Source of the DNA: Halanaeroarchaeum sp. HSR-CO
Lineage (GTDB): Archaea; Halobacteriota; Halobacteria; Halobacteriales; Halobacteriaceae
Direction of reading: 5' to 3'
NCBI RefSeq assembly: GCF_024972755.1
Contig: NZ_CP087724.1
Span: 1,364,001-1,428,000 of the forward strand
DNA length: 64,000 nucleotides
The notes beneath the pieces were generated by a model, which made no database searches, was not told where the DNA came from, and worked only from the letters and a program-made list of their open reading frames with translations. A program made the position numbers and the translations under genes. Of the stretch, positions 1 through 64,000 are shown piece by piece. The number at the start of each line of letters is the position of its first letter. Position 1 is the first letter of the stretch.

Positions 1-616
1 CGCTCTCTACATCGTGGTCCGCCAGTAGCTCTGGAAGACAGAATCTGGATTCGTCCTGCTGATTTTCGACGACGACGGGCTGTTCGGTCGACAGGGTATA
101 GGCCGCCTGTGTATCATCCGAGACGGCCGAAACAGTGGCGGAGCCCACTGCACCGTCCTCCCATCCAGTTCCCTGTCGTAAAACGAGTTCCGTCCCCGTT
201 GCGTCGAGTTCGAGCACCTTGCAGTACTCCAGATCCAGGACCGCCGCGACGTGCTCGACAGCCGTATCCAGTAGCGCGTCGAGATTGCGATCTTCCAGTG
301 CCCGTTGACCGAGCGATGCGATCACCTCCTCCTGGCGAACGTATCGCTCGCGTTCTGATTCGGTGAACGGCCAGTCATTCGGTGGCGAATCGCGGGCTTC
401 GAAGGCTGTCCCAGGTGGCCACCAGACGCGTGCGCTGGCACCGACTTTCTTGGTTTCGAGCATCCCTTCGTCGACGAGTCTGGTGAGTCGGTCGTAGGTG
501 CTTCGTCGCCCCAAGTCGAGTCGTTCGGCGACTTCGTTCGTCCCGAGCGGTTCGAAAGCCTCGTCGAAGACCGCGAGTGTTTCCAGGAGCGGTTCGGTCA
601 ACGAACTGTCACTCAT
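1..616 (-). CDS. HTH-GAF transcriptional regulator, C-terminus outside window
   Basis: The gene is read leftward from the ATG at 614-616 and is open to base 1, so only about 205 N-terminal residues are visible. Residues 1-60 form a winged helix (TNEVAERLDLGRRSTYDRL, then a wing with KKVGASARVWW). A GAF-like sensory domain starts near residue 95 (LGQRALEDRNLDALLDTAVE, then LEYCKVLELD). Haloarchaeal regulators of this plan usually continue into a second HTH of the bacterioopsin-activator (Bat) type, but that part lies outside the window. The ligand is unknown. It stands apart from the next gene, which is on the other strand. Confidence 0.75.
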   Translation of the reverse strand, partial: MSDSSLTEPLLETLAVFDEAFEPLGTNEVAERLDLGRRSTYDRLTRLVDEGMLETKKVGASARVWWPPGTAFEARDSPPNDWPFTESERERYVRQEEVIASLGQRALEDRNLDALLDTAVEHVAAVLDLEYCKVLELDATGTELVLRQGTGWEDGAVGSATVSAVSDDTQAAYTLSTEQPVVVENQQDESRFCLPELLADHDVES

Positions 617-853
617 TGCCGTCTACTGGAGACCGACAGCCTTCAACCCTCCGCTGGCGGAGGTCCGGTCGGAAGTGATTCCGGCACTGGATGGCTATCA
701 TCGGTCGATAAACAGTATCGTACGCCGTTTCCATCTGGTTATGAGGGATCGTGGGAATCTCCGTGTAGAACCCAATGGGTTGGGGCTTCATCTTATCGGG
801 ATACGGCGCATAGGAGGAGGTGTCCACCGATCGATGTCGGTGGGGGGAAGACA

Positions 854-1183
854 ATGGTTACTGAATTAAACAGCGTGGACTCGGGTGACGATGCCCGTAT
901 CGCTGAAGGAGACCGGCATCGGATACTGGCCAACGATCGCCGTCGGACCGTCATTGCGGTCCTGCGAGCGTCCTCGACGCCGATTTCGCTCGACGCCCTC
1001 GCGGCTCGAGTCGACCACCGGACCGAGGAACTGGCCCAGCGAGAGACCGATCACATCGCGAACGTCGCGATCGGGCTCCATCACAATCATCTGCCGAGGC
1101 TGGCCGAAATGGGCGTTATCTCGTACGACCCTGAGACGACGTACGTGGATACGTGCGTGGACCTCGGTCAGCTCACAGATTGA
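854..1183 (+). CDS. small winged-helix protein (DUF7344-like)
   Basis: This 109-residue acidic protein matches the pattern of the short haloarchaeal winged-helix family I know as DUF7344. It has an N-terminal segment with NDRRRTVIAVLRASSTPISL, then a helix-turn-helix, then HHNHLPRLAEMGVISYDPET, the usual recognition-helix and wing end of these proteins. The ATG at 854 follows a purine-rich GGGGGGAAG stretch that may act as a ribosome site. Such proteins are presumed DNA-binding regulators; no target can be seen here. It converges on the UspA gene. Confidence 0.7.
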   Translation: MVTELNSVDSGDDARIAEGDRHRILANDRRRTVIAVLRASSTPISLDALAARVDHRTEELAQRETDHIANVAIGLHHNHLPRLAEMGVISYDPETTYVDTCVDLGQLTD

Positions 1184-1300
1184 ATCGGTGGACACTTTCA
1201 ACTACGGTGCCGTCGCCTTGACAGGAGCGGACCGTTCAACCGTCTTCGATTTATCTCGTCGACATCGCCCGGGCGAGATGGCCGCGACCGCTCGACACCC

Positions 1301-1723
1301 TCAATGGACGACGACGACGGGTATCTCCGAGCGTCTGACGACCTGTTCGGCCACGCTTCCGAACATGACACGGCCGACACCGGATAAGCCCCGGTTCCCG
1401 ATCACGATCTCGTCGATGTCGTTCTCTTCTGCATACGTCAGGATTTGGTTACTCGGTTTCCCCGTTACGTATGCCGTATCGATGGTGGCTCCCAGCTCCT
1501 CCGCGGTGGCTCGAATGGTATCGAGTATCTCTCGTGCCTCCGCTTTCTCGTCCTCGACCTGTGGAAGGTCCTCGAGATCTTCCATGAACGCCGAGAAGTA
1601 CCCCTCCGGGAGTTCAACGACGTGGAGAGCGGTGATATCGCCGTCCGGGAAGTGATTGACTGCGTACTCCACTGCTCGCTCGGAGTGTTCCGAACCGTCG
1701 ACAGGAACGAGTATATTACTCAT
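1301..1723 (-). CDS. universal stress protein, single domain
   Basis: This 140-residue UspA-family protein starts with the canonical first strand SNILVPVDGSEHSERA. Near the C-terminus it has the nucleotide-binding loop G-2x-G-9x-G-[ST] (GNRGLSGVGRVMFGSVAEQVV), so it is predicted to bind ATP. It is cytosolic and probably a homodimer. A TATA-like TTTAATA at 1748-1754, read leftward, is centred 28 bases before the ATG, so the message is probably leaderless. It is one of four UspA genes in this window. The physiological signal cannot be read from sequence. Confidence 0.9.
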   Translation of the reverse strand: MSNILVPVDGSEHSERAVEYAVNHFPDGDITALHVVELPEGYFSAFMEDLEDLPQVEDEKAEAREILDTIRATAEELGATIDTAYVTGKPSNQILTYAEENDIDEIVIGNRGLSGVGRVMFGSVAEQVVRRSEIPVVVVH

Positions 1724-1747
1724 AGATGAACATACGAGGTAGCCAAC

Positions 1748-1754
1748 TATTAAA
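1748..1754 (-). promoter_or_regulatory. TATA box of the UspA gene
   Basis: TTTAATA on the minus strand is centred 28 bases upstream of the ATG at 1723, the spacing of an archaeal leaderless promoter. Confidence 0.5.
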
Positions 1755-1791
1755 CTATAGGGTGGTTCCCGTGGAGTAATTCCACAGGTCC

Positions 1792-2805
1792 CTATTCCCG
1801 CGGGGCCAGCGCCCGCATCGTCTCTCGGCGTTCAGCCTCGTCCATCGGTCCGAAGAAGCTCACCTGGACGGCGTCAACGCCGTCCACTGCTTCGAATCGC
1901 TCCAGTTGTTCACGAGCTTCGTTGGGCGTTCCTGCTGCGACGAGGTCGTCGAGTAGTTCGTCTGGAATCGACGCGAGGGCCACGTCGCGGTCACCATCGT
2001 CCCACGCGGTTCGAACCGCCTCCGTGACGTCCATCCATCCTGCATCGGCGATTGCCTTGCGGTAATACGGTCCGTACCGAGCGATCATGAACGCGACGTG
2101 CTGGCGTGCATACCGTCGTGCTCGCGAGCTATCCTCGATTGCACCCGCTCGAAGGTGTGGGGTGACCAGGAGTTGGTCCGCGGATCTGTCGCCGAGTTCG
2201 GCACCACGCCGGAGGTCGGTCAGTCGCTCCTCGAGCGCATCGATGGTGAGCAATTGCGGCACCCAGCCGTCGGCGAATCGGCCGGCCATCTCGGTCGCTT
2301 TGGGGCCCAGTGAAGCGACATCTACCGGTGCGGGTGGTTTCGGGGGCGGGGATTCGAGTTTCAACGTGTTCGGTGAGAATATCTCCCCGTCGTAGTCGAG
2401 TCGGTCTCCGGACTGTACCTGTCTGACGATCTCGATAGCCTCGCGGACGTGTCGCAGCGGCCGGTCGAAATCGACGCCGTGCCACCGCTCGACGAGTGCT
2501 GGCGAGGATGCGCCGAGTCTGAGCCGGAACCGACCGCCGCTCAGCTCCTGCAGTGTCGCGGCGGTCTGCCCCAGCGTCGTCGGCGTTCTGGAAAACGGTG
2601 AGAGGACGTCGTCGGCGATTCCGATGTCGGTGGTACGTTCTGCGAGCAGTCCGAGGACGAGCGGAACGTTTCGCCCGTTGGTCTCGCCCATGGTCACGAA
2701 CCCGTATCCCAGTTTCTCGGCCAGCTGAGCCGTATCGACGGCTGCGTCGATGTCGTCGTACGCATTCATCGAGAGGACCAAACCGCGGTTGGTATTTTCT
2801 GGCAT
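1792..2805 (-). CDS. LLM-class flavin/F420-dependent oxidoreductase
   Basis: This 337-residue protein is of the luciferase-like monooxygenase TIM-barrel fold. The N-terminus has LAEKLGYGFVTMGETNGRN, followed by GILA-type segments (LGLLAERTTDIGIADDVL) and the typical GGRFRLRLGAS strand with EAIEIVRQ. Archaeal members usually use coenzyme F420 (the 5,10-methylene-tetrahydromethanopterin reductase-like group), so F420 is the likely cofactor, but the substrate is unknown. The start is the first ATG of the frame and gives a normal N-terminal strand (RGLVLSMNAYDD). No operon partner overlaps it. Confidence 0.85.
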   Translation of the reverse strand: MPENTNRGLVLSMNAYDDIDAAVDTAQLAEKLGYGFVTMGETNGRNVPLVLGLLAERTTDIGIADDVLSPFSRTPTTLGQTAATLQELSGGRFRLRLGASSPALVERWHGVDFDRPLRHVREAIEIVRQVQSGDRLDYDGEIFSPNTLKLESPPPKPPAPVDVASLGPKATEMAGRFADGWVPQLLTIDALEERLTDLRRGAELGDRSADQLLVTPHLRAGAIEDSSRARRYARQHVAFMIARYGPYYRKAIADAGWMDVTEAVRTAWDDGDRDVALASIPDELLDDLVAAGTPNEAREQLERFEAVDGVDAVQVSFFGPMDEAERRETMRALAPRE

Positions 2806-3019
2806 GCCTATGACGGGTACCCCTCGGACCGTAAACGTTTCAGTTCGAATTGTTTGAGATGGGCCGATGTAACCTCGAACACGACACTGAGGTCAGGGGT
2901 GAATGTGCTGGCCGCTACGTCCACCATTGGGCCCTGGTGACCTTCGGCTGCGATTAAACAGTCTCACGAGGCGTTTTCGTGAACGTACTCGAGACGGAGA
3001 GCGTCAAGTCGACCGACGA

Positions 3020-3490
3020 TTACTGGACGTCGACGATCTCGACTTCGAACTCGAGTGTTTCACCGGCGAGCTCGTGATTGAAATCGACACGAACCGTCTC
3101 GTCATCGACGTGGACGAGAGTCCCGAGTTGTCCCTGTTGGGTCTGTACTTGCATTCCCTCTTCCGGCGCCTCTCCCTGCAGCATGTCCTCGAACTCGTCT
3201 CGCTCGTGTTCGATAATCTGCTCGTCTGTCTCCTCTCCATACGCCTCTTCTGGGGGGATGGTGACGGTGTCGGTGTCTCCGAGTTCCATGTCGAGGAGTG
3301 CGTCTTCGAGACCCGGGATGATCTGGCCGGCCCCGACCTCGACGGTCAGAGGAACGAACTCACGGTCCGGTTGGTCGGCCGCGATGCCCGCCTCTGTCGC
3401 AACCGCTTCGCGTGAGGTATCGAAGATGTCGCCGTCGGGAATGCGTCCGATATACTCCAGTGAAACCGTATCGCCGGATTGGATTGCCAT
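3020..3490 (-). CDS. FKBP-type peptidyl-prolyl isomerase (SlyD-like)
   Basis: This 156-residue cytosolic peptidyl-prolyl cis-trans isomerase and chaperone. The split FKBP core is clear: SGDTVSLEYIGRIPDGDIFDTS at the start, then PLTVEVGAGQIIPGLEDALLDMELGDTDTVTIPPEEAYG. An inserted IF domain follows (about residues 75-130), and the C-terminal strand is DFNHELAGETLEFEVEIVDVQ. This is the SlyD arrangement common in archaea. It lacks the His-rich metal tail of E. coli SlyD. It lies tail-to-head with the acidic protein upstream, about 60 bases away. Confidence 0.92.
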   Translation of the reverse strand: MAIQSGDTVSLEYIGRIPDGDIFDTSREAVATEAGIAADQPDREFVPLTVEVGAGQIIPGLEDALLDMELGDTDTVTIPPEEAYGEETDEQIIEHERDEFEDMLQGEAPEEGMQVQTQQGQLGTLVHVDDETVRVDFNHELAGETLEFEVEIVDVQ

Positions 3491-3552
3491 GTGAATAGGC
3501 GAACACCCAGGCGGATACGTCCTTGGGTTCGTCGACGCGAACGGCAGACGGG

Positions 3553-4134
3553 TTACTTTATGTACTCGTTCTCTCGCCAGTCGACACCGCTTGGTGCGTC
3601 GTCTGCCTCGGTCTGTTCTTCGACCACCTCGACCGTCGCCGGCCTGTCGTCGCCATCGACGACGCGAGTCGCCTCGAGTTCTCCATCGACCGCCGATATC
3701 GCCGTCAACTCTCCTTCCTCGGCTTCGAGTGCGAGTTCGCTCAGGACGGTGAACATCGGATACTGGATGGCGGTGTTGCGGAGGACTTCGTCACCGCGTC
3801 CGGCGAACCGCGCATATTCGACGAGTTCCGAGGGGATCGGTTCTTCCTCCTCGTCTGGTGCGCGACTGGCGTAGGGCTTGTGGTCCTCTGGTGGTTCCTC
3901 GTACACCCGTTTCTCGAAGACCTTCGCCTTCAACTGGGCTGTGGGAGTGTACTTGCTGAGTGATTTGTCACTGGCGACGGAACTGATGAGCAACCGGTTG
4001 TTGCGGCGCTCTATCTGGATGTCTTCGATCTCCGGGGGCAGATCGACCGTTTCGAAGAAGTCGTATACGTCTTCCAGTGGAAGACTGATGTTCGATCGGA
4101 GCGTGAAGACGGTCGGGGGGATTTCGTCGGACAT
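3553..4134 (-). CDS. conserved haloarchaeal acidic protein, function unknown
   Basis: This 193-residue soluble acidic protein has no membrane segment or known catalytic motif. The first half looks like a compact alpha/beta fold (LRSNISLPLEDVYDFFETV, then IEDIQIERRNNRLLISSVAS). A charged linker follows (PDEEEEPIPSELVEYARF), and then a helical segment. It ends in GVDWRENEYIK. I recall similar proteins across haloarchaea as an uncharacterised DUF family (possibly DUF7110), but I cannot confirm the number. It is oriented with the downstream FKBP gene and may be cotranscribed with it. Confidence 0.75.
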   Translation of the reverse strand: MSDEIPPTVFTLRSNISLPLEDVYDFFETVDLPPEIEDIQIERRNNRLLISSVASDKSLSKYTPTAQLKAKVFEKRVYEEPPEDHKPYASRAPDEEEEPIPSELVEYARFAGRGDEVLRNTAIQYPMFTVLSELALEAEEGELTAISAVDGELEATRVVDGDDRPATVEVVEEQTEADDAPSGVDWRENEYIK

Positions 4135-4564
4135 TATGTGTGGGAAATGGACGGGTTAGGCGCTCGTCCGGAAGTCGGCCGGTGGGATCGAAACGGACGA
4201 CCTGATCCCGTGACACCGGTTGGAAGGACTTCGGACTCTCTTGTTTCGGGCATCGGGCGCGACTCCGAAACCCGACCGGTACCATCGATTGTGGGTCGGT
4301 GAGCGGAGCGGTACCTGTCATCTCGAATGGACGACGGGTCAGGTACCATTTCGTCCGTATATTGTCCCCTCTCATGGATAAGGGCTCCGGGATTGGCGAA
4401 AGATGTCTCCCAACTGGTGACCGAAGATCCGCTCTACCGGCGAGGAGACCGCTCGACAGCTGAGCGAGTCGAATGTATCGTCGTCAAATAGAAATCGGAG
4501 CGTTCCGGGACGACGAGATTCGAGGTGTATCGAACCGTGTGACTTCGAGGTGGTTCGCTCGACG
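4135..4564. other. intergenic region, no supported gene
   Basis: The 430 bases between the acidic protein and the methyltransferase carry only short basic open frames that look like chance translations of high-GC DNA. A TATA-like GTATATTG lies at 4357-4364, but no convincing gene starts at the right distance in either direction, so it could drive a non-coding transcript or be fortuitous. Confidence 0.5.
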
Positions 4565-5182
4565 TCATCGGCCGTTCCGCGCGAAGACTCGCATGGTATT
4601 GTTTCCAATATCACTCGCGTGGACCTGCGAGAACCTCTCGTCGTCGAAGACGTCTCGCCAGTTCCGGTACGTAATCGGAAGCCCATCGATGTCGCGAACG
4701 CTGACGTCATCGCCATCACGGCGGTCCGCGCCTTCTATTTCGACGGTGATCAGCAACTGCTCCGTGATCCGGGCGAGCGAGTCGAAGACCCACTCGGCCT
4801 CGGAATGGATGTGCTGCAGTGTCTGGACGGAGTACACGACATCGTAGGCGTCGTCCGCCAGTGATTCGACGACCGATTCGATCGAGTCAGAAAAGAACGT
4901 GCCACGGTCGGCGAGGACCGGATACTCTTCGCGCATTACGTCGAGTGCCTCATCGTTGATCTCGACCCCGGCGACGTCCTCGTACCCGTGGTCGTGGAGA
5001 TACTTGAGGTGGCGGCCCGAACTACACCCGAGTTCGAGTATCGACGCGGTCTGAGAAACGTGCTCTTCGAGGGTCGATTCGAGGGCTTCGCTCACTTCGT
5101 CCGGGCCGTAGTAGGCGTAGTATCGGGGGGAGTACTCTCCGGTACGTGATGCCCACCGTGCACGGACGTCTGATGCATCCAC
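4565..5182 (-). CDS. SAM-dependent methyltransferase, class I
   Basis: This 205-residue protein has a Rossmann methyltransferase core. Motif I is ILELGCSSGRHLKYL (residues about 48-62), with the acidic ribose-binding residue in GVEINDEAL. Motif post-I/II is in YDVVYSVQTLQHI, a pattern of small-molecule methyltransferases. The N-terminal RWASRTGEYSPRYYAYYGPDE resembles the lead-in of haloarchaeal methyltransferases of unknown substrate. It is a single-gene unit and divergent from the DUF302 gene. Confidence 0.85.
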   Translation of the reverse strand: MDASDVRARWASRTGEYSPRYYAYYGPDEVSEALESTLEEHVSQTASILELGCSSGRHLKYLHDHGYEDVAGVEINDEALDVMREEYPVLADRGTFFSDSIESVVESLADDAYDVVYSVQTLQHIHSEAEWVFDSLARITEQLLITVEIEGADRRDGDDVSVRDIDGLPITYRNWRDVFDDERFSQVHASDIGNNTMRVFARNGR

Positions 5183-5324
5183 ACACAGAGTACCGCTCCT
5201 CCACGGAAAGTCTCACCGGTGACGGCGTCCGTCGGTGAGTTGGCCGAACTGTTCCGAACGTCGTATCCGGGTACGACGGCCCGAACCGTTCTATGAGCCC
5301 GGCCCGAACCTTCGCGCGTACAGA

Positions 5325-5717
5325 ATGACGTACACACATCGAATCGAACGAGACGGCGAGTTCGACGAAGTTGTCGAGGCGACCACCGAGGCGTTGGAAC
5401 AGGAGGGTTTCGGCGTCCTGACAGACGTCGACATCCAGTCGACGATGGCCGAGAAGCTAGGCGAAGACATGCGCCAGTACCGAGTTCTGGGTGCCTGTGA
5501 CCCGAGCGTCGCGCACGCGGGCATCGATGCCGAACCCGAACTCGGAGCTCTCCTCCCGTGTAACGTGGTCGTCCAGGAGATGGAGAGCGGGCGAATTGCG
5601 GTCAGCACGGTCGATCCGACCGCGCTCGTTGGCCTCACCGGCAATCGGGACCTCGAATCTGCGGCCGAGGGGGTAAGTGCCCGATTCGATTCGGTGCTCG
5701 AGGCCATCGACGAGTAG
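5325..5717 (+). CDS. DUF302 family protein
   Basis: This 130-residue protein has the DUF302 core: FDEVVEATTEALEQEGFGVLTDVDIQSTMAEKLG, the YRVLGACDPSVAHAGI motif, and LLPCNVVVQEMESGRIAVSTVDP. These match bacterial and archaeal DUF302 proteins, whose function is not settled. The conserved Cys of the LGACDP motif is kept. An in-frame upstream extension to 5235 is open but reads as basic junk, so I use the ATG at 5325, which gives the family N-terminus YTHRIERDGEFDEVV. Confidence 0.88.
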   Translation: MTYTHRIERDGEFDEVVEATTEALEQEGFGVLTDVDIQSTMAEKLGEDMRQYRVLGACDPSVAHAGIDAEPELGALLPCNVVVQEMESGRIAVSTVDPTALVGLTGNRDLESAAEGVSARFDSVLEAIDE

Positions 5718-5754
5718 TTGGGTCGCAATCGAAGGTCAGGTGACCTAGCAATGG

Positions 5755-5762
5755 AATTATGA
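5755..5762 (+). promoter_or_regulatory. TATA box of the winged-helix gene
   Basis: AATTATGA is centred about 28 bases before the ATG at 5787, suggesting a leaderless transcript. Confidence 0.45.
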
Positions 5763-5786
5763 TTACGCACCCCGAACCTTCGATGT

Positions 5787-6158
5787 ATGGATTCGCGCCC
5801 GCCCACCGTAGATGAGAATCCGCCCTTGCAGACGGTGCTCACCTCACTGACGGACGAGGACAGTCGGCGGATTCTCGAGAGCCTGAACGATCCACTCTCT
5901 GCCAGGGAGATTGCGGAGGTGTGTGATATCCCGCTCTCGACGACGTATCGGAAGTTGAACGTCCTCTCGGAGGCATCGTTGGTGTCCGAACGGATCGACG
6001 TGAGCGAGCCGGGCAAACACACCACCCGATACAAGGCGGATTTCGAGAAGGTCACGGTGAAATTGAACGAGGACGGGGAGTTTCAGGTCGATGTCGCAAC
6101 GGAGATAGCAGGCAGGGACTCCGTGTTGTCCACTCGATGGCAGGAGATAACCCATTGA
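5787..6158 (+). CDS. ArsR/winged-helix transcriptional regulator
   Basis: This 123-residue DNA-binding protein starts its winged helix near residue 15 (LQTVLTSLTDEDSRRILESLNDPLSAREIAE). The recognition helix follows in PLSTTYRKLNVLSEASLVSER, and a short beta tail starts with HTTRYKADFEKVTVKL. The pattern is that of haloarchaeal ArsR-like regulators. No cysteine metal site is evident; the only Cys is in VCDIPLS. It is preceded by the DUF302 gene in the same direction but has its own promoter-like box, so it may be independent. Confidence 0.82.
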   Translation: MDSRPPTVDENPPLQTVLTSLTDEDSRRILESLNDPLSAREIAEVCDIPLSTTYRKLNVLSEASLVSERIDVSEPGKHTTRYKADFEKVTVKLNEDGEFQVDVATEIAGRDSVLSTRWQEITH

Positions 6159-6321
6159 CCATTTTTGCTCCCTGACGGGGTGCGATTCCGCACGGGGCTA
6201 TTCGGGTCGTGTGTTTCCGTGGCAGTGGAGTGCGCTTTCCCATCCCGTCAGCGGTCGCCGCTCGGGTACGACCACAGAGCGTGCGGTGCTTGGCAGTCCC
6301 TACCCTTTAGACCGACACGAC

Positions 6322-6330
6322 TATATTATT
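6322..6330 (+). promoter_or_regulatory. TATA box of the DtxR-like regulator
   Basis: TATATTATT lies 29-37 bases upstream of the ATG at 6359, so the transcript is probably leaderless or nearly so. The operator palindrome at 6328-6343 overlaps its downstream edge. Confidence 0.6.
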
Positions 6331-6343
6331 AGAGCCGTCTAAT
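6328..6343. promoter_or_regulatory. predicted DtxR/MntR-family operator palindrome
   Basis: ATTAGAGCCGTCTAAT is a perfect inverted repeat: 6-base arms ATTAGA/TCTAAT around GCCG. It lies between the TATA box and the start codon of the DtxR-like regulator, where a bound dimer would block TBP/TFB or polymerase. Autoregulation is the simplest reading; the assignment to this regulator is inference from position. Confidence 0.6.
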
Positions 6344-6358
6344 CTTTAGCGTAATCAG

Positions 6359-7051
6359 ATGACCAGTGACGTTATGGAGGACTATCTCAAGACCATCTAC
6401 TCCCTCCAGCAGGACGTCGGTGCCCCAGTGCGAACGTCAACTATTGCCGAGCACCTGGACGTGACCCCACCGACAGTATCGAGTATGCTCTCGTCGCTCG
6501 AAGAGCGTGAATTGATCGTTCGAGAGAAGTATGCGGGTGCGGAGTTGACCGATGCAGGTGAACGGAAAGCTCTCGAAATTCTCCGTCATCATCGACTGAT
6601 CGAGTCGTTTCTCACCGAGTACCTCGACTACGAATGGTCCGAGGTTCACGACGAGGCCGACGTCCTCGAGCATCACATCAGTGAATCCTTCGAGCGACGC
6701 GTCGCGGAGGCACTCGATAATCCGACAGTGGATCCGCACGGGGACCCCATCCCCGATGCAGAACTGTCCAAACCCGTCACCGTCGACACCGATCCACTTG
6801 CCGACCACGACGCCGGTGAGACCGTCGTAATTGCTCGAGTCCGCGACCGGGACGTGGACGAACTCGAATATCTCGCCGACGTGGGCATCGTCCCAGGAAC
6901 GACGGTCACGGTCATCGACGTCGCACCAATCGGATTGTACTCGCTTGTCCACGAGGAGGGACGTGTCCAGCTTCCCGCGTCCATCGCCGAAGCGACTCAC
7001 GTATTCTCCGAAGCATCCGTGGAGCCCAGTGAGGAGGTGACCAGGACGTGA
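6359..7051 (+). CDS. metal-dependent DtxR/MntR/SirR-family repressor
   Basis: This 230-residue regulator has the three DtxR-family parts. The winged helix (residues 1-62) has DYLKTIYSLQQ and TVSSMLSSLEERELIVREKY. The metal-binding and dimerisation domain (65-140) has ALEILRHHRLIESFLTEYL and DEADVLEHHISE. The FeoA-type SH3 domain (about 145-220) has LEYLADVGIVPGTTVTVID. The family senses Mn(II) or Fe(II). The downstream neighbour is a TMEM165/GDT1-type cation transporter joined by a GTGA overlap, which favours manganese. A palindrome in the promoter suggests autoregulation. Confidence 0.9.
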   Translation: MTSDVMEDYLKTIYSLQQDVGAPVRTSTIAEHLDVTPPTVSSMLSSLEERELIVREKYAGAELTDAGERKALEILRHHRLIESFLTEYLDYEWSEVHDEADVLEHHISESFERRVAEALDNPTVDPHGDPIPDAELSKPVTVDTDPLADHDAGETVVIARVRDRDVDELEYLADVGIVPGTTVTVIDVAPIGLYSLVHEEGRVQLPASIAEATHVFSEASVEPSEEVTRT

Positions 7052-7749
7052 TCGGTTGGGAAGAGGTCTTCATCGTCGCGTTTACCACTCAGCTCGCGGC
7101 ACTCCCAGGCGAGAAGGTCCAGTTCATCATCGCCGGGCTTGCAACGAAGTATCGACCCTCCGTGGTCGTCGGTGCAGCAGGGTTGGCGTTCGGACTCTGG
7201 ACCGTCCTCGAGATCTGGGTCGGCAACGCGATCAGGACGGTCCTCCCCGGTGTGTACCTCACGGCCTTCACCGGGGGGCTTTTCGCCCTGTTCGCCATCT
7301 GGCTCTATCGGTCGGCCCCACGGGCGTCAGCTGAATCCTCTCGATCGAGTGGCGATGCGGAGGACCGCGTCGACGAGCTCGACCTCTCGCTCTTTGGCTA
7401 CGAGGTTCCGCAGTACCTCGGTGGATTCGTTCCGATCTTTCTCTTGATGGCCGCCGGCGAGTTCGGGGACAAGACCCAACTCGTGACCATCGGTCTCGCG
7501 GCTACCTACGGTGCCCATCCAGCTATCTGGTTCGGTGAGATGGCTGCGATCATCCCGGTTAGCATGGCGAACGCGGCCTTCTTCCACTCGTTCTCGCCGA
7601 AACTCGATCGGCGTCTCGCACACCTCGCCGGCGCGACGCTGTTCGCCGTGTTCGCAATCGATAGCATGCTGACCGTCGTCGCCGGGTTCTCGCTGTGGGA
7701 GACCACTGTCGATGCCATCGCCTCCGCCCTCCTGTTGCTGGTAGGCTAA
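7048..7749 (+). CDS. TMEM165/GDT1 (UPF0016) family cation transporter
   Basis: This 233-residue membrane protein has two homologous halves of three hydrophobic helices each. The second half carries the family motif E-x-G-D-K-T (AAGEFGDKTQLVTIGL). The first half has only LAALPGEKVQFIIAGL, so Glu is lost and Asp is replaced by Glu. The family moves Mn(II), Ca(II) or H+ across membranes. A charged loop (SSRSSGDAEDRVDELD) separates the halves. The start is the GTG that overlaps the repressor stop (GTGA), so translation is probably coupled. Its likely role is manganese homeostasis. Confidence 0.88.
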   Translation: MIGWEEVFIVAFTTQLAALPGEKVQFIIAGLATKYRPSVVVGAAGLAFGLWTVLEIWVGNAIRTVLPGVYLTAFTGGLFALFAIWLYRSAPRASAESSRSSGDAEDRVDELDLSLFGYEVPQYLGGFVPIFLLMAAGEFGDKTQLVTIGLAATYGAHPAIWFGEMAAIIPVSMANAAFFHSFSPKLDRRLAHLAGATLFAVFAIDSMLTVVAGFSLWETTVDAIASALLLLVG

Positions 7750-7781
7750 CCGCGACCTGCGTGCTTACGTGTCACACAATC

Positions 7782-7788
7782 AATATTA
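7782..7788 (+). promoter_or_regulatory. TATA box of the small membrane protein gene
   Basis: AATATTA is centred 27 bases before the ATG at 7812 and decides the start of this short gene. Confidence 0.5.
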
Positions 7789-7811
7789 TGCTGGAGCACA
7801 CATGGACCAGT

Positions 7812-8057
7812 ATGGTATTCGAGAACGTCACCGCCCTGGAATTGCACCTGCACACCAGCGAGGAGGCCCCCCTTCCGCCCGTCTCTCGCCCGGACCGGAG
7901 CGCGGACCGATCATCGAAAAAGGAGACGTCCACGCGGCGAGTCAGTCCGAAGACGATGGCCATCGCGATGCTCGTCGTGAGTATCAGTCTCTCGATCGTC
8001 GTCACCCTGGTCGTGCGGAGATTCCGCTCGAACGGGGACGACGAGGGTGCTGAATAG
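7812..8057 (+). CDS. small single-pass membrane protein, unknown function
   Basis: This 81-residue protein has a polar N-terminal half (FENVTALELHLHTSEEAP) and one C-terminal transmembrane helix (MAIAMLVVSISLSIVVTLVVRRF) with Arg residues at the end. The helix is likely anchored with a short acidic tail inside. An upstream in-frame ATG at 7788 exists, but the TATA box at 7782-7788 places transcription start close to 7812. I do not recognise a function. It follows the metal-transport pair but has its own promoter. Confidence 0.6.
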   Translation: MVFENVTALELHLHTSEEAPLPPVSRPDRSADRSSKKETSTRRVSPKTMAIAMLVVSISLSIVVTLVVRRFRSNGDDEGAE

Positions 8058-8226
8058 TGACTGGCCAGGCCGGTCGGTGAGACTCGGGTTTCGCCAGTCT
8101 TTCTCAGTACCGAGTCATCTACACAATGTATTTATGCTGAACCGGTGAACCTCTAGATGCGTCGTCCTCGAACAGTACCGCCGTACGAACGTCGTGGTGA
8201 CGTAGTCACCGAACGGACCCGATGAC

Positions 8227-8427
8227 ATGAGTGCAATCGGTCAAATCGACGATACGAACAGGGCGGAACTGGACGAACTCCCCGAGTTCGAACTTTGCTA
8301 CCTCTTCGATGACCAGGACGACCCAACCGAGGTAACAATATTCCAACCAGGAGTCGATGAACGAAGTGCGACCCGCTGGCTCACGATCGATACTACCCAC
8401 GCAATCGCGCTCGAAGAGATACGATAG
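8227..8427 (+). CDS. small acidic haloarchaeal protein (DUF7511-like)
   Basis: This 66-residue soluble protein carries ELCYLFDDQDDPTEVTIFQP and WLTIDTTHAIALEEIR. I recall this spacing (a short beta pair, Trp-Leu-[ST], a terminal Glu-Glu-x-Arg) from a widespread haloarchaeal small-protein family that I think is DUF7511. No catalytic residues are visible. It lies immediately upstream of the pilin-like gene in the same direction, about 50 bases apart. Confidence 0.6.
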   Translation: MSAIGQIDDTNRAELDELPEFELCYLFDDQDDPTEVTIFQPGVDERSATRWLTIDTTHAIALEEIR

Positions 8428-8474
8428 CCCGTATCTCCGGCAGTTTCTTGCCGATTCATCACCGAGTAGGTACC

Positions 8475-9950
8475 ATGAAAGGGCAGGGGACCCGGAGTCA
8501 GAGTGAGACCCTCGGTGTCGTCTTGCTGCTCGGCATCACGTTGCTGAGCGTCGGTGCCCTGGCCACCTTCGGGAGTGCAGCCATCGACGATACCCGGCAC
8601 TCCGTCGACGTCCAGAGTGCAGAACACGCCCTGAGTCAGCTCGATTCGAGGGTTTCGCTGGTCGCCCTGAGCGAGGCGGACCGACAATCAGTGGCTCTGG
8701 GTCGGGGCCGGCAAGGCACGTATACAGTTCACCCGGACGCGGGACAGATCACGGTTACACACCTGAATTACTCGAATAACGGGGACGAACATGTCCTCTA
8801 CAACGACAGTCTGGGGGAGGTACGGTACGATACCGGAGAGACGACACTTGCGTATCAAGGTGGGGGCGTATGGCGCTCGGCATCGAGTGGGGGGAGTTCG
8901 ATCGTCTCGACGCCCGAATTCCACTATCGGGGTATGACGTTGACACTCCCCATCGTACGTGTAGAAGGCGATGGGTCCGTCTCCGGATCGGCGCAGGCAA
9001 ACGTGTACTCCAACACGACGTCCGTCTCGATCTATCCAGACCACGACGAGCCTTATCCCGATACTAGCCGGAACTACACCAACCCGGTACACAACGGGAC
9101 GGTCCAGATAGCCGTCGAGAGCAACTACTACCGGGCCTGGGCGGAGTACTTCGCGTCGAGAACGGACGGTGAGGTGTCGATCGACGACGAGAACGAGACA
9201 GCCATCGTCGAACTGGTATCGACCGGCACTTATGGTGATTTCGAGATGCCGATGGATCGTCAGCCTATTGAATTACGGGCCGTGGGAGAGGGCCATCCGT
9301 TAGATGACTTTTCGGTCACGATTGCCCCTGACCAACCAGATAGTCAACAGTTCTCGGGGTTCATGTGGTCTCTTTGGGCTGAACAGGGTAACAAACAGTT
9401 CGAAATCTCTCTCGAATCGAACGATAAAACCTGTCCGGGAACAGTCGCCGCGACGGTTTATTATTCGGACGGGAGTGAGAAACACGTCTGGTATGATGAC
9501 GATGCGTACGATATCTATTGCACCGATGCGGATGGAGATGGAGACGAAGAACCAAGGATAACGGCGAATTTCACGAGCGAGGAGGAGATATCCTACGACA
9601 CGGGCACACCATCCCTCATAGTATTCAAAGACGCTGCCCTTGATGCCAACGAGACTGCGACGTTTGATCAACACGGCGATTCTATTTCGTGGGAGAGTGG
9701 AGATGGTGTGTCGTTTACATCGGGCGACACGACGACTATGGACAACGTTACTAACCACTACGTGGGTTTATTGGGCCAAAACGTCGACTTAGTGGTACGA
9801 GACGGTCACCACAATGCACAGGCTAACGGCAATAAGGCCGGGGCGATGAATCCGGAAACTTCCTATGGAAACGTGATGCTCAACGAGACCGGCCAGTACG
9901 TCACCTACCTCCACGTCTCCGAAAACAACGTTACTGTCGACATACGCTGA
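8475..9950 (+). CDS. large pilin-like secreted protein (DUF7289-like)
   Basis: This 491-residue protein begins with a class III signal-peptide region: a short polar stretch, then SQSETLGVVLLLGITLLSVG. That is the hydrophobic polymerisation helix typical of archaeal pilins after PibD cleavage. The rest is a beta-rich, Thr/Ser/Asn-rich ectodomain. Near residues 320-360 it has a Cys pair and an Asp-rich DADGDGDEEP loop that could bind calcium. Bases about 9240-9850 are noticeably poorer in GC than their surroundings. The start ATG at 8475 is preferred over 8448 because it places the charged residues just before the helix. It converges on the pil operon and may supply a pilus subunit. Confidence 0.75.
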   Translation: MKGQGTRSQSETLGVVLLLGITLLSVGALATFGSAAIDDTRHSVDVQSAEHALSQLDSRVSLVALSEADRQSVALGRGRQGTYTVHPDAGQITVTHLNYSNNGDEHVLYNDSLGEVRYDTGETTLAYQGGGVWRSASSGGSSIVSTPEFHYRGMTLTLPIVRVEGDGSVSGSAQANVYSNTTSVSIYPDHDEPYPDTSRNYTNPVHNGTVQIAVESNYYRAWAEYFASRTDGEVSIDDENETAIVELVSTGTYGDFEMPMDRQPIELRAVGEGHPLDDFSVTIAPDQPDSQQFSGFMWSLWAEQGNKQFEISLESNDKTCPGTVAATVYYSDGSEKHVWYDDDAYDIYCTDADGDGDEEPRITANFTSEEEISYDTGTPSLIVFKDAALDANETATFDQHGDSISWESGDGVSFTSGDTTTMDNVTNHYVGLLGQNVDLVVRDGHHNAQANGNKAGAMNPETSYGNVMLNETGQYVTYLHVSENNVTVDIR

Positions 9951-10664
9951 TCAGATGAGCGTGACGTCCACACGGACAACCTGGACGTAGACGTCGTCGG
10001 CCACTACAGTACAGGTGACCTCGTTCCCGGTGACCTCACAGGTGCCGTCGGATTCAGCCGAAAGATGATCGGCCCACGCGTCGGCCCGTGGGGACGCCAC
10101 AGTGATCGTTACGTTCGCCCCCTCGGCCGGCAAATGTACCACTGACCGATCGGCCACGACGGTTCGGACGAGCACCCGCCCAGACCCCGTGCGGCCGGAA
10201 TCCCGCGTTCGGGTCACTACCATCGGAACGACTGTCTTCTCGCCGAAAACGAAGGTGGGTTCGCTCCGCATGACGGCGCCGTCGGCGCCCTCCCGAAAGA
10301 CCGCCCCGTTCGCACTGACGATTTTGGACCCCTCGTCATCCCCGGCGAAGTAGATGGGGGTGAGTGTCGCTTCGTACGAACCCTCGTCCGCAACGGTGAC
10401 GTTGATAGCCACCGGGTCGCCAAAGTCCAGGGCTGCATCCTGCAATTTGATTTCGGTGCCCCGGGACTGCGCCGTTCCCCGCGTCAAATCGGCAATGTTG
10501 GCGTCGAGAACGTCGAAGGCTCGCTCGGCGTTCGACAGTTTCTCCGATTCCCGCACGTCGTTCAGTCCACCGACCCCCATCGTGTACACCAGGCCGACCA
10601 TACTGATGATAAGAGCAAAGATGAGGGCGTATCCGAGAACATCGCTGACGCCTCTACTTGTCAT
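9951..10664 (-). CDS. pilin-like protein, last gene of the pil operon
   Basis: This 237-residue protein has the archaeal pilin N-terminus RGVSDVLGYALIFALIISMVG directly after a four-residue leader, then a beta-rich ectodomain. The start at 10664 overlaps the end of the preceding gene by 11 bases, so coupling is likely. The longer open frame upstream is antisense noise. I would place it in the same broad haloarchaeal family as the 8475 gene (DUF7289-like). It contains a Cys pair near the C-terminus (CEVTGNEVTC). It is predicted to be processed by a prepilin peptidase and assembled by the PilB/PilC pair of this operon. Confidence 0.78.
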   Translation of the reverse strand: MTSRGVSDVLGYALIFALIISMVGLVYTMGVGGLNDVRESEKLSNAERAFDVLDANIADLTRGTAQSRGTEIKLQDAALDFGDPVAINVTVADEGSYEATLTPIYFAGDDEGSKIVSANGAVFREGADGAVMRSEPTFVFGEKTVVPMVVTRTRDSGRTGSGRVLVRTVVADRSVVHLPAEGANVTITVASPRADAWADHLSAESDGTCEVTGNEVTCTVVADDVYVQVVRVDVTLI

Positions 10665-11103
10665 CGGTGACCTCCAGTGGTCCGGAGTCGGTGGCGTGAA
10701 TAGTGAGGGGTCCACCGGGATGGCGTGACTCCTCGATTGGTGTCCCGTTGTGTATCGGCACGACGACTCGTTGGTCGGGATTGTCGAGAATGACGACGGC
10801 TTCCGCCGCATCCCCATCGGTGACGATGACGACCTCGTATGCCGACCCGGCGATTCGAGTCGGTAAGCTAGCGTCCACGGCGACGTGGCCGTCATCCGTC
10901 GAGCGAGCGAGTCGGTCAGCTGTTTCGAGGTTCGCGACGAGTCGCTCGCCGACGACGTTCAATTCGGCTCTTGCGGCCTGGTCTCGTTGCGAGTCGACGA
11001 GTGACCCGGCAGCGACGAGGACACCGGTCACGAGGAGCGTCGCGACGACGAGGTTCAACGAGTACCCCAGGACTGTCGAGACGCCACGGTCTACATCCGC
11101 CAT
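10654..11103 (-). CDS. minor pilin-like protein (DUF7266-like)
   Basis: This 149-residue protein begins with DRGVSTVLGYSLNLVVATLLVTG, the class III pilin signal and helix, then a short ectodomain with few hydrophobic stretches. It overlaps both neighbours by about 11-13 bases within a tightly packed minus-strand operon downstream of PilB and PilC. The family is known mainly from haloarchaeal pilus loci and is thought to be a minor subunit or an assembly primer, but that role is inferred. Confidence 0.78.
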   Translation of the reverse strand: MADVDRGVSTVLGYSLNLVVATLLVTGVLVAAGSLVDSQRDQAARAELNVVGERLVANLETADRLARSTDDGHVAVDASLPTRIAGSAYEVVIVTDGDAAEAVVILDNPDQRVVVPIHNGTPIEESRHPGGPLTIHATDSGPLEVTDDK

Positions 11104-11684
11104 ATCGTCACCTCCACGACGACTACGTTGTACAGATGCCCGTCGTAGGCATCGGGAGCGAAGTAATTTGCGTCCTCGAGCGTCGTGTCCGTGGGCGTTC
11201 CGTTCGCATCGAGTATTCGGTCGGTGTCGTAGAGAACGACGGTTCTGGAGGCTTTGACGGCCGTGTCACTGGGTTGGCCGTAGTGCACGAGCCGTCTGTC
11301 CTGTATCGTGCCGGACTCTGTCGCGAACGTAACGTCGACGTTGTAGGCGACACCAGCCGAACCGAAGGCCTGTGCAAGATCGTCCCCGAAGGCGGTCGGT
11401 GGTGCCTGACCGATGTAGTAGCCGTCGGCAGATGAATTGTGAAATCCACCATCGGACTCGTTCCAGTATCGCAACGTTGGCCCGATGTGTCCGTCTGCGG
11501 CCCCGGTCGCGAGGACTCCGGTAGCCGCACTTTCGTACTGTGTCTCGACGTGCTGACTCGCCGTACTCGCGGTAAGCGGGGTGACCGCGGTCACCTGCAG
11601 TGCGAAGGCGACACTCGTGATGATGAGGAGGGCGGCAGCGATTCCTTCGAGCGTGTGGCCTTGCCCACGGTCCTCGCTCACCAT
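11091..11684 (-). CDS. pilin-like protein (DUF7288-like)
   Basis: This 197-residue protein has the N-terminus EDRGQGHTLEGIAAALLIITSVAFALQVT: a polar leader ending in Gly, then a hydrophobic helix with a Glu near position +5 as in type IV pilins. The remaining 160 residues form a polar Tyr/Asn-rich ectodomain (YYIGQAPPTAFGDDLAQAF). It overlaps the gene before it by 7 bases and the gene after it by 13. It is cotranscribed with PilB/PilC. Confidence 0.78.
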   Translation of the reverse strand: MVSEDRGQGHTLEGIAAALLIITSVAFALQVTAVTPLTASTASQHVETQYESAATGVLATGAADGHIGPTLRYWNESDGGFHNSSADGYYIGQAPPTAFGDDLAQAFGSAGVAYNVDVTFATESGTIQDRRLVHYGQPSDTAVKASRTVVLYDTDRILDANGTPTDTTLEDANYFAPDAYDGHLYNVVVVEVTIWRM

Positions 11685-12097
11685 GTTCTCACCCGCAACT
11701 TCGCTTGTTCCCCGTCGTAGGAGACCACACGCCAGGCGGACGTGATCGATCGGCCGTTTGGGACGGGGTCGCCAGTCGTCCCGATCGTTTCGTTCTCCGT
11801 TTCGAGGGTGATGTTGTACGAGACGTCCGATCCAAGTGCTAACCGGCTCCGGACGGTATCGTCGCTCTCGTTGAAGAACGTCTCTACCGTCGATGTATCG
11901 AGGGCGTACGGCGACCCGTCGACCACGAGTTCGTCCGTCGCCAGGATCGTCGCGGCGCGGTTCGTCTCGACGGGCGCCGAACTGCGGTCGAGGGCGAACG
12001 GATCCAGTATCCCTGGGACCATCCCGATGACCATCGAGACGGTCAGAAGGAAGATCGTCGTGCCGATGAGGAAGTCCAGGGTAGTCTGTGCGCGCAT
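11678..12097 (-). CDS. pilin-like protein (DUF7287-like)
   Basis: This 139-residue protein starts with RAQTTLDFLIGTTIFLLTVSMVIG, a very short leader followed by the hydrophobic pilin helix, and then a polar ectodomain with several Asn-x-Ser/Thr sequons. The start at 12097 is two bases after the PilC stop, so it is translated with PilC. Most of the 457-codon open frame covering this stretch is antisense to nothing useful and was discarded; only its C-terminal part is the real protein. Confidence 0.78.
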   Translation of the reverse strand: MRAQTTLDFLIGTTIFLLTVSMVIGMVPGILDPFALDRSSAPVETNRAATILATDELVVDGSPYALDTSTVETFFNESDDTVRSRLALGSDVSYNITLETENETIGTTGDPVPNGRSITSAWRVVSYDGEQAKLRVRTW

Positions 12098-12099
12098 TG

Positions 12100-14118
12100 T
12101 TAGATGAACGCGAATACCGCCAGCGCGATGGTTGGGAGCACGATGGCGAACTTGACGCCGGAGAGAATCCTGGCGTCGCGGATGTACCCCGCGATGAACC
12201 CGGCGAGGATGCCCTGGATGGTCACGGCGTGGAAGAACAACATGGTGAGCAGTTGGATATCGATGGACCCTCCGAACGAGACGCCACCGGCTGCCGCCCC
12301 GCCCCCACCGCCGGTTTGCGTCGAGAGGCCCGCCATCACGTCGAGGAAGCTGACCTTCAGGATGGCCATCACGGCCAGCAGCGTCAGGTAGGTCATGATG
12401 ATGATGACGACCTGCATTCGGGTCCGTGACTTCCGTTCGCGGTCGATATCGTCCTGGTTTTCGGACGCCTGGGCGGCGGTCGTGAGGACGGCGGATATCT
12501 GACTCGACGCTTCCTGTGCCTTGCTCACGAGGTTCACCGTTCGAGAGAGCCGAGGGATGTGATACTTGTTGTTGAACTCGACGAGTGCCTCGTTGAGGCT
12601 CGTACCGTAGTTCACTTTGGCGTGGATCTGAGCGAACTCCTCGCCGAGTTTGCCTCTGGACGTGTCGGCCACGGTCCGCATCGCTTCGAGAAGGGTCAAT
12701 CCCGTGTCGTTCGCACTCGAGAGTTTCCTGAGGTTCTCGGACAGTTTGTCGATGACGAGGTGACGCGAGTAGACGTTCCATTCGTAGAAGATGGCAAGCG
12801 GGAGGCCGATAACGTAGAGCGGGAGGTAGGCGTAGAGGACGGTACTGTAGATGGGGTTGTCGACCATCCCCGCGAACGACGTCGGGGCGACACCTGCACG
12901 GAAGGCGGCGATGAGCAGGGCGAGAGTGGTCGGTACGGTCAACCCGAGGGTGAACAGCGGGGTGTCCTTGAAGAAGTGGTGCGGATTCCTGAGGAGTTGT
13001 GCCGTCTTGTACGTCCCCTCTCGATTCTTGATTCGCGAAAAGATGGACCATTCGCCGACGAAGTCTTCGACGATTCCCATGTCGAGCAGTCCCGGTTCCT
13101 TGTCACCTGGATTGCGTTCGTTCGCCAACCGTAGATAGCCGTCACCCGGTTCGTCCTGTTTGACCGTGGATACCAGAACGAGGAAACCGACGCCGACGCC
13201 CGGGATCAAGCCGTAAATGGTCGCGTACAGGATCATCTGATCCGCCTGTCCCAGCATGCTCATGATGACGATGACGATGATGAGCAACAGTGGAAACAGC
13301 GAGAGGGTCATATACATCTCGCCGAACAACTCGAGGGTTTCCAGGGTGGTCTCCTGCTCCTGTTTCGCGGTCCGCATGTGGCGGTTCTTCTTGTCTTCCA
13401 GGAAGTTCGTCATGTCCCCGCCGGAGTTGATGATCGAGAGCATGTCCGTGAGGAACTGGCTCAGTTCGTCACTCGGAGTCTCGAGTGCGCGATTACGGAT
13501 GGCGGTCCGGTAGTCCACGTCGAAGTACTTCGTCTCCTGGACGATAGAACGGAACTCGAGGGCGACCTCTCCATAAACGTCGTCCGCTTTCGCCATGGAT
13601 TCGAGAATTTCGAGTTGATTGAGCCCACCCGTGGAGAGCGCGAACATGAACGAGACGGCGTCGGGGAGGAGCATGTTTATCTCCCGCTTTCGACTCGAGG
13701 CCCGGGTGTAGGGAATCGCGACGAGACCACCGAATCCGATGGCGAATCCGATGGCTCCGAAGACGATGCCAGTGACCACGACGAGGGCCGGTATCTTCAG
13801 AAATTCGAGGGCTGCGAACAATGTCTCGTTGGGAACTGGGAGTCCGATGAGCGAACCGACGTGGACGATTCCCGTGGCGAAGAGGAGGTAGCCGAGCAGG
13901 GTTCCGATGATCCAGAGGACGAGTCCACTCACGGCCCCGTACCCGATGGCACGTGAGAGGAAGAGTTCGACCGTCTCGTTCATCCGCGCCTCCGCCAGTT
14001 TGCGATCCATATCCGAGACGAAATCGGTCTTGCCGGAGAAGGCCCATTCGTAGAGCGGGTAGAACAGGTCCGCGATCTGGTCTGTCCCCCGGTCGATGCT
14101 CTCCGCCGTCGAACTCAT
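12100..14118 (-). CDS. pilC: PilC/TadC-like pilus platform membrane protein
   Basis: This 672-residue integral membrane protein has two T2SSF-type domains. The first, around residues 100-350, has LPDAVSFMFALSTGGLNQLEILESMA. The second, around 430-640, has SANDTGLTLLEAMRTVADTSRGKLG. Several transmembrane helices flank each, including a Gly-rich C-terminal loop (TQTGGGGGAAAGG). It anchors the assembly ATPase in the membrane. The ATG at 14118 overlaps the PilB stop (ATGA), a classic coupled pair. Double-domain length is normal for haloarchaeal PilC. Confidence 0.92.
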   Translation of the reverse strand: MSSTAESIDRGTDQIADLFYPLYEWAFSGKTDFVSDMDRKLAEARMNETVELFLSRAIGYGAVSGLVLWIIGTLLGYLLFATGIVHVGSLIGLPVPNETLFAALEFLKIPALVVVTGIVFGAIGFAIGFGGLVAIPYTRASSRKREINMLLPDAVSFMFALSTGGLNQLEILESMAKADDVYGEVALEFRSIVQETKYFDVDYRTAIRNRALETPSDELSQFLTDMLSIINSGGDMTNFLEDKKNRHMRTAKQEQETTLETLELFGEMYMTLSLFPLLLIIVIVIMSMLGQADQMILYATIYGLIPGVGVGFLVLVSTVKQDEPGDGYLRLANERNPGDKEPGLLDMGIVEDFVGEWSIFSRIKNREGTYKTAQLLRNPHHFFKDTPLFTLGLTVPTTLALLIAAFRAGVAPTSFAGMVDNPIYSTVLYAYLPLYVIGLPLAIFYEWNVYSRHLVIDKLSENLRKLSSANDTGLTLLEAMRTVADTSRGKLGEEFAQIHAKVNYGTSLNEALVEFNNKYHIPRLSRTVNLVSKAQEASSQISAVLTTAAQASENQDDIDRERKSRTRMQVVIIIMTYLTLLAVMAILKVSFLDVMAGLSTQTGGGGGAAAGGVSFGGSIDIQLLTMLFFHAVTIQGILAGFIAGYIRDARILSGVKFAIVLPTIALAVFAFI

Positions 14119-16835
14119 CCGTCGAATTCCTCCGACCGAGAGACGTCGGGATCCGTCGTCGATTCCGAGGCCGGTGTCGATCCCGTATCCGCGTCGGAGA
14201 CGCTTTCGGAATCGATCCACTCCATGTCGTCCGAGGGCGCTGTCTCGGGCACCGCGTCGTGTTCCACGAAGATGTCGCCGTCGTCTTCGAACTCGAGTGC
14301 CTGACTGATGTCCGGTGCGTCCGAACCACGATAGGCATCGAAGATGGTCTCGTCTGCTTCCGCGAGGATCTCCTGGGCGTGAGAACGCGTCTCCTCGTCG
14401 GGGTCTGGTCGTGGAACCATCTCCTCCTTCTCGGCTTCGACGTCGATGAGGACACTCTCCATCTGTCGCAGGTCGTCGAGAGCCGACTCGAGTTCGCCGT
14501 TGGCAATGAGCGCGAGAATCGTCGAGGGGTCGTTGATGTACGCCTGAACCGTGGCGGCGACTTCGGCATAGGTGTTGAGGCCGTTCACGATGAGGTAGGC
14601 GAGTACGGCCTCTCGTTCCCGAATCTGCCTGTCGATTTCCTCGTCAGACCAGCCCCGGTCGAACTGTATCTCCTCGAGTGTCGACGATTCGGCAGTGTGG
14701 CGATAGGTGTCAGTCTCGGGCCGCCACTGGAAGACGTCGTTGACGTTGATTTCGTCGTTTTCCGGGTCGTACCGTCGTATCTCGGTCAATTCGCGACTGC
14801 GTCGAACCTTCTGGCCGCGGACGCGAGTCGAGGTCTGAATAGAGATGAGGTCGAGGGCGGTGAACAACGTCTTCGAGACGTTGATCGGATCGGTGGTGAA
14901 TCGCTTGATGACCTCGCTGACGTTGTCCGCGTGGAAGGTGGTATAGGTGGTGTGGCCGGTCGACATGACCTGAAAGAGGGTCCGGCCTTCCTCGCCCCTG
15001 ACCTCTCCCATGATGATGTAGTCCGGACGCTGTCGCAGGGCGGCCTCGAGCAGGTCGAACTCGTCGATATCACCCCTGTCGTCCTCGCCGAAGGAGGGTC
15101 GAGTCACCGATGCGATCCAGTTGCGCTGGGGCAACTCGACCTCCCGGGTGTCCTCGATGGAGACGATCTTGGCGTTCGATGGGACGAACAGTGAGACCGC
15201 ATTCAGACTCGTCGTCTTCCCGGACGCCGTCCCTCCGGCGAACATGAGCGACTTGTTGTTCTCGATGCATAGCCAGAGGAACGCCATCTCCCGGAGGGAG
15301 AACGTCTTCCAGTTGATGAGGTCGACCGGGGTGAACGGAATCTCCTTGAACTGGCGGATGGTGTAGTTCGTCCCGTGGTCGGAGACCTCCTTGCCGAGCG
15401 TGAGTTGTGCCCGAGAACCGTCCGGCAGTGTGGCGTCGACCTGTGGTTGCCGTTTACTGATGCCCTTGCCCGAGCGCTGAGCCAGCTTCACCACGAAGTC
15501 GTCCAGTTGCCGCTTTCCGTGTTCGACGTTCGTAATGAGTTGCTCGTAGTCCGTGTGGTAGACGAACACCGGACTGTTGTATCCGTCGACGGAGATGTCC
15601 TCGACGTTGATGTCGTGTTTGATCCCGTCGATTCGTTCGTAGCCAATGAAATTTCGCTTGAGGACGTAGAGGAGTTTCTCAACCTGGAACTGGGTGAGCG
15701 TGTCGGCATCCGCTTCGATGAGGGCTGGTTCGGGTCGGATCGACATCCCCTCTATCGGGCCTTCTTCTGCGGCGTTCACTGTTCGGTTGAGGCCCCGAGA
15801 TTCGAGGTACGAAACGGCGAGATTGCCGTATTCACCACCCGCGTCCTCGACGAGTTCGAGGAGACGCTCGACTGTTCCACGTTGCTCGGTCACCGGTCCG
15901 GAGTACAGGTCGTACCGTCGCAGGAGTTTTCGCGTTTCGCGCTCGATGACCGCTCGTCGGTCACCCTCATTTCCCTCGACGGCGACGTCGGTTTCGGCGT
16001 ATTTGATCGCCATTCGGAGTTTCTCGGTCAGGAACTCCTGTAGATCGATCTCTATCGGTGTGAGGTGTGGTTCGACGACGTAGTACTTCTTCTCGTTCTC
16101 CTTCTCGGAGTGGAAGATGACCACGAACGCGTACGGTTTGTTCACCCAGTACCGCTCGACCTCGCGGAAATGACGCTTTTTCTCCATCGAGACGGCCTTC
16201 TCGAGGGAGTAGCGGGAGACGATGGTTGACTCCCCGTCCACCGTACTGAAGAAGGCGTCCTCGTCGAGGTCAGAATTGACGTCGACCGTGCGCTCGTCGA
16301 TTACCTCGGCGAGTGCGTTCGCCCGTCTGTTCCCCGAAGAGAGTCGGTTCGGTAGCGCCTCGGGTTCGAACCCGAGGTGGTCCGACTTCTCGAATCGGAT
16401 GATCTCGTCTTCGTCGTCGCGTGGCCGTGAGCCGTCCGGTCTGTAGTAGTATTCTTGCTTGTAGTGTTCCCAGAGGTACGTGCCTTTGCGGACGGGGGTG
16501 GTAGACGGGTCCAGAAATTCGTCGAAGAACGTCTGCATCGATTGTCCGTCCGATGCACACTCTCGTACCCGTTCGAACGCCTCGTCCGGATGGAAGCCGA
16601 ATTCAGCCGTCGGATCGAACGGTATAGCGGTCCAGTCGACGACAAGGTTGTCGTCGTCTTCCCCGATAAAAGTCACTTCATTGACATCAATGTCATCTTC
16701 GTGGTCGACAAGGTAATCTGCCCAGGTATATTCGCCGAGCCGCGCCCCCGAATCGGTGTTCGTAGCGGTCGTCGAGTCGTTCCCTTCCCGACTCGTCTCC
16801 ACGTCCGCCCCCTCGGCGGCGTCGTCGATGGCCAT
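14115..16835 (-). CDS. pilB: PilB-type pilus assembly ATPase
   Basis: This is a 906-residue GspE/PilB/FlaI-family ATPase. The Walker A motif is GGTASGKTTSL near residue 538. Walker B with its acidic box is DYIIMGEVRGEEGRTLFQVMSTGHT near 600-625; the STGHTTYTTFHAD stretch carries the conserved His box. An acidic N-terminal extension of about 250 residues is typical of haloarchaeal PilB. The protein powers pilin insertion through PilC, encoded next with a 4-base overlap. An in-frame ATG nine codons upstream (16862) is possible; I chose 16835 because the next residues are the acidic ones usual here and GGCGGT precedes it. Confidence 0.9.
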   Translation of the reverse strand: MAIDDAAEGADVETSREGNDSTTATNTDSGARLGEYTWADYLVDHEDDIDVNEVTFIGEDDDNLVVDWTAIPFDPTAEFGFHPDEAFERVRECASDGQSMQTFFDEFLDPSTTPVRKGTYLWEHYKQEYYYRPDGSRPRDDEDEIIRFEKSDHLGFEPEALPNRLSSGNRRANALAEVIDERTVDVNSDLDEDAFFSTVDGESTIVSRYSLEKAVSMEKKRHFREVERYWVNKPYAFVVIFHSEKENEKKYYVVEPHLTPIEIDLQEFLTEKLRMAIKYAETDVAVEGNEGDRRAVIERETRKLLRRYDLYSGPVTEQRGTVERLLELVEDAGGEYGNLAVSYLESRGLNRTVNAAEEGPIEGMSIRPEPALIEADADTLTQFQVEKLLYVLKRNFIGYERIDGIKHDINVEDISVDGYNSPVFVYHTDYEQLITNVEHGKRQLDDFVVKLAQRSGKGISKRQPQVDATLPDGSRAQLTLGKEVSDHGTNYTIRQFKEIPFTPVDLINWKTFSLREMAFLWLCIENNKSLMFAGGTASGKTTSLNAVSLFVPSNAKIVSIEDTREVELPQRNWIASVTRPSFGEDDRGDIDEFDLLEAALRQRPDYIIMGEVRGEEGRTLFQVMSTGHTTYTTFHADNVSEVIKRFTTDPINVSKTLFTALDLISIQTSTRVRGQKVRRSRELTEIRRYDPENDEINVNDVFQWRPETDTYRHTAESSTLEEIQFDRGWSDEEIDRQIREREAVLAYLIVNGLNTYAEVAATVQAYINDPSTILALIANGELESALDDLRQMESVLIDVEAEKEEMVPRPDPDEETRSHAQEILAEADETIFDAYRGSDAPDISQALEFEDDGDIFVEHDAVPETAPSDDMEWIDSESVSDADTGSTPASESTTDPDVSRSEEFDG

Positions 16836-16908
16836 CGTACCGCCTTTGCGTGACCACTGCATTAAGACCTTGCGTCAATTCTCTGACACAAATGACAGTG
16901 GGCTGACG

Positions 16909-17748
16909 CTATCGGAGATCGACACCGTTCCCACGCAGCGCACGAATCTCACTTCGGACCGATGCGCTGACGAGTTGACGGAACCTGTCCGGTTCGGCAT
17001 CCAGGGTCGCTCGAAGATTGGCGAAATCGACGCGAGCGATCCGATCGACCAACCGATCCGCGATGATGTCGACGTCGACGGTGTCGACAGTGGCATTGAG
17101 CCGGTCGAGTTCTGTCCGCAGGTTGCATGACACTGCATCGTCCACGGTAGTGGCGACGTCGGACGTGGGCGCGGTGGCGGATGGCTCGTCGTCCGGGGGG
17201 AACAGAACCGCTCTCCCCCCAGCTTTGTTTCGAACGATAATCCCGGCCGCGGCGCCATCTCGCCAGTGCGAGTTTGGCATCTCCTGTGCAGTGGCGTCGA
17301 ATTCGCGGGCCGGCAATTCCTTCCTGAACGCCGGTATCGGTGTCAGTCCGATAGTGTCGAAGACCCGCTCTGCCACGTCCGGTGAAACGAACCGCCCCTC
17401 GTTTTCAGCCCAGATATCCAGGCCGATGAACGGCGACAGCGCGTTCCAGTCGTACTCGATACCTTCGTACCGAGTGGCGATTCCGTAGAACACGAACTGT
17501 GAAACGTCGTCCACACCCGCGCGGAGGCCATCTCGATCGAGTCTGTCCCTGACGAATCCCACCGCCCGTCGAAGTGACAGCGGGGTGGTATCGAAGATCA
17601 TTCCCTCGGTTCCGAACGTCAGCAGTCCTGATTCGTCCATCGAGAACGCGATCACGGGCCCCGTAGCATATTCCAGAAGCCATAGATGGCCACTATCGAG
17701 GACACCCCCGTCGTCATCGACGGGTGGGAGCGGAGGATATGGTCGCAT
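16909..17748 (-). CDS. RNA/DNA-ligase-like nucleotidyltransferase fold, catalytic Lys missing
   Basis: This 279-residue protein has the segment order of small ATP-dependent polynucleotide ligases: GHLWLLEYATGPVIAFSMDESGLLTFG, then FYGIATRYEGIEYDWNALSPFIGLDIW, then AAGIIVRNKAGGRAVLF, corresponding to motifs I, III/IIIa and IV. Motif I, normally E-K-x-D-G with the adenylated lysine, reads E-Y-A-T-G, so both Lys and Asp are gone. The start at 17748 avoids an N-terminal extension that is merely antisense to the neighbouring gene. The C-terminal 90 residues are helical and charged. It may be a non-catalytic RNA/DNA-binding relative. The family link is by recognition, not by search. Confidence 0.6.
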   Translation of the reverse strand: MRPYPPLPPVDDDGGVLDSGHLWLLEYATGPVIAFSMDESGLLTFGTEGMIFDTTPLSLRRAVGFVRDRLDRDGLRAGVDDVSQFVFYGIATRYEGIEYDWNALSPFIGLDIWAENEGRFVSPDVAERVFDTIGLTPIPAFRKELPAREFDATAQEMPNSHWRDGAAAGIIVRNKAGGRAVLFPPDDEPSATAPTSDVATTVDDAVSCNLRTELDRLNATVDTVDVDIIADRLVDRIARVDFANLRATLDAEPDRFRQLVSASVRSEIRALRGNGVDLR

Positions 17749-17907
17749 CGAGATTACCTGATTGGCGGAAAAGGGAGGGGGGAGTATGTAATGGTTTTGG
17801 GCGTCGTCGATAGCTGGGCCCAGTGGCAGAAAACCGGGTCCGTTCGCGAGCCTCTGCTTGTCCGTGCACGGCCGATGGTCCACGGACCCCGCACACCTGT
17901 CGGAAAC

Positions 17908-17917
17908 AATTATTAAG
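17908..17917 (+). promoter_or_regulatory. TATA box of the AsnC-domain gene
   Basis: AATTATTAAG is centred 29 bases before the ATG at 17941, indicating a leaderless message. Confidence 0.55.
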
Positions 17918-17940
17918 CCAGCTGATGTATCTCTCGTGGG

Positions 17941-18171
17941 ATGCCCAAAGCCTACGTCACCATCGTCACCTCGGCGAAGATGTCTCCCGAGGTCGTCGAC
18001 CGTCTCGAGGCGGTCGATGCGGTCCTCGAGGCCCACATCGTCGCCGGCGATTTCGACATCATCGCCGAACTCGACGCGAGTGAAACGAAGGACCTTCTCC
18101 CGGTCGTAACGAGACGTATCCAGGGGATAGAGGGTGTCGGTCATACCCGGACGTACATCGTCCTCGATTGA
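17941..18171 (+). CDS. stand-alone Lrp/AsnC effector (RAM) domain protein
   Basis: This 76-residue protein is only the regulator-of-amino-acid-metabolism domain: AYVTIVTSAKMSPEVVDRLEAVDAV, HIVAGDFDIIAELDASETKDL, RRIQGIEGVGHTRTYIVL. This is the alpha-beta sandwich that binds amino acids and oligomerises in Lrp/AsnC proteins. There is no helix-turn-helix, so it probably modulates full-length Lrp proteins by forming mixed oligomers. It is expressed from its own leaderless promoter and reads away from the ligase-like gene. Confidence 0.88.
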   Translation: MPKAYVTIVTSAKMSPEVVDRLEAVDAVLEAHIVAGDFDIIAELDASETKDLLPVVTRRIQGIEGVGHTRTYIVLD

Positions 18172-18206
18172 CGGAACTCGACGGGTCCCGTCGTGTTCGG
18201 CGACCG

Positions 18207-18216
18207 ATATTTATTT
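18207..18216 (+). promoter_or_regulatory. TATA box of the histidine kinase gene
   Basis: ATATTTATTT is centred about 30 bases before the ATG at 18242 and supports that start over the upstream in-frame codons. Confidence 0.55.
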
Positions 18217-18241
18217 ACTGATTGCACAACACCCTCTGGCA

Positions 18242-20017
18242 ATGGGCGGGGCGCAAACGATCGCATACGTCGCCGGGGACGGTGTCGCCCTCGCAACATC
18301 GATCGAGAGGGTCAGTGACGATCTGACGGTACGCCCGCTGGATTCGCCAGGAGCAATTACGACGTCGGAGATATCGGACCTCGACTACGTTCTCCTCGAA
18401 CATACTCCCTCCTCCCTCGACGCGTTCGAAAATCTCGACAAACTCCGTGACTGGGGGGAGGAGTTTCCGATCGTGCTTCTCACGCGAGAACACGATGCAG
18501 ACGTCGCCGCCCGGGCCGTCAACGCTGGGTTCGACGGATACGTCCATTGGCAAGATGGGGCGCGAGAAACGGCGTCGGCCGTCCTCGACGTCCTGAATTC
18601 CGTGGAGGAGAAGCGTTCGCAGACCGATCGGAAACGAAGACTTGAACGCTACGAGACCATCGTCGAGGTATCGGGGGATCCGGTGTACACGCTCGATGAG
18701 GACGGCATCGTCACCTTCGCGAACGAAGCACTGGCGACCATGACGGGTCACGACCTGGACGAGATCATCGGTCACCACGTCTCGGAGATGATGAAAGACG
18801 AGCACGTCGCACGGGGTACCGCACTCATCAAAGAGATACTCGACGCAGAAGACCTCTCCTGGGGCACCTTCGAGATGGACGTAGAGACGGTGGGGGGCGA
18901 GACCCTGACGTGCGAGAATCACGTTGCCCTCCTGCCGTACGAGGAGTCGTTCAGAGGAACGGTCGGCATTCTTCGTGACGTGACCGATCGCAAGCGTCGA
19001 GAAGCGGTGCTCCAAGAGGAGCGTGACCGTCTGAACGCGGTCTTCGAGACCATTCCGGAACCCATCGTTCACGTCCGGTTCGAGGGAGAAGAGCCGATCG
19101 TCGAGGACGTCAACACGTCGTTCGTCGAGACGTTCGGGATGGCTGTCGAGGACCTGAACGAACAGTCGATCAACGACGTCATCGTTCCGGAATCCGTTCT
19201 CGATGAGGCCAAGGCCATCGACGCGTCAGCCGATACGACCGATTTCGTCGAACGAACGGTACAGCGGAAGACGGTCGATGGAGTCCGGGACTTCGTCCTC
19301 CGTGCAACGAGATTCGACGTCAGCGACGGCGATCGGGAGTCGATCGTCGCGTATCTCGACATCACCGAGCAGAAAGAGCGTGAGCGCGATCTGGAACGGC
19401 AGAACGAACGACTCGACCAATTCGCCAGCGTCGTCTCGCACGACCTGCGGAATCCATTGAACGTGGCATCGGGACGGGTCGAACTGGCCCGGGAGGACTG
19501 TGACTCACCTCACCTCTCGGACGTCGCGACCGCCCTGAACCGGATGGAGGGATTGATACAGAACCTGCTCACACTCGCGAAATACGGTGATCCAGTCACC
19601 GACGAGGTGGCATTGAGCCTCGAGTCCATCGCTCGAGCGAGCTGGGAGAGCGTCGACACGGGTGCGGGGGCGACACTCGAGGTGGCCGCTGACTGGGCGT
19701 TCGTCGGTAATCACGCCCGCGTGCAGAGTCTCTTCGAGAACCTCTTTCGAAACGCGATCGATCACTGTGGCGACGCCGTCTCCGTCCGGGTGACACCGAT
19801 AGATAGTGGGTTCGCGATCGAGGACGACGGACCGGGGTTACCGGACGACGATATCGACGTGTTCGAAGGCGGAGTGTCGACCGACCCCGACGGGACGGGC
19901 TTCGGGTTGCATATCGTGGCCGAGATCGTCGAGGCACATGGATGGACGATCTCGACGGCGAGCGGGATCAACGGGGGAGCCCGGTTCGAGATAACCGGTG
20001 TCGAAACCCCTTCGTAA
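18242..20017 (+). CDS. PAS-PAS sensor histidine kinase with degenerate receiver
   Basis: This 591-residue soluble kinase has no membrane helix. Residues 1-120 resemble a receiver domain, but the usual phospho-acceptor Asp is replaced by Glu (DYVLLEHTPSS). PAS 1 (about 135-255, YTLDEDGIVTFANEALATMTG) and PAS 2 (about 268-385) follow. The dimerisation domain has phospho-acceptor His400 in SVVSHDLRNPLN. The HATPase domain has the N box (LFENLFRNAIDHCG) and G boxes (EDDGPGLP, GTGFGLHIVAEI). It likely senses a cytosolic signal. No cognate response regulator is adjacent. Confidence 0.92.
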   Translation: MGGAQTIAYVAGDGVALATSIERVSDDLTVRPLDSPGAITTSEISDLDYVLLEHTPSSLDAFENLDKLRDWGEEFPIVLLTREHDADVAARAVNAGFDGYVHWQDGARETASAVLDVLNSVEEKRSQTDRKRRLERYETIVEVSGDPVYTLDEDGIVTFANEALATMTGHDLDEIIGHHVSEMMKDEHVARGTALIKEILDAEDLSWGTFEMDVETVGGETLTCENHVALLPYEESFRGTVGILRDVTDRKRREAVLQEERDRLNAVFETIPEPIVHVRFEGEEPIVEDVNTSFVETFGMAVEDLNEQSINDVIVPESVLDEAKAIDASADTTDFVERTVQRKTVDGVRDFVLRATRFDVSDGDRESIVAYLDITEQKERERDLERQNERLDQFASVVSHDLRNPLNVASGRVELAREDCDSPHLSDVATALNRMEGLIQNLLTLAKYGDPVTDEVALSLESIARASWESVDTGAGATLEVAADWAFVGNHARVQSLFENLFRNAIDHCGDAVSVRVTPIDSGFAIEDDGPGLPDDDIDVFEGGVSTDPDGTGFGLHIVAEIVEAHGWTISTASGINGGARFEITGVETPS

Positions 20018-20037
20018 GGCGGTCCGCTAGGAACGGT

Positions 20038-20406
20038 ATGGGCGACGACGCCGACGTCGATGGACTCCTGCAGGTGACGGACGACGGGACCGTCCCGGCT
20101 CCCGACTGGTACGCGGCGTACGAGGGCCCCGTCGAGATCGTTACGCCTGCGTTCTCGATCGTCATCGAGAGCCGGGATACGGTGAACGATTCGCCGCGGA
20201 AACTCGCTGGTGAAATTGCACCGTTTCCAATGGATACCGACGCTTGGCATCGATACGGTACTGTGGAGGGCAAGGGACTCGACAAAGAGACCGCCGATAA
20301 GACGGCACGGACGCATCCAGACAAGATCCTCTTCGAGCTGTCGGACGAGCAACGGCTGTATCGGATCGCGGGATTGACGTCCATCGAGGCGCGCCGAGAC
20401 TGCTGA
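20038..20406 (+). CDS. conserved hypothetical acidic protein
   Basis: This 122-residue soluble protein begins 20 bases after the kinase stop. It has GTVPAPDWYAAYEGPVEIV, SIVIESRDTVNDSP, and a C-terminal strand FELSDEQRLYRIAGLTSIEARRD. I do not recognise the family and see no catalytic motif or membrane segment. Close spacing suggests cotranscription with the kinase. Confidence 0.6.
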   Translation: MGDDADVDGLLQVTDDGTVPAPDWYAAYEGPVEIVTPAFSIVIESRDTVNDSPRKLAGEIAPFPMDTDAWHRYGTVEGKGLDKETADKTARTHPDKILFELSDEQRLYRIAGLTSIEARRDC

Positions 20407-20473
20407 CTCGGCGGGCCAACAGCAGTTCGTGGATATCGGAGCGCTCAAGGTGGTCCAATCGACCTATAGAAGT

Positions 20474-20902
20474 ATGTCTGGTGATTTTGTCGACTCGATT
20501 GCGTGTCTGTACTCCGCGACCGTGACCGAATCGGACGGTTCCTACGTTGTAGAGGTCCCAGAACGGGAGATTAAACTCGGCGATGTCGATCCCGAAAGTA
20601 CGGTTCGTGTGGCGATACTTCGAGACGATTCGGACGATACTGCGACGCCACAACCATCTCCTTCGGCGTCCCGGCAACCGGCAGAGCACCCGGAACCGCC
20701 GGTGGAAGAAGGGGATGTGCGTGAGGTGACCATCGAGAGCACCGGTGATCAGGGAGATGGCATCGCGAAGGTCGACCGTGGATTCGTCGTCATCGTCCCC
20801 GGGGCGAGACCTGGCGACGACGTGACGGTGGAGATAGAGTCGGTGCAGCCGAACTACGCCGTTGCCAACGTGGTCGGAGACGAATCCGCCGCCACCTGGT
20901 GA
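20474..20902 (+). CDS. TRAM domain RNA-binding protein
   Basis: This 142-residue protein starts with LYSATVTESDGSYVVEVPEREIKLGDV, a strand pair common to haloarchaeal TRAM proteins. A Pro/Ser-rich linker (about residues 60-82) follows, and then a TRAM domain with GDVREVTIESTGDQGDGIAKVDRGFVVIVPGARPGDDVTVEI. TRAM is an OB-like RNA-binding fold; small archaeal TRAM proteins act as RNA chaperones. The start at 20474 gives the family N-terminus, while the longer frame from 20429 adds unlikely residues. Confidence 0.85.
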   Translation: MSGDFVDSIACLYSATVTESDGSYVVEVPEREIKLGDVDPESTVRVAILRDDSDDTATPQPSPSASRQPAEHPEPPVEEGDVREVTIESTGDQGDGIAKVDRGFVVIVPGARPGDDVTVEIESVQPNYAVANVVGDESAATW

Positions 20903-21001
20903 AGCGATTCGGTCCCGGCTTTCCGCATCACTCGTGAGTGGATACGACGCTGCGGCGCTCCCGCTTTGGCTTCTCCTTCCGGTCTCCGTGTACTGTCAGT
21001 C

Positions 21002-22315
21002 TCACAAAACCGTCTCGGCGGTTCGCTTCCCATCCACGATCCGACCGACGATTCCGGCTCGACTCGTGTAACTCGAACAGATCGCGATACCATCCGGAAT
21101 CGAGAGCTCGTCCAGCGCCGCCCACGATCGGTCGTATGCAGGCATTCCGGGCCGGAGGACCTCGACGGAGAGCGGACTCGCCGAAGAACCGGTGATGGAC
21201 TCGAACTCCAGTGCCGCCTTCTCACCGATCGTCTTCTCGTCTCGTGCAAGGAGGTCCGTGTCGCCGCTCCCGACGTAGGACGTGTAGATGCCCTCTCGGT
21301 CGAGCATACTGTGATTCCACGTACTCCCGTTGGTGATGAACCCGTCGTCGATGACGTGGAAGCCGTGGCCTTCGCGGTCGTACCCCGATTCGAGGTGGAC
21401 CACCCCGATGGGATTGTACGTGAACCGGTCGAGTGTCCTCGCGACCGACCCATCGATACGCTCCAGCAACGAGGCAGCCGTCGGCGCCGGTGTGGTCACG
21501 ACGACCGAATCGACGCTGTAGCCGCCGTCGTCGGTGAGGATGGTGAACCCGTCCCCGTCCCGTTCGAGTGCCGTCACGGGAGTGTCGAGATGGATGTCGT
21601 CTGCGTGCGTCTCGTAGATGGCGTTCGGGAGTGTCTGCAGTCCGTCCTCGAAGGTGACGATCGGCGGTGTCTCCACACCCTCGAGGAGACGTTTGGCGAC
21701 GTACAGTAGAATGCTACCGTCGATACCCACGTGCTCAAGGGCCCGACCCAGCGAGTATTCCACGTACATATCCGCCGGATCGGTGCCGTAGAGACCACTG
21801 TACAGGGGGGCCATGAACCGGTCTGCAGCTTCAGTTCCGAATTTCCGCCCGAGGAACTCGCTCACCGTCTCGTCGGGTTTCGCCGGTCCGGTCAGTGGCT
21901 CGGCGAGGATTCGGGCCTTCCCGCGCCACGACAGCAGATCGGTGCGGAGCGCCGTATCGACCGACAGTGGCATCGGTCGGAGTTCGCCCTCGTAGTAGGC
22001 GAACAGAGGCTGGTCGTCGTGACCGAACCGGAGAGCGTCGCGGAGCTCGTACTCATCGACGAGCGTTTCGACGGGTTTCGACAACCGCAACCGCTGGGGA
22101 CCGAACTCGATGACCCGTCCATCGACCGTCGTCGATCCGACCACGCCGCCTGGGCGCGCCGATGCTTCGAACACCGTAACGTCGGCGCCGCGATTTGTCA
22201 GATAATGTGTCGCAGCGAGTCCCGACATACCGGCGCCGATGACACCGACGTTCGGCCGACGCGTCCCGGATACGTCCGACGATATCGTGGCAGTATGGGT
22301 GTCGTCGGGGTACAC
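21002..22315 (-). CDS. hemG: protoporphyrinogen oxidase (HemY/HemG-type flavoprotein)
   Basis: This 437-residue FAD amine-oxidase family enzyme oxidises protoporphyrinogen IX to protoporphyrin IX in heme synthesis. The FAD dinucleotide motif is VGVIGAGMSGLAATHYLTNRGADVTVFEA (from about residue 22), and the substrate region begins GFGPQRLRL-like (EFGPQRLRLSKP). The C-terminal FAD contact is CSSYTSRAGIVGRIVDGKRTAE. The fold uses oxygen as electron acceptor, so the host makes heme in the presence of oxygen or uses another acceptor. A related activity such as coproporphyrinogen oxidation cannot be excluded. Confidence 0.85.
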   Translation of the reverse strand: MYPDDTHTATISSDVSGTRRPNVGVIGAGMSGLAATHYLTNRGADVTVFEASARPGGVVGSTTVDGRVIEFGPQRLRLSKPVETLVDEYELRDALRFGHDDQPLFAYYEGELRPMPLSVDTALRTDLLSWRGKARILAEPLTGPAKPDETVSEFLGRKFGTEAADRFMAPLYSGLYGTDPADMYVEYSLGRALEHVGIDGSILLYVAKRLLEGVETPPIVTFEDGLQTLPNAIYETHADDIHLDTPVTALERDGDGFTILTDDGGYSVDSVVVTTPAPTAASLLERIDGSVARTLDRFTYNPIGVVHLESGYDREGHGFHVIDDGFITNGSTWNHSMLDREGIYTSYVGSGDTDLLARDEKTIGEKAALEFESITGSSASPLSVEVLRPGMPAYDRSWAALDELSIPDGIAICSSYTSRAGIVGRIVDGKRTAETVL

Positions 22316-22488
22316 ATTCGACGCTACGCAACCACGCTATTAATTCGCGTTGAAACTCGACCCGCGCGTTCACCTGATCGTGGACCGTTCGGCGGGAGAA
22401 ACAGCGGCGAAAAACGGTGATCGACTGTGTTGACCGATCACCGGGTGGTGGATTGGGTGCCGAGTGGGTTGGTCTGCCGACCGACGGG

Positions 22489-22581
22489 TTATTGCTCGTC
22501 GGAGACGGCCTGGCCGCACTCCGAACACATCGTGCAATCGTGGACCGATACCATCGTGGCGCCGCATCGTGGACAGGTCAT
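22489..22581 (-). CDS. 30-residue CPxCG-type zinc-finger protein
   Basis: This very small protein carries two cysteine knuckles, TCPRCGATM and CTMCSECGQAV, the layout of the small CPxCG-related zinc-finger proteins that are common in haloarchaea. A TATA-like GACATTTA (minus strand, 22610-22617) lies about 32 bases upstream of this ATG, supporting this short start over the long N-terminal frame beginning at 22740. The frame is open from 22740, so a longer protein is possible. Function is unknown; such proteins are often involved in protein or RNA contacts. Confidence 0.55.
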   Translation of the reverse strand: MTCPRCGATMVSVHDCTMCSECGQAVSDEQ

Positions 22582-22736
22582 GGACAGTTGGACATGGCCG
22601 ACGCGTGGGTAAATGTCTTTCTCCTTATTGGAAAGCAAAATAGGTGATAGACGGTCCAAGAATGATGATATTGCGGGATGAGTCGGGTTCGACATACGTC
22701 GATAGTACACGGATAACGACTCACATTCTACCGGAC

Positions 22737-23606
22737 TCACTCGGATTCGACGGGGCGGCGTGTGACCAGTATAGGACGGTCTGCGGTCCGGATGGACCGC
22801 TCGGAGACACTTCCGAGGAAGGTGCGTTCGAACGCCCCCTTGCCGTGTGATCCGAGGACGATGAGATCGATGTCGTGATTCGTCGCGTACGCGCCGATCT
22901 CTTCGTGGGGACTGCCTGGACAGACCTCGGTGACGGTTGCGAGTCCAGTCCCTTCGACCGTCTCTTCGAGGTCCGCGAGTGCCCGTTCTCCCGATCGGGT
23001 GAGCGACTCCTCGACGAGCTGATTGCGAGTGAACGCAACATCGACGACGTAGAGGCCGTGGATCGTCGCGTCGAACTGCGTCGCGATATCGACGGCCGTC
23101 TCGGTCGCGTGAATCGCGTCGTCACTACCGTCCGTGGCGACCAGGAGATCCGAATACCGGTCCTCGATCGGGGGTGCGTCTGTAGGGACGGTGAGTACCG
23201 GCCGCTGTGATTGCCTGATCACCGATTCGGTCACGCTACCAAGCAGGAGACGCGAAACTCCACTTCGGCCGTGGGTTCCCATGACCACCAAGTCGACGTC
23301 GTGTTCGTCTGCATAGGACGATATTCGATGGGCAGGTCGCCCTTCGAGTAGTGCAGTCGTGACAGCGACTTCCTGCGTCCCGCAGTGGTCCTCGACGGTT
23401 TCGAGCGCCGTTTCGCCCTCCTGTTCTAAAGCCGTCATGACGGATTCGCTATCCACCCCGCCTTCGAAATCCGCGGCGTACGTTACGTTCAAGACGTACA
23501 GTCCGTGAACGGTCGCGTCGTACGCGCTGGCAAGTAACGTCGCGTGTTCGAGTGCCCGTTCGGCGTTCTCGCTCCCATCAGTCGGGACTAGAATGTCATC
23601 GAACAT
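22737..23606 (-). CDS. tandem-domain universal stress protein
   Basis: This 289-residue protein is made of two UspA domains. Domain 1 (about 1-145) starts FDDILVPTDGSENAERALEHA and ends GTHGRSGVSRLLLGSVTESVIRQ. Domain 2 (about 150-289) starts YSDLLVATDGSDDAIHATETAV and ends GSHGKGAFERTFLGSVSERSIR. Both nucleotide loops are intact. The ATG at 23606 is used because it gives the standard first strand; a TTG six codons upstream is also in frame. A TTTATTA box (about 23636) lies 33 bases upstream on the minus strand. Confidence 0.9.
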   Translation of the reverse strand: MFDDILVPTDGSENAERALEHATLLASAYDATVHGLYVLNVTYAADFEGGVDSESVMTALEQEGETALETVEDHCGTQEVAVTTALLEGRPAHRISSYADEHDVDLVVMGTHGRSGVSRLLLGSVTESVIRQSQRPVLTVPTDAPPIEDRYSDLLVATDGSDDAIHATETAVDIATQFDATIHGLYVVDVAFTRNQLVEESLTRSGERALADLEETVEGTGLATVTEVCPGSPHEEIGAYATNHDIDLIVLGSHGKGAFERTFLGSVSERSIRTADRPILVTRRPVESE

Positions 23607-23888
23607 GTGCTTCAATTTAAACAACTCACGGAGTACTAATAAACGTAGGTGGCGGTTCTCGAATTCCCTCCACGTGACCCAGCAAGATTGGATACCACCC
23701 GAACACTCAAGATGTCGTCAATGTTCGATAGTGTTGGTCCGTGCGCCATCGGTCGACGTGCCCTATCGTCCGGGAGCGCGGACCGTCCGCGACGGGTCGC
23801 TGGCGGTCGTGCGCTTCGACCCGTCGTGATATTCGCCATCTCCGGCGGCAGCGATACTATTAGATGGGTATCGACCGTCTATCCCGGT

Positions 23889-24083
23889 ATGGGAGTGAAA
23901 CGTCTCGTCAAAGCGTTCGCGGCGTTCACCGTCTTCGCGGTGGCTGCATCGACTATCTACCACTACTACGTCGACGGGAAGACACCCTCGTCGGCCATGT
24001 TCCAGGCACTCGACGAGTACACGTCAGTGATGAACGGTTTCGTCACGACGGCACTCGACCTCGCCGACCAGTACCGGAGCTGA
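23889..24083 (+). CDS. small membrane-anchored protein, unknown
   Basis: This 64-residue protein has an N-terminal signal-anchor (VKRLVKAFAAFTVFAVAASTIYHYYV), followed by a soluble segment (SSAMFQALDEYTSVMNGFVTTALDLADQ). An ACTATTA box lies about 30 bases before the ATG at 23889, which supports the short start. The longer frame from 23649 crosses the promoter and is not used. I recall similar tiny proteins in other haloarchaea, but no function is known. Confidence 0.55.
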   Translation: MGVKRLVKAFAAFTVFAVAASTIYHYYVDGKTPSSAMFQALDEYTSVMNGFVTTALDLADQYRS

Positions 24084-24158
24084 CGGCCGATAGCCTGGTC
24101 GGCCCACTTCGTGTGAGATTCAGGAGAACGACGCGGCGCGGCGTCCGCGGCCAGTGCC

Positions 24159-24947
24159 TCAGACGTCTCGCCGTCGGAACCACTCCGCGGCCGCAATCAG
24201 GAGGGTTCCGGCGGCTGCGAGGAGGATGAGTGCCCCTGCGACGTCGTATTCGCTGTTGACGAGTATCTCCGTCGGGTCGAAGTAGTGGGTCGGACTGAAC
24301 AGTCCCAGCCACTCGAAGTCGGAATTGGCCGTGACCGATTCGAGCGTGAACAGAGCGAAGATGATACCGAGGCCCGCCCGTTGCGGGATATCGGAGCGAT
24401 CGAACAGGACCGAGAGGACGAGGCCGATGGCGGCAGTCAGTAGCAGATACGGGATGGAGAACGCGTGGAGGACGACGAGATCGACGAGGGACATCGCTTC
24501 GCCGATGCTGATCACGGCCGCGAGGACGACGACCGGCATGACGAGATTGATGGCGACGATCGGGACCAGCAGAGAGAGGTACTTCTCGACGATGAATCGC
24601 TTTCTCGAGACGGGGGTCGCTAGGATGAGATCGATTCGCCCCGATTCTATCTCACCGGCGACGAGGTCGCCGCCGAGGTACGCGAAATAGAGCCCCATCA
24701 TCAGGACCCAGATGAACTGATACACCTCGACGGAGAGGAACCCCTCGATGGTCGTTATCGCCTCGACGCCGAAACTCGCGACGATGGCATCGGGCAGTGC
24801 CTGGACGTACTCGTCGAAGGCGTCCCCGACGGAGGCGATGGTCGGGAACATGTAGACGAGGACGTAGAGATAGAAACTCAACACCACGATGAGCGTGAGC
24901 GTCCCCCGGGACCGCTGACGGGCCTCGTATTTCAGGATGTCAGTCAT
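24159..24947 (-). CDS. ABC-2-type transporter permease
   Basis: This 262-residue membrane protein has about six transmembrane helices: an N-terminal helix after ILKYEARQRSRGTLTLIVVLSFYLYVLVYMF, a broad loop, then helices such as FIWVLMMGLYFAYLGGDLVAGEIESGRI, the typical ABC-2 cytoplasmic coupling segment. It is the membrane partner of the ATPase encoded just before it; the ATG at 24947 overlaps the ATPase stop by 8 bases and has GGTGA five bases upstream. The substrate is unknown. Confidence 0.85.
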   Translation of the reverse strand: MTDILKYEARQRSRGTLTLIVVLSFYLYVLVYMFPTIASVGDAFDEYVQALPDAIVASFGVEAITTIEGFLSVEVYQFIWVLMMGLYFAYLGGDLVAGEIESGRIDLILATPVSRKRFIVEKYLSLLVPIVAINLVMPVVVLAAVISIGEAMSLVDLVVLHAFSIPYLLLTAAIGLVLSVLFDRSDIPQRAGLGIIFALFTLESVTANSDFEWLGLFSPTHYFDPTEILVNSEYDVAGALILLAAAGTLLIAAAEWFRRRDV

Positions 24948-25824
24948 CCTCGTCACCGTAGTAATGCAAAAATACCTCCTCCAGCGGCGGTTCTTCGATC
25001 TCCATGTCGACGATGGAGTACGCCGAGAGCGTCTCGAGGAGGCGATTGTAATCGCCAGTGAACGTAAAGCGGGTCACTTTGCCCACCTGTTCGACCTCGA
25101 TGATCCCATCGAGATCGAATGCCTCGACGTCGACCGGTTCGTCCGTATTGATCCGGACCCGTTTGCCGCCCTTCCTGAGCAGCGATTCGATGTTCTCTAG
25201 GGCGACGAGTCGTCCGTCCCGAATGATTCCGACCCGGTCGCAAACGCGGCGCACCTCGCCGAGGACGTGAGAGGAGAACAGAACCGTCGTCCCCGCTGCA
25301 CGTTCTGCTCTGAGAAACGAGTTCAACCGCTCCTGCATGAGGGGATCCAGCCCCCGCGTGGGTTCGTCCATCACCACGAGGTCGGGGTCGTGCATGAAGG
25401 TCTGGATGATGCCAAGCATCTGTCGATTGCCGCTGGAGTACTCCCGGATCTTCCGGTCCAGTGGCGGCTGGAAGAGATCCGTCATCTCGTCGAGTCGGTC
25501 GTCCCCTTTGAGGCTCGCCTGGTACTCGAGAAACGAGTGACCCGTCACGGACTCGGTGAAGTGCAATTCGCCCGGGAGGTAGCCGATGTCGCGTTTCGCC
25601 TCTAGCAGGGCGTCCTCATCCCGGATATCCGCTCCGAGGACGGTGGCGGTCCCCTCCGTGGGTGAGAGAAATCCGAGCAGCGTCCGCAACGTCGTCGTCT
25701 TCCCGGCTCCGTTGGGTCCGAGGTAGCCGAAGATCTCCCCCGGCTCGACACTAAACGTGAGGTCGTCGTTCGCGATCGTCTCGCCGAACGCCTTGGTCAG
25801 GCCGGAGACGTCGATTATGGCCAT
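24940..25824 (-). CDS. ABC transporter ATP-binding protein
   Basis: This 294-residue ATPase has Walker A GYLGPNGAGKTTTLRTLLGF, Q-loop, signature EYSSGNRQMLGIIQ (the serine of the usual LSGGQ is retained as SSGN), Walker B DLVVMDEPTRGLDP and the H-loop SSHVLGEV. Regulatory residues follow in the C-terminal third. It pairs with the ABC-2 permease downstream and lies six bases after the NEW3-domain protein, so the three form an exporter operon. Confidence 0.93.
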   Translation of the reverse strand: MAIIDVSGLTKAFGETIANDDLTFSVEPGEIFGYLGPNGAGKTTTLRTLLGFLSPTEGTATVLGADIRDEDALLEAKRDIGYLPGELHFTESVTGHSFLEYQASLKGDDRLDEMTDLFQPPLDRKIREYSSGNRQMLGIIQTFMHDPDLVVMDEPTRGLDPLMQERLNSFLRAERAAGTTVLFSSHVLGEVRRVCDRVGIIRDGRLVALENIESLLRKGGKRVRINTDEPVDVEAFDLDGIIEVEQVGKVTRFTFTGDYNRLLETLSAYSIVDMEIEEPPLEEVFLHYYGDEDD

Positions 25825-25830
25825 GGTAAT

Positions 25831-27360
25831 CTACTGGTTGAGCCACCACCAGCCCGCGACAAGAACCAGAACGACGACGAACGCCGCGATGACCAGGTTC
25901 GTCGTACTTCCAGCCGGGCTGTCGGGGGTTGTTATCTGTATCTCGACGAGTGTCGGGCCCGTGGATACGGACCGATCATCGGGGCCACTCGCGTTGACTG
26001 TGAGGGGCAGGGCATCCGTCGTCTCAACTGCGTCCTCGGGAGTCGTCACTTCGAAGTAGAGCATGGCTGACTCCCCTGGATCGAGTGTCGCAACGTACGA
26101 GGTCCGTGTCGCGCTTTCGTACGGTGGTCGTATCTCGAGTCTGGCGTGCACGTCCGTCAGCGGGACGTCACCAGTATTCGTGACTCGAACGGCGAACTGG
26201 TTCGATTCGTCGACGCCGAACGTGTTGTTCACCGGTTCGAATTCGAGCACGTCGGTCGCTGCAGGGATGTCTGCGGTGAAGGTCACGGGCTGGGACTCGT
26301 AGGAGCGATCATCGTCTCGTTCGTACTCTATTGTGGAGACGAACTGTCGTTCCTCCGCCGCCGTGTCGGGTCCCGTCTCCAGTTCGAACGTGACGTCGGT
26401 CGATTCGCCAGGTTCGAGGGTCCCGGCAGTCGCGGTAGCATCTGTCAACCGAACGGTTTCGCTCGCTGTCGAGACGGAAGACAGGACGGAATAGACCGTT
26501 TGGCCGCCCGTGTTCGTGAGCGATGCGTGGACCGTGATCGTGTCTCCGTAGCCGGTCGTTCGGACGTCGTCGTAGGAAAACGTCTGTCTCGGCTCGGGGG
26601 TGACACCGATCGACCGAGACGGTGCGGTCGTCTCGATGCCGTTCTCGTCGTCGTAGATCGGTGATATCGTCAGCGCGTACTCGCGCTGGGTCGCGTCCTC
26701 GGTGAGACCGACGTCGAACTCCAGGGTCCGGTTCTCTCCGGGTGGCCACTCGCCGACGTGCTGTATTCCGGTGCTCGCCCCCTCGACGGTGAGTGCGCTG
26801 TTCGTCGATTCGAAGACGACCCGGGAGTCATCTGCGACCGTGGTTCCGTTATTCGACATCGTGACCCGGACCGGGCCTCGCTCGCCGATACGGACCGACG
26901 AGGTCACACTGTTGATCTCGAACTGCGGTCGTTCGGGGACGCGGACGTCGGCGAAGACCGTCGTCGTCTCACGTTCGTCACCGTCGAATTCGTACGTGAC
27001 AGCGAGCGGGATGCGGTACTCCCCTGCTGGTGTATCGGTTGGAACGGCCAGTCGAACCGCGGCCGCTCTCGTCTCGCCATCGCCCATCGAGCCGAGCTTC
27101 TCCGGCCCCGATCGAACGTCGAATGGCGTCTCCCCTGCCGCTGGCTCGACGCGAACGTTCGTCGCCGTCTCTACTTGGTCGTCGACGTCTTCCGCGTCGT
27201 TCTCGAGGTGGACCGTCAGCACCTGTTCGGCGCCGGGCGTGAGTCTGGGTTCGGAGACGGTGGTCACGAATCGCGGGTCGTCGATGGCCGCCACGGGAGT
27301 GGGAACCATCGACAGCACAACCAGTGCCGCCACGAACCAGGGGAGGGCTCGACCGTTCAC
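25831..27360 (-). CDS. secreted NEW3/CARDB-like adhesion-type protein, membrane-anchored
   Basis: This 509-residue protein has a signal peptide (residues 1-26, FVAALVVLSMVPTPVAA), three or four immunoglobulin-like beta repeats of the NEW3/CARDB type (for example RVTMSNNGTTVADDSRV and RVTNTGDVPLTDVHARLE), and a C-terminal transmembrane helix (TNLVIAAFVVVLVLVAGWWWL). The ectodomain would face the outside. It is the first gene of an operon with an ABC-2 exporter. The GTG start at 27358-27360 follows a strong GGAGGGTGG ribosome site. The role of such proteins with ABC exporters is not established; assistance in export is one idea. Confidence 0.82.
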   Translation of the reverse strand: MNGRALPWFVAALVVLSMVPTPVAAIDDPRFVTTVSEPRLTPGAEQVLTVHLENDAEDVDDQVETATNVRVEPAAGETPFDVRSGPEKLGSMGDGETRAAAVRLAVPTDTPAGEYRIPLAVTYEFDGDERETTTVFADVRVPERPQFEINSVTSSVRIGERGPVRVTMSNNGTTVADDSRVVFESTNSALTVEGASTGIQHVGEWPPGENRTLEFDVGLTEDATQREYALTISPIYDDENGIETTAPSRSIGVTPEPRQTFSYDDVRTTGYGDTITVHASLTNTGGQTVYSVLSSVSTASETVRLTDATATAGTLEPGESTDVTFELETGPDTAAEERQFVSTIEYERDDDRSYESQPVTFTADIPAATDVLEFEPVNNTFGVDESNQFAVRVTNTGDVPLTDVHARLEIRPPYESATRTSYVATLDPGESAMLYFEVTTPEDAVETTDALPLTVNASGPDDRSVSTGPTLVEIQITTPDSPAGSTTNLVIAAFVVVLVLVAGWWWLNQ

Positions 27361-27650
27361 TGAGCCACCCTCCGTGGATGCGCGTTACATTCGGGCGTCA
27401 TATATGTTCGATTATATATTCACTCACCTGGGAGTTAGGTCTTTGCCCGATTCGTCTCCGAGAAATCGCGTCTACCATCGTTCAGACGGTCGCAATCCGT
27501 CCATGGCCCGTTCTGAACCTTTCGGCGGGTCGGAACTGTTCGACCAACAGCCATATGCCACCGCTCCGGCCACCACAGACATGCACAGATTCGACACCGA
27601 CCGGGGACGTAAAGACGCCTGGTCCGATACGAGGAGCCAGGATCAGTAGC

Positions 27651-29369
27651 ATGTCGGAACAGCAGCCAAAAGACGCGGGCCTGCGCAGCGCCGAGGTGAC
27701 GGAGGGTGCAGATAGGGCACCCCATCGCTCCCTGTTCAGGGCGGCGGGACTCGAGGACGACGATATCCACAAGCCGCTCATCGGCGTGGCGAACTCCTGG
27801 AACGAGATCGTTCCGGGCCACGTCCACCTCGACGAGCTGGCCGAGTACGTCAAGGAAGGGATCAGCGAGGCTGGGGGCACGCCGCTGGAGTTCAACACCA
27901 TCGCCGTCGACGACGGCATCGCCATGGGGCACGACGGGATGCGGTCGAGTCTCCCCTCACGTGAAACCATCGCGGACTCCGTCGAACTGATGACCAACGC
28001 CCATCGGTTCGACGGGATCGTCGCGCTCGCATCCTGCGATAAGATCGTTCCGGGGATGTTGATGGCCATCGCGCGTCTCGACATCCCTGCCATCGTCGTC
28101 ACGGGCGGGCATATGGCGGCCGGCGAGTTCGACGATGAGCCAGCCGACCTGGCCTCGGTCTTCGAAGGGGTCAGCAAGTACAACGAGGGGGAGATGACCG
28201 AGGACGAACTCTACGCCCTCGAGTGCAACGCTTGCCCCGGTGAGGGTTCGTGTGCCGGGATGTTTACCGCCAACACCATGGCCTGTGTCACGGAGACGCT
28301 GGGACTCTCCTGGACTGGGTGTGCGACCGTCGGTGCGACAGACACCCGGAAACGGACGATCGCGAAGCAGAGTGGCCAGGAGATCCTGCGACTCGTCGAG
28401 GAGAATATCCGCCCGTCAGACCTGCTGACCCGCGAGTCCTTCGAGAACGCCCTCATGGTCGATCTGGCGCTCGGCGGCAGTACGAACACGATGTTGCATC
28501 TGCCGGCCATCGCACAGGAGGCGGGAGTCGACGTCACCCTGGAGGATTTCGACGAGGTGGCCGACAGGACCCCTCATCTCGCGCATATGAGCCCGTCCGG
28601 TCCGTGGCGGATGGAGCACCTCCGCGACGACGGTGGCGTCCCGGCGGTTCTGACGCAGTTGTCCGAGCAACTCCACCTCGACCGCCCGACCGTGGATCGA
28701 AAGACCATCGGCGACCGAATCGATGAGGCGGAGTGGGGCGGTGCAGTCGTCCAGCCGCGAGACGATCCCGTACACGAAGACGGTGGATTGGCCGTCCTTC
28801 GGGGGAACATCGCCCCCGATGGCGCCGTCGTGAAGGCCGCCGCGATGGACGACGAGATGCGCCAGTTCGAGGGACACGCCCGCGTGTTCGAATCACAGGA
28901 GGCAACACTCGAGGCACTCGACGGTGGCGAAATCGATCCTGGCGACGTCATCGTCATCCGGTACGAGGGGCCTCGTGGTGGTCCTGGCATGCCGGAGATG
29001 CTCGAACCGACGTCGAAGGTGAGCGGTTCGCCACGTCTCTCCGGGACGGTGGCGCTGATCACCGACGGCCGGTTCTCCGGTGCGACCCGGGGTGCGGCAA
29101 TCGGCCACGCGAGCCCCGAGGCCGCCGCTGGGGGACCGATCGCCCTGGTCGAAGATGGCGATACCATCGAGATCGACGTCGACGAGGGGCGCCTTGATCT
29201 GGCGGTTTCCGACGAGGAACTACGCGAACGGGCGGATGCCTGGACACCACCGACGATCGAGGCGACGGGCGTCCTCGAACGGTACGCGGCGATGGCGACC
29301 AGTGCGTCGACGGGCGGGATATTGGAGGCTCCGGATCGAACGGCGTCGACAGAAATCCGCTTCGAGTAA
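27651..29369 (+). CDS. ilvD: dihydroxy-acid dehydratase
   Basis: This 572-residue enzyme dehydrates 2,3-dihydroxy-3-methylbutanoate (and the pentanoate) in valine, leucine and isoleucine biosynthesis. Signature motifs are VALASCDKIVPGMLMAIARL and CNACPGEGSCAGMFTANTMAC, supplying the Cys ligands of the Fe-S cluster, and the C-terminal ITDGRFSGATRG region with the active-site serine. The whole length matches the family. The start at 27651 (MSEQQPKDAGLRS) matches the usual N-terminus; the upstream frame from 27324 is spurious. It stands alone, with no other ilv genes nearby. Confidence 0.96.
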   Translation: MSEQQPKDAGLRSAEVTEGADRAPHRSLFRAAGLEDDDIHKPLIGVANSWNEIVPGHVHLDELAEYVKEGISEAGGTPLEFNTIAVDDGIAMGHDGMRSSLPSRETIADSVELMTNAHRFDGIVALASCDKIVPGMLMAIARLDIPAIVVTGGHMAAGEFDDEPADLASVFEGVSKYNEGEMTEDELYALECNACPGEGSCAGMFTANTMACVTETLGLSWTGCATVGATDTRKRTIAKQSGQEILRLVEENIRPSDLLTRESFENALMVDLALGGSTNTMLHLPAIAQEAGVDVTLEDFDEVADRTPHLAHMSPSGPWRMEHLRDDGGVPAVLTQLSEQLHLDRPTVDRKTIGDRIDEAEWGGAVVQPRDDPVHEDGGLAVLRGNIAPDGAVVKAAAMDDEMRQFEGHARVFESQEATLEALDGGEIDPGDVIVIRYEGPRGGPGMPEMLEPTSKVSGSPRLSGTVALITDGRFSGATRGAAIGHASPEAAAGGPIALVEDGDTIEIDVDEGRLDLAVSDEELRERADAWTPPTIEATGVLERYAAMATSASTGGILEAPDRTASTEIRFE

Positions 29370-29389
29370 CGCCGGGGATCGTTCGCTCT

Positions 29390-29824
29390 TTACCTGACGT
29401 ACGAGGCGTATTCGCGCCAGTGGCGGACCGACCAGAACGCGAGTCCGCTTCCGATGAGGGCGGCGGCGACCAGATAGAGGATGAGATTGGAGACCAGCAC
29501 TTCGTCGGGGTTGGCCATCGCATACGTGAGCCCCTCGCCGGCGAGTGTCACGACCGCGAATATCGTCACCGTGAGTCCGAGGGTGGCCACCAGTATCTGT
29601 GTCCCCTCGAGGTTCGGTCGCTCCAGCAAGAAGAGGGCGGCGACGAATCCGATGGCCATCAGCAGGACGTAGACTGGAAAGCGGTCGGCGAACCCATTTG
29701 CCTGGTTCGTCAACAACGCCAGGATACCGAGAAACGACGCCGTGAGCAATATCGTAGAACCGATGATGGGAATCACGGCTCGGCCGACAGTTCCCACATC
29801 GAACGATTGCCCAGGAGAGTTCAT
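29390..29824 (-). CDS. four-helix membrane protein, unknown
   Basis: This 144-residue hydrophobic protein has about four transmembrane helices (AVIPIIGSTILLTASFLGILALL, FPVYVLLMAIGFVAALFLL, ILVATLGLTVTIFAVVTLAG, LILYLVAAALIGSGLAFW), then a short basic tail (RHWREYASYVR). I do not recognise a family. It is a convergent neighbour of ilvD and divergent from the HerA-like gene. Confidence 0.6.
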   Translation of the reverse strand: MNSPGQSFDVGTVGRAVIPIIGSTILLTASFLGILALLTNQANGFADRFPVYVLLMAIGFVAALFLLERPNLEGTQILVATLGLTVTIFAVVTLAGEGLTYAMANPDEVLVSNLILYLVAAALIGSGLAFWSVRHWREYASYVR

Positions 29825-29916
29825 TGTTCTCCGATTACCAGCGCGCGCCTAAAGTCTACTGGGCCAAGGGTCGCACAGCAAGTATTTACCGCCGGGACGG
29901 AAAATCAGGGTAGAAG

Positions 29917-31407
29917 ATGTCGACGGAGGATGCCGAACAACTCGTCATCTCGGACGACGGGATTTCGCTACCAGCCATCGAGGTGTTGACCGGGCGTGGC
30001 GTGATATTCGGCAAGAGTGGATCCGGAAAGAGCAACTCGGCCAGTGTCATCATCGAGGAACTACTGGAACGGGGATTCCCCCTGCTCATCGTCGACATCG
30101 AGGGTGAGTACTATACCCTCAAGGAACGATACGAGGTCATCCACATCGGCGCGACGGACAAGGCGGACATGCCCCTTCGCGAGACGGAACCCGAGGAGGT
30201 GGTGACCCTCTGTCTCGACCGGAACCGACCGGTCATCATCGACCTCTCTGAGGTTATGGATATGGACCCGGCAGAGTACTTCGTCGACCAGGTCATCACG
30301 ATCCTGTTCAGTCGGGAGAAGGAGGCCCGGAAACCGTTCCTCGTGGTCGTCGAGGAGATTCACGAATTCCTGCCACAGCAAGGGGGGCTGGACGACCTCG
30401 GGGAGACGCTCATCCGGATCGCCAAACGGGGACGGAAACGCGGTCTCGGGTTGGCCGGGATGTCCCAGCGACCGGCGGCCGTCGACAAGGAGTTCATCAC
30501 GCAGTGCGACTGGCTGGTCTGGCATCGTCTGACCTGGAAGAACGACACCCAGGTCGTCCAGTCCATTCTGGGCTCGGAGAAGGCCCAGGAGGTGCAAGAG
30601 CTCGCCACGGGAGAGGGCATCATGATGACCGACTGGGACGAGATGATCCGCACCGTCAAGTTCCGTCGGAAGCGCACCTACGACGCGGCCGACACGCCCA
30701 CGATATCACCGGAGAACCGACCGGATCTGACGACGGACGGGACGACATCGACGGTCACGTCCCAACAGAGCCCCGAACGGACCGAACCGTCGGAGACGGC
30801 GGAAGACGCCGTCACGAATGGAAATGGGTCGGACGCCCCGGCAGAATCGGAGCCGTCTTCGGCCGGACAGTCGGCCGAATCGACGAATGGAGAGGGGGAC
30901 GACGGGCACGACCCCGAAGCCACTCCCGCCCCAGCAGAACGGACCCAACCGGCAGCGCGGACGGACGAGACCGACTCTGGCGATGCGGATGACGGATTGC
31001 ACATCAAGAGCTTCGAACCGCCAGGCAGCCAGCGACGAACGGCGAATACGGAGTCGAGTGGCGGGCCGAGCGCATACGGGACACCACCGACCACTCGCGA
31101 GGATTCCGTCACCGACGTCCCAAAGAAGCACGCCGACCCACCGTTCGAAGACGGCGACTCCAGGACGGCCCTCTGGGAACTCGGCCATATGGTCGCCTAC
31201 GTCGTCGCAACCGTCCTCGCTATCGTGGCCCGTACTGGCCGGAACGCCATCGAGTACGCGAAGGGGACAGAAGCGGGGCCATTCGATCCGCTCGAACCGG
31301 CGTCGACGGAGAACGGTACTGCACCACTCTCCCGCGACCAGATGGTGCTGGTCATCTCGGGGTTGTTGCTTTTGGTCATCCTCGTCCTCGGGTTCGTGAT
31401 GGCCTGA
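29917..31407 (+). CDS. membrane-tethered HerA/FtsK-like ATPase
   Basis: This 496-residue protein has a DUF87/HerA-type ATPase core in residues 1-260: Walker A FGKSGSGKSNSAS (about 31-42), Walker B FLVVVEEIHEFLP (about 145) and the arginine-rich stretch IAKRGRKRGLGLAGMSQRP. Residues about 265-430 are a low-complexity Ser/Thr/Glu/Pro linker. The C-terminus holds one convincing transmembrane helix (VLVISGLLLLVILVLGFVM) and possibly a weaker one near 430 (MVAYVVATVLAIVAR). HerA relatives pump DNA or remodel it at membranes. A tail-anchored version suggests action at the cell membrane; no NurA neighbour is present. Confidence 0.85.
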   Translation: MSTEDAEQLVISDDGISLPAIEVLTGRGVIFGKSGSGKSNSASVIIEELLERGFPLLIVDIEGEYYTLKERYEVIHIGATDKADMPLRETEPEEVVTLCLDRNRPVIIDLSEVMDMDPAEYFVDQVITILFSREKEARKPFLVVVEEIHEFLPQQGGLDDLGETLIRIAKRGRKRGLGLAGMSQRPAAVDKEFITQCDWLVWHRLTWKNDTQVVQSILGSEKAQEVQELATGEGIMMTDWDEMIRTVKFRRKRTYDAADTPTISPENRPDLTTDGTTSTVTSQQSPERTEPSETAEDAVTNGNGSDAPAESEPSSAGQSAESTNGEGDDGHDPEATPAPAERTQPAARTDETDSGDADDGLHIKSFEPPGSQRRTANTESSGGPSAYGTPPTTREDSVTDVPKKHADPPFEDGDSRTALWELGHMVAYVVATVLAIVARTGRNAIEYAKGTEAGPFDPLEPASTENGTAPLSRDQMVLVISGLLLLVILVLGFVMA

Positions 31408-31464
31408 ATCGGCCCGGTCCAGGTACGTTTATATCACCCCATTGTCACAGTTCGAACGGGACCG

Positions 31465-31659
31465 ATGTTTCACGGGAACACCGCGACCGTGTTCGTCACA
31501 CAATCCCCCGGGACGGAGCGGACGGTCTATCATACCACGACGGACTGTCCGGTCCTCCCGGGTGCGTACACCTCGATGGAACGGTCGCTCGCCCGTGAGC
31601 GAGGCCTTCGCGAATGCGATCGCTGCCGAAATCAACGATACGACGTTCTGGAGTTGTGA
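31465..31659 (+). CDS. small Cys-rich haloarchaeal protein
   Basis: This 64-residue protein has TVYHTTTDCPVL, then SLARERGLRECDRCRN. I recall this pattern (a His, then Cys-Pro, then a C-terminal L-R-E-C-x-R-C motif) from many short haloarchaeal open frames and take it as a zinc- or metal-binding small protein. A TATA-like TTTATATC at 31428-31435 lies about 34 bases upstream. Two other overlapping frames on both strands are longer, but basic and unlike haloarchaeal proteins. Confidence 0.6.
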   Translation: MFHGNTATVFVTQSPGTERTVYHTTTDCPVLPGAYTSMERSLARERGLRECDRCRNQRYDVLEL

Positions 31660-31745
31660 CGTGATCGTCCCACCGACGGTGTGTCTGAATCGGTCGGTAG
31701 TTGACGGGCGTAACCGGCTTACATGCCCGTCGTCTACTCCTGCTC

Positions 31746-33581
31746 GTGACACGGTCAGGATCGGCTAGCGACGTGGGTGACGCGGACCGCAGTGAGGGCA
31801 TCGAGTCGTTCCGAGATGCTCTCGAAGGAGTCGAACGCCCGGTGGTGACGGCAAGTGACGTCGCGACCCAACTAGGGATGTCTCAGTCGGCGGCGGCCGA
31901 CCTACTCGCAGGTCTCGTCGAGTCGGGTGACGTCTCGCGGGTCGGCGTCGAGAGCGATCCGGTCGTCTTCTACGCGGAACGCTGGGCCGACGCGACGAAA
32001 CGCGAACGGATCGTCCCCTTCCCGGATCGACACGAGATCGTCGTGGACCAACCCGACCAGTTCACTCGGGCCCAGCTATCGCAGTTCGCCCGACTCGCGG
32101 ACACCAACGGCCGGTCGGGGTACGTCTACGAGGTTCGCCGTGAGGACGTCTGGGCGGCGCCACACGACTCGTTCGCAGCACTTCGATCGACGGTTCGTGA
32201 CGTCCTCGGCGGCGAAGAACCCGCCTTCGAGGAGTGGATGGAATCGCAGTGGAAGCGAGCCAGACAGTTCACACTCCGAACCCACGAGGACGGGTACACG
32301 GTTCTCGAGGCTGCCAGTGACTCCTTGATGGGGAACGTCGCTCGTGAGGTATTGGACGACCAGCACCTCCACGCTCCGATCGACGACGATACGAGCTGGG
32401 TCGTCGATGGGTCGGAAGCGGCGATCAAGCGCACGCTCTACGACGAAGGGTACCCCGTGAAAGACGAGCGGGACCTGGCCGAGGGCGATTCGCTTGCGGT
32501 CGCGATGCATCTGGAACTTCGCTCTTACCAGCGGGACTGGGTTGACCGGTTCCTCGAAGCCGGATCGGGGGTTCTCGTCGGCCCCGCCGGCAGTGGGAAG
32601 ACGATCGCCGCGATCGGAATCCTCGCGGAACTACAAGCCGAAGCTCTCGTCCTCGTGCCGAGTCGCGAACTCGCCGGCCAGTGGCGCGAGGAACTGCTGC
32701 GACACACCGACCTCGGCCCGGATGACGTCGGCGAATATCACGGCGGTGAGAAGTCGGTTCGCCCGATCACGATCGCGACCTACCAGATCGCGAGTATGGA
32801 CCGACATCGCGGCCTCTTCGACAGTCGCCGATGGGGACTCATCGTGTACGACGAGGCCCACCGCGTTCCGGCCCCAGTCCATCGATCCACGACCGATCTC
32901 CAGGGTCGCCACCGGCTCGGATTGACCGCATCGCCCGTCCGGGAGGACGACCTGGAACGGGATATCTACACGCTCATCGGCCCGCCCATCGGCACCGACT
33001 GGGACGCGCTCTTCGATGCCGGGTTCGTCGAACAGCCATCCGTCGAAATTCGGTACGTTCCGTGGCGAGACGACCGAGTGAAAGACGAGTACGGGAACGC
33101 GTCTCGACACCGTCAGCGACAACTCGCCGCCACGAATCCTGCGAAGGTCGACGTCGTCCGCGACGTGCTCGCCGAACGGCCCGAGACGAAGACTTTGGTC
33201 TTCGTCGAATATCTCGACCAGGGCGACGAACTGGCCGACGCACTGGACGCGCCGTTCGTCAGTGGCGAGACGCCACACGCCGAACGCGCCCGGTTGTTCC
33301 AGGCGTTTCGACGTGGCGACCACGATACCCTGATCGTCTCTCGAGTCGGTGACGAAGGGATCGATCTGCCCAACGCGGAGCTCGGCATCGTGGCATCGGG
33401 CCTGGGTGGGTCTCGGCGCCAGGGAACCCAGCGCGCCGGGCGGACCATGCGGCCATCCGGCAATGCCGAGGTCGTCGTACTGGCGACCCAGGGAACACGC
33501 GAGGCTGACTTCGCCCTTCAGCAGATGCACCATCTCGCCAGCAAGGGCGTCCCGGTGACCGAGCGGACCATCGCGGATTGA
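31746..33581 (+). CDS. XPB/Rad25-like SF2 DNA helicase
   Basis: This 611-residue superfamily 2 helicase has a winged-helix-like N-terminus (GIESFRDALEGVERPVVTASDVATQLGMSQ). The core follows: motif I VGPAGSGKTIAAIGIL, motif II VYDEAHRVP, motif III LTASP, and motif VI QRAGRTMRPSG near the end. The general layout is of archaeal XPB, used in nucleotide excision repair or transcription. The likely start is GTG 31746, 27 bases after a weak TATA-like CTTACATG; the ATG at 31701 adds unlikely residues. Confidence 0.88.
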   Translation: MTRSGSASDVGDADRSEGIESFRDALEGVERPVVTASDVATQLGMSQSAAADLLAGLVESGDVSRVGVESDPVVFYAERWADATKRERIVPFPDRHEIVVDQPDQFTRAQLSQFARLADTNGRSGYVYEVRREDVWAAPHDSFAALRSTVRDVLGGEEPAFEEWMESQWKRARQFTLRTHEDGYTVLEAASDSLMGNVAREVLDDQHLHAPIDDDTSWVVDGSEAAIKRTLYDEGYPVKDERDLAEGDSLAVAMHLELRSYQRDWVDRFLEAGSGVLVGPAGSGKTIAAIGILAELQAEALVLVPSRELAGQWREELLRHTDLGPDDVGEYHGGEKSVRPITIATYQIASMDRHRGLFDSRRWGLIVYDEAHRVPAPVHRSTTDLQGRHRLGLTASPVREDDLERDIYTLIGPPIGTDWDALFDAGFVEQPSVEIRYVPWRDDRVKDEYGNASRHRQRQLAATNPAKVDVVRDVLAERPETKTLVFVEYLDQGDELADALDAPFVSGETPHAERARLFQAFRRGDHDTLIVSRVGDEGIDLPNAELGIVASGLGGSRRQGTQRAGRTMRPSGNAEVVVLATQGTREADFALQQMHHLASKGVPVTERTIAD

Positions 33582-33591
33582 TCGATCGGTC

Positions 33592-34398
33592 TTACCGATT
33601 GGACTCCATCCACTCCACTGCGAAATCCACGAGCGACCGCTGATCGATCACTGTAGCATTTGCGGCCCCTACCTGCCCGGATTCGGCGTCGTGTTCGCGT
33701 TCGAACGCAGCGCCGATGTCGAGGAAGTCGTCGGTGGAGAGTTCGATGTCCACGTATTCGACGACGACCCGTTCGCCATCGCGTCGGATCGGTGCGGCGT
33801 TACTGACCCTCGGCACCGAGATATCGGCTCGATACTCGGCCAGATGCAGCGACGTGTTCGTATTGTGGTTGGTGCCGAGGAGCAGGATTTTTCCGGCGTT
33901 GTCGTAGATTCCTGCGAGCGGTGATCGCTCACCGAGACCGAAATCGATCGCGTGTCCGGAGACGATACCCTCGGCCTCGGCGCCCCAGGCGGCGAACGAG
34001 ACCTCGGGATGCGTACTCCGCTGGACGGCCGGATAGGTCCTGAAACACTCCGGAATGGCACCGACGTCACGAGTAGGGGTCATCCCCGGTCGAAACGCTG
34101 GCATCGAATCGCGGATGGTCTCGTACCACGATTCCGGGACGGGCGGGTTCGACCACCTGGCCGGGTCCGTGTACTGTGACGTATGCGTGGGCATGACGAG
34201 CGTTCCTGATTCGGAGAGGGTGCACTGGAGAGCGTCGACGACGGCCTGGGCCCCACCGCTGACCCACCCGAGTGCACTCAACGAGGAGTGGACGATGAGC
34301 GTGTCACCGGTCTCGATTCCCAGGGAACGGAAGTCCGAAACCATCGAATCGACCGTGACTGGTTCGGCCACCCGGGCTATCGTGTCTCGCTCGCCCAT
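33592..34398 (-). CDS. aminoglycoside N3-acetyltransferase family (AAC(3)) protein
   Basis: This 268-residue protein has the AAC(3) fold signatures: VHSSLSALGWVSGGAQAVVDAL, TLVMPTHTSQYTDP, and the catalytic region TRDVGAIPECFR with RSTHPEVSFAAWG and the CoA-binding segment LLLGTNHNTNTSLHLAEY. Members transfer acetyl groups to amines and are common in archaea that are not exposed to aminoglycosides, so an environmental amine is the likely substrate, not resistance. It converges on the helicase gene. Confidence 0.85.
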   Translation of the reverse strand: MGERDTIARVAEPVTVDSMVSDFRSLGIETGDTLIVHSSLSALGWVSGGAQAVVDALQCTLSESGTLVMPTHTSQYTDPARWSNPPVPESWYETIRDSMPAFRPGMTPTRDVGAIPECFRTYPAVQRSTHPEVSFAAWGAEAEGIVSGHAIDFGLGERSPLAGIYDNAGKILLLGTNHNTNTSLHLAEYRADISVPRVSNAAPIRRDGERVVVEYVDIELSTDDFLDIGAAFEREHDAESGQVGAANATVIDQRSLVDFAVEWMESNR

Positions 34399-34524
34399 TA
34401 GCTCTCGATACGGGGGCGAGTGTAATCAACGTTCACGCAGTCGCGGGGATCGAGACCGCAACACTTCCCGTCGGAGTGCCGGATGCTGAACGTTTTTCAC
34501 GCTCTTCGGCTAACCTCGAAGGGA

Positions 34525-35535
34525 ATGACCTCTCTGGAATCGATGGACCTCGATTTCGTCCGACTCGGATCGACCGGGATCGAGACGAGCGAACTGCAGT
34601 TCGGTACCTGGCGGTTCGGCAAGGAGACCGAAACGGGTACCGTCGAGATCGACGAGGAGCGAGCGTACGAGTTGCTCGACGCGTACGAGGCCGCCGGCGG
34701 TCGGTACATCGACACGGCGGACGTCTACGGCGGTGGGAAAAGCGAAGAGTGGATCGGCAACTGGCTCGCCGACCGGGACAGGGAGCGATTCACCATCGCC
34801 TCGAAGATCTACTGGCAGATCCGGGATGGCGACCCGAACAGTGCCGGGAACAATCGCAAGAATCTTCGACACCGTATCGATGCCATCCTCGAGCGACTGG
34901 ATACCGACTACATCGACGTGCTGTACATCCACCGGTGGGACGACGAGACGCCCACGCGGGAACTGCTGCGGACGCTCGACGGGTTCGTCCGGGATGGGAA
35001 GGTCCACTATCTGGGCGCCTCCACGCTCCGACCGAACGCCTGGAAGGTCGCGAAGGCGAACGAGATCGCCGAGCGGAAGGGCTGGGAGCCGTTCTCCGTG
35101 GTTCAGCCCCGATACAACCTGGTGGACCGCGAGATCGAGGGCGATTACCTGGAGATGAGTCGCCACTACGGCCTCGCGGTGTGTCCCTGGAGCCCACTGG
35201 GGCAGGGATTCCTGACGGGGAAATACACCCGGGACGACGGGCTCGTGGGCGAGTCCCGCGTCGCGGAGTCGAGTCGTTTCGAACAGTCGTATCTCGTGGC
35301 GGAGAACTTCGACGTCCACGACGAACTCGACGCAGTTGCCGAAGCGGTGAACGCGACGCCCGCCCAGACTGCTCTCGCATGGCTCATGCACCGGGACGGC
35401 GTCACTGCGCCTATCGTCGGCGCCCGAACCGTCGAGCAACTCGAAGAGAACCTCGTGGCCGCGACCATCGACCTCGACGAGGGACAGGTGCGACGGCTGA
35501 CCGAAGCCATGTCTGGTCCCTACTACCGTCTCTGA
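34525..35535 (+). CDS. aldo/keto reductase
   Basis: This 336-residue NADPH-dependent TIM barrel. The catalytic tetrad is present: Asp and Tyr in DTADVYGGGKSE, Lys in TIASKIYW, and His in VLYIHRWDDETP. The cofactor-binding end has APIVGARTVEQLEENL. ATGs at 34525 and 34543 are both possible starts; the second gives the usual VRLGST start. The physiological carbonyl substrate is unknown. It is divergent from the AAC(3) gene. Confidence 0.9.
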   Translation: MTSLESMDLDFVRLGSTGIETSELQFGTWRFGKETETGTVEIDEERAYELLDAYEAAGGRYIDTADVYGGGKSEEWIGNWLADRDRERFTIASKIYWQIRDGDPNSAGNNRKNLRHRIDAILERLDTDYIDVLYIHRWDDETPTRELLRTLDGFVRDGKVHYLGASTLRPNAWKVAKANEIAERKGWEPFSVVQPRYNLVDREIEGDYLEMSRHYGLAVCPWSPLGQGFLTGKYTRDDGLVGESRVAESSRFEQSYLVAENFDVHDELDAVAEAVNATPAQTALAWLMHRDGVTAPIVGARTVEQLEENLVAATIDLDEGQVRRLTEAMSGPYYRL

Positions 35536-35663
35536 AACGACGACCGCAGAACGCCCCTCTGCGGGGTGCATTTACCCATGGGAGCCGATCGGTCGATAAT
35601 GGACGATGAGCCGCCATCGAGACGATAGTCGAATCCGAGTCGCAGTAACGGCAGGCTCTCCGA

Positions 35664-36539
35664 TCAGGTCGCGTCATCGACGACGAGCCACGGGACCTCG
35701 ATCAGTTCCGGTATCGGCGTCTCTACGTGGTGTTCCCAGATACCCTGTTCCCCGAACGCTTCCCCGTGGTCCGAGGTGATGACGACGGTGCCATCGAGGT
35801 CCGCTGCGAGGTCGGCCGCTGCTTCGAAGACGGCTCTAAGGTTCTCCTCGTAATAGCGGAGTAGCGTCTCTTTCGTTCCGTCCGAGCCGACGTCGAAGAT
35901 ACTGCTCGGGTCAAGTTCGACGAGCATCCCGACCTTCATGGCGAGTTCGCTCTGTTCCAGATATCGCTCGACGCGGGGCCTGATGGGGTCGAGCACCGAG
36001 GCAAGCAATCCGCCGTCGCTCGAGTCGACGCCTTCCTGTTTGGCTTCCTCGAAGCTCTTTCGAATCGTGTTCACCTTTCGCCCCTTCCCGTGGGCGATGA
36101 AGGGAGCGTGCGGTTGCATGTAGTGGATGACCGTCCTGTCGCTGGCCTCCAGTTCATCCCAGTGCTCTCGGACGTACCGGTTCACGTCCTGAGGAAGGAC
36201 CGTCCCGAGCTCGTCGTCCCAGGCCTCGTCCCAGACGTCGTGGATGGTCGAAATGTGGTCGGTCGAGGTCCAACCGGAGTCGAAACTCGCTCCCCAGTCC
36301 AGTTCGTTGAGGGGAATTCCGAGTCCGTTGATGAACGGGTTCGCAGAGAAGTACGTGATATCGTGGTTCCCCCTGAAGGTCTTGGCCGCCCATTCGGGTG
36401 TCGCCGACCCCCGACTCTCCCGTTTCTCCAGGTCGCCGTCCACGTAGTCGCGGTAGACCGATTCGAAGGAATCGAATCGACAGGCATCGAGGACGATCAG
36501 GTAGTCCCAGTCACCATCGATCACTTCTTGCTGTTTCAT
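35664..36539 (-). CDS. alkaline-phosphatase-superfamily (sulfatase-like) hydrolase
   Basis: This 291-residue protein has the phosphatase/sulfatase metal site: DYLIVLDACRFDSF at the start and VVITSDHGEAFGE near the end. The nucleophile region is GSATPEWAAKTF with Thr, not the Cys that makes formylglycine in true sulfatases. Activity on phosphodiester or phosphonate groups, for instance in cell-surface polymers, is more likely than sulfate ester cleavage. It belongs to the surface group with the flippase-like and DedA genes. Confidence 0.75.
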   Translation of the reverse strand: MKQQEVIDGDWDYLIVLDACRFDSFESVYRDYVDGDLEKRESRGSATPEWAAKTFRGNHDITYFSANPFINGLGIPLNELDWGASFDSGWTSTDHISTIHDVWDEAWDDELGTVLPQDVNRYVREHWDELEASDRTVIHYMQPHAPFIAHGKGRKVNTIRKSFEEAKQEGVDSSDGGLLASVLDPIRPRVERYLEQSELAMKVGMLVELDPSSIFDVGSDGTKETLLRYYEENLRAVFEAAADLAADLDGTVVITSDHGEAFGEQGIWEHHVETPIPELIEVPWLVVDDAT

Positions 36540-36602
36540 AGGAGCGGTTGCGTACGAGGTAGTTCTACCATGGGTGCCTAAAGCGTGTGTGATATCAGAC
36601 CG

Positions 36603-37625
36603 TCAGGAGAGCACTTTCACGCCGAATACCGTCGCCGATGTTCCGCCGACGATCACCGGCATCCAGTAGATTGCCAGACGAAAGAGTAGTACGGCGGCGG
36701 TGACCACCGCGGCTGGGACTCCCGTCGTCGGAACGAGCAAGGCGACGAAGGCAGCTTCGATCCCACCGAGGCCACCGGGAAGGGGTGCCATCCCGGCCAG
36801 ATTGGCGAGCGGGATGACGAACAGCGCCACGACGACAGGGATGTCGGCACCGACCGCGAGAAAGGCCATGACGAGGGCTGCTGTCTGTAACAACCACCCC
36901 AGCATCGAGAGAGAAAGAGCGTACACGAGTCGACGCTGATCGCCGGCGACCACCTCGACATTCCCGAAGAATCGACGCAAGCGAGCCGCGACACCAGCCT
37001 TGGTGACCGTTCGTGATTTCAGTGGGCCCCACCGGAATGCATCGGCCGTCGTCGCAATCGGTCCCGAGAGTCTATCGACGAGTGTCTCCCGATAGCGCCA
37101 GGTCAACGTGAAGGACACGACGATGACGAGGACTAGTATCACGACGGAACTGACCGCCGCGAAGAGATTCGTCCCGAGCGTGAACCGACTCGCGTAGATT
37201 CCGACCCCGAAGAAGACGAGCGCGATGGACGAGACCGCGTTCAGCACGTCGACGCTCGCGATGCTGACTAGCCCTGTTTCGTATCGGGTTCCCGTGACCT
37301 TCGAGACGAGTAACGCCGTGACTGGTTCGCCACCGGCCTGCCCGAACGGGGTCACGTTGTTCGCGAAGACGGCGGCATTGTAGACGAAAAACGAGGTGCC
37401 GACGGGCATGGGGACGTCCATCGAGGCGAGCACGGTTCGAAGCGTGACTGCCCAGGCGCCAAGCCAGAGCAGGGCAACCACGAACATCACCCCAAGGAAT
37501 AGCGGATCGGCCCGCGACAGTGACGATCGCACCTGACCGACGTCGACGAGCCACAGGAGGCCGACGATGAGTGCACCCGCGCCCGCGAACCCGAGGACGA
37601 GCGCACGCCTGTCGACCCGACTCAT
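36603..37625 (-). CDS. AglD/UPF0104-type membrane protein (lysylphosphatidylglycerol synthase TM fold)
   Basis: This 340-residue polytopic protein has about eight transmembrane helices. Family marks are VFANNVTPFGQAGGEPVTALLVSK and, near the C-terminus, FVIPLANLAGMAPLPGGLGGIEAAF. In haloarchaea such proteins (the AglD membrane half, UPF0104) are linked to lipid-carried sugar handling in protein glycosylation. Here the glycosyltransferase domain is absent. The start at 37625 removes an N-terminal frame that runs antisense into the next gene. Confidence 0.85.
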   Translation of the reverse strand: MSRVDRRALVLGFAGAGALIVGLLWLVDVGQVRSSLSRADPLFLGVMFVVALLWLGAWAVTLRTVLASMDVPMPVGTSFFVYNAAVFANNVTPFGQAGGEPVTALLVSKVTGTRYETGLVSIASVDVLNAVSSIALVFFGVGIYASRFTLGTNLFAAVSSVVILVLVIVVSFTLTWRYRETLVDRLSGPIATTADAFRWGPLKSRTVTKAGVAARLRRFFGNVEVVAGDQRRLVYALSLSMLGWLLQTAALVMAFLAVGADIPVVVALFVIPLANLAGMAPLPGGLGGIEAAFVALLVPTTGVPAAVVTAAVLLFRLAIYWMPVIVGGTSATVFGVKVLS

Positions 37626-37691
37626 ACATCGGAACTCCGACGCCCTACTACGAAACGATTGGGTTTCGTACCGACTCGAGGGACCGGGCCA

Positions 37692-37697
37692 TTTATT
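37692..37697 (+). promoter_or_regulatory. TATA box of the larger sulfatase-like gene
   Basis: TTTATT is centred 28 bases before the ATG at 37723, and marks a leaderless start that discards the 52 upstream codons. Confidence 0.55.
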
Positions 37698-37722
37698 GCT
37701 GGCAACCGGTGAGTCTGGGGTA

Positions 37723-39294
37723 ATGACCGACCGGTCCCCAGACAACGTCCTGTTCGTCGTCCTGGACACGGTCCGGAAGGATCGACTCGGCCCCTACGGA
37801 TACGACCGAGGGACGACGCCGTCGTTGTCGGCATTTGCCGAGGAGGCGACCGTCTTCGACGCTGCCGTCGCGCCCGCACCCTGGACCTTGCCGGTTCACG
37901 CGTCCATGTTCACCGGACTGTATCCGAGTCAGCATGGAGCCGACCAGGAGAGTCCGTATCTGGAGGGAGCGCAGACGCTTGCGAAGACGCTATCGCAGGC
38001 GGGCTACGACACCGCTGCGTACTCTTCGAACGCCTGGATCACCCCATATACGAACCTCACCGAGGGCTTCGACGACGGTGATACCTTCTTCGAGGTCATG
38101 CCGGGTGAGTACCTGTCCGGCCCGCTTTCGAAGGTCTGGAAGGCGATGAACGACAACGACCGTCTCCGGGACTTCGCGTCGAGTGCCGTCCAGTTCGGGG
38201 CGAAGATCCACGAATACCTCGCCAGTGGCGATGGCGCGGATACCAAAACGCCGTCCGTCATCGACAAGACCATCTCGTTCATCGACGAGAGCGAGAGCGA
38301 GACGGGCTGGTTCGCGTTCATCAATCTGATGGACGCCCATCTACCGTACTATCCACCGGAAGAATACCGTCGGGAGTTCGCTGCCGACGCTGACCCGGAC
38401 GCGGTCTGTCAGAACTCCAAGGAGTACAACTCCGGCGCCCGGGATATCGACGATGACGAGTGGGACGACATCGGCGACCTCTACGATGCGGAAATCGCCC
38501 ACATGGACGATCAACTGGGCCGGCTCTTCGAGTGGTTGAAAGAGACCGACCAGTGGGACGATACGACTGTCGTAGTCTGTGCTGACCACGGTGAACTGCA
38601 CGGCGAACACGACCTCTACGGTCACGAGTTCGCCCTCTACGAGCAATTGATCAACGTACCGCTCATGATCAAACATCCCGCTCTCGATGACGACCGCACA
38701 GCGGCGGTCGTCGAATTGCTCGATCTCTATCACACCGTCCTCGACGCGACCGATGTTCGTCGAGACGGGAGCACGACTGGGGTTCAATCGGGCGAAAACC
38801 GGGTCGTCGGCTTCGATCCGACGCGTTCGCTGTTCGACTCCCGATACCGGCAGTTCGACTCGGCCGACGGGAATCGTGACCCGGGACAGCGAGCCAATGA
38901 GGAGGCGGCCGGAGAGTACGCCTTCGTCGAATACGCCCAGCCGGTCATCGAACTCCACCACCTCGAGGAGAAGGCGAAGGCGGCCGGACTGGAGATCGAA
39001 GACGACCACCGTGCGCGGGCACGATTGCGGGCAGCCCGTAGTTCGGACGGCAAATTCATCCGAGCAGATCGAATTCCCGACGAGGGGTTCGTTCTCGGGG
39101 AAGATCCCGCCGAGTCCCGACCAGTGTCCCCCAACGATCACGACGCCGTCGAGGCCGCAGAACGGGCCCTCTCCCGGTTCGAATCGGCGACCGGTGGAGC
39201 GTGGACGGAAGCCACCGATGCTCGGGCAGACGCACTCGAAGACGCCGACGAGAAGTTACAGGAGCGACTGAGCGACCTCGGATACATGGAGTAA
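37723..39294 (+). CDS. sulfatase-family hydrolase with Thr at the nucleophile position
   Basis: This 523-residue protein has the family start NVLFVVLDTVRKDRLGPYG, with the metal-ligand Asp, and TVVVCADHGELHGEH near the middle. The nucleophile loop is APAPWTLPVHASMFTGLYPSQHG. The position normally held by Cys or Ser (CxPxR) is Thr, so a formylglycine sulfatase is unlikely; other phospho- or sulfo-transferring members have Thr. The C-terminal 100 residues are acidic and helical. It has its own leaderless promoter and is divergent from the flippase-like gene. Confidence 0.85.
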   Translation: MTDRSPDNVLFVVLDTVRKDRLGPYGYDRGTTPSLSAFAEEATVFDAAVAPAPWTLPVHASMFTGLYPSQHGADQESPYLEGAQTLAKTLSQAGYDTAAYSSNAWITPYTNLTEGFDDGDTFFEVMPGEYLSGPLSKVWKAMNDNDRLRDFASSAVQFGAKIHEYLASGDGADTKTPSVIDKTISFIDESESETGWFAFINLMDAHLPYYPPEEYRREFAADADPDAVCQNSKEYNSGARDIDDDEWDDIGDLYDAEIAHMDDQLGRLFEWLKETDQWDDTTVVVCADHGELHGEHDLYGHEFALYEQLINVPLMIKHPALDDDRTAAVVELLDLYHTVLDATDVRRDGSTTGVQSGENRVVGFDPTRSLFDSRYRQFDSADGNRDPGQRANEEAAGEYAFVEYAQPVIELHHLEEKAKAAGLEIEDDHRARARLRAARSSDGKFIRADRIPDEGFVLGEDPAESRPVSPNDHDAVEAAERALSRFESATGGAWTEATDARADALEDADEKLQERLSDLGYME

Positions 39295-39296
39295 TC

Positions 39297-39821
39297 ATGG
39301 TGATACTGCAACTCTCGGAGACACCGGACTGGCTGGCATCGATGCTTTCCTCGGAGATCGCGCTCCTCGTGCTCCTCGGGATCAGCATCCTCGAGGGTAC
39401 CATGATGCTCCGATTCATGCCGAGTGAACTCGTGGTCCCGAGCGCGCTGTTGCTCATCGGCTCATCGATCCCCGAGGTCGTGGCTATCGTCGCTATCGCC
39501 GTCGTCGGAACGACCATCGGCCAGACGTTTCTGTTCGTCCTTGCCCGCCGAGGCGGTCGGAAATATTTGATACAGAAGGGGTGGATACCGCTGAACGAGT
39601 CGCGCCTCGACCGCGTCGACGGCTGGTTCGACCGGTGGGGGCAGTTCGCCGTGCCGGTGACGAATACGATGCTCTTCGTCCGTGGGCTGCTGACGGTACC
39701 CGCCGGTCTCTCGGACATGCAAGTTCGGCGGTTCGTCGTCCTCTCGGCCGTCGGTTCCCTCTCGTTTCAGACGATACTGGCACTCATCTACCTCCTCGCG
39801 GGCGAGGTTATCGCACTCTGA
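39297..39821 (+). CDS. DedA-family membrane protein
   Basis: This 174-residue protein of the DedA/SNARE-associated family has an amphipathic N-terminus (LSETPDWLASMLSSEIALLVLLG), an acidic patch (SILEGTMMLRFMPSE), a central Gly-rich helix (VAIAVVGTTIGQTFLFVLARRGGRKYL), and the Arg/Pro loop FVRGLLTVPAGLSDMQVRRF. DedA proteins act in lipid flipping and membrane potential. The ATG is at 39297, two bases after the preceding stop, so it is cotranscribed with the sulfatase-like gene. Confidence 0.88.
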   Translation: MVILQLSETPDWLASMLSSEIALLVLLGISILEGTMMLRFMPSELVVPSALLLIGSSIPEVVAIVAIAVVGTTIGQTFLFVLARRGGRKYLIQKGWIPLNESRLDRVDGWFDRWGQFAVPVTNTMLFVRGLLTVPAGLSDMQVRRFVVLSAVGSLSFQTILALIYLLAGEVIAL

Positions 39822-41258
39822 TTAGCGATTGTCGACGGCACGCCAGAGTGTCTTCGCCGTAGCGGCGAGACGCTTGCGGGCGTAGATAAGTTCTGCAGTC
39901 CCCCAGGCCGTCGCGATCAGCAGGGCACCCGCTGCCGAGGCGAGCGTCCAGCTATCCATCCAGGCCGGGCGAATCCACGGCGTGAGGTGCCTCCACCGGG
40001 TTGTCATCGTATCGACGGGGCCCTCGACGACTGTCCCGGTGGCCTGGCGCGATACCCATTGATCGAAGGACTCGTTTCTCGACTCGCCTGGTTCGAGGCT
40101 CGCACTGCCGCTCAGTTCGTAGGTCCCCTCTGCATCCATATCCCGGATCGTCGGCCCGTTCGAGCTGCCGCCGTGAGCTATCCGATCCGCGTCGTACGGT
40201 CCCCACGTTACATAACTCTCCCAGACGATCTCGCCGTCCGGCGTGACCTCGACGACGCGGTGGTTCATCGTATCGGTGATCAACGTGTTGCCGTTCGGGA
40301 GTCTATCCGCGTCGCGAGGCCAGGTGAACTGGCCGTTCCCGACCTCCCAGGTCCGTTCCCACTCGGCTGTCGGTAATCCTGCGTCGTTCGTTCCGGTGCG
40401 CTCGAGGAGTTCGTACTCCACGACGCGGTGGTTCTCGGAGTCGGCAACGAGAATCGTCGGCGTGCCGTCCTCGCTCTCGAGATAATCGGGATTGTGCTGT
40501 TCGGAGAGGATATCGTGCTCGCCGTCCGCACCGAGACGAAGGTCGATCTCGTCGGTCGTCATGTTGACGAGGATGGCCTGATCGAAGTTTCGCGGCGAGA
40601 CGAGCAACTGGTCGTCACCCACGGGTTCGACATCGTTCACGTGCGTCCAGTCCTCATCCATCCCTCCGTCCGTTCCGTTCGGATAGTGGTCGCGGAAGTA
40701 CCATTCCCACGTGATCTCCTCGCTGGTTCGATTGTATACGAACAGGCGATCGTCGCTTCTGTCGGCTGATTCGTTGTAGTTCCGCATGTTCGCGACGGCC
40801 AACCGGTGCTCGTCGAGCATCGTCACGTCGTGGGTGTCCTCGATGTCGAACACCTCCACCCAGACCCGCTCGTCGGTTTCAGGGTCGTATTCGTAGACGG
40901 TGGTCGTCCCGGGTTTCGTCGAGACGACGAGGATGTTCCCATTCGGCAGGGGATCGGGTTCGTAGAACCACGTCGATCCCTGTTCGGAGCCGTTGTGCTG
41001 CCACTCCATGTCACCCCGTTCGTCGATGGCCACGAGTCGTGCCGGTCGTTTCGGGTCCTCCTCGCCGCCGAAGTGGAACCCCTGGACGCCGACGACGGTC
41101 GACCCGTTCCCGGCAGATTCTATCGTGCCCGGTTCGACGAACCCTGGATCCGGCGGTCCCCCAGTGACGGCTGCGTACCCGACGTTCGCCACAAGTGCGA
41201 AAAGGACGATCGCGAGGAGGGCGCGTATCAAGCGACGCTTCGAGACGGGGACGTCCAT
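39822..41258 (-). CDS. arylsulfotransferase-like beta-propeller, membrane-anchored
   Basis: This 478-residue protein has an N-terminal signal-anchor (RRLIRALLAIVLFALVANVGYAAV) and a C-terminal helix (WTLASAAGALLIATAWGTAELIY). Between them lies a repeat propeller with blades such as NGNILVVSTKPGTTTVYEYDP and WPRDADRLPNGNTLITDTMNHRVVEV. The family resembles ASST, which moves sulfate groups between aryl donors. Catalytic His/Arg of known ASST enzymes cannot be mapped without alignment. A paralogue lies at 42228-43523. The ectodomain faces outward. Confidence 0.78.
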   Translation of the reverse strand: MDVPVSKRRLIRALLAIVLFALVANVGYAAVTGGPPDPGFVEPGTIESAGNGSTVVGVQGFHFGGEEDPKRPARLVAIDERGDMEWQHNGSEQGSTWFYEPDPLPNGNILVVSTKPGTTTVYEYDPETDERVWVEVFDIEDTHDVTMLDEHRLAVANMRNYNESADRSDDRLFVYNRTSEEITWEWYFRDHYPNGTDGGMDEDWTHVNDVEPVGDDQLLVSPRNFDQAILVNMTTDEIDLRLGADGEHDILSEQHNPDYLESEDGTPTILVADSENHRVVEYELLERTGTNDAGLPTAEWERTWEVGNGQFTWPRDADRLPNGNTLITDTMNHRVVEVTPDGEIVWESYVTWGPYDADRIAHGGSSNGPTIRDMDAEGTYELSGSASLEPGESRNESFDQWVSRQATGTVVEGPVDTMTTRWRHLTPWIRPAWMDSWTLASAAGALLIATAWGTAELIYARKRLAATAKTLWRAVDNR

Positions 41259-41399
41259 AGGTAGACGTGTGGGACGGTCGGTTTCATCGTTTCGCTCCGG
41301 AGGAACAACGGCACATATCCCGCCGTAGTGGGCCACTATCGTCGTAGCGTCTCACACGTAACGACAACGAGATCTGGCAGTGTGTGGTCTCGTGTCTGG

Positions 41400-42152
41400 T
41401 CACTCCATGTCCTTTCCGCCATTGACGGGTGTGTAGGTTCCGGTGACGAACTGTGCGTCGTCGCTGGCGAAGGCGGCAATGGCGCGAGCGACGTCCGACG
41501 GCCGAGCCACTCGGCCCAGGGGCGTCTGCTCGGAGATATACTCTCGCATCTCTTCGACCCGATCTGCGGTCGCGTCGGTCTCGACGAGGCCCGGGGCAAC
41601 GACGTTCGCCGTTATCCCCGCTTGCCCGTACTCGTATGCGATGTACTTGACGAAGGTGTCGAGGGCAGCCTTCGCGGCCCCGTGAGCGATGAACCCCGGC
41701 GCGGGATGGTCGCCGAGTCCACTCGAGACGTACACTGCACGCCCATATCCCTGCTCTACCATCAGGGGAAGGACGGCGTCGGTCATCCTGAACGCCGCCT
41801 CGAGTTCGTCCGAGAGTTTCTGGTGGAACTCCTCCCAGGCCATATCGGCGAACGACTTCTTCGCAAAGGGCATGTTGGCGTTGTTCACGAGGACGTCGAT
41901 GCGACCCCACTCGTCGGTGACGGTCTCGATCAGACGACCGACAGCCGCTTCGTCGCGAACGTCGGCCTGGACGACGAGTGCATCGCCGCCATTCTCCTCG
42001 ATCTCGGTGGCTGTCGCCCGTGCGGCGGCTTCGTTCGAGTGGTAATTCACGACCACCTTCGCTCCGCGATCGGCGAGGAGTGTGGCGGTTGCGGCACCGA
42101 TACCCCGGCTACTGCCTGTGATGAGAGCGACCCGGTCGGTGAACGAACTCAT
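41400..42152 (-). CDS. short-chain dehydrogenase with His in place of catalytic Tyr
   Basis: This 250-residue SDR has the nucleotide motif ALITGSSRGIGAATATLLADRG and NNAN at the NNAG position (VLVNNANMPF). The catalytic region reads PGFIAHGAAKAAL, so the Tyr of the YxxxK motif is His while the Lys is kept. The end is VTGTYTPVNGGKDME, as in 3-oxoacyl-ACP reductase-like SDRs. Start chosen at 42152 because the frame upstream adds only seven residues. Substrate is unknown and reductase activity is uncertain. Confidence 0.82.
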   Translation of the reverse strand: MSSFTDRVALITGSSRGIGAATATLLADRGAKVVVNYHSNEAAARATATEIEENGGDALVVQADVRDEAAVGRLIETVTDEWGRIDVLVNNANMPFAKKSFADMAWEEFHQKLSDELEAAFRMTDAVLPLMVEQGYGRAVYVSSGLGDHPAPGFIAHGAAKAALDTFVKYIAYEYGQAGITANVVAPGLVETDATADRVEEMREYISEQTPLGRVARPSDVARAIAAFASDDAQFVTGTYTPVNGGKDME

Positions 42153-42227
42153 TGGTCGACCGTTTGCCGTCACGTGAAGAGAAGCTACCGATGTCCGTGT
42201 CGAATCGTACCAGGGTACCGAAAGACA

Positions 42228-43523
42228 CTATGTGCGCAGCCGCCACCCGAAGAGAATACCCTCACCGGTAAGCCACAGCGCACCGAGGGCGATACCGACG
42301 ACATGCAGTAGCTGGGGAAGATGCATCCACGTCGGGACCACGTACTTCGAGAGGGCCTCGATCTCCCGGACGGATTCGACGATCGGTCCGGCGGTTTCGT
42401 CGCTCTCGACGAGTTGACGGCCTGATGGAACGTCCGCTCCTTCGTCGGCACCGATCCGATCGGCCTCGTATGGGAGGGGAATCACCTCACCATCCGGATC
42501 TTCGAACCGCCAGACGACCGTCCCCTCGCGGTCGACCTCGAGGATGCGATTGTTGCGCGAATCGGTGATCAACGTGTTACCGTTCGGGAGCCGGTCGGCA
42601 TCACGAGGCCACTGCAGCGATCCGTCGGTCGGGCCGCGATACTGCCAGACGATTTCCTCGGTCGCCACGTCGAGTTCGACGATCCGGTTGTTCTCGCTGT
42701 CCGCGACGACCATCGTTCCCGCGTCCTCGATCCGGTGTGGGTTGTGTTGTTTCTCCAGGATGTCGTGGTTACCAGGTTCGCCGACCACGTCGACGATCTC
42801 GTTGGTCTCTGGATCGACTTCGATGACGGTGTCGAAGTTACGGATGCTCATCTGAAAGTTCCCGTTCTCCAGACGATCGATGTCGTTCATATGCGTCCAG
42901 TCGTCGTGCTCACCATTCTTCTCCGGGCCACCGTGCTGTTCGTAGAAGGGGGTTCCGGGTGTCAGGTGTTCTTCGGCGTGCCACTCCCAGGTTATCTCCC
43001 CCTCGCGATCGACGGTGAACGACCGGTCGTTCCCCATGTCGATGATCGCGGTCTCACCGTTGTCCAGTCGTTCGACGTCGTGCACCTCGTGCCAGTGGAT
43101 AAACTCGTCCTGCCAGGAGTACTCCCAGACCACGTCGCCGGACTCCTTGTCGATTTCGACCACGCGGTTGGTGACACAGTGGTCGTCGTATTCCTCGTAG
43201 TCGACGTACTCTCCATCGCAATCTTCAGCCGGTGTTTTCACGGCCACCGCTGCGAGCACCGTCTCCTCGTCGAGTTGCTCGACCGCGAACACCCGGGAAT
43301 CAGGGACGGACCAGTCCCAGGTGACGTTACCGTCGGGTGTTATCTCGACGACCCGCCCAACGTTATTCCAGGAGTGGACCCCGACCAGCGTATTCCCTGG
43401 ATAGGCGCCCGCTTCCTGTTCGACGGTCGTCCCACGGTCGATTGTGACGGCCTGGACGCCGAGAGAGGCCGCCAGGAGGACGATGGCGACCGAGACGGCG
43501 ACGATACGTACCCGCTGGTCCAT
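42228..43523 (-). CDS. arylsulfotransferase-like beta-propeller, paralogue
   Basis: This 431-residue protein has an N-terminal signal-anchor (RIVAVSVAIVLLAASLGVQAV) and a C-terminal helix (LLHVVGIALGALWLTGEGILF). The propeller repeats are close to those of the 39822 gene (WPRDADRLPNGNTLITDSRNNRILEV; NPHRIEDAGTMVVADSENN). An inserted Cys pair (TPAEDCDGEYVDYEEYDDHC) may form a disulfide. The two paralogues flank an SDR, so a local duplication with an intervening gene is likely. Confidence 0.78.
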   Translation of the reverse strand: MDQRVRIVAVSVAIVLLAASLGVQAVTIDRGTTVEQEAGAYPGNTLVGVHSWNNVGRVVEITPDGNVTWDWSVPDSRVFAVEQLDEETVLAAVAVKTPAEDCDGEYVDYEEYDDHCVTNRVVEIDKESGDVVWEYSWQDEFIHWHEVHDVERLDNGETAIIDMGNDRSFTVDREGEITWEWHAEEHLTPGTPFYEQHGGPEKNGEHDDWTHMNDIDRLENGNFQMSIRNFDTVIEVDPETNEIVDVVGEPGNHDILEKQHNPHRIEDAGTMVVADSENNRIVELDVATEEIVWQYRGPTDGSLQWPRDADRLPNGNTLITDSRNNRILEVDREGTVVWRFEDPDGEVIPLPYEADRIGADEGADVPSGRQLVESDETAGPIVESVREIEALSKYVVPTWMHLPQLLHVVGIALGALWLTGEGILFGWRLRT

Positions 43524-43822
43524 ACGCTCTGTCCACGCCCCTGGCGCTAATAGGAACCGGTTGAGTCTCGACGTTCGTCACCTGGGAGCCGGCATAGCTG
43601 TGTTGGTCAATACGGACAATACTATCTACGGTCGGCAACCAGTCAGTGGGCTACCTTTTACCCAATATTCTGTGAAAAGCGGTCAAATTGGCCGGGAATG
43701 CACGCCGCTGAGATAATCGCGCATATCAATAATTCTATAGTTATTGCCAGTTATATTGTGAAGATGGGGAAATACATTGCAAACGTTTTTGTGGGAACAC
43801 CCGCTATATTCGGGTATAACAT
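43524..43822. other. AT-rich control region before the sulfur module
   Basis: These 299 bases have no supported gene and are much poorer in GC than neighbours. They contain TATA-like boxes (GTTATATTG at about 43750, AATACATT at about 43771) and, from 43799 to 43815, the inverted repeat described separately. It is likely the promoter of the rhodanese-MBL gene. Confidence 0.55.
43799..43815. promoter_or_regulatory. inverted repeat before the rhodanese-dioxygenase gene
   Basis: ACCCGCTATATTCGGGT has 5-base arms ACCCG/CGGGT around CTATATT and ends 7 bases before the start codon. If the promoter is the AATACATT box near 43771, the repeat sits at the start of the transcript and could bind a repressor. 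The factor is unknown; placement is the only evidence. Confidence 0.4.
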
Positions 43823-45016
43823 ATGGACTCTGACGACTTCCCGGCTACGGACGTCCACGTCGAGTCGATTGCCCCAGAATCGTTGAAAGATCGAATCGAT
43901 TCGGGTCGGGCGACCGTGCTCCTCGACACGCGGATGCAATCAGATTACGATGAGTGGCACATCGACGGCGAGAACGTCGAGACCATCAACATCCCATATT
44001 ACGAGTTCCTCGATGACGGTCTCGACGAAGCGGTCCTCGACGAGATCCCCGAAGACAGGCAGGTGACTGCCCTCTGTGCGGAGGGGAGCTCCAGTGAGTA
44101 TGTCGCGGGTACGCTCGTCGGGCGTGGCTACGAGGTGTCCCATCTCGAGGGAGGAATGGAGGGTTGGGCACGGATCTACGAATCCGTGGAGGTCAGCGGA
44201 TACACCGGATCGGGGACCCTCCTCCAGTACCAGCGACCGTCGTCGGGCTGTCTCGGCTACATGCTCTACGACCAAGATGAAGCAGCAGTCATCGATCCAC
44301 TCAAAGCCTTCACAAGCCGATATCTCGAGGATGCAGACCGACTCGGCGTCGACCTCGAGTACGCGATGGATACGCACGTACACGCAGACCACATCTCGGG
44401 GGTCCGTGATCTCGTCGCCGAGGGGGTCGAAGGTGTGATTCCCGAATCTGCAGTCGAGCGCGGTATTACGTACACAGATGAACTCACCACTATCGAAGAT
44501 GGGCAGACGTTGGACGTCGGGTCTGCCGAGATAACGGCCATCTACACCCCCGGCCACACGACTGGCATGACTTCGTACCTCGTCGATGACAGCTTCCTCG
44601 CAACCGGTGACGGACTCTTCACCGAGTCAGTAGCTCGTCCCGACCTCGAAGAGGGCGATGATGGCGCACCAGAGGCCGCCCGGATGCTCTACGAATCGCT
44701 TCAGGAGAGAATCCTGACCCTCCCCAATACGGTAGTAGTTGGTGGGGGACACACTAGTAACGCAGCCGAACCAGCCGCGGATGGCACGTACACCGACTCG
44801 ATCGGGAACCTGTTGGAGGATATGCCGGCTCTCACGATGGACGAGGAGTCGTTCGTCGAACTGACGCTCGATGACATGCCGCCCCGGCCGGCGAACTACG
44901 AAGATATCATCGCCACGAACCTCGGGGTGAACGACGTCGACGAAGAGGAAGCGTTTACCCTCGAACTCGGCCCCAACAACTGCGCAGCGAGTCAGGAGTC
45001 TCTCGCGGGTGATTGA
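43823..45016 (+). CDS. rhodanese-metallo-beta-lactamase fusion (persulfide dioxygenase-like)
   Basis: This 397-residue protein is a rhodanese domain (residues 1-115, active-site loop ALCAEGSSSEYVA with the persulfide-accepting Cys) followed by an ETHE1-like metallo-beta-lactamase domain (about 125-390). The metal ligands are in DTHVHADHISGVRDL, YTPGHTTGMTSYL, LATGDGLF and GGGHTSN. In this order the rhodanese would load sulfane sulfur and the dioxygenase oxidise the persulfide to sulfite. It leads directly into two YeeE/YedE sulfur-transport genes, so the role is in import or detoxification of sulfane sulfur. Confidence 0.9.
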   Translation: MDSDDFPATDVHVESIAPESLKDRIDSGRATVLLDTRMQSDYDEWHIDGENVETINIPYYEFLDDGLDEAVLDEIPEDRQVTALCAEGSSSEYVAGTLVGRGYEVSHLEGGMEGWARIYESVEVSGYTGSGTLLQYQRPSSGCLGYMLYDQDEAAVIDPLKAFTSRYLEDADRLGVDLEYAMDTHVHADHISGVRDLVAEGVEGVIPESAVERGITYTDELTTIEDGQTLDVGSAEITAIYTPGHTTGMTSYLVDDSFLATGDGLFTESVARPDLEEGDDGAPEAARMLYESLQERILTLPNTVVVGGGHTSNAAEPAADGTYTDSIGNLLEDMPALTMDEESFVELTLDDMPPRPANYEDIIATNLGVNDVDEEEAFTLELGPNNCAASQESLAGD

Positions 45017-45024
45017 TCCCGGCG

Positions 45025-45513
45025 ATGCTCGATCCAGTCGTACTACAGGTCGGCGGTGAACTGTTTCCCAACGGCATCAGTCGCTACGCCCTCGGCGGGC
45101 TGTTCGTAGGTTTAGGGGTTGCCGTCATCTACCTGGGGACAGCCATTCCACCCGGAGCGAGCACCTTCCTCGAATCCACGCTCTCGTATTTCTCCGGGCA
45201 ATCGCGATTCCAGAAGTACGTGCCCTCACGGGACTGGCGCCTCGTGTTCACGTTCGGCATCGTTCTCGGTGCCGCGTCGTACGCCCTGATCTATCAGGGC
45301 GGAGCGTGGACGACGGCGGTACATCCGTGGCGGTTACTGGTCGGTGGTGTTTTCGTCGGCGTCGGAACCCGCGTCGGGAAAGGCTGTACCTCCGGTCACG
45401 GTGTGTGTGGCGTCGGTTCGGCATCGAAGACTTCCATCACGGGCGTCATTACGTTTCTCCTCGTCGCTATCGTGACCGCGCAGGTCGTCGCGTCCCTGGG
45501 GGTGACTCCCTGA
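45025..45513 (+). CDS. YeeE/YedE sulfur transporter, N-terminal half protein
   Basis: This 162-residue membrane protein is the half-size form of the YeeE/YedE family, with four to five helices. Its Cys-bearing motif VGTRVGKGCTSGHGVCGVGSAS is the family signature that conducts thiosulfate or sulfane sulfur through Cys residues. A TTG start at 45013 overlaps the previous stop, but the ATG at 45025, which follows GGTGA by about a dozen bases, is preferred. It pairs with the next gene to form one transport unit. Confidence 0.87.
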   Translation: MLDPVVLQVGGELFPNGISRYALGGLFVGLGVAVIYLGTAIPPGASTFLESTLSYFSGQSRFQKYVPSRDWRLVFTFGIVLGAASYALIYQGGAWTTAVHPWRLLVGGVFVGVGTRVGKGCTSGHGVCGVGSASKTSITGVITFLLVAIVTAQVVASLGVTP

Positions 45514-45972
45514 ATGAGTGACCGCCATCCACTCTTCATGCCGCTGATCCTCATCGGGGGGATTCTCTTCGGGTTCGGGCTTGCCTACAGCCAGATGGCC
45601 CGTCCCGAGGTCGTCCTCGACTTTCTCCAGTTCGAGGACTTCGGACTCCTCTTCGTGATGTTCGGCGCAGCGGTCGTCAGCGGCCTGGCGTTCTTCCTGG
45701 TCCCGCGACTGCGTGACACAGCACCACTCACCGGCGATCGATACGAACGCCGATTGAAACCCTTCGACCGTAACGTCCTGATCGGCGGCTCGATATTCGG
45801 TGTCGGGTGGGGGCTATCGGGTATCTGCCCCGGGGCGGCATACGCTAGCTTCGGCATCGGCAACGTGACGATCCTCTGGTCGATCGCGGGGATGTTCATC
45901 GGTGCATACGCACAGGGGTACTGGCGGAGTCGCGTCACCGAAGACGCGCCATCACCGACGAGCGCCGACTGA
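45514..45972 (+). CDS. YeeE/YedE sulfur transporter, C-terminal half protein
   Basis: This 152-residue membrane protein is the partner half: helices LFMPLILIGGILFGFGLAYSQMA and FGAAVVSGLAFFLVPRL, then LIGGSIFGVGWGLSGICPGAAYASFG, a Cys motif typical of the second half of YeeE/YedE. Its ATG starts one base after the previous stop, so the halves are made together. With the rhodanese-dioxygenase gene it forms a sulfur uptake and oxidation unit. Confidence 0.87.
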   Translation: MSDRHPLFMPLILIGGILFGFGLAYSQMARPEVVLDFLQFEDFGLLFVMFGAAVVSGLAFFLVPRLRDTAPLTGDRYERRLKPFDRNVLIGGSIFGVGWGLSGICPGAAYASFGIGNVTILWSIAGMFIGAYAQGYWRSRVTEDAPSPTSAD

Positions 45973-45982
45973 GAGGGATTTT

Positions 45983-46825
45983 TCACGCGTTTCGTGGCGG
46001 AGGGACGAGGAAGACGTTTCCCGCCGCCCTGGCGATGACCGCTTCGGAGACGCTGCCGAGCAACAGTCGCCGAAGTCGACTGCGTCCTCGAGACCCCAGG
46101 AGGACGGTCGACGGATTCGCCGCTGCCTCTGCAGCGAGGATCTCGTCTGCCGGATCGCCGCTGCGTACGTCGATGCGTGTATCGATGTCCCAGCGTTCGA
46201 GGGTCGTTTCGAGGGCCTCGAGCTGTTCGGTCGGATCCGGTTCCTCGTCCACGGCATCCTTTGGCGAGCGGACGTGCACGAGTGTCGCCTCTTCCGTCGC
46301 ATGGCGGAGGTACGAGAACGCGTCGAAGGCCCGTTCGGCGTTCTCCGAGAAGTCCGTCGCATACAGTACCCGCTCGAAGAGATGTTCGTGAATGACGTCC
46401 GGTTCCTCGGTTTCCCGCTCGACCCGGTTGACGAGGAGGGGAACCACGGTCGTTCGGGCCAGATTCCGGGCGGTCGAGCCGATGACTCTGTTCTCGAGGG
46501 GGCTCTGTCCGCGCGAACCGACGATGGTCATATCCGCGTGAACGGCACCCGCGATACCGTTTATTCGGCGGTGAGGCGTCCCCCGGACGACGTGGGTCTC
46601 GACGTCGAAGCCGGCTGCCTCCATCACCGTACGGTACCGATCGAGCCCCCGTTTTCGTTGCTGTTCGAAGTCCATCCCGGGCATTCCCGAATGAACGTTC
46701 GATGGCACCACCGTTACGAGATGGAACGTATCGACACCCACCCGGTCGAGGCACTCGAGACACGTCTGGTTCTCGATCGCTGCCTCGCTGGCTGCCGACA
46801 GATCCGTTGCGTAAACGGCTTTCAT
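45983..46825 (-). CDS. tandem-domain universal stress protein
   Basis: This 280-residue double UspA protein. Domain 1 is KAVYATDLSAASEAAIE to GSRGQSPLENRVIGSTARN; domain 2 is FERVLYATDFSENAERAFDAFS to GSRGRSRLRRLLLGSVSEAV. Both nucleotide loops are kept, with the second more basic. It is convergent with the sulfur-transport genes. A CAATATTA box (minus strand, about 46853) lies 28 bases before the start. Its promoter region also contains the CGCTATATT motif found before the rhodanese gene. Confidence 0.9.
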   Translation of the reverse strand: MKAVYATDLSAASEAAIENQTCLECLDRVGVDTFHLVTVVPSNVHSGMPGMDFEQQRKRGLDRYRTVMEAAGFDVETHVVRGTPHRRINGIAGAVHADMTIVGSRGQSPLENRVIGSTARNLARTTVVPLLVNRVERETEEPDVIHEHLFERVLYATDFSENAERAFDAFSYLRHATEEATLVHVRSPKDAVDEEPDPTEQLEALETTLERWDIDTRIDVRSGDPADEILAAEAAANPSTVLLGSRGRSRLRRLLLGSVSEAVIARAAGNVFLVPPPRNA

Positions 46826-47090
46826 GTACTATCGTAGATGGGACGGCCATAATATTGTTTGGATTGGGCAATATAGCGAATCACGTACACAGACAAAGGT
46901 CGCGATACAGCACCCCCGACGAAAGCCCGTAGCTGTGAAACGGCGGAAATATTTCGACAGGGGGATGGAAGCCGCCGAAATTAGATAAGTTATGCATGGA
47001 TTCGGATGGGATATGTGGGACCACTGGTGAGGTAATATTGTATAATAAGTCCAAAACCATTATAACGTGGTGTCGTTTAGGAGTATTCGA

Positions 47091-47291
47091 GTGACCAAGG
47101 ATGATATCGTTCACACCCCCACAGAATGTTGGTGGGTCCCGATGGTAGCAATCGGGAGCCTCTCGGCAATGGTTCAGGCGATGCAGCTCATCGGCATCGT
47201 CCTGGTGGAAGCGATTGTACTCTACGTCGTGTACGGTGCGGCCGAAAACGCGTTCAGTTCAGCAGTCATCGATCGAATCAAACAGTTCTAA
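47091..47291 (+). CDS. small membrane protein preceding TauE (DUF7512-like)
   Basis: This 66-residue protein has one or two hydrophobic segments (WWVPMVAIGSLSAMVQAM, IGIVLVEAIVLYVVYGAAENAFSS). A GTG start at 47091 lies about 30 bases after a TATA-like ATTATAAC (about 47059-47066). It ends one base before the TauE start, so the two are coupled. I recall tiny membrane proteins next to haloarchaeal TauE genes and believe this is DUF7512; function unknown, perhaps an accessory subunit. Confidence 0.7.
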   Translation: MTKDDIVHTPTECWWVPMVAIGSLSAMVQAMQLIGIVLVEAIVLYVVYGAAENAFSSAVIDRIKQF

Positions 47292-47292
47292 T

Positions 47293-48324
47293 ATGGAAAT
47301 ACTGGGCCTTAGCATGGCGATGGTGTCGTTGTTCGTCAGCTTTGGACTCCTCATCGGCATCCTCTTCGGGTTCTTCGGAATGGGGGGTTCGTTCCTCGTG
47401 ACGCCGGCCTTGCTCGTCATGGGCTATCCATCTCGAGTCGCGGTCGGGAGTGGTCTCGCGTTCGTCTTCGGTACCTCGGTCATCGCGACGCTGAAACACC
47501 GTGACCTCGGCCAGGTCGACTACAAACTCGGGGTGTTGATGATTGCCGGCACGACTGCAGGGATAGAAGTCGGCAAGGAGATCGTCTTGCATCTCGAGGA
47601 ACTCGGCCTTGCCGGAAGCATCATCAGCGTCACCTACGTCTTCCTGCTCGGGGGGATCGGTCTCTTCGTGACCTACGAGGCATTGAAAGGGAGCGAGGAG
47701 GGCGGTATCGACCACGATGCCGCGGATGAGGAGGTCGATGCCGACGACATTCCCGACATCGCCAAGAAGATCCAGTCGTATCGTCTGCCCCCGATGGTCG
47801 ACCTCAGAGGCGGTGTCTCGGTATCGCTGTGGATGATTCTGGCCGTCGCCTTCACGACGGGATTGTTGTCCGGTTTCCTCGGTGTCGGTGGCGGGTTCAT
47901 CCGGATGCCCGCGCTGTTCTATCTGATCGGTGTCCCCGTTCCCATCGCCGTCGGAACCGACCTCTTCGAGATCGTCTTCTCCGGTGGTATCGGTAGTTTC
48001 CTCTACGCGATGGACGGGGGAGTCGATCTCTCCATCGTCCTGCCGCTACTCGCAGGCAGTGCACTCGGTGCGCGCCTCGGTTCCGCGGCGACGAGTATCG
48101 TCGACGAAGGGGAGATCAAGGTGTACTTCGGATTGATGCTCCTCGGTGGGGCCGTCGCTGTCGCCGTCCGCGAAGTTGGAAACGTGTACGGAATCGAGAT
48201 CCTCAACACGGTCAGCCTCGTCTTGATCCTCGGTTCTGCACTCCTCGTCAGTGGGGCCGTTATCTACAGTAGTATCACCGCCATTCGAGCGGCGTCGCGT
48301 AGCCAGACCCAACCTGCCGACTAA
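47293..48324 (+). CDS. TauE/SafE-family sulfite/sulfonate exporter
   Basis: This 343-residue membrane protein has two repeated halves, each with about four helices. Family signatures are FGFFGMGGSFLVTPALLVMGYP in the first half and SGFLGVGGGFIRMPALFYLIGVP in the second. A charged acidic loop of about 50 residues separates the halves (GSEEGGIDHDAADEEVDAD). The family moves sulfite or sulfonates. Placed near the rhodanese-dioxygenase gene, it could export sulfite made there. Confidence 0.9.
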   Translation: MEILGLSMAMVSLFVSFGLLIGILFGFFGMGGSFLVTPALLVMGYPSRVAVGSGLAFVFGTSVIATLKHRDLGQVDYKLGVLMIAGTTAGIEVGKEIVLHLEELGLAGSIISVTYVFLLGGIGLFVTYEALKGSEEGGIDHDAADEEVDADDIPDIAKKIQSYRLPPMVDLRGGVSVSLWMILAVAFTTGLLSGFLGVGGGFIRMPALFYLIGVPVPIAVGTDLFEIVFSGGIGSFLYAMDGGVDLSIVLPLLAGSALGARLGSAATSIVDEGEIKVYFGLMLLGGAVAVAVREVGNVYGIEILNTVSLVLILGSALLVSGAVIYSSITAIRAASRSQTQPAD

Positions 48325-48456
48325 CATCGACGACGGCACCCAGTGCTGGTTCAGGATTCGATTCGATCGAAAAGTCACGGCGATTCGATCACGAGCCAAC
48401 ACTCCCGGCCGAAAACGGCCCCGCCACTTTCTATCCAGGGAACCGTACACAGAGGC

Positions 48457-49488
48457 ATGGAGGGGGATGCACCGGACGATCTGTTGCGGGAACGGGCCCA
48501 GCAGAGCAAGCTGAAACTTTGGCTCCTCATGGAGGCCGATCGTGCTGTGGTGACGGGGTTGCTGATGGGTGTCGTCTTCGTGGTGCTCGTTCTGACGGGA
48601 TACCTGTATCCGAGCTCGGTGGCCGCCATCCAGAGCAGCGATTCGACGGATACGCTCTTCCAGGGATTGCTGACCGGAACCATCACCAGCGTCACGCTCG
48701 TCGTGACGTTGAACCAACTGGTGCTCTCCCAGGAACTCGGGGCGGTCGGAGACCAGCGAGAGCGAATGGAGGGGGCGAAGCAGTTCAGGTCCGACGTTGC
48801 AGACGCCATCGGGGCTCCGGTGAGTCCAGCGCGTCCGGCACAATTTCTCAGGGCACTCGTCCAGGTGTCCGGCGAAAAGGCGGAGACGCTCAAAGCGGGC
48901 CGCTCCGATAGGGCCGACGCGTCGCTCGAATCGTCCATCGAGGATCTCACCGGGAGCCTGATAGCGAATGCAGCACAGGTATCGACGGGTCTCGACGAGG
49001 CCCGTTTCGGCAGTTTCGACGTCATTTCGTCGGCGCTGAACTTCAACTACTCGTGGAAGCTGTTCACCGCCGAACGTATCCGTGAACGACATCGTCAATC
49101 GCTGAACGAGACGCGTCTGGACGCCCTCGACGAGTTGATCGAGGTGTTAGGACTGTTCGGGCCGGCCCGCGAACACTTCAAGACGCTGTACTTCCAGTGG
49201 GACCTCATCAATCTCTCACGGCGGATACTCGCGGCCGCAGTTCCAGCACTCCTCGTCTCCAGCGGCATGATCATCTTCTTCAGCGACACCGCGTACAGCT
49301 TCTCGGTCGTCGGTGTCGAGACGCTCGTCCTGGTGATCTCGACTGCTGCCACGGTCTCGCTGCTTCCGTTCCTGGTCCTCCTCGCGTACATCATGCGCAT
49401 CGCGACCGTCGCCAAACATACCCTCTCCATCGGTCCATTCATCCTTCGGGAGACGGAGGACGTCGCAGACGTCGAGTGGGACCAGTGA
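48457..49488 (+). CDS. conserved membrane protein with cytoplasmic middle domain, unknown
   Basis: This 343-residue protein has two N-terminal helices (AVVTGLLMGVVFVVLVLTGYL; LLTGTITSVTLVVTLNQLVL), a soluble middle (about residues 110-270), and two C-terminal helices (AAAVPALLVSSGMIIFFS; LVISTAATVSLLPFLVLLAYIM). I recall this topology in haloarchaea only as an uncharacterised family. No enzymatic motif is visible. It is 132 bases after TauE and in the same direction. The ATG at 48457 is preceded by CTTTCTATCC at the right distance for a weak TATA box. Confidence 0.7.
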   Translation: MEGDAPDDLLRERAQQSKLKLWLLMEADRAVVTGLLMGVVFVVLVLTGYLYPSSVAAIQSSDSTDTLFQGLLTGTITSVTLVVTLNQLVLSQELGAVGDQRERMEGAKQFRSDVADAIGAPVSPARPAQFLRALVQVSGEKAETLKAGRSDRADASLESSIEDLTGSLIANAAQVSTGLDEARFGSFDVISSALNFNYSWKLFTAERIRERHRQSLNETRLDALDELIEVLGLFGPAREHFKTLYFQWDLINLSRRILAAAVPALLVSSGMIIFFSDTAYSFSVVGVETLVLVISTAATVSLLPFLVLLAYIMRIATVAKHTLSIGPFILRETEDVADVEWDQ

Positions 49489-49768
49489 ACGACCCAGCGC
49501 GACACATCGACTTGCTCGAACGAATTTTCGACAAGAGTGCCCTGACGTCGGGCGGATACGTGTAGCGAGACCTGTGTCGTTCGGGTCGATATCGCTTCGA
49601 TACGCCTGAGATATTGGCCGTTCGCTATCCCGTGGATCGGTCGAAATCTTCGGTGCATCCGCGAACGACTCCTGGCATGTGGAAGTCCCCCTCTTCAGGG
49701 GTGAGTGGATGTCAAGAACGCGTCGCCGTACAGGGCCGGTATGCTGGTCTCTCCCGGTTCATGGGGCC

Positions 49769-51115
49769 TCAGTCCGATGGGCCAGCACGGATCGTGAGCC
49801 CGTACGAATACCCCACCGCACCGATGGCCCCGGTCACGAGCGCCCACGGAACGTACAAGGTGGGAAAGAACATCTTCGTATACTCCGAGAATGGCCCGAA
49901 ACCGAGGGCGAGAAGGATCGGTGCAACGACTATCGTGAAAGTGAGTACGACCCGGTGACGGCGACGAACGGTCTGACCCAGCGGTAGAAACAGGAGAGGA
50001 GTGAGCACCGCGACGATCGTACCATACACCGCTGTCGCGCCCACCGCTGTTCCCGCGGCCCAGACGCTGCCCAGGAGGATCATCACCGAAACAGCAACGG
50101 CCCCGTCGGGTATCAGTGTGGTCGGGACATCGATATCGATTCGCGGAGTCACCAGCACGAACTGGACCGCTCCGGCGAGTAGCATGGCGAGAAGAACGTC
50201 ACTTGTGAGCACCGCTCCAAACAACAACGAGAATACCACATCCTCGAGGTGTTCGAGCAGTGGTTCCGAGGATCCACCAACCAGTTCGACCACCACACTG
50301 CCAACGGCGAGCGCTGCACCGAGAGCGACCCCGAATCGGAGGCGTTGGAACAGGGTTCGCTCGGCCAGCGCGGCTCCCCGTCGGTACAGGACGCCGAGAA
50401 CGGAAATCAGGATTGCCATCGGCAGCCAAATCGCACCGGCGAGGCCGTCGATTTTCGCCGCTGCGATGTCGATGCCGATACCGATGGTCGTCCCGACGGC
50501 TGCAAAGACGGTGTCCTCGTCGGCGAATGCCAGATACCAGCCGGTGGAGATGGTCTGATCGAAGATGTCTCCATGTGTGCCGGTCAGGACGATTGCAGAC
50601 TCGTTCGATCGTACTCCCTGCGGGGCGCGGGTCAGCGTCGTATCAGTCGGCCCGCGGACGACGACGCGGTCGGCATTGACGCCGTACCAGTGACTCTCGT
50701 CCCCATGGGAGTAGAAGTAGTCGACCACCAGGACGTCACCGAGGGCCCGATGGCCCATCTCGGGGACTTCGTAAGTCACCACGGCGGTATCACCGGACAC
50801 GTCGACCGAGAGGTTCCGTGGCATGGATTCCTCGTGATGACCTCGGAGGGCTTCCCGAGCGTCCCGTTGCAGTTGCGCCCCGTCTGGCGTGACACCGTCG
50901 TCGAGGTCGAACGTAACGACCCAGCGACCGGTGCCAGTGCCGTCTATCTCGATTGAGACCGTCGATTCTTCGACCACACTGTCGGCCACGACGTCGTCGG
51001 AACACACCTCACAGAGTGGCTGCGGCGGTGGTCGTGCAGTAACACTGGCAGCGAAGGAGACCAGTACCGCAACGGCGAGGATGAGAAGAAGAATCCGCCG
51101 ACGCCGCTGTTGCAT
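49769..51115 (-). CDS. multi-pass membrane protein with extracellular N-terminal domain
   Basis: This 448-residue protein has a signal peptide (RRRRILLLILAVAVLVSFAASVTA), an extracellular beta domain of about 170 residues with an early CEVC motif, then about eight transmembrane helices in the C-terminal half. I do not recognise the family. An in-frame ATG nine codons upstream (51142) is also possible; neither has a clear ribosome site. It is a single gene, convergent with the preceding membrane protein. Confidence 0.7.
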   Translation of the reverse strand: MQQRRRRILLLILAVAVLVSFAASVTARPPPQPLCEVCSDDVVADSVVEESTVSIEIDGTGTGRWVVTFDLDDGVTPDGAQLQRDAREALRGHHEESMPRNLSVDVSGDTAVVTYEVPEMGHRALGDVLVVDYFYSHGDESHWYGVNADRVVVRGPTDTTLTRAPQGVRSNESAIVLTGTHGDIFDQTISTGWYLAFADEDTVFAAVGTTIGIGIDIAAAKIDGLAGAIWLPMAILISVLGVLYRRGAALAERTLFQRLRFGVALGAALAVGSVVVELVGGSSEPLLEHLEDVVFSLLFGAVLTSDVLLAMLLAGAVQFVLVTPRIDIDVPTTLIPDGAVAVSVMILLGSVWAAGTAVGATAVYGTIVAVLTPLLFLPLGQTVRRRHRVVLTFTIVVAPILLALGFGPFSEYTKMFFPTLYVPWALVTGAIGAVGYSYGLTIRAGPSD

Positions 51116-51339
51116 ATCGAATACATGATGAGTGTGCGACATAATGATGGCGGTTCGACCGGAGCACCCAACTACCACGCATCGCCTGGTTCGCGGAGGG
51201 TCAATTGATCCTTGGGACCTATGCCCTCGATCCGATGCGGTGCGGTCCCGAGTCGAACGACGACGTCGACCACTCGGTGCACCGGTATGGATGCCTATCG
51301 AACGACCAAAGCGTCGGTCGCGTCGTCATGCCCGGCAGA

Positions 51340-52050
51340 TCACCTGTCGGACATCTCGCCCGCTTCGATGTGAGGGGTTTCACCATCGAAATCGATGCGA
51401 TACGTCGATTCCAGCGGTTCACCATCCCTCCCTGTGACGAGATCGATGCACAGGGAGGCAGTCTCCTCGTACGAACTGGAGTTGCCAGTCTGATTCTGGG
51501 CGGCAATCTCGCCGAGAGAAATGTACGTGACGTCGAAGTCGTCGAGTTCCTCGTCGATGGCGCTCGCCAACCCCCGGAATCCGGCCTCAGCCGTCCTCGC
51601 ACCAACGTCCGCTCGCCGGGGTTCGATTCCCGTCGATTCGGTGATGTACAGCAACGTTCCCCCGCCAGATTCCTCCATTTTCGGGACGACGGCCCGGGTC
51701 GTACAGAAGCCACCGAGGAGGTCTCGGTCTAGGGCGTCGACGAACTGACTCCGCGTGCATTCGAACAGTCCGCCTTTTGGGGCCGAACCGGCGACGAACG
51801 TTACGACGTCGATGGTCCCGAAGGCCTCGAGGACGTCGGCGAATCCTTGTGAGATGTCTACGGGATTTCGCGGGTCGCATTCGATCGTGCGAGCCGACTC
51901 GCCCGCGTCTCGAAGGTCTTCTGCGATGGGGTCGGTCTCCCCGGTTCGTGTGGTACAGATGGCGGTGTCCATTCCGGCGGTGGCAAAGTGCTGGAACAAT
52001 GCCGTTCCGATACCCTCCCCGACCCCAACGACCACTGCAGTGGGTGCCAT
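51340..52050 (-). CDS. SDR-fold protein without catalytic Tyr/Lys
   Basis: This 236-residue protein has the SDR nucleotide strand AVVVGVGEGIGTALFQHFATAGMDTAICTT, but the active-site region ADVGARTAEAGFRGLASAI replaces the usual Tyr-x-x-x-Lys with Val-x-x-x-Thr. The Ser region is LLYITESTGIEP. So it likely binds NAD(P) or another ligand but may not be a dehydrogenase. A sensor or scaffold role is possible. It is just left of the insertion sequence. Confidence 0.7.
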   Translation of the reverse strand: MAPTAVVVGVGEGIGTALFQHFATAGMDTAICTTRTGETDPIAEDLRDAGESARTIECDPRNPVDISQGFADVLEAFGTIDVVTFVAGSAPKGGLFECTRSQFVDALDRDLLGGFCTTRAVVPKMEESGGGTLLYITESTGIEPRRADVGARTAEAGFRGLASAIDEELDDFDVTYISLGEIAAQNQTGNSSSYEETASLCIDLVTGRDGEPLESTYRIDFDGETPHIEAGEMSDR

Positions 52051-52111
52051 AGTCATCCGATAGGCGATAGTCGGGAAAGTCAGTTGTGTTAGCTGAAAGT
52101 AGGCGCTAAGC

Positions 52112-52161
52112 CCCCTTCCTCAGCGAGCGCCGACCGAACGGGAGGGGCGAGCAGGGAGGGG
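52112..52161 (+). repeat. solitary TnpB-type right-end fold, relic
   Basis: CCCCTTCCT (52112-52120) pairs with AGGGAGGGG (52153-52161), with one G-U wobble, enclosing exactly 32 bases. The intact right end of the tnpB gene at 53927-53976 has the same design: CCCTACCCT/AGGGTAGGG, 9 pairs and a 32-base loop. Flanking text (AAGCCC before the first arm, GCGAG.AGGG before the second) also matches. No tnpB coding sequence precedes it, so it is read as a relic of an earlier IS200/IS605-family insertion or a mini-element. Confidence 0.6.
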
Positions 52162-52172
52162 ATACAGCGTCC

Positions 52173-52193
52173 CCAGAAATCGAAGATTTCTGG
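52173..52193 (+). repeat. left-end hairpin 1 of the IS200/IS605 element
   Basis: CCAGAAATC-GAA-GATTTCTGG is a perfect 9-pair hairpin, likely recognised by TnpA as left-end DNA structure. Confidence 0.6.
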
Positions 52194-52200
52194 TGTGCGA

Positions 52201-52221
52201 ACGAGACGCTTTGCGTCTCGT
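52201..52221 (+). repeat. left-end hairpin 2 of the IS200/IS605 element
   Basis: ACGAGACGC-TTT-GCGTCTCGT is a second perfect 9-pair hairpin 7 bases after the first. It could also belong to a transcript leader of tnpA. Confidence 0.6.
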
Positions 52222-52321
52222 CAACGCCGCACAGTTCTCATACACGATTCGGTAGCAGGCCCACAGGCCCACGCAATCACAACGTTTTTGCAGTAGGGTA
52301 GTATAGTATTGGTCGAACCCA

Positions 52322-52726
52322 ATGGAGTACGACCTCGACACGGGAGCGCATTCGACGTATTCCCTGCACTACCACCTGATACTCACCACGAAGTATCGGC
52401 GCGGAGTGCTAACCGAGGAGCGAACCCAATTCATTCACGAGGTCATCAGCGGGTTCACGGACAACTACGGTGTCGAACTGACGAACCTCGACGGCGAGGA
52501 CGACCACGTACACATCCTCTTTCGAGCGAAACCAACCACAGACCTCGTGAAGTTCATCAACACGGCCAAGGGCGCGACCGCCCGCCGTATCCGCAACGAG
52601 TACGCGGACGAACTCAAGACCGAACTGTGGGGCGACTCGTTCTGGAACGACTCGTACTGCCTCATCTCGACGGGGCAGGTGTCGCTGGATGTGCTGAAAC
52701 AGTACGTAGAGGACCAACGCGAGTAG
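52322..52726 (+). CDS. tnpA: IS200-type Y1 transposase TnpA
   Basis: This 134-residue single-strand DNA transposase has the HUH motif (GEDDHVHILFRA, near residue 60-70) and the nucleophilic Tyr near the C-terminus (VLKQYVEDQ). The N-terminus (STYSLHYHLILTTKYRRGVL) is canonical. It excises and inserts the element as single-stranded DNA circles at short target tetra- or pentanucleotides. The frame is complete. It ends one base before tnpB starts. Confidence 0.95.
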   Translation: MEYDLDTGAHSTYSLHYHLILTTKYRRGVLTEERTQFIHEVISGFTDNYGVELTNLDGEDDHVHILFRAKPTTDLVKFINTAKGATARRIRNEYADELKTELWGDSFWNDSYCLISTGQVSLDVLKQYVEDQRE

Positions 52727-52727
52727 A

Positions 52728-53969
52728 ATGTACTACGCCTACAAGTACCGTCTCAAGCCGTCCGACGCCCACCGTGAGGAGTTGGACCGCCACCGAGACA
52801 TTTGTAGGCAACTGTACAACCACACGCTCTACCGTCTCAACGAGTACCAAGACGAACACGGTGAACTGCCGTCCATGACCACTCTGCGGTCGGAACTCCC
52901 CAACCTCAAGAAGTGGTGGGACGGCCTCTCGGACGTGTACTCGAAGGTTCTTCAAACCGTCGTGGAACGGCTGTTCGACAACCTCAAAGGACTCTCCAAA
53001 CTCAAGGAGAACGGCTACGGTGTCGGTCAACTCAAGTGGAAGCCGCCACGCGAGTACAGGAGTTTCACGTACAGTCAGTCTGGCTTCAAGCTCGACAAGA
53101 AGGGCGGTCAGACTGTACTGTCACTCTCGAAACTCGCGGACATACCGATTCGGCTCCACCGCGCCATCCCCGACGACGCGAAGCTCAAACAGGTCACGGT
53201 CAAGAAGGAACCGACGGGTGAGTGGTTCGCCACCTTCGGCGTCGAAATCGACCACGAACCGCCCGAACCGCCTGAGAACCCCGAGAAGTGCGTCGGCATC
53301 GACGTGGGGATTCTCAAGTACGCCCACGATACGGACGGCACGGCGGTCGGGTCGCTCGACCTCTCAGACGAACGGGAGCGACTGGAACGAGAGCAACGGA
53401 AGCTCTCGCGCAAGCAACACGGGTCGAACAACTACGAGAAGCAACGGCGGCGCGTTGCGGAGTGTCACGCCGACCTCCGACGGAAGCGCCGCGACTTTCT
53501 TCACAAGCTCTCGGCGTACTACGCTCGGGAGTACGACTTCGTGGCGGTCGAAGACCTGAACGTGAAGGGGATGATGGAATCGCCGTCGAACAGCCGCAAC
53601 ACGGCATCGGCGGCGTGGCGAACGTTCCTCTCGTTGCTCGAATACAAGTGCGACCGTGAAGGAACGCACTTCGTCGCGGTCAACCCGAGAGGGACGACGA
53701 AAGAGTGTGCGGCGTGCGGCGTCTCGACGGAGAAGCCGTTGTGGGTCCGTGAACATTCCTGTCCCGCCTGCGGGTTTGAGGCGGACAGGGACGCGAACGC
53801 GGCGTGGAACATCCTTTCTCGCGGTATCAACGATGTAGGAGTGGGACACTCCGAAGAAACGCCTGTGGAGACTGCGCTCCCTGTGGACACCTCCGTGTCT
53901 GCAAAGCGCGTCGTTGAATCAGGAAGCCCTACCCTCAAGGAGCATACGGCGTCAGCCGTGAGCGAGTAG
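52728..53969 (+). CDS. tnpB: TnpB RNA-guided nuclease of the IS200/IS605 element
   Basis: This 413-residue TnpB protein has all three RuvC acidic residues: Asp192 in CVGIDVGILKYA, Glu275 in VAVEDLNVKGMM and Asp355 in EADRDANAAWNIL. The zinc ribbon is CAACGVSTEKP to CPAC. The N-terminal half is the RNA-binding domain typical of the family. TnpB cuts DNA guided by a reRNA encoded at the element's right end, promoting retention of the element. The last codons overlap the right-end stem structure. It appears intact. Confidence 0.95.
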   Translation: MYYAYKYRLKPSDAHREELDRHRDICRQLYNHTLYRLNEYQDEHGELPSMTTLRSELPNLKKWWDGLSDVYSKVLQTVVERLFDNLKGLSKLKENGYGVGQLKWKPPREYRSFTYSQSGFKLDKKGGQTVLSLSKLADIPIRLHRAIPDDAKLKQVTVKKEPTGEWFATFGVEIDHEPPEPPENPEKCVGIDVGILKYAHDTDGTAVGSLDLSDERERLEREQRKLSRKQHGSNNYEKQRRRVAECHADLRRKRRDFLHKLSAYYAREYDFVAVEDLNVKGMMESPSNSRNTASAAWRTFLSLLEYKCDREGTHFVAVNPRGTTKECAACGVSTEKPLWVREHSCPACGFEADRDANAAWNILSRGINDVGVGHSEETPVETALPVDTSVSAKRVVESGSPTLKEHTASAVSE

Positions 53970-53976
53970 GGTAGGG
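53927..53976 (+). ncRNA. right end and probable omega-RNA 3' scaffold of TnpB
   Basis: CCCTACCCT (53927-53935) pairs perfectly with AGGGTAGGG (53968-53976), around a small hairpin ACGGC-GTCA-GCCGT (53946-53959). The structure straddles the tnpB stop codon. TnpB reRNAs in this family end in such a scaffold, followed by a guide made of host sequence. The guide would then begin just after 53976-53990. The boundary of the RNA is inferred. Confidence 0.6.
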
Positions 53977-53990
53977 TAGTTCACTACACG

Positions 53991-54663
53991 ATTTTGAAAG
54001 AAAAGGGTTTATGGAAATGATGCGGAAGTGATGAAGGGTCCAAGGACGAAATCAGCTACAGGTGGAGTAGCTAAGGTATCGCGTCACATTTTGTGGACCT
54101 CGAAGCGACGCCAAACAAAGTGAATCGAGCTGGCGGTCCATCGGTATCTCGGGAACCAATTGCTTTTCGCCACAGGCTATTTTATTGATGGTTTTGACGT
54201 TTCCTGTACAAGAACGACCGTCTACAGCCCGGTACAGACGGCAGACCTCTAACCAAGAGATGGTCGAGACCCGGAGAAAACCGCCCTCATGAGATGGTTG
54301 TCACAATCAACTGAGCACGGTTCTGGATCGGGGCTCCGGTGACGCCGAAAATTCATATTTATTCTGTAGCGGTATCTCTCAAGCACTACTGCCTTGACCA
54401 ATATGTAATTATGTGGACTCTACGGTAAAATGCTTTCAACGATGCCGAATTTTTCGTCGCCGGTGTGTCTTCGTCGTATGCAGATCTCTTCGGGTTGGGC
54501 CCGCATGCCCGTCACGGGACTTCGACGAACGCAACCACGTATAACGTGTTTTTCAAGGTGACGAACCTCTCACTAGCGAATTCTACACGACGTGTTCCCG
54601 AGCGTCCCCTGGTCCAGCCGTATAGTGGCTGAAGGCGTCGAGTTGGGCGTGGAATTAGCTCGT
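53991..54663. other. AT-rich gene-free stretch after the insertion sequence
   Basis: About 670 bases have no supported gene. Several promoter-like AT boxes occur (GCTATTTTATTG near 54177; ATTCATATTTATTC near 54350), and 54228-54252 can pair as CCGTCT/AGACGG around the CAGCCCGGTAC loop. A short basic open frame (54431-54562) is too unlike haloarchaeal proteins to call. It may hold a small RNA or be decayed sequence. Confidence 0.5.
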
Positions 54664-55194
54664 CTAAGCGTTGTGGAAATCTTCGATAACCGGCGGGGGG
54701 TCGGCGTCCCGATGGGCCTCGATGAATTCTCGCTCTGGTTCGCTCAAATCGCGGTCGGCGTATCGTCGGAGCCCGGCACGGTACCGTGTCGTGGATCGTT
54801 CGACGGGCCGTTCCAGCACCAGTTCGGCCAGTCCGGTCGTTTCGCCGACGAATCCGAATCCGGCCTTGTAGAACGACTGGTACGAGAACGGATTGTTTGC
54901 CCCCGTCCGTATCGTCGCGTACCGGTCGAGGAGCTGGTTTACTGCGAAGGCCGTCAACTTCGTCCCTACGCTCTCTCCGCGCCAGTCCTCGCGGACGGTC
55001 ACGTATCGAATCCAGCACCGGTCGTCGTCCGTGCGATCTTCGTTGAAGGCGATGGCCCCGACGATGTCGCCGTCCTCGCGGGCGACGGCCTTTCCGGTGT
55101 TCGACATGACGAACTTCCCGGCGTAGCTGAACCGGCGCCAGTCCAGTTCGAGCGTCGGGCCGTCCGCGGGCCATCCGAGGAACTCGAACTCCAT
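54664..55194 (-). CDS. GNAT-family N-acetyltransferase
   Basis: This 176-residue protein has the GNAT core: an N-terminal hydrophobic strand, GKAVAREDGDIVGAIAFNED, then the acetyl-CoA-binding region YVTVREDWRGESVGTKLTAFAVNQLLDR (V-x-x-x-x-R-x-x-x-[VI]-G) and the Tyr/Phe-rich strand NPFSYQSFYKAGFGFVGETTG. The acceptor substrate is unknown. It starts 28 bases from the shared TATA box at 55219-55226, so it is likely leaderless, divergent from the methyltransferase. Confidence 0.87.
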   Translation of the reverse strand: MEFEFLGWPADGPTLELDWRRFSYAGKFVMSNTGKAVAREDGDIVGAIAFNEDRTDDDRCWIRYVTVREDWRGESVGTKLTAFAVNQLLDRYATIRTGANNPFSYQSFYKAGFGFVGETTGLAELVLERPVERSTTRYRAGLRRYADRDLSEPEREFIEAHRDADPPPVIEDFHNA

Positions 55195-55218
55195 CGATAC
55201 TGCCTACGTCGGGCCGTT

Positions 55219-55226
55219 CATATATG
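55219..55226. promoter_or_regulatory. symmetric TATA box shared by two divergent genes
   Basis: CATATATG is its own reverse complement and is centred 28.5 bases from the ATG at 55194 (minus strand) and 29.5 bases from the GTG at 55252 (plus strand). It could position TBP for both divergent, leaderless genes. Confidence 0.65.
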
Positions 55227-55251
55227 TTCGGTCCCTCATCATCGTCTACTC

Positions 55252-55821
55252 GTGCACGACGTCCCGTTCTTCGACCGGGTGGCCCCCCTCTACGATCTGG
55301 TCCTGCCCGGCACCGACCGCGAACCGCTCGCCGATGGACTCTCGCTGGCGGAACGTCAACTGGATACCGTCGTCGACCTCGGCGGGGGCACCGGTCGGGC
55401 GGCCAGAGCCCTCGATCGCGACCCGATCGTCCTCGACGGGAGTCTTGGGATGTTGCGGAAGGCCCGCGATCACCACCTCCGGACGATTCGCGGTGACATC
55501 AGAACACTTCCCTTCCCCGACGACTCCATCGACGGGCTCGTCTCCGTCGACGCGTTTCACCACTTCCCATCGATCTCACGGACGCTCGAGGAGGCCTTTC
55601 GCGTCCTCGAGGTCGGCGGCGTTCTCGTGGTGCGGGAGTTCGATCCCAGTACGCTCCGCGGGAAGGTTTTGGTCCTCGGTGAGCGCCTCGTTCGATTCGA
55701 CTCGACCTTCCTCACGGTCGACGAACTCGAGTCTGCTTTCGAGACCGCCGGGTTCGAGACCACGGTCACCGAACTGGGGTTCACGTACACGGTCGTCGGC
55801 GTGAAACCCGGGAAGACGTGA
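55252..55821 (+). CDS. SAM-dependent methyltransferase (ubiE-like)
   Basis: This 189-residue class I methyltransferase has motif I VVDLGGGTGRAARAL (residues about 39-53), the acidic motif near VLDGSLGMLRKA, and the post-motif II VSVDAFHHFPSISR. The substrate is unknown; the UbiE-like profile suggests a small molecule or quinone. The start is GTG 55252, 29.5 bases after the symmetric TATA box; the 220 upstream codons in the same frame run antisense to the GNAT gene and are not used. Confidence 0.85.
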   Translation: MHDVPFFDRVAPLYDLVLPGTDREPLADGLSLAERQLDTVVDLGGGTGRAARALDRDPIVLDGSLGMLRKARDHHLRTIRGDIRTLPFPDDSIDGLVSVDAFHHFPSISRTLEEAFRVLEVGGVLVVREFDPSTLRGKVLVLGERLVRFDSTFLTVDELESAFETAGFETTVTELGFTYTVVGVKPGKT

Positions 55822-55851
55822 ATTCAAGAGCGATGCGACGTAACCGGTGGT

Positions 55852-56256
55852 ATGGCATTCGACGTCGATGCGCGTGCGGTTCGTCGCTACGCGGTCGGTG
55901 ACGGTGTAGTAATCGTCCTGTTCGTGGTCCTCGGCGAACTCTCTCACGGAGCGAACCCGCTCACGATCCTCGGTCCGATGGCCCTGACGATGAGCACCTT
56001 CCTCTTTGGTTGGTTTACCGTCGCGACCGTCTCGGGGGCCTATGGCAGCGGGACGCTCACCGGCCAGCGGAGGGCGGTGGGCCTTCCGGTCGTCGGGTGG
56101 GCGTTCGCGGATGCGATCGCGCAGGTACTTCGATCGACCGAATCTTTCCCGGGCAACGCCGACCTCTCGTTCTATCTCGTAGCACTGATCTTCGGGGGTG
56201 CCTTGCTGGGGTTCTGGCGGTACATCGCCTTCAGGATCTCACAGCGGAGTATCTGA
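55852..56256 (+). CDS. DUF3054 family membrane protein
   Basis: This 134-residue membrane protein has four helices: RRYAVGDGVVIVLFVVLGELSHG, MALTMSTFLFGWFTVATVSGAY, RAVGLPVVGWAFADAIAQVL and LSFYLVALIFGGALLGFWRYI. The pattern and length match DUF3054, found in haloarchaea and actinobacteria; its function is unknown. It is cotranscribed with the methyltransferase (about 30 bases apart) and overlaps the transporter-like gene end by 18 bases tail to tail. Confidence 0.85.
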   Translation: MAFDVDARAVRRYAVGDGVVIVLFVVLGELSHGANPLTILGPMALTMSTFLFGWFTVATVSGAYGSGTLTGQRRAVGLPVVGWAFADAIAQVLRSTESFPGNADLSFYLVALIFGGALLGFWRYIAFRISQRSI

Positions 56257-56892
56257 TTTACGGATTGTTAGCACCGTCGCGAGCACTGATCCACCGACGG
56301 CGATTGCCGCGAGGAACGGGAACAATACGCCCGCGGAGAAGAACTCGAGGATTCCACCGGCGATGGCTGCAGCGGAGGCACCGACGCCGAAGACCCCGAG
56401 GTACGTGTAGCCATAGGAGAGCCCTCGAGTCCCTGCCGGCGAGTACTCGGCGACCGTCGCCTGATACAGTGGCTGGACCACGAACAGGAAGAAACCGGGG
56501 ATCGCTCCGACGACAATGAAGGGGACCAGGCCGGCGTTTGCCGTGGGGAGGAACACCACGGCGGGGACGGCGAGCATCCCGAATGCGCCGGCGAGGGCGA
56601 CCTCCCTCGGAGCCCGTTCGGTCGACTTACTCCCGACGTACTGCCCGCCCATCCAGAAGAGGGCGACGACGAGCCGGCGAGACCCGACGGTATCGGCGAG
56701 TACCCCACCGGGAAACGCTCCGAGCCCGAACAGGGCGCAACCGGCGGAGACGACGAGACCGAGTTGGCCTGCCGTGACGGCAAACGTATCGAGCCAGTTG
56801 GTCATCAGGATCGGGATAGAGAGCTCGTAGGTGTGAACCATCGCGTGGGAGACCATCACGAGCCCAACGATGGACCGATCGTTTCGGTTCAC
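56239..56892 (-). pseudogene. MFS transporter lacking its middle part
   Basis: The open frame gives 217 residues (or 233 from the ATG at 56940) where haloarchaeal relatives run to about 390-400. The N-terminus up to GVLADTVGSRRLVVA (helices 1-3) is normal, and the C-terminus from GGQYVGSKSTERAPREVALAG onward is normal, but the five or so helices between are missing, joining near base 56650-56660. The reading frame is kept, so it is an in-frame deletion, not a frameshift. It is likely non-functional as a transporter, or a reduced membrane protein. The GTG at 56892 matches the usual start (VNRNDRSIVG). Confidence 0.55.
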
Positions 56893-57080
56893 GTACGGCT
56901 GCTGGGTAATTATTGCACAAAACGAGTCCGGTTTCCGCAATCAGGGTGTCTCACTGTAGTTTTTTCTGGGTGCCGAATTGGTGGTAGTCAGCCCTCCATT
57001 GCTCATGTGTATGTTATACATAAAATTCCAGATGGCAATACGGAGTTCATGAGTGGTTCATTTCTATCCCATGCAAAAAT

Positions 57081-57087
57081 TTTATAT
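57081..57087 (+). promoter_or_regulatory. TATA box of the small membrane protein gene
   Basis: TTTATAT is preceded by a purine-rich BRE-like GCAAAAAT and lies about 32 bases before the ATG at 57116, suggesting a short leader. Confidence 0.55.
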
Positions 57088-57115
57088 GGGTATTCAACGT
57101 ACAATGATTCAGATT

Positions 57116-57355
57116 ATGACGGACTACTATGATCACGTTCTCGGCCTCATTCCCATTGCTCTCTTCGGGGTTGGTGGAGGACTCCACGTTGCTGGTTTCG
57201 CCCTCACGAGCGCCCTCGTCGTCGGTGGTCTGGTCGCTGCTACCCTGATCGCACACGCCATGTTCGTCAACGGTCCGGTTCGCCTCGACGAGATGGGACA
57301 GCCGACCGACACGAAACAATCGACTGCGAATCACTCGTCCAACCCGGCCGATTAA
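57116..57355 (+). CDS. small two-helix membrane protein, unknown
   Basis: This 79-residue protein has two hydrophobic helices (VLGLIPIALFGVGGGLHVAGF and LTSALVVGGLVAATLIAHAMFV) and a polar tail rich in Asn/Ser/Thr. I recall near-identical short proteins in other haloarchaea, but no function. The start at 57116 is fixed by the TATA box at 57081-57087; upstream in-frame residues are rejected. Confidence 0.65.
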   Translation: MTDYYDHVLGLIPIALFGVGGGLHVAGFALTSALVVGGLVAATLIAHAMFVNGPVRLDEMGQPTDTKQSTANHSSNPAD

Positions 57356-57379
57356 CATTTTCCCCGAGGCAGGTGCGAT

Positions 57380-57660
57380 GGGAGGATACATGCACTGTGC
57401 TGGATTCGGTACCGCCGACGCGAGAGAACCGGGTCGCGTTCGCGGAGGAGCTGACCGGCGTCGTCGATGTTCCGGTGAAAGCGGTTTCGGACAGCACCAC
57501 TGTTAGCGACGCGGACATCGTGATTACGGCGACGAACGCGAGCGAACCGGCCTTCGTGGTGACGACCTCGACGCCGGGACCCACATCACCGCGATGGGTC
57601 CGTATCACTCCTCGAAGAGGCAACTCGACTTCGGTCCCGCGAGCGAGGCCCTCACGGGTC
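57380..57660 (+). pseudogene. ornithine cyclodeaminase-family remnant
   Basis: RENRVAFAEELTGVVDVPVKAV and ADIVITATNASEPAF are the family's NAD-binding core in one frame. After about base 57560 the reading continues in another frame as DDLDAGTHITAMGPYHSSKRQLDFG. The 5' half is missing and the 3' end runs into the convergent protease gene, so this is a frameshifted, truncated fragment with no plausible start or stop for the family. Confidence 0.7.
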
Positions 57661-57665
57661 GGTGA

Positions 57666-58670
57666 TCAAAAGACGGCGTCGAGACCGAGAGCCGTGAGGA
57701 GGGACGTCCCGGTGGCGAGGGCGGCGACGAGATAGCCCAGGATGGCGCCGCCGTTCAATAATGGCAGGCCGGCGTGGGGCCGCCCCTCGAGGACCATCTT
57801 CAGCAACACGAATAGTCCAGCCATCGTCCCTACGATGGCGCCGAGCGGCGCCACCTGGATGCCGAGTAGTGTTGGCGTCTCGAGGAAGACCGCCGCACTG
57901 GCGACCAGGATCGATGGCATCACGGCATCGCCGAGGCCGATGAAGATCGCATCACGGTCGAATCCGCCTTCCTCCGTGTGGCTATCGTCCGACTCACCGC
58001 CGGAGTCCCGATTCGTTTCGTCCTCGTCGGCTCCAACCGATTCGGCCATGTCCGCGGCGTCGTCGATGAAGGAGTAGGACAGCGTCGTCGGAAGCACGAC
58101 CAGGACGGGCACCCGGAGTTCCATCACGCCCGAAGCGAGAGTCAGCATATGCTTCGTCCCGTACACCGAGATGGCGTCGTAGACCGCCAGGGCGACCAGT
58201 AGGAGGAGCGCGGGAAAGATGCCAAAGGAGATGCCGAAGAGTGCCGCCGCGCCCATGCCCATGATGAGCGCCGACAGGTCGATGACCCACCACTCCGGGT
58301 AGAACAGCAGTCCAGCGACGATGGCTGCGCCACCGACCCACGGCGAGATGTTGGTGCTACCGAACGCCGGGATGGTGAGTGCCGGAAGGATCACCGAGAA
58401 CACGTATCCGGCAATGAGGCCGCTCGTGAGCACGAGAACGACCCTGAGCCCGGTCGTCCGACCGTAGCGCATGAGCCCGAGCATGATCACCGTCGCGACG
58501 AGAATCACACCGAAATAGAGGACGCTGTTCGCCGGATTCTGGGGATCCTCGACCGACTGATAGCCGGCCGCCTCGAACGGTCCGGCGAGCGCCAGCGCGC
58601 CGAACTGTACCACGAGAAAGAACGTGGCGGCCCCGAGGACGGCCACGGCGACCCGCGCTCGTTGGTGCAT
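57666..58670 (-). CDS. presenilin-type (A22) intramembrane aspartyl protease
   Basis: This 334-residue protein has about nine helices and both catalytic Asp motifs: VYDAISVYGTKH in helix 6 and FIGLGDAVMPSIL in helix 7, and the terminal GLPLLNGGAI at the PAL position, as in archaeal PSH homologues. A charged Asp/Glu loop separates the two aspartates, as in the family. The enzyme cleaves membrane-embedded substrates. It is followed by gar1 and srp19 in the same direction. Confidence 0.92.
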   Translation of the reverse strand: MHQRARVAVAVLGAATFFLVVQFGALALAGPFEAAGYQSVEDPQNPANSVLYFGVILVATVIMLGLMRYGRTTGLRVVLVLTSGLIAGYVFSVILPALTIPAFGSTNISPWVGGAAIVAGLLFYPEWWVIDLSALIMGMGAAALFGISFGIFPALLLLVALAVYDAISVYGTKHMLTLASGVMELRVPVLVVLPTTLSYSFIDDAADMAESVGADEDETNRDSGGESDDSHTEEGGFDRDAIFIGLGDAVMPSILVASAAVFLETPTLLGIQVAPLGAIVGTMAGLFVLLKMVLEGRPHAGLPLLNGGAILGYLVAALATGTSLLTALGLDAVF

Positions 58671-58709
58671 AGCTTGGCAAACCGATTCCGTCCTCTTGGC
58701 CGTTGCGAC

Positions 58710-58937
58710 TTAGCGTAGATAGAGCGTCTCGCCGAGCATCGTCGGTGGATGGACCTCGTCGTCCGGCGTCACCGCGAGATAGGGTCGCTCGACCGGACCG
58801 AAGACGTCGACGACGCGACCGACCGTCGAGAGCGTCTCGTCGACGACCATCGCGCCGATGTCGGCGTGATCGGTTCCCTCCGTTCGGAGGACGAGTAGCC
58901 CCTGTGAGAGACGCACCACGGTTCCTGCTCGGTGCAT
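58710..58937 (-). CDS. gar1: H/ACA RNP protein Gar1
   Basis: This 75-residue protein has the Gar1 beta-barrel: RAGTVVRLSQGLLVLRT, GAMVVDETLSTVGRVVDVFGPVERPYLAV. It works with Cbf5, Nop10 and L7Ae in RNA-guided pseudouridylation of rRNA. The gene begins immediately after the srp19 stop, so the two are translated together. Gar1 next to SRP19 is a common archaeal arrangement. Confidence 0.9.
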   Translation of the reverse strand: MHRAGTVVRLSQGLLVLRTEGTDHADIGAMVVDETLSTVGRVVDVFGPVERPYLAVTPDDEVHPPTMLGETLYLR

Positions 58938-59219
58938 CTACTCACGCAGCGCCTGGACGTACGCGGCGACGGCCTGGACGAGGTCGCTCTTGGTCGCGTC
59001 GTCCGCTTTCTTGACGAGGACACGTCCATCGGTCACCCAGGGGGTTCTCGGATAGGCCATGTCCCGTTCGATGACTGCGTCGTAGCCGACCTGCTGAACT
59101 GCCTTGGCGATCTCGTCCACCGTCGGAGAGTCTACGGCCAGCGACTCGGGCACGCGCCGGCCCTCCGACCGTGAGCGCTCGGCGTCGAGGTACGCCGGCC
59201 AGATGATGTTCTCGACCAT
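58938..59219 (-). CDS. srp19: signal recognition particle 19 kDa protein
   Basis: This 93-residue SRP19 begins with [26 protein letters not shown], which binds SRP RNA, and continues with [40 protein letters not shown]19 organises SRP RNA for SRP54 binding and membrane protein targeting. It is followed at once by gar1. Confidence 0.94.
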
Positions 59220-59328
59220 TCGCTTGTTCGTACTATCCGGCCACCCGATTAAACACTGACGGAGGCGTCACCGACCGATCCACTGGTCGAACGGGCCACT
59301 CAAGGCGTCGCGTGTCCCCTGTTTGGAT

Positions 59329-61284
59329 ATGCGACGAGTTCTGGTGCTGGTGGTAATCGCGCTGGTGGCGTTTCAACCGGTCGGGGTACCCGTTGCCACC
59401 GCAGCCCCGGATGACACCATCGTCCGGACGACGACGCTGTCCCTGACGCCCGACGAACCCGGATCGGTGGACGCGACCGTCTCGTTCGACGTCCCGTCGA
59501 ACGTCGGCTCGCTGACCACGACGGTACCAGACGACGCCAGCGTGACGCAGACGACTGGATTCGAACGAAACGACGATGGTACGTACACCTGGGACGGTGA
59601 CGGGCCAGCTCCACAGTTAACGATGTCCGTCCAGGCGAATCGGACGGGCGTGGGATTGCGACACGTCGCGACGGACGCCGCTGACGAATCGATGGAGGCC
59701 GGCTACGAGTTCGTCGACACGGGTCCCTGGGCAATGGTCTCCGCGCCGTCGATGTCGACCGAGTGGCGATATCGAGGTGACAAACCGTCGTTCGAAACCA
59801 CCCTGAAGGTGGCTGGCGATGGGGTCGCGGGTGAACGAATGGCCTTCCTCGGACCGACCACCACATATCAGCGAACGGCCCACGGCCAGACGTTCACGCT
59901 CGTCGTCCCCGACGGGGCGACGCTCGAACCGGAACCGGACGCGATCCTGGACTCACTCGAGGCCGCATCGGCGTCACTTCGTGTGGACGAACGGGACCCA
60001 CGCGTTACACTGTTCGCCGTGCCGACCGGCATCGAGTGGGCCGCGCAGGGATTGGCGGGTGACGCGGACGCGTGGGTTCTCGCCGATCGGCCGCTCGACT
60101 CTCCCGACAACGTCTGGTTGCACGAGTACGTCCACACGCGGAGTGACTACCGGACGACCGAAGATGCGAGATGGATCACCGAGGGGACTGCCGAATATTA
60201 CGCAGCGCTGTTGAGCCTGGAACAGGGACGCATCGGGTTCGACGAGTTCGAACGCCACCTCGCTACCGGTAGCAATTCTCGATACGAGTCCGCAGTCCTC
60301 TCCCGTCCCGACACCTGGACGGCAGGCGCCAACTACCGCAAGGGGGCGCTGGTCTTCGGGAATCTCGACTACCGACTGCGAGTCACGACGGACAGCACCT
60401 ACGCGGGTGCGGACGTCCTCGCACGGATGAACGGCCGGGACGACCGGGTCAGCAATTCGTACCTGCTGGACGTCGTCACCGAGGCGGGGGGACAGTCGAC
60501 GGGAGATTTCCTCGAACGATACGTGACCTCCGATGCTACCGCCGAGGTATGGACACGACACGAGCACAGCGAGGCGTTCACTCGACTGCCGCCGCGGATG
60601 GTCGTGGACGACGATTACACCTTCGAGATTGCAGGGCCGTATCGCAACACGTCCGTCTCGTCACTCCCGACTCTCGTCGTCGGCGAGACGGTGACCGTGA
60701 ACGCGACGGTGACGAACCAGGGTGACGTCGCTGGCGAGTACGATCTGTCGTTCGTCGTGGACGATGAAACCGTGGACAGCGTCGTGGGTGCACTCGATGC
60801 GGGTGAGTCTCGGACGGTAGACTTCACCCGGACCTTCGAGGGTCCTGGGACCCACGAGGTCCGTATCGAGGAGCGCCGGTTCGACGGTATCGTCGAGGAA
60901 CCAGCAACGCCTCGGATTACGTCCCTCACGGTCGCGGATCGAACCATCTCACCGGGTGAAGCCGTCGAGGTCGGCGTGACGGCAACGAACGAAGCGGACA
61001 AACCGGCAACGAGTGACGTTTCGATACGCCTCGACGGAACCACCGTCTCGACGTGGCAGCCGATGCTCGATGCGGGAGAAACGGCGACGAAGACGCGGCA
61101 GGTGACCATCGAGGAAGTGGGCCACCACGTCATCGCGGTGGGTGACCAGCGAGTCGACGTTGCCGTCGGCGGGGAAACGGAAACCACCCCTGGGACGACC
61201 GCCAGCACGCCAGGATTCACCGTCGGTATCGGCGTGGTCGCCATACTCCTATCCGCCAGCTATGCGATGATACGTCGGGAGTGA
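59329..61284 (+). CDS. secreted gluzincin metalloprotease with CARDB repeats and PGF-CTERM
   Basis: This 651-residue surface protein has a signal peptide (RRVLVLVVIALVAFQPVGVPVATA), a beta N-terminal domain and a zinc protease domain. Its HEYVH at residues 265-269, with Glu285 in WITEGTAEYY, gives the HExxH...E set of gluzincins. Two CARDB-like repeats follow (about residues 425-620). It ends in PGF-TVGIG-VVAILLSASYAMIRRE, a PGF-CTERM signal used for archaeosortase A processing and lipid anchoring. The ATG at 59329 follows an in-frame TTG, which I reject. Confidence 0.85.
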   Translation: MRRVLVLVVIALVAFQPVGVPVATAAPDDTIVRTTTLSLTPDEPGSVDATVSFDVPSNVGSLTTTVPDDASVTQTTGFERNDDGTYTWDGDGPAPQLTMSVQANRTGVGLRHVATDAADESMEAGYEFVDTGPWAMVSAPSMSTEWRYRGDKPSFETTLKVAGDGVAGERMAFLGPTTTYQRTAHGQTFTLVVPDGATLEPEPDAILDSLEAASASLRVDERDPRVTLFAVPTGIEWAAQGLAGDADAWVLADRPLDSPDNVWLHEYVHTRSDYRTTEDARWITEGTAEYYAALLSLEQGRIGFDEFERHLATGSNSRYESAVLSRPDTWTAGANYRKGALVFGNLDYRLRVTTDSTYAGADVLARMNGRDDRVSNSYLLDVVTEAGGQSTGDFLERYVTSDATAEVWTRHEHSEAFTRLPPRMVVDDDYTFEIAGPYRNTSVSSLPTLVVGETVTVNATVTNQGDVAGEYDLSFVVDDETVDSVVGALDAGESRTVDFTRTFEGPGTHEVRIEERRFDGIVEEPATPRITSLTVADRTISPGEAVEVGVTATNEADKPATSDVSIRLDGTTVSTWQPMLDAGETATKTRQVTIEEVGHHVIAVGDQRVDVAVGGETETTPGTTASTPGFTVGIGVVAILLSASYAMIRRE

Positions 61285-61487
61285 CTATCGCTAGCGTATG
61301 TGTTCGAACGCATCGGGAACCCGCGCCGGCCACCCGAAACGGCCCCATCACTCTAACAGCAATCCTGATCCGTTTTGCGACGCTTTCCAGGGGTTGGCTC
61401 TCATTCCCATCCCTTGCAGCTGAGAGCCTGGCAGCGAGTATCGGTCGTCCTGGGGAGCAGTCCGTGCCGCTCAATCTACTCCAAAAA

Positions 61488-61495
61488 TTTTTATA
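61488..61495 (+). promoter_or_regulatory. BRE/TATA of the thermosome gene
   Basis: CCAAAAA (61481-61487) followed by TTTTTATA is a good BRE/TATA pair about 31 bases before the ATG at 61523. Confidence 0.65.
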
Positions 61496-61522
61496 GGACC
61501 GCAATTCAACTCCCAATTGACC

Positions 61523-63112
61523 ATGTCAGAGTCGGGATCTGGACAACGACTTCGCGGAGCCGGACAGCCAATGTTCATCCTCAGCGAGGACTCGGAGCGA
61601 ACCCACGGGAAGGACGCTCGCTCCTCGAATATCTCTGCGGGGAAGGCGGTAGCCGAGACGGTACGCACCACACTCGGCCCCCGAGGGATGGACAAGATGC
61701 TCGTCAGCGATTCGGGAGACGTCGTCATCACGAACGACGGCGCCACCATCCTGAACGAGATGGACATCGACCATCCGGCCGCACAGATGCTCGTCGAGGT
61801 TGCCGAATCGCAGGAGGAGGAAGTCGGTGATGGGACGACCACGGCCGGAGTGCTGGCCGGTCAGCTCCTCGACGAGGCCGAGGAATTCCTCGAGAGGGAT
61901 ATCCACCCGACGACCATCGCAGAGGGGTACGCTCGGGCCCGCGATATCGCGCTCGACGCTCTCGAAGCGGAGGTTATCGACGGCGACCTCGACGACGAGA
62001 CGCTCGAGGCCGTGGCCGAGTCCAGTATGACTGGCAAGGGGACCGGTGGGCTGACCGCCGAAGCGCTCGCCGAAGACATCGTCACAGCGGTCAGGTCGGC
62101 ACAGGAGAACGGGTCGGTCAGTCGGGCCGACGTCAACATCGTCGCGCAGTCGGGCGAATCCTCGAGTGCGACCGAACTCGTCGACGGCGTCATCATCGAC
62201 GAAGAACCCCTGCGAGAGGGCATGCCCCGCTCAGTCGACGCCGCCACCATCGCCGTCGTCGACACCGACCTCGAGACCCGCGAGGCATCGGTCGACGTCG
62301 AGTACAACGTTCAGAGTGCGGACCAACTCGACCAGGCCGTCGAGTCCGAGCAGCGCGAACTCAAGGCCTACGCCGACGCACTCGTGAACGCGGGGGTCGA
62401 CGTCGCGTTCGTCACCGGGGACGTCGCCGACCTCACGGCGGGCTACCTCGCCAACGCCGGCATCCTCGCCTTCGATTCTGTCGACGACGATACGGTCCAG
62501 GCCATCGCGAATGCGACCGGTGCCAGCCGCGTCGCCACCGTCGCGGATATCGCCGCCGAAGATCTCGGGAGCGCGGAATCGGTTCACGTCGACCGGTATG
62601 GCGAAGACGAGGTGACGTTCGTCGAAGGTGGCGACGTGGGGAAATCCGTCTCTATCTTCGTCAGAGGCGGAACTGGCCACGTCATGGACGAACTGGAACG
62701 AGCCATCGAGGACGGCGTCGATTCGGTCATCACGGCCATCGAACGAGGCGGGGTGGTTCCGGGCGCAGCTGCCACCGAAGTCCGGGTTGCACAGGCGATT
62801 CGTGAGGCTGCCGCCGGAATCGAGGGGCGCCAGCAGCTCGCGGTCGAGGCCTTCGCGGACGCACTCGACGCGATCCCACGCACCCTCGCCGAGAACGCCG
62901 GGATGGATCCGATCGACGGACTCGTCGAGGTCAGGGCCGCGAACGAATCGGGCCGTGCCGGCATCGTCCTGGAGGACGGTGCGGTGACAATCGACGATCC
63001 GGTGGATCACGACATCCTCGACCCGGTCGCCGTCAAGCGGGAGGTCATCGGTTCGGCGACCGAAGCGGCGACCATGATCGTCCGCATCGACGACGTTATC
63101 AGCGCCGAATAG
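61523..63112 (+). CDS. ths: thermosome (group II chaperonin) subunit
   Basis: This 529-residue chaperonin folds proteins in two stacked rings. Hallmarks are [34 protein letters not shown], and [16 protein letters not shown] with the catalytic Asp of ATP hydrolysis. The apical segment has the protrusion region, and the C-terminal domain has [18 protein letters not shown]. The length is a little below typical and the Gly-Gly-Met tail is absent. The ATG at 61523 is used; the TTG at 61517 is not. The strong promoter fits high expression. Other thermosome genes lie outside this window. Confidence 0.97.
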
Positions 63113-63160
63113 CGTCGATCGTCGTCTTCAGGCGGGCCGGTCCGAGTACGGTTCGTCTCC

Positions 63161-63598
63161 TCACTCTTCGGGCAACCGGGTCACCATCACCGGACGTTCG
63201 GCGTTGGTGACGACGCTCTCCGAGACGCTCCCGAGCCCAGCAACCTTCTCGCGTGGTGATTTACCGTGGCTACCCAGGACGAGTAGGTCCGCGTCTATCT
63301 CGTCCGCCACGGTACGGATCTCTCGCTCGGGATTCCCGTCTCGTTTCATCGTCTCGTTCGAGACGCCGGCGTTCTCCAGTCGTTCTGTCGCGCTCTCGAG
63401 GGCGCTGTCGCCTGCCGATTCGAGCTCTGCTCGCACTTCATCGGGGTCGCTATCGTTTGCAGATCTAACGACGCGGGTATCGACAACGTACAGCGTCGTC
63501 ACCCTCGCATCGTAGGGATCGGCGATAGCGATTGCGTGGTCGAGAACCGCCTCCGTTCCTTGGCTGCCATCGGTCGCGACGAGTATCCGCTCGTACAT
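63161..63598 (-). CDS. universal stress protein, single domain
   Basis: This 145-residue UspA protein has YERILVATDGSQGTEAVLDHA, then GSHGKSPREKVAGLGSVSESVV at the nucleotide loop. The loop is changed to LGSHGKS-PREKVAGLGS, close to consensus. The ATG at 63598 gives the normal first strand. It is convergent with the thermosome gene. Confidence 0.9.
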   Translation of the reverse strand: MYERILVATDGSQGTEAVLDHAIAIADPYDARVTTLYVVDTRVVRSANDSDPDEVRAELESAGDSALESATERLENAGVSNETMKRDGNPEREIRTVADEIDADLLVLGSHGKSPREKVAGLGSVSESVVTNAERPVMVTRLPEE

Positions 63599-63727
63599 CG
63601 AACCGGTCTTTGCCTCCACGGGACTTAAGTGTCCGTGCGGCAGGTGGTCGACAGACCATCGATGGAGTGACCCACATATCGGAGGCTAGGTCCTTTTCCA
63701 CCATCGTGGAGTTACTTGGACGAAGGA

Positions 63728-64000
63728 ATGGACGAGATAGCCGACCGCGCGGGCGAGATGGCGGTCACCTTCGCTCGCTCGGTCATCGAGGGATATCTGG
63801 CCGACGAGACGGTGCCCGCAGACCCACCGCCGCGTTCGCAATTGACCGATCGACGGGGCGCCTTCGTCACCCTCGAGACCGAAGGCGACCTGCGTGGGTG
63901 TATCGGTCGACCGTATCCGGCCCAGACGGGAGTCGAGGCCATTCGCGAGAGTGCAATCGGTGCGGCGACTGAGGATCCGCGGTTTCCACCGGTTAGCGCC
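63728..64000 (+). CDS. AMMECR1-family protein, C-terminus outside window
   Basis: The first 91 residues are visible. The family signature LRGCIGRPYP with its catalytic-looking Cys lies near residue 55-65, after RGAFVTLETEGD. It continues past the window edge. The archaeal AMMECR1/MEMO-linked proteins have an uncertain enzymatic role. The ATG at 63728 is preceded by CGAAGGA. Confidence 0.9.
   Translation, partial: MDEIADRAGEMAVTFARSVIEGYLADETVPADPPPRSQLTDRRGAFVTLETEGDLRGCIGRPYPAQTGVEAIRESAIGAATEDPRFPPVSA

Follow-up and report, generated by a model that had tools for sequence, protein, structure and literature searches.

The gene pair studied here codes for a putative metal-dependent regulator and a transporter of the GDT1 family, and it raises the question of which metal would control the pair and whether that metal would switch the transporter on or off. 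The pair lies in a window of 64,000 nt, the whole stretch of DNA that was analysed, from a genome of 2.79 Mb in two contigs; the GC content of the window is 56-65% (2-kb steps). Coordinates are collected in Table 1.

Table 1. Features of the regulator-GDT1 locus (positions in the window).
Feature	Position	Strand	Details and basis
SirR/MntR-type DtxR-family regulator	6359..7051	+	230 aa; HTH, metal-binding/dimerisation domain, FeoA/SH3-like domain
GDT1/UPF0016-family transporter	7048..7749	+	233 aa; PF01169 7.5e-26, two repeats
GTGA stop-start overlap, regulator-GDT1	7048..7051	+	sequence; exact 4-nt overlap in 36/49 pair loci
TATA-like box TATATTAT of the regulator-GDT1 operon	6322..6329	+	sequence; relatives' promoters have CAaa.TTta directly 5' of the operator
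Predicted operator ATTAGAGCCGTCTAAT	6328..6343		6-bp exact arms, non-palindromic centre; 11/12 match to TTAGACNNGTCTAA
LPGEKV replacing first GDT1 motif	7102..7119	+	homolog comparison
Second GDT1 motif EFGDKT, canonical	7459..7476	+	homolog comparison
Upstream neighbours: ArsR-like HTH gene (PF12840) and DUF302 gene	5787-6158 and 5325-5717	+	profile matches

The operon and its two proteins

The sequence-only reading of this DNA had proposed a DtxR/MntR-like regulator, a TMEM165/GDT1-type transporter as the next gene, a GTGA stop-start overlap joining the two, and a palindrome overlapping the edge of the TATA box. All four were borne out. The regulator matched PF01325 (6.1e-18), PF02742 (8.6e-29) and PF04023 (FeoA; 3e-14), each above the cut-off, and the transporter matched PF01169 with 90.7 bits (cut-off 27) in two stretches. 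The overlap was present at 7048-7051, and TATATTAT (6322-6329) covers the first two bases of the operator ATTAGAGCCGTCTAAT. Both operon and operator are genuine and belong to a known kind. The palindrome had been described as an exact 16-bp inverted repeat; this was correct for the site at 6328-6343 and its 6-bp arms, ATTAGA and TCTAAT, and was rejected for the full length, because the centre GCCG becomes CGGC on the opposite strand and is not self-complementary (12 of 16 positions are palindromic). Riboswitch control of the operon was rejected, as no yybP-ykoY match to Rfam was obtained in 5700-8100, even at E-values up to 1. Bacterial MneA-type genes differ in this respect, being reported under this riboswitch in 328 of 333 screened strains (PMC7380456).

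As judged from its sequence, the regulator is a SirR/MntR-type DtxR protein. Putative ligand columns were located in an alignment with orthologs and two reference sequences. They are D8, H78, E82, H97, D101, E104 and H105, arranged as a D/D/E/H set (Asp8, Asp101, Glu104, His105) followed by His78, Glu82 and His97 at a second site. Each column is kept in 53 or 54 of the 54 orthologs, with Asp (45) or Glu (8) at column 101; at the column of MntR Glu11, 53 of the 54 have Lys11 and one has Arg. The NCBIfam MntR equivalog NF047407 gave 204.4 bits, below its cut-off of 350. The best PDB matches were 5zr4 ('metal-dependent transcriptional regulator') and 8pvt ('iron dependent repressor, putative'), and the nearest named matches were from haloarchaea. 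The own genome contained six PF01325 matches, of which four are strong; among the strong ones the paralog L004 has, by eye, Met/Cys at two ligand columns, as is typical of iron sensors.

Among characterised proteins, the FeoA-containing DtxR-family protein SirR of Halobacterium salinarum and Haloferax is one of the closest in kind: the protein of H. salinarum DSM 3754 is 61% identical and a probable ortholog, and at the corresponding Halobacterium locus GDT1 adjoins the regulator and the operator is present. From its FeoA domain and its being the sole match in that genome, this locus would be the gene called sirR. DR2539 of Deinococcus radiodurans, a Mn/Fe-responsive repressor, is alike in the Lys at the MntR Glu11 column, His98, the SH3-like domain and an inverted-repeat operator, and unlike in its target, the importer MntH, and its bacterial promoter (PMC3327659). 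MntR of B. subtilis is likewise a Mn-sensing member of the DtxR family with importers among its targets; it lacks a FeoA domain, has the Glu11 site that is absent from the haloarchaeal regulator, and is reported to activate exporters from upstream sites (PMC11275975).

The transporter shares PF01169 and the second motif EFGDKT with MneA and SynPAM71, also of the GDT1 (UPF0016) family, and differs from them in its first motif. Among 100 distinct homologs scoring 150 bits or more the first motif was LPGEKV in 90, a cut-off PGEKV in six and LPGEKG or LPGEKA in four; the second was EFGDKT in 99 and EVGDKT in one. Seven matches below 150 bits, namely two fragments (LPGEKV/LPGEKG) and five divergent proteins, are outside these counts. 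The signature E-x-G-D-[KR]-[ST], which GDT1/UPF0016 proteins carry in one or two copies, is present once, as EFGDKT. Compared with the residues of MneA, Glu is replaced by Leu and Asp by Glu in the first motif, with Lys kept, and the second motif is intact. Ala changes at Glu19 plus Glu116, Asp22 plus Asp119, Lys23 and Thr121 of MneA are reported to prevent complementation, where the Glu pair and the Asp pair may each have been mutated together (PMC7380456). The altered first motif suggests that the transport role of this GDT1 differs from that of MneA-type exporters. No convincing PDB relatives of the transporter were found by sequence. Of 292 genomes of the class, 219 had a GDT1 match (E up to 1e-10, divergent proteins included). 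Divergent GDT1 proteins (31-36% identical) stand in five regulator loci (L086, L087, L089, L094, L227); their first motif reads GDKG or TFGDKG, and its first residue, where seen, is not Glu.

Conservation of the operator at regulator and GDT1 promoters

Regulator promoters of relatives were scored against TTAGACNNGTCTAA. All 52 that passed the score filter, out of 54, contained a site that agrees with it in 9 or more of the 12 positions and lies between -22 and -31 relative to the start codon, and the operator is near-fixed in its distance upstream of the 54 orthologs. After masking of the sites, 130-nt windows drawn at random from these loci contained a matching site in 40 of 2910 cases. By their scores, the two promoters outside the filter are those of L103, with no operator visible, and L104, with a visible operator. 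The operator-bearing sequences are related, so these counts do not represent independent events. Absence of the palindrome from the same promoter in relatives, which would have spoken against it, was not observed in the scored set; the exception is G093, the sole genome of the same genus among 26 of the family, which has no close ortholog of the regulator (best 43%). The 43% paralog of G093 (L103) lies near a TroA gene and beside a transposase-like ORF.

The consensus of the relatives' operators is TTAGACGCGTCTAA, and with its surroundings CAaa.TTta...TTAGACgcgTCTAA, which places a BRE and a TATA box directly upstream of the operator. The own operator departs from this consensus in the left half-site and the centre. 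A collection of named genomes gave the operator at 37 of 68 scored regulator orthologs; the 31 orthologs without a good site comprise eight bacterial rows and further haloarchaeal copies. Fifteen bacterial orthologs (Balneolaceae and others) were looked up and eight scored, none of which had the operator.

Within the own genome the motif does not stand out. ATTAGANNNNTCTAAT occurs once without mismatch in 2.79 Mb, base composition would give about 2.4 sites at one mismatch or fewer, and with up to two mismatches there were 18 motif sites against 28 for the reversed control. It is conservation in relatives that marks the operator as more than chance; the own-genome counts alone give no enrichment. 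A chance feature of an AT-rich promoter would fit the one-mismatch sites expected about twice per genome and the lack of genome-wide enrichment; set against the position and sequence kept in all 52 scored promoters and at GDT1 genes without an adjacent regulator, such an origin is hardly credible.

Those GDT1 genes (36 loci without a regulator match in about 1.5 kb upstream) separate the two possible targets of control. The operator is kept in 35 of the 36 promoters, the remaining one (L069) scoring 8; random 330-nt windows, as used for GDT1, had a site in 90 of 2910 cases. A regulator of the SirR/MntR type is encoded elsewhere in all 36 genomes. Of 42 regulator matches in these genomes 30 loci were examined, and 15 kept the operator; a sixteenth scored 9 with an iron-like box at -140, and at least one (L344) lies downstream of TroA, where a promoter of its own is not expected. 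Control of GDT1, more than self-repression, therefore appears to be what is conserved. The notion that GDT1 is a mere passenger of an autorepressed regulator was rejected, because the operator persists at GDT1 where no regulator adjoins, and so was self-repression as the conserved function (15/30 against 35/36). Of the self-repressed unit in the sequence-only reading, the operator on the core promoter of the regulator-GDT1 operon was supported, and autoregulation is less well conserved. As judged from these comparisons, it is new that conservation centres on GDT1 as the target and not on autoregulation.

At 24 of the 35 unlinked GDT1 loci (L011-L077) the operator is followed by an ORF of 9-83 codons whose end shares exactly 4 nt with the GDT1 start, as against 2.9 loci expected from shuffled gaps. 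The arrangement repeats the overlap between regulator and GDT1. Twelve leader ORFs were compared with the regulator: L061 resembled its N-terminus clearly (0/300 shuffles) and L070 weakly (9/300), while the other ten had no such resemblance (18/300 for L013). The view that the leader ORFs are generally regulator relics was rejected, as only L061 was clear among the 12. Also new, by these sequence comparisons, is that a short putative coupling ORF often stands at the place of the regulator cistron in unlinked loci. A LysE-type translocator follows the regulator in L094, L096, L098, L099, L326 and L327, replacing GDT1 or beside it; its identity was confirmed by PF01810 for L099.

Import genes and the iron box

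The exact operator pattern occurred in 68 of 145 genomes, with 86 sites in sum, where the reversed control had 10. In the 30 loci listed for this pattern, SirR/MntR-type regulators and TroA/ZnuA-type substrate-binding proteins were recurrent neighbours; one of the latter was confirmed by Pfam. A dedicated search found a TroA-type ABC importer in 106 of 194 genomes. The broad operator pattern was matched at 62 of 70 TroA loci, and all 50 that passed the score filter had at least 9 of 12 positions. Two layouts were distinguished. The 'far' layout (39/50) has the operator at -64 to -103, by consensus upstream of the BRE and TATA box, and frequently has a further half-site, TTAGAT, adjoining the BRE; the 'near' layout (11/50) has it at -34 to -36 in ten cases and at -23 in one, near the expected transcription start. 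The operator centre is mostly TA at 'far' TroA sites and GC or GG at regulator and GDT1 sites (TroA promoters L162-L221). The TA centre and the TTAGAT half-site might reflect different paralogs or cooperative binding.

Some TroA sites may serve a DtxR paralog, since such a paralog follows TroA in two records. Downstream of TroA in 20 stretches, 16 had no such regulator, two had one of the SirR/MntR type (G028, G148), one (G101) had a paralog about 43% identical, and the last was a convergent TroA-GDT1 pair of genus g11. In the 11 genomes of that genus TroA and GDT1 are convergent neighbours, and in one stretch read the regulator leads GDT1. On annotated plasmids the gene after TroA is a SirR/MntR-type regulator in Halopiger and the paralog in Natrinema versiforme.

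ZIP-like genes form a further group. Outside the own genome, 11 of 21 ZIP-like loci (two of them identical copies) had a site of at least 9 of 12 in the layout BRE-TATA-operator; the ten without a site were aligned only from residue 48 or later, or were 28-31% identical. Two ZIP-like neighbours that were scanned scored 20.8 and 25.1, below the Pfam cut-off of 35.1. A new observation, at the level of sequence, is that GDT1 promoters have a layout in common with those of probable uptake genes.

The palindrome had also been offered as a ready-made motif for finding the regulon, by a search near metal-transport genes. Such a search gave no genome-wide enrichment (18 against 28) and one further candidate in the own genome. 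With at most one mismatch to TTAGACNNGTCTAA there were two sites, that of the operon and TTAGACAAGACTAA (G000:C1:731933-731946; L106:1501-1514), 77 nt before a ZIP transporter gene (PF02535, 6e-17). This gene, at about 732 kb, was demoted from firm regulon member to candidate, because about two sites are expected by chance and the site is not kept in ten homologs. These homologs are plasmid-borne; none has a TTAGAC-type site, three reach 9/12 with the sequence TTAGG, and iron-type boxes stand at -66 in several. A ZnuA-type importer was not found in the own genome, and the Nramp-like gene, its sole Nramp match, was rejected as a target since its locus contains no site of 9 or more.

The iron box TTAGGNNNNCCTAA had nine sites in the own genome against two in the control, at C1:117305, 423224, 1098077, 1504763-1513113 and others. 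These adjoin FeoA/FeoB (one box), ABC ATPases (one with a TOBE domain; one presumably SufC-like), a solute-binding protein and a gluconate dehydrogenase-3-like gene, and probably make up an iron regulon under a DtxR paralog. In the own genome, boxes of the iron type are thus distinct from those of the AGAC type.

Probable metal response and predicted sign of regulation

The best explanation of these data, and a probable one, is a Mn-activated repressor acting on an operator shared with GDT1, with the regulator as operon leader. The regulator would be a haloarchaeal metal-activated repressor of the SirR/MntR type, most likely sensing Mn(II). Its metal-loaded dimer would sit on the operator, downstream of the TATA box and ahead of the predicted transcription start, and so keep the initiation complex from assembling; both genes, regulator and GDT1, would be off when Mn is sufficient and on when it is scarce. 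GDT1 would be the conserved target, the gene of the regulator itself being controlled because it is often first in the operon. TroA-type and ZIP-like genes of relatives stand behind the same operator, and a single regulator would serve all of these sites.

This model meets a conflict of sign. Bacterial and cyanobacterial GDT1 proteins are described as Mn exporters, and the gene as Mn-induced in Vibrio (PMC7380456), which makes repression of GDT1 by Mn physiologically odd. If the bound regulator represses importers, GDT1, with its site in a blocking position, would be repressed in Mn excess; the operator place that it shares with probable uptake genes predicts the same, the wrong sign for an exporter. 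Either the role of haloarchaeal GDT1 is a different one, or a sign has been inferred wrongly. The sequence-only reading, which had proposed autorepression, did not address what this sign would mean at an exporter promoter. Evidence from Halobacterium NRC-1 supports the repressor, as zurM, zurA and ycdH are reported to rise in a sirR deletion and SirR to be a Mn(II)-dependent autorepressor acting on zurMA-ycdH; SirR is also among the genes upregulated early in metal stress, a poor fit to simple autorepression (PMC3600143). The TroA-family importer gene on pNRC200 has a weak operator site (9/12). GDT1 is not mentioned in the relevant part of the published SirR account (PMC3600143). The 39 of 50 TroA operators that lie upstream of the TATA box, at -64 to -103, speak against the blocking model at TroA. 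Archaeal regulators can also activate from sites upstream of the TATA box.

A tentative extension of the Mn-repressor model, which we regard as possible without expecting it, removes the conflict on the side of the transporter. The LPGEKV subtype of GDT1 would be not a Mn detoxification exporter but a Mn-starvation transporter, for Mn uptake or removal of a competing cation, repressed by Mn-loaded SirR along with TroA and ZIP-like genes. Where the regulator has moved away, a short leader ORF would have taken the place of its cistron or arisen from it by erosion, with translational coupling preserved and the operator staying.

Alternatives were weighed on the metal and on the sign. The earlier reading had left the choice between Mn(II) and Fe(II); Mn is the better guess, as iron genes carry another box. 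Sensing mainly of Fe(II), or of Fe and Mn equally, is rather unlikely: DR2539, with similar ligands, answers to both metals (PMC3327659) and haloarchaeal SirR has been discussed with iron (PMC11218638, PMC11349517), but the iron genes of the own genome have TTAGGNNNNCCTAA, and it is the paralog L004 that shows Met/Cys at the two ligand columns. Concerning the sign, GDT1 could be a true Mn exporter activated by the regulator at high Mn while importers are repressed, as with B. subtilis MntR. Exporting relatives (PMC7380456), the precedent of a bifunctional MntR (PMC11275975) and the co-occurrence of GDT1 with the TroA importer (both in 74 of 194 genomes, TroA only in 7, GDT1 only in 65, neither in 48) would all suit this arrangement. 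These counts, obtained with cut-offs of 1e-30 and 1e-100, ignore kinship, and they fit exporter and uptake readings alike. Activation is judged unlikely, since in regulator promoters and in those of unlinked GDT1 genes the operator follows TATA and precedes the start, a blocking position, ZIP-like genes have the same TATA-operator layout, and the activator sites of MntR lie upstream of the exporter genes (PMC11275975).

Lastly, the regulator could bind without metal and be released by Mn, so that at low Mn an exporter would be repressed and an importer with an upstream site activated. Sensible signs would result for GDT1 and for 'far' TroA genes, whose operator lies upstream of the BRE and TATA box. 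At low Mn, however, this mode would repress the 'near' TroA genes (ten of 50 at -34 to -36, one at -23) and the ZIP-like promoters, DNA binding of DR2539 is abolished by EDTA (PMC3327659), and the importer rises in the Halobacterium sirR deletion (PMC3600143). Such a mode of action is very unlikely, and repression by the Mn-loaded regulator is preferred.

Leyn and Rodionov (2015) reportedly predicted palindromes as the sites of archaeal DtxR regulators. Their work is cited in a GDT1 review on Mn control of four halobacterial UPF0016 genes, which the review ascribes to ManS/ManR (PMC7380456); a regulon prediction for halobacterial GDT1 genes apparently exists already. Among the matches listed in the literature searched, neither the LPGEKV motif change nor the sign conflict was described. 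The locus provides a candidate haloarchaeal Mn operator with the half-site TTAGAC, distinct from the iron box TTAGG of the same genome, and the transport direction of GDT1 in archaea becomes testable by the response of its expression to Mn. If Mn repression of GDT1 is true, the view of prokaryotic UPF0016 proteins as Mn exporters would fail for a large haloarchaeal group.
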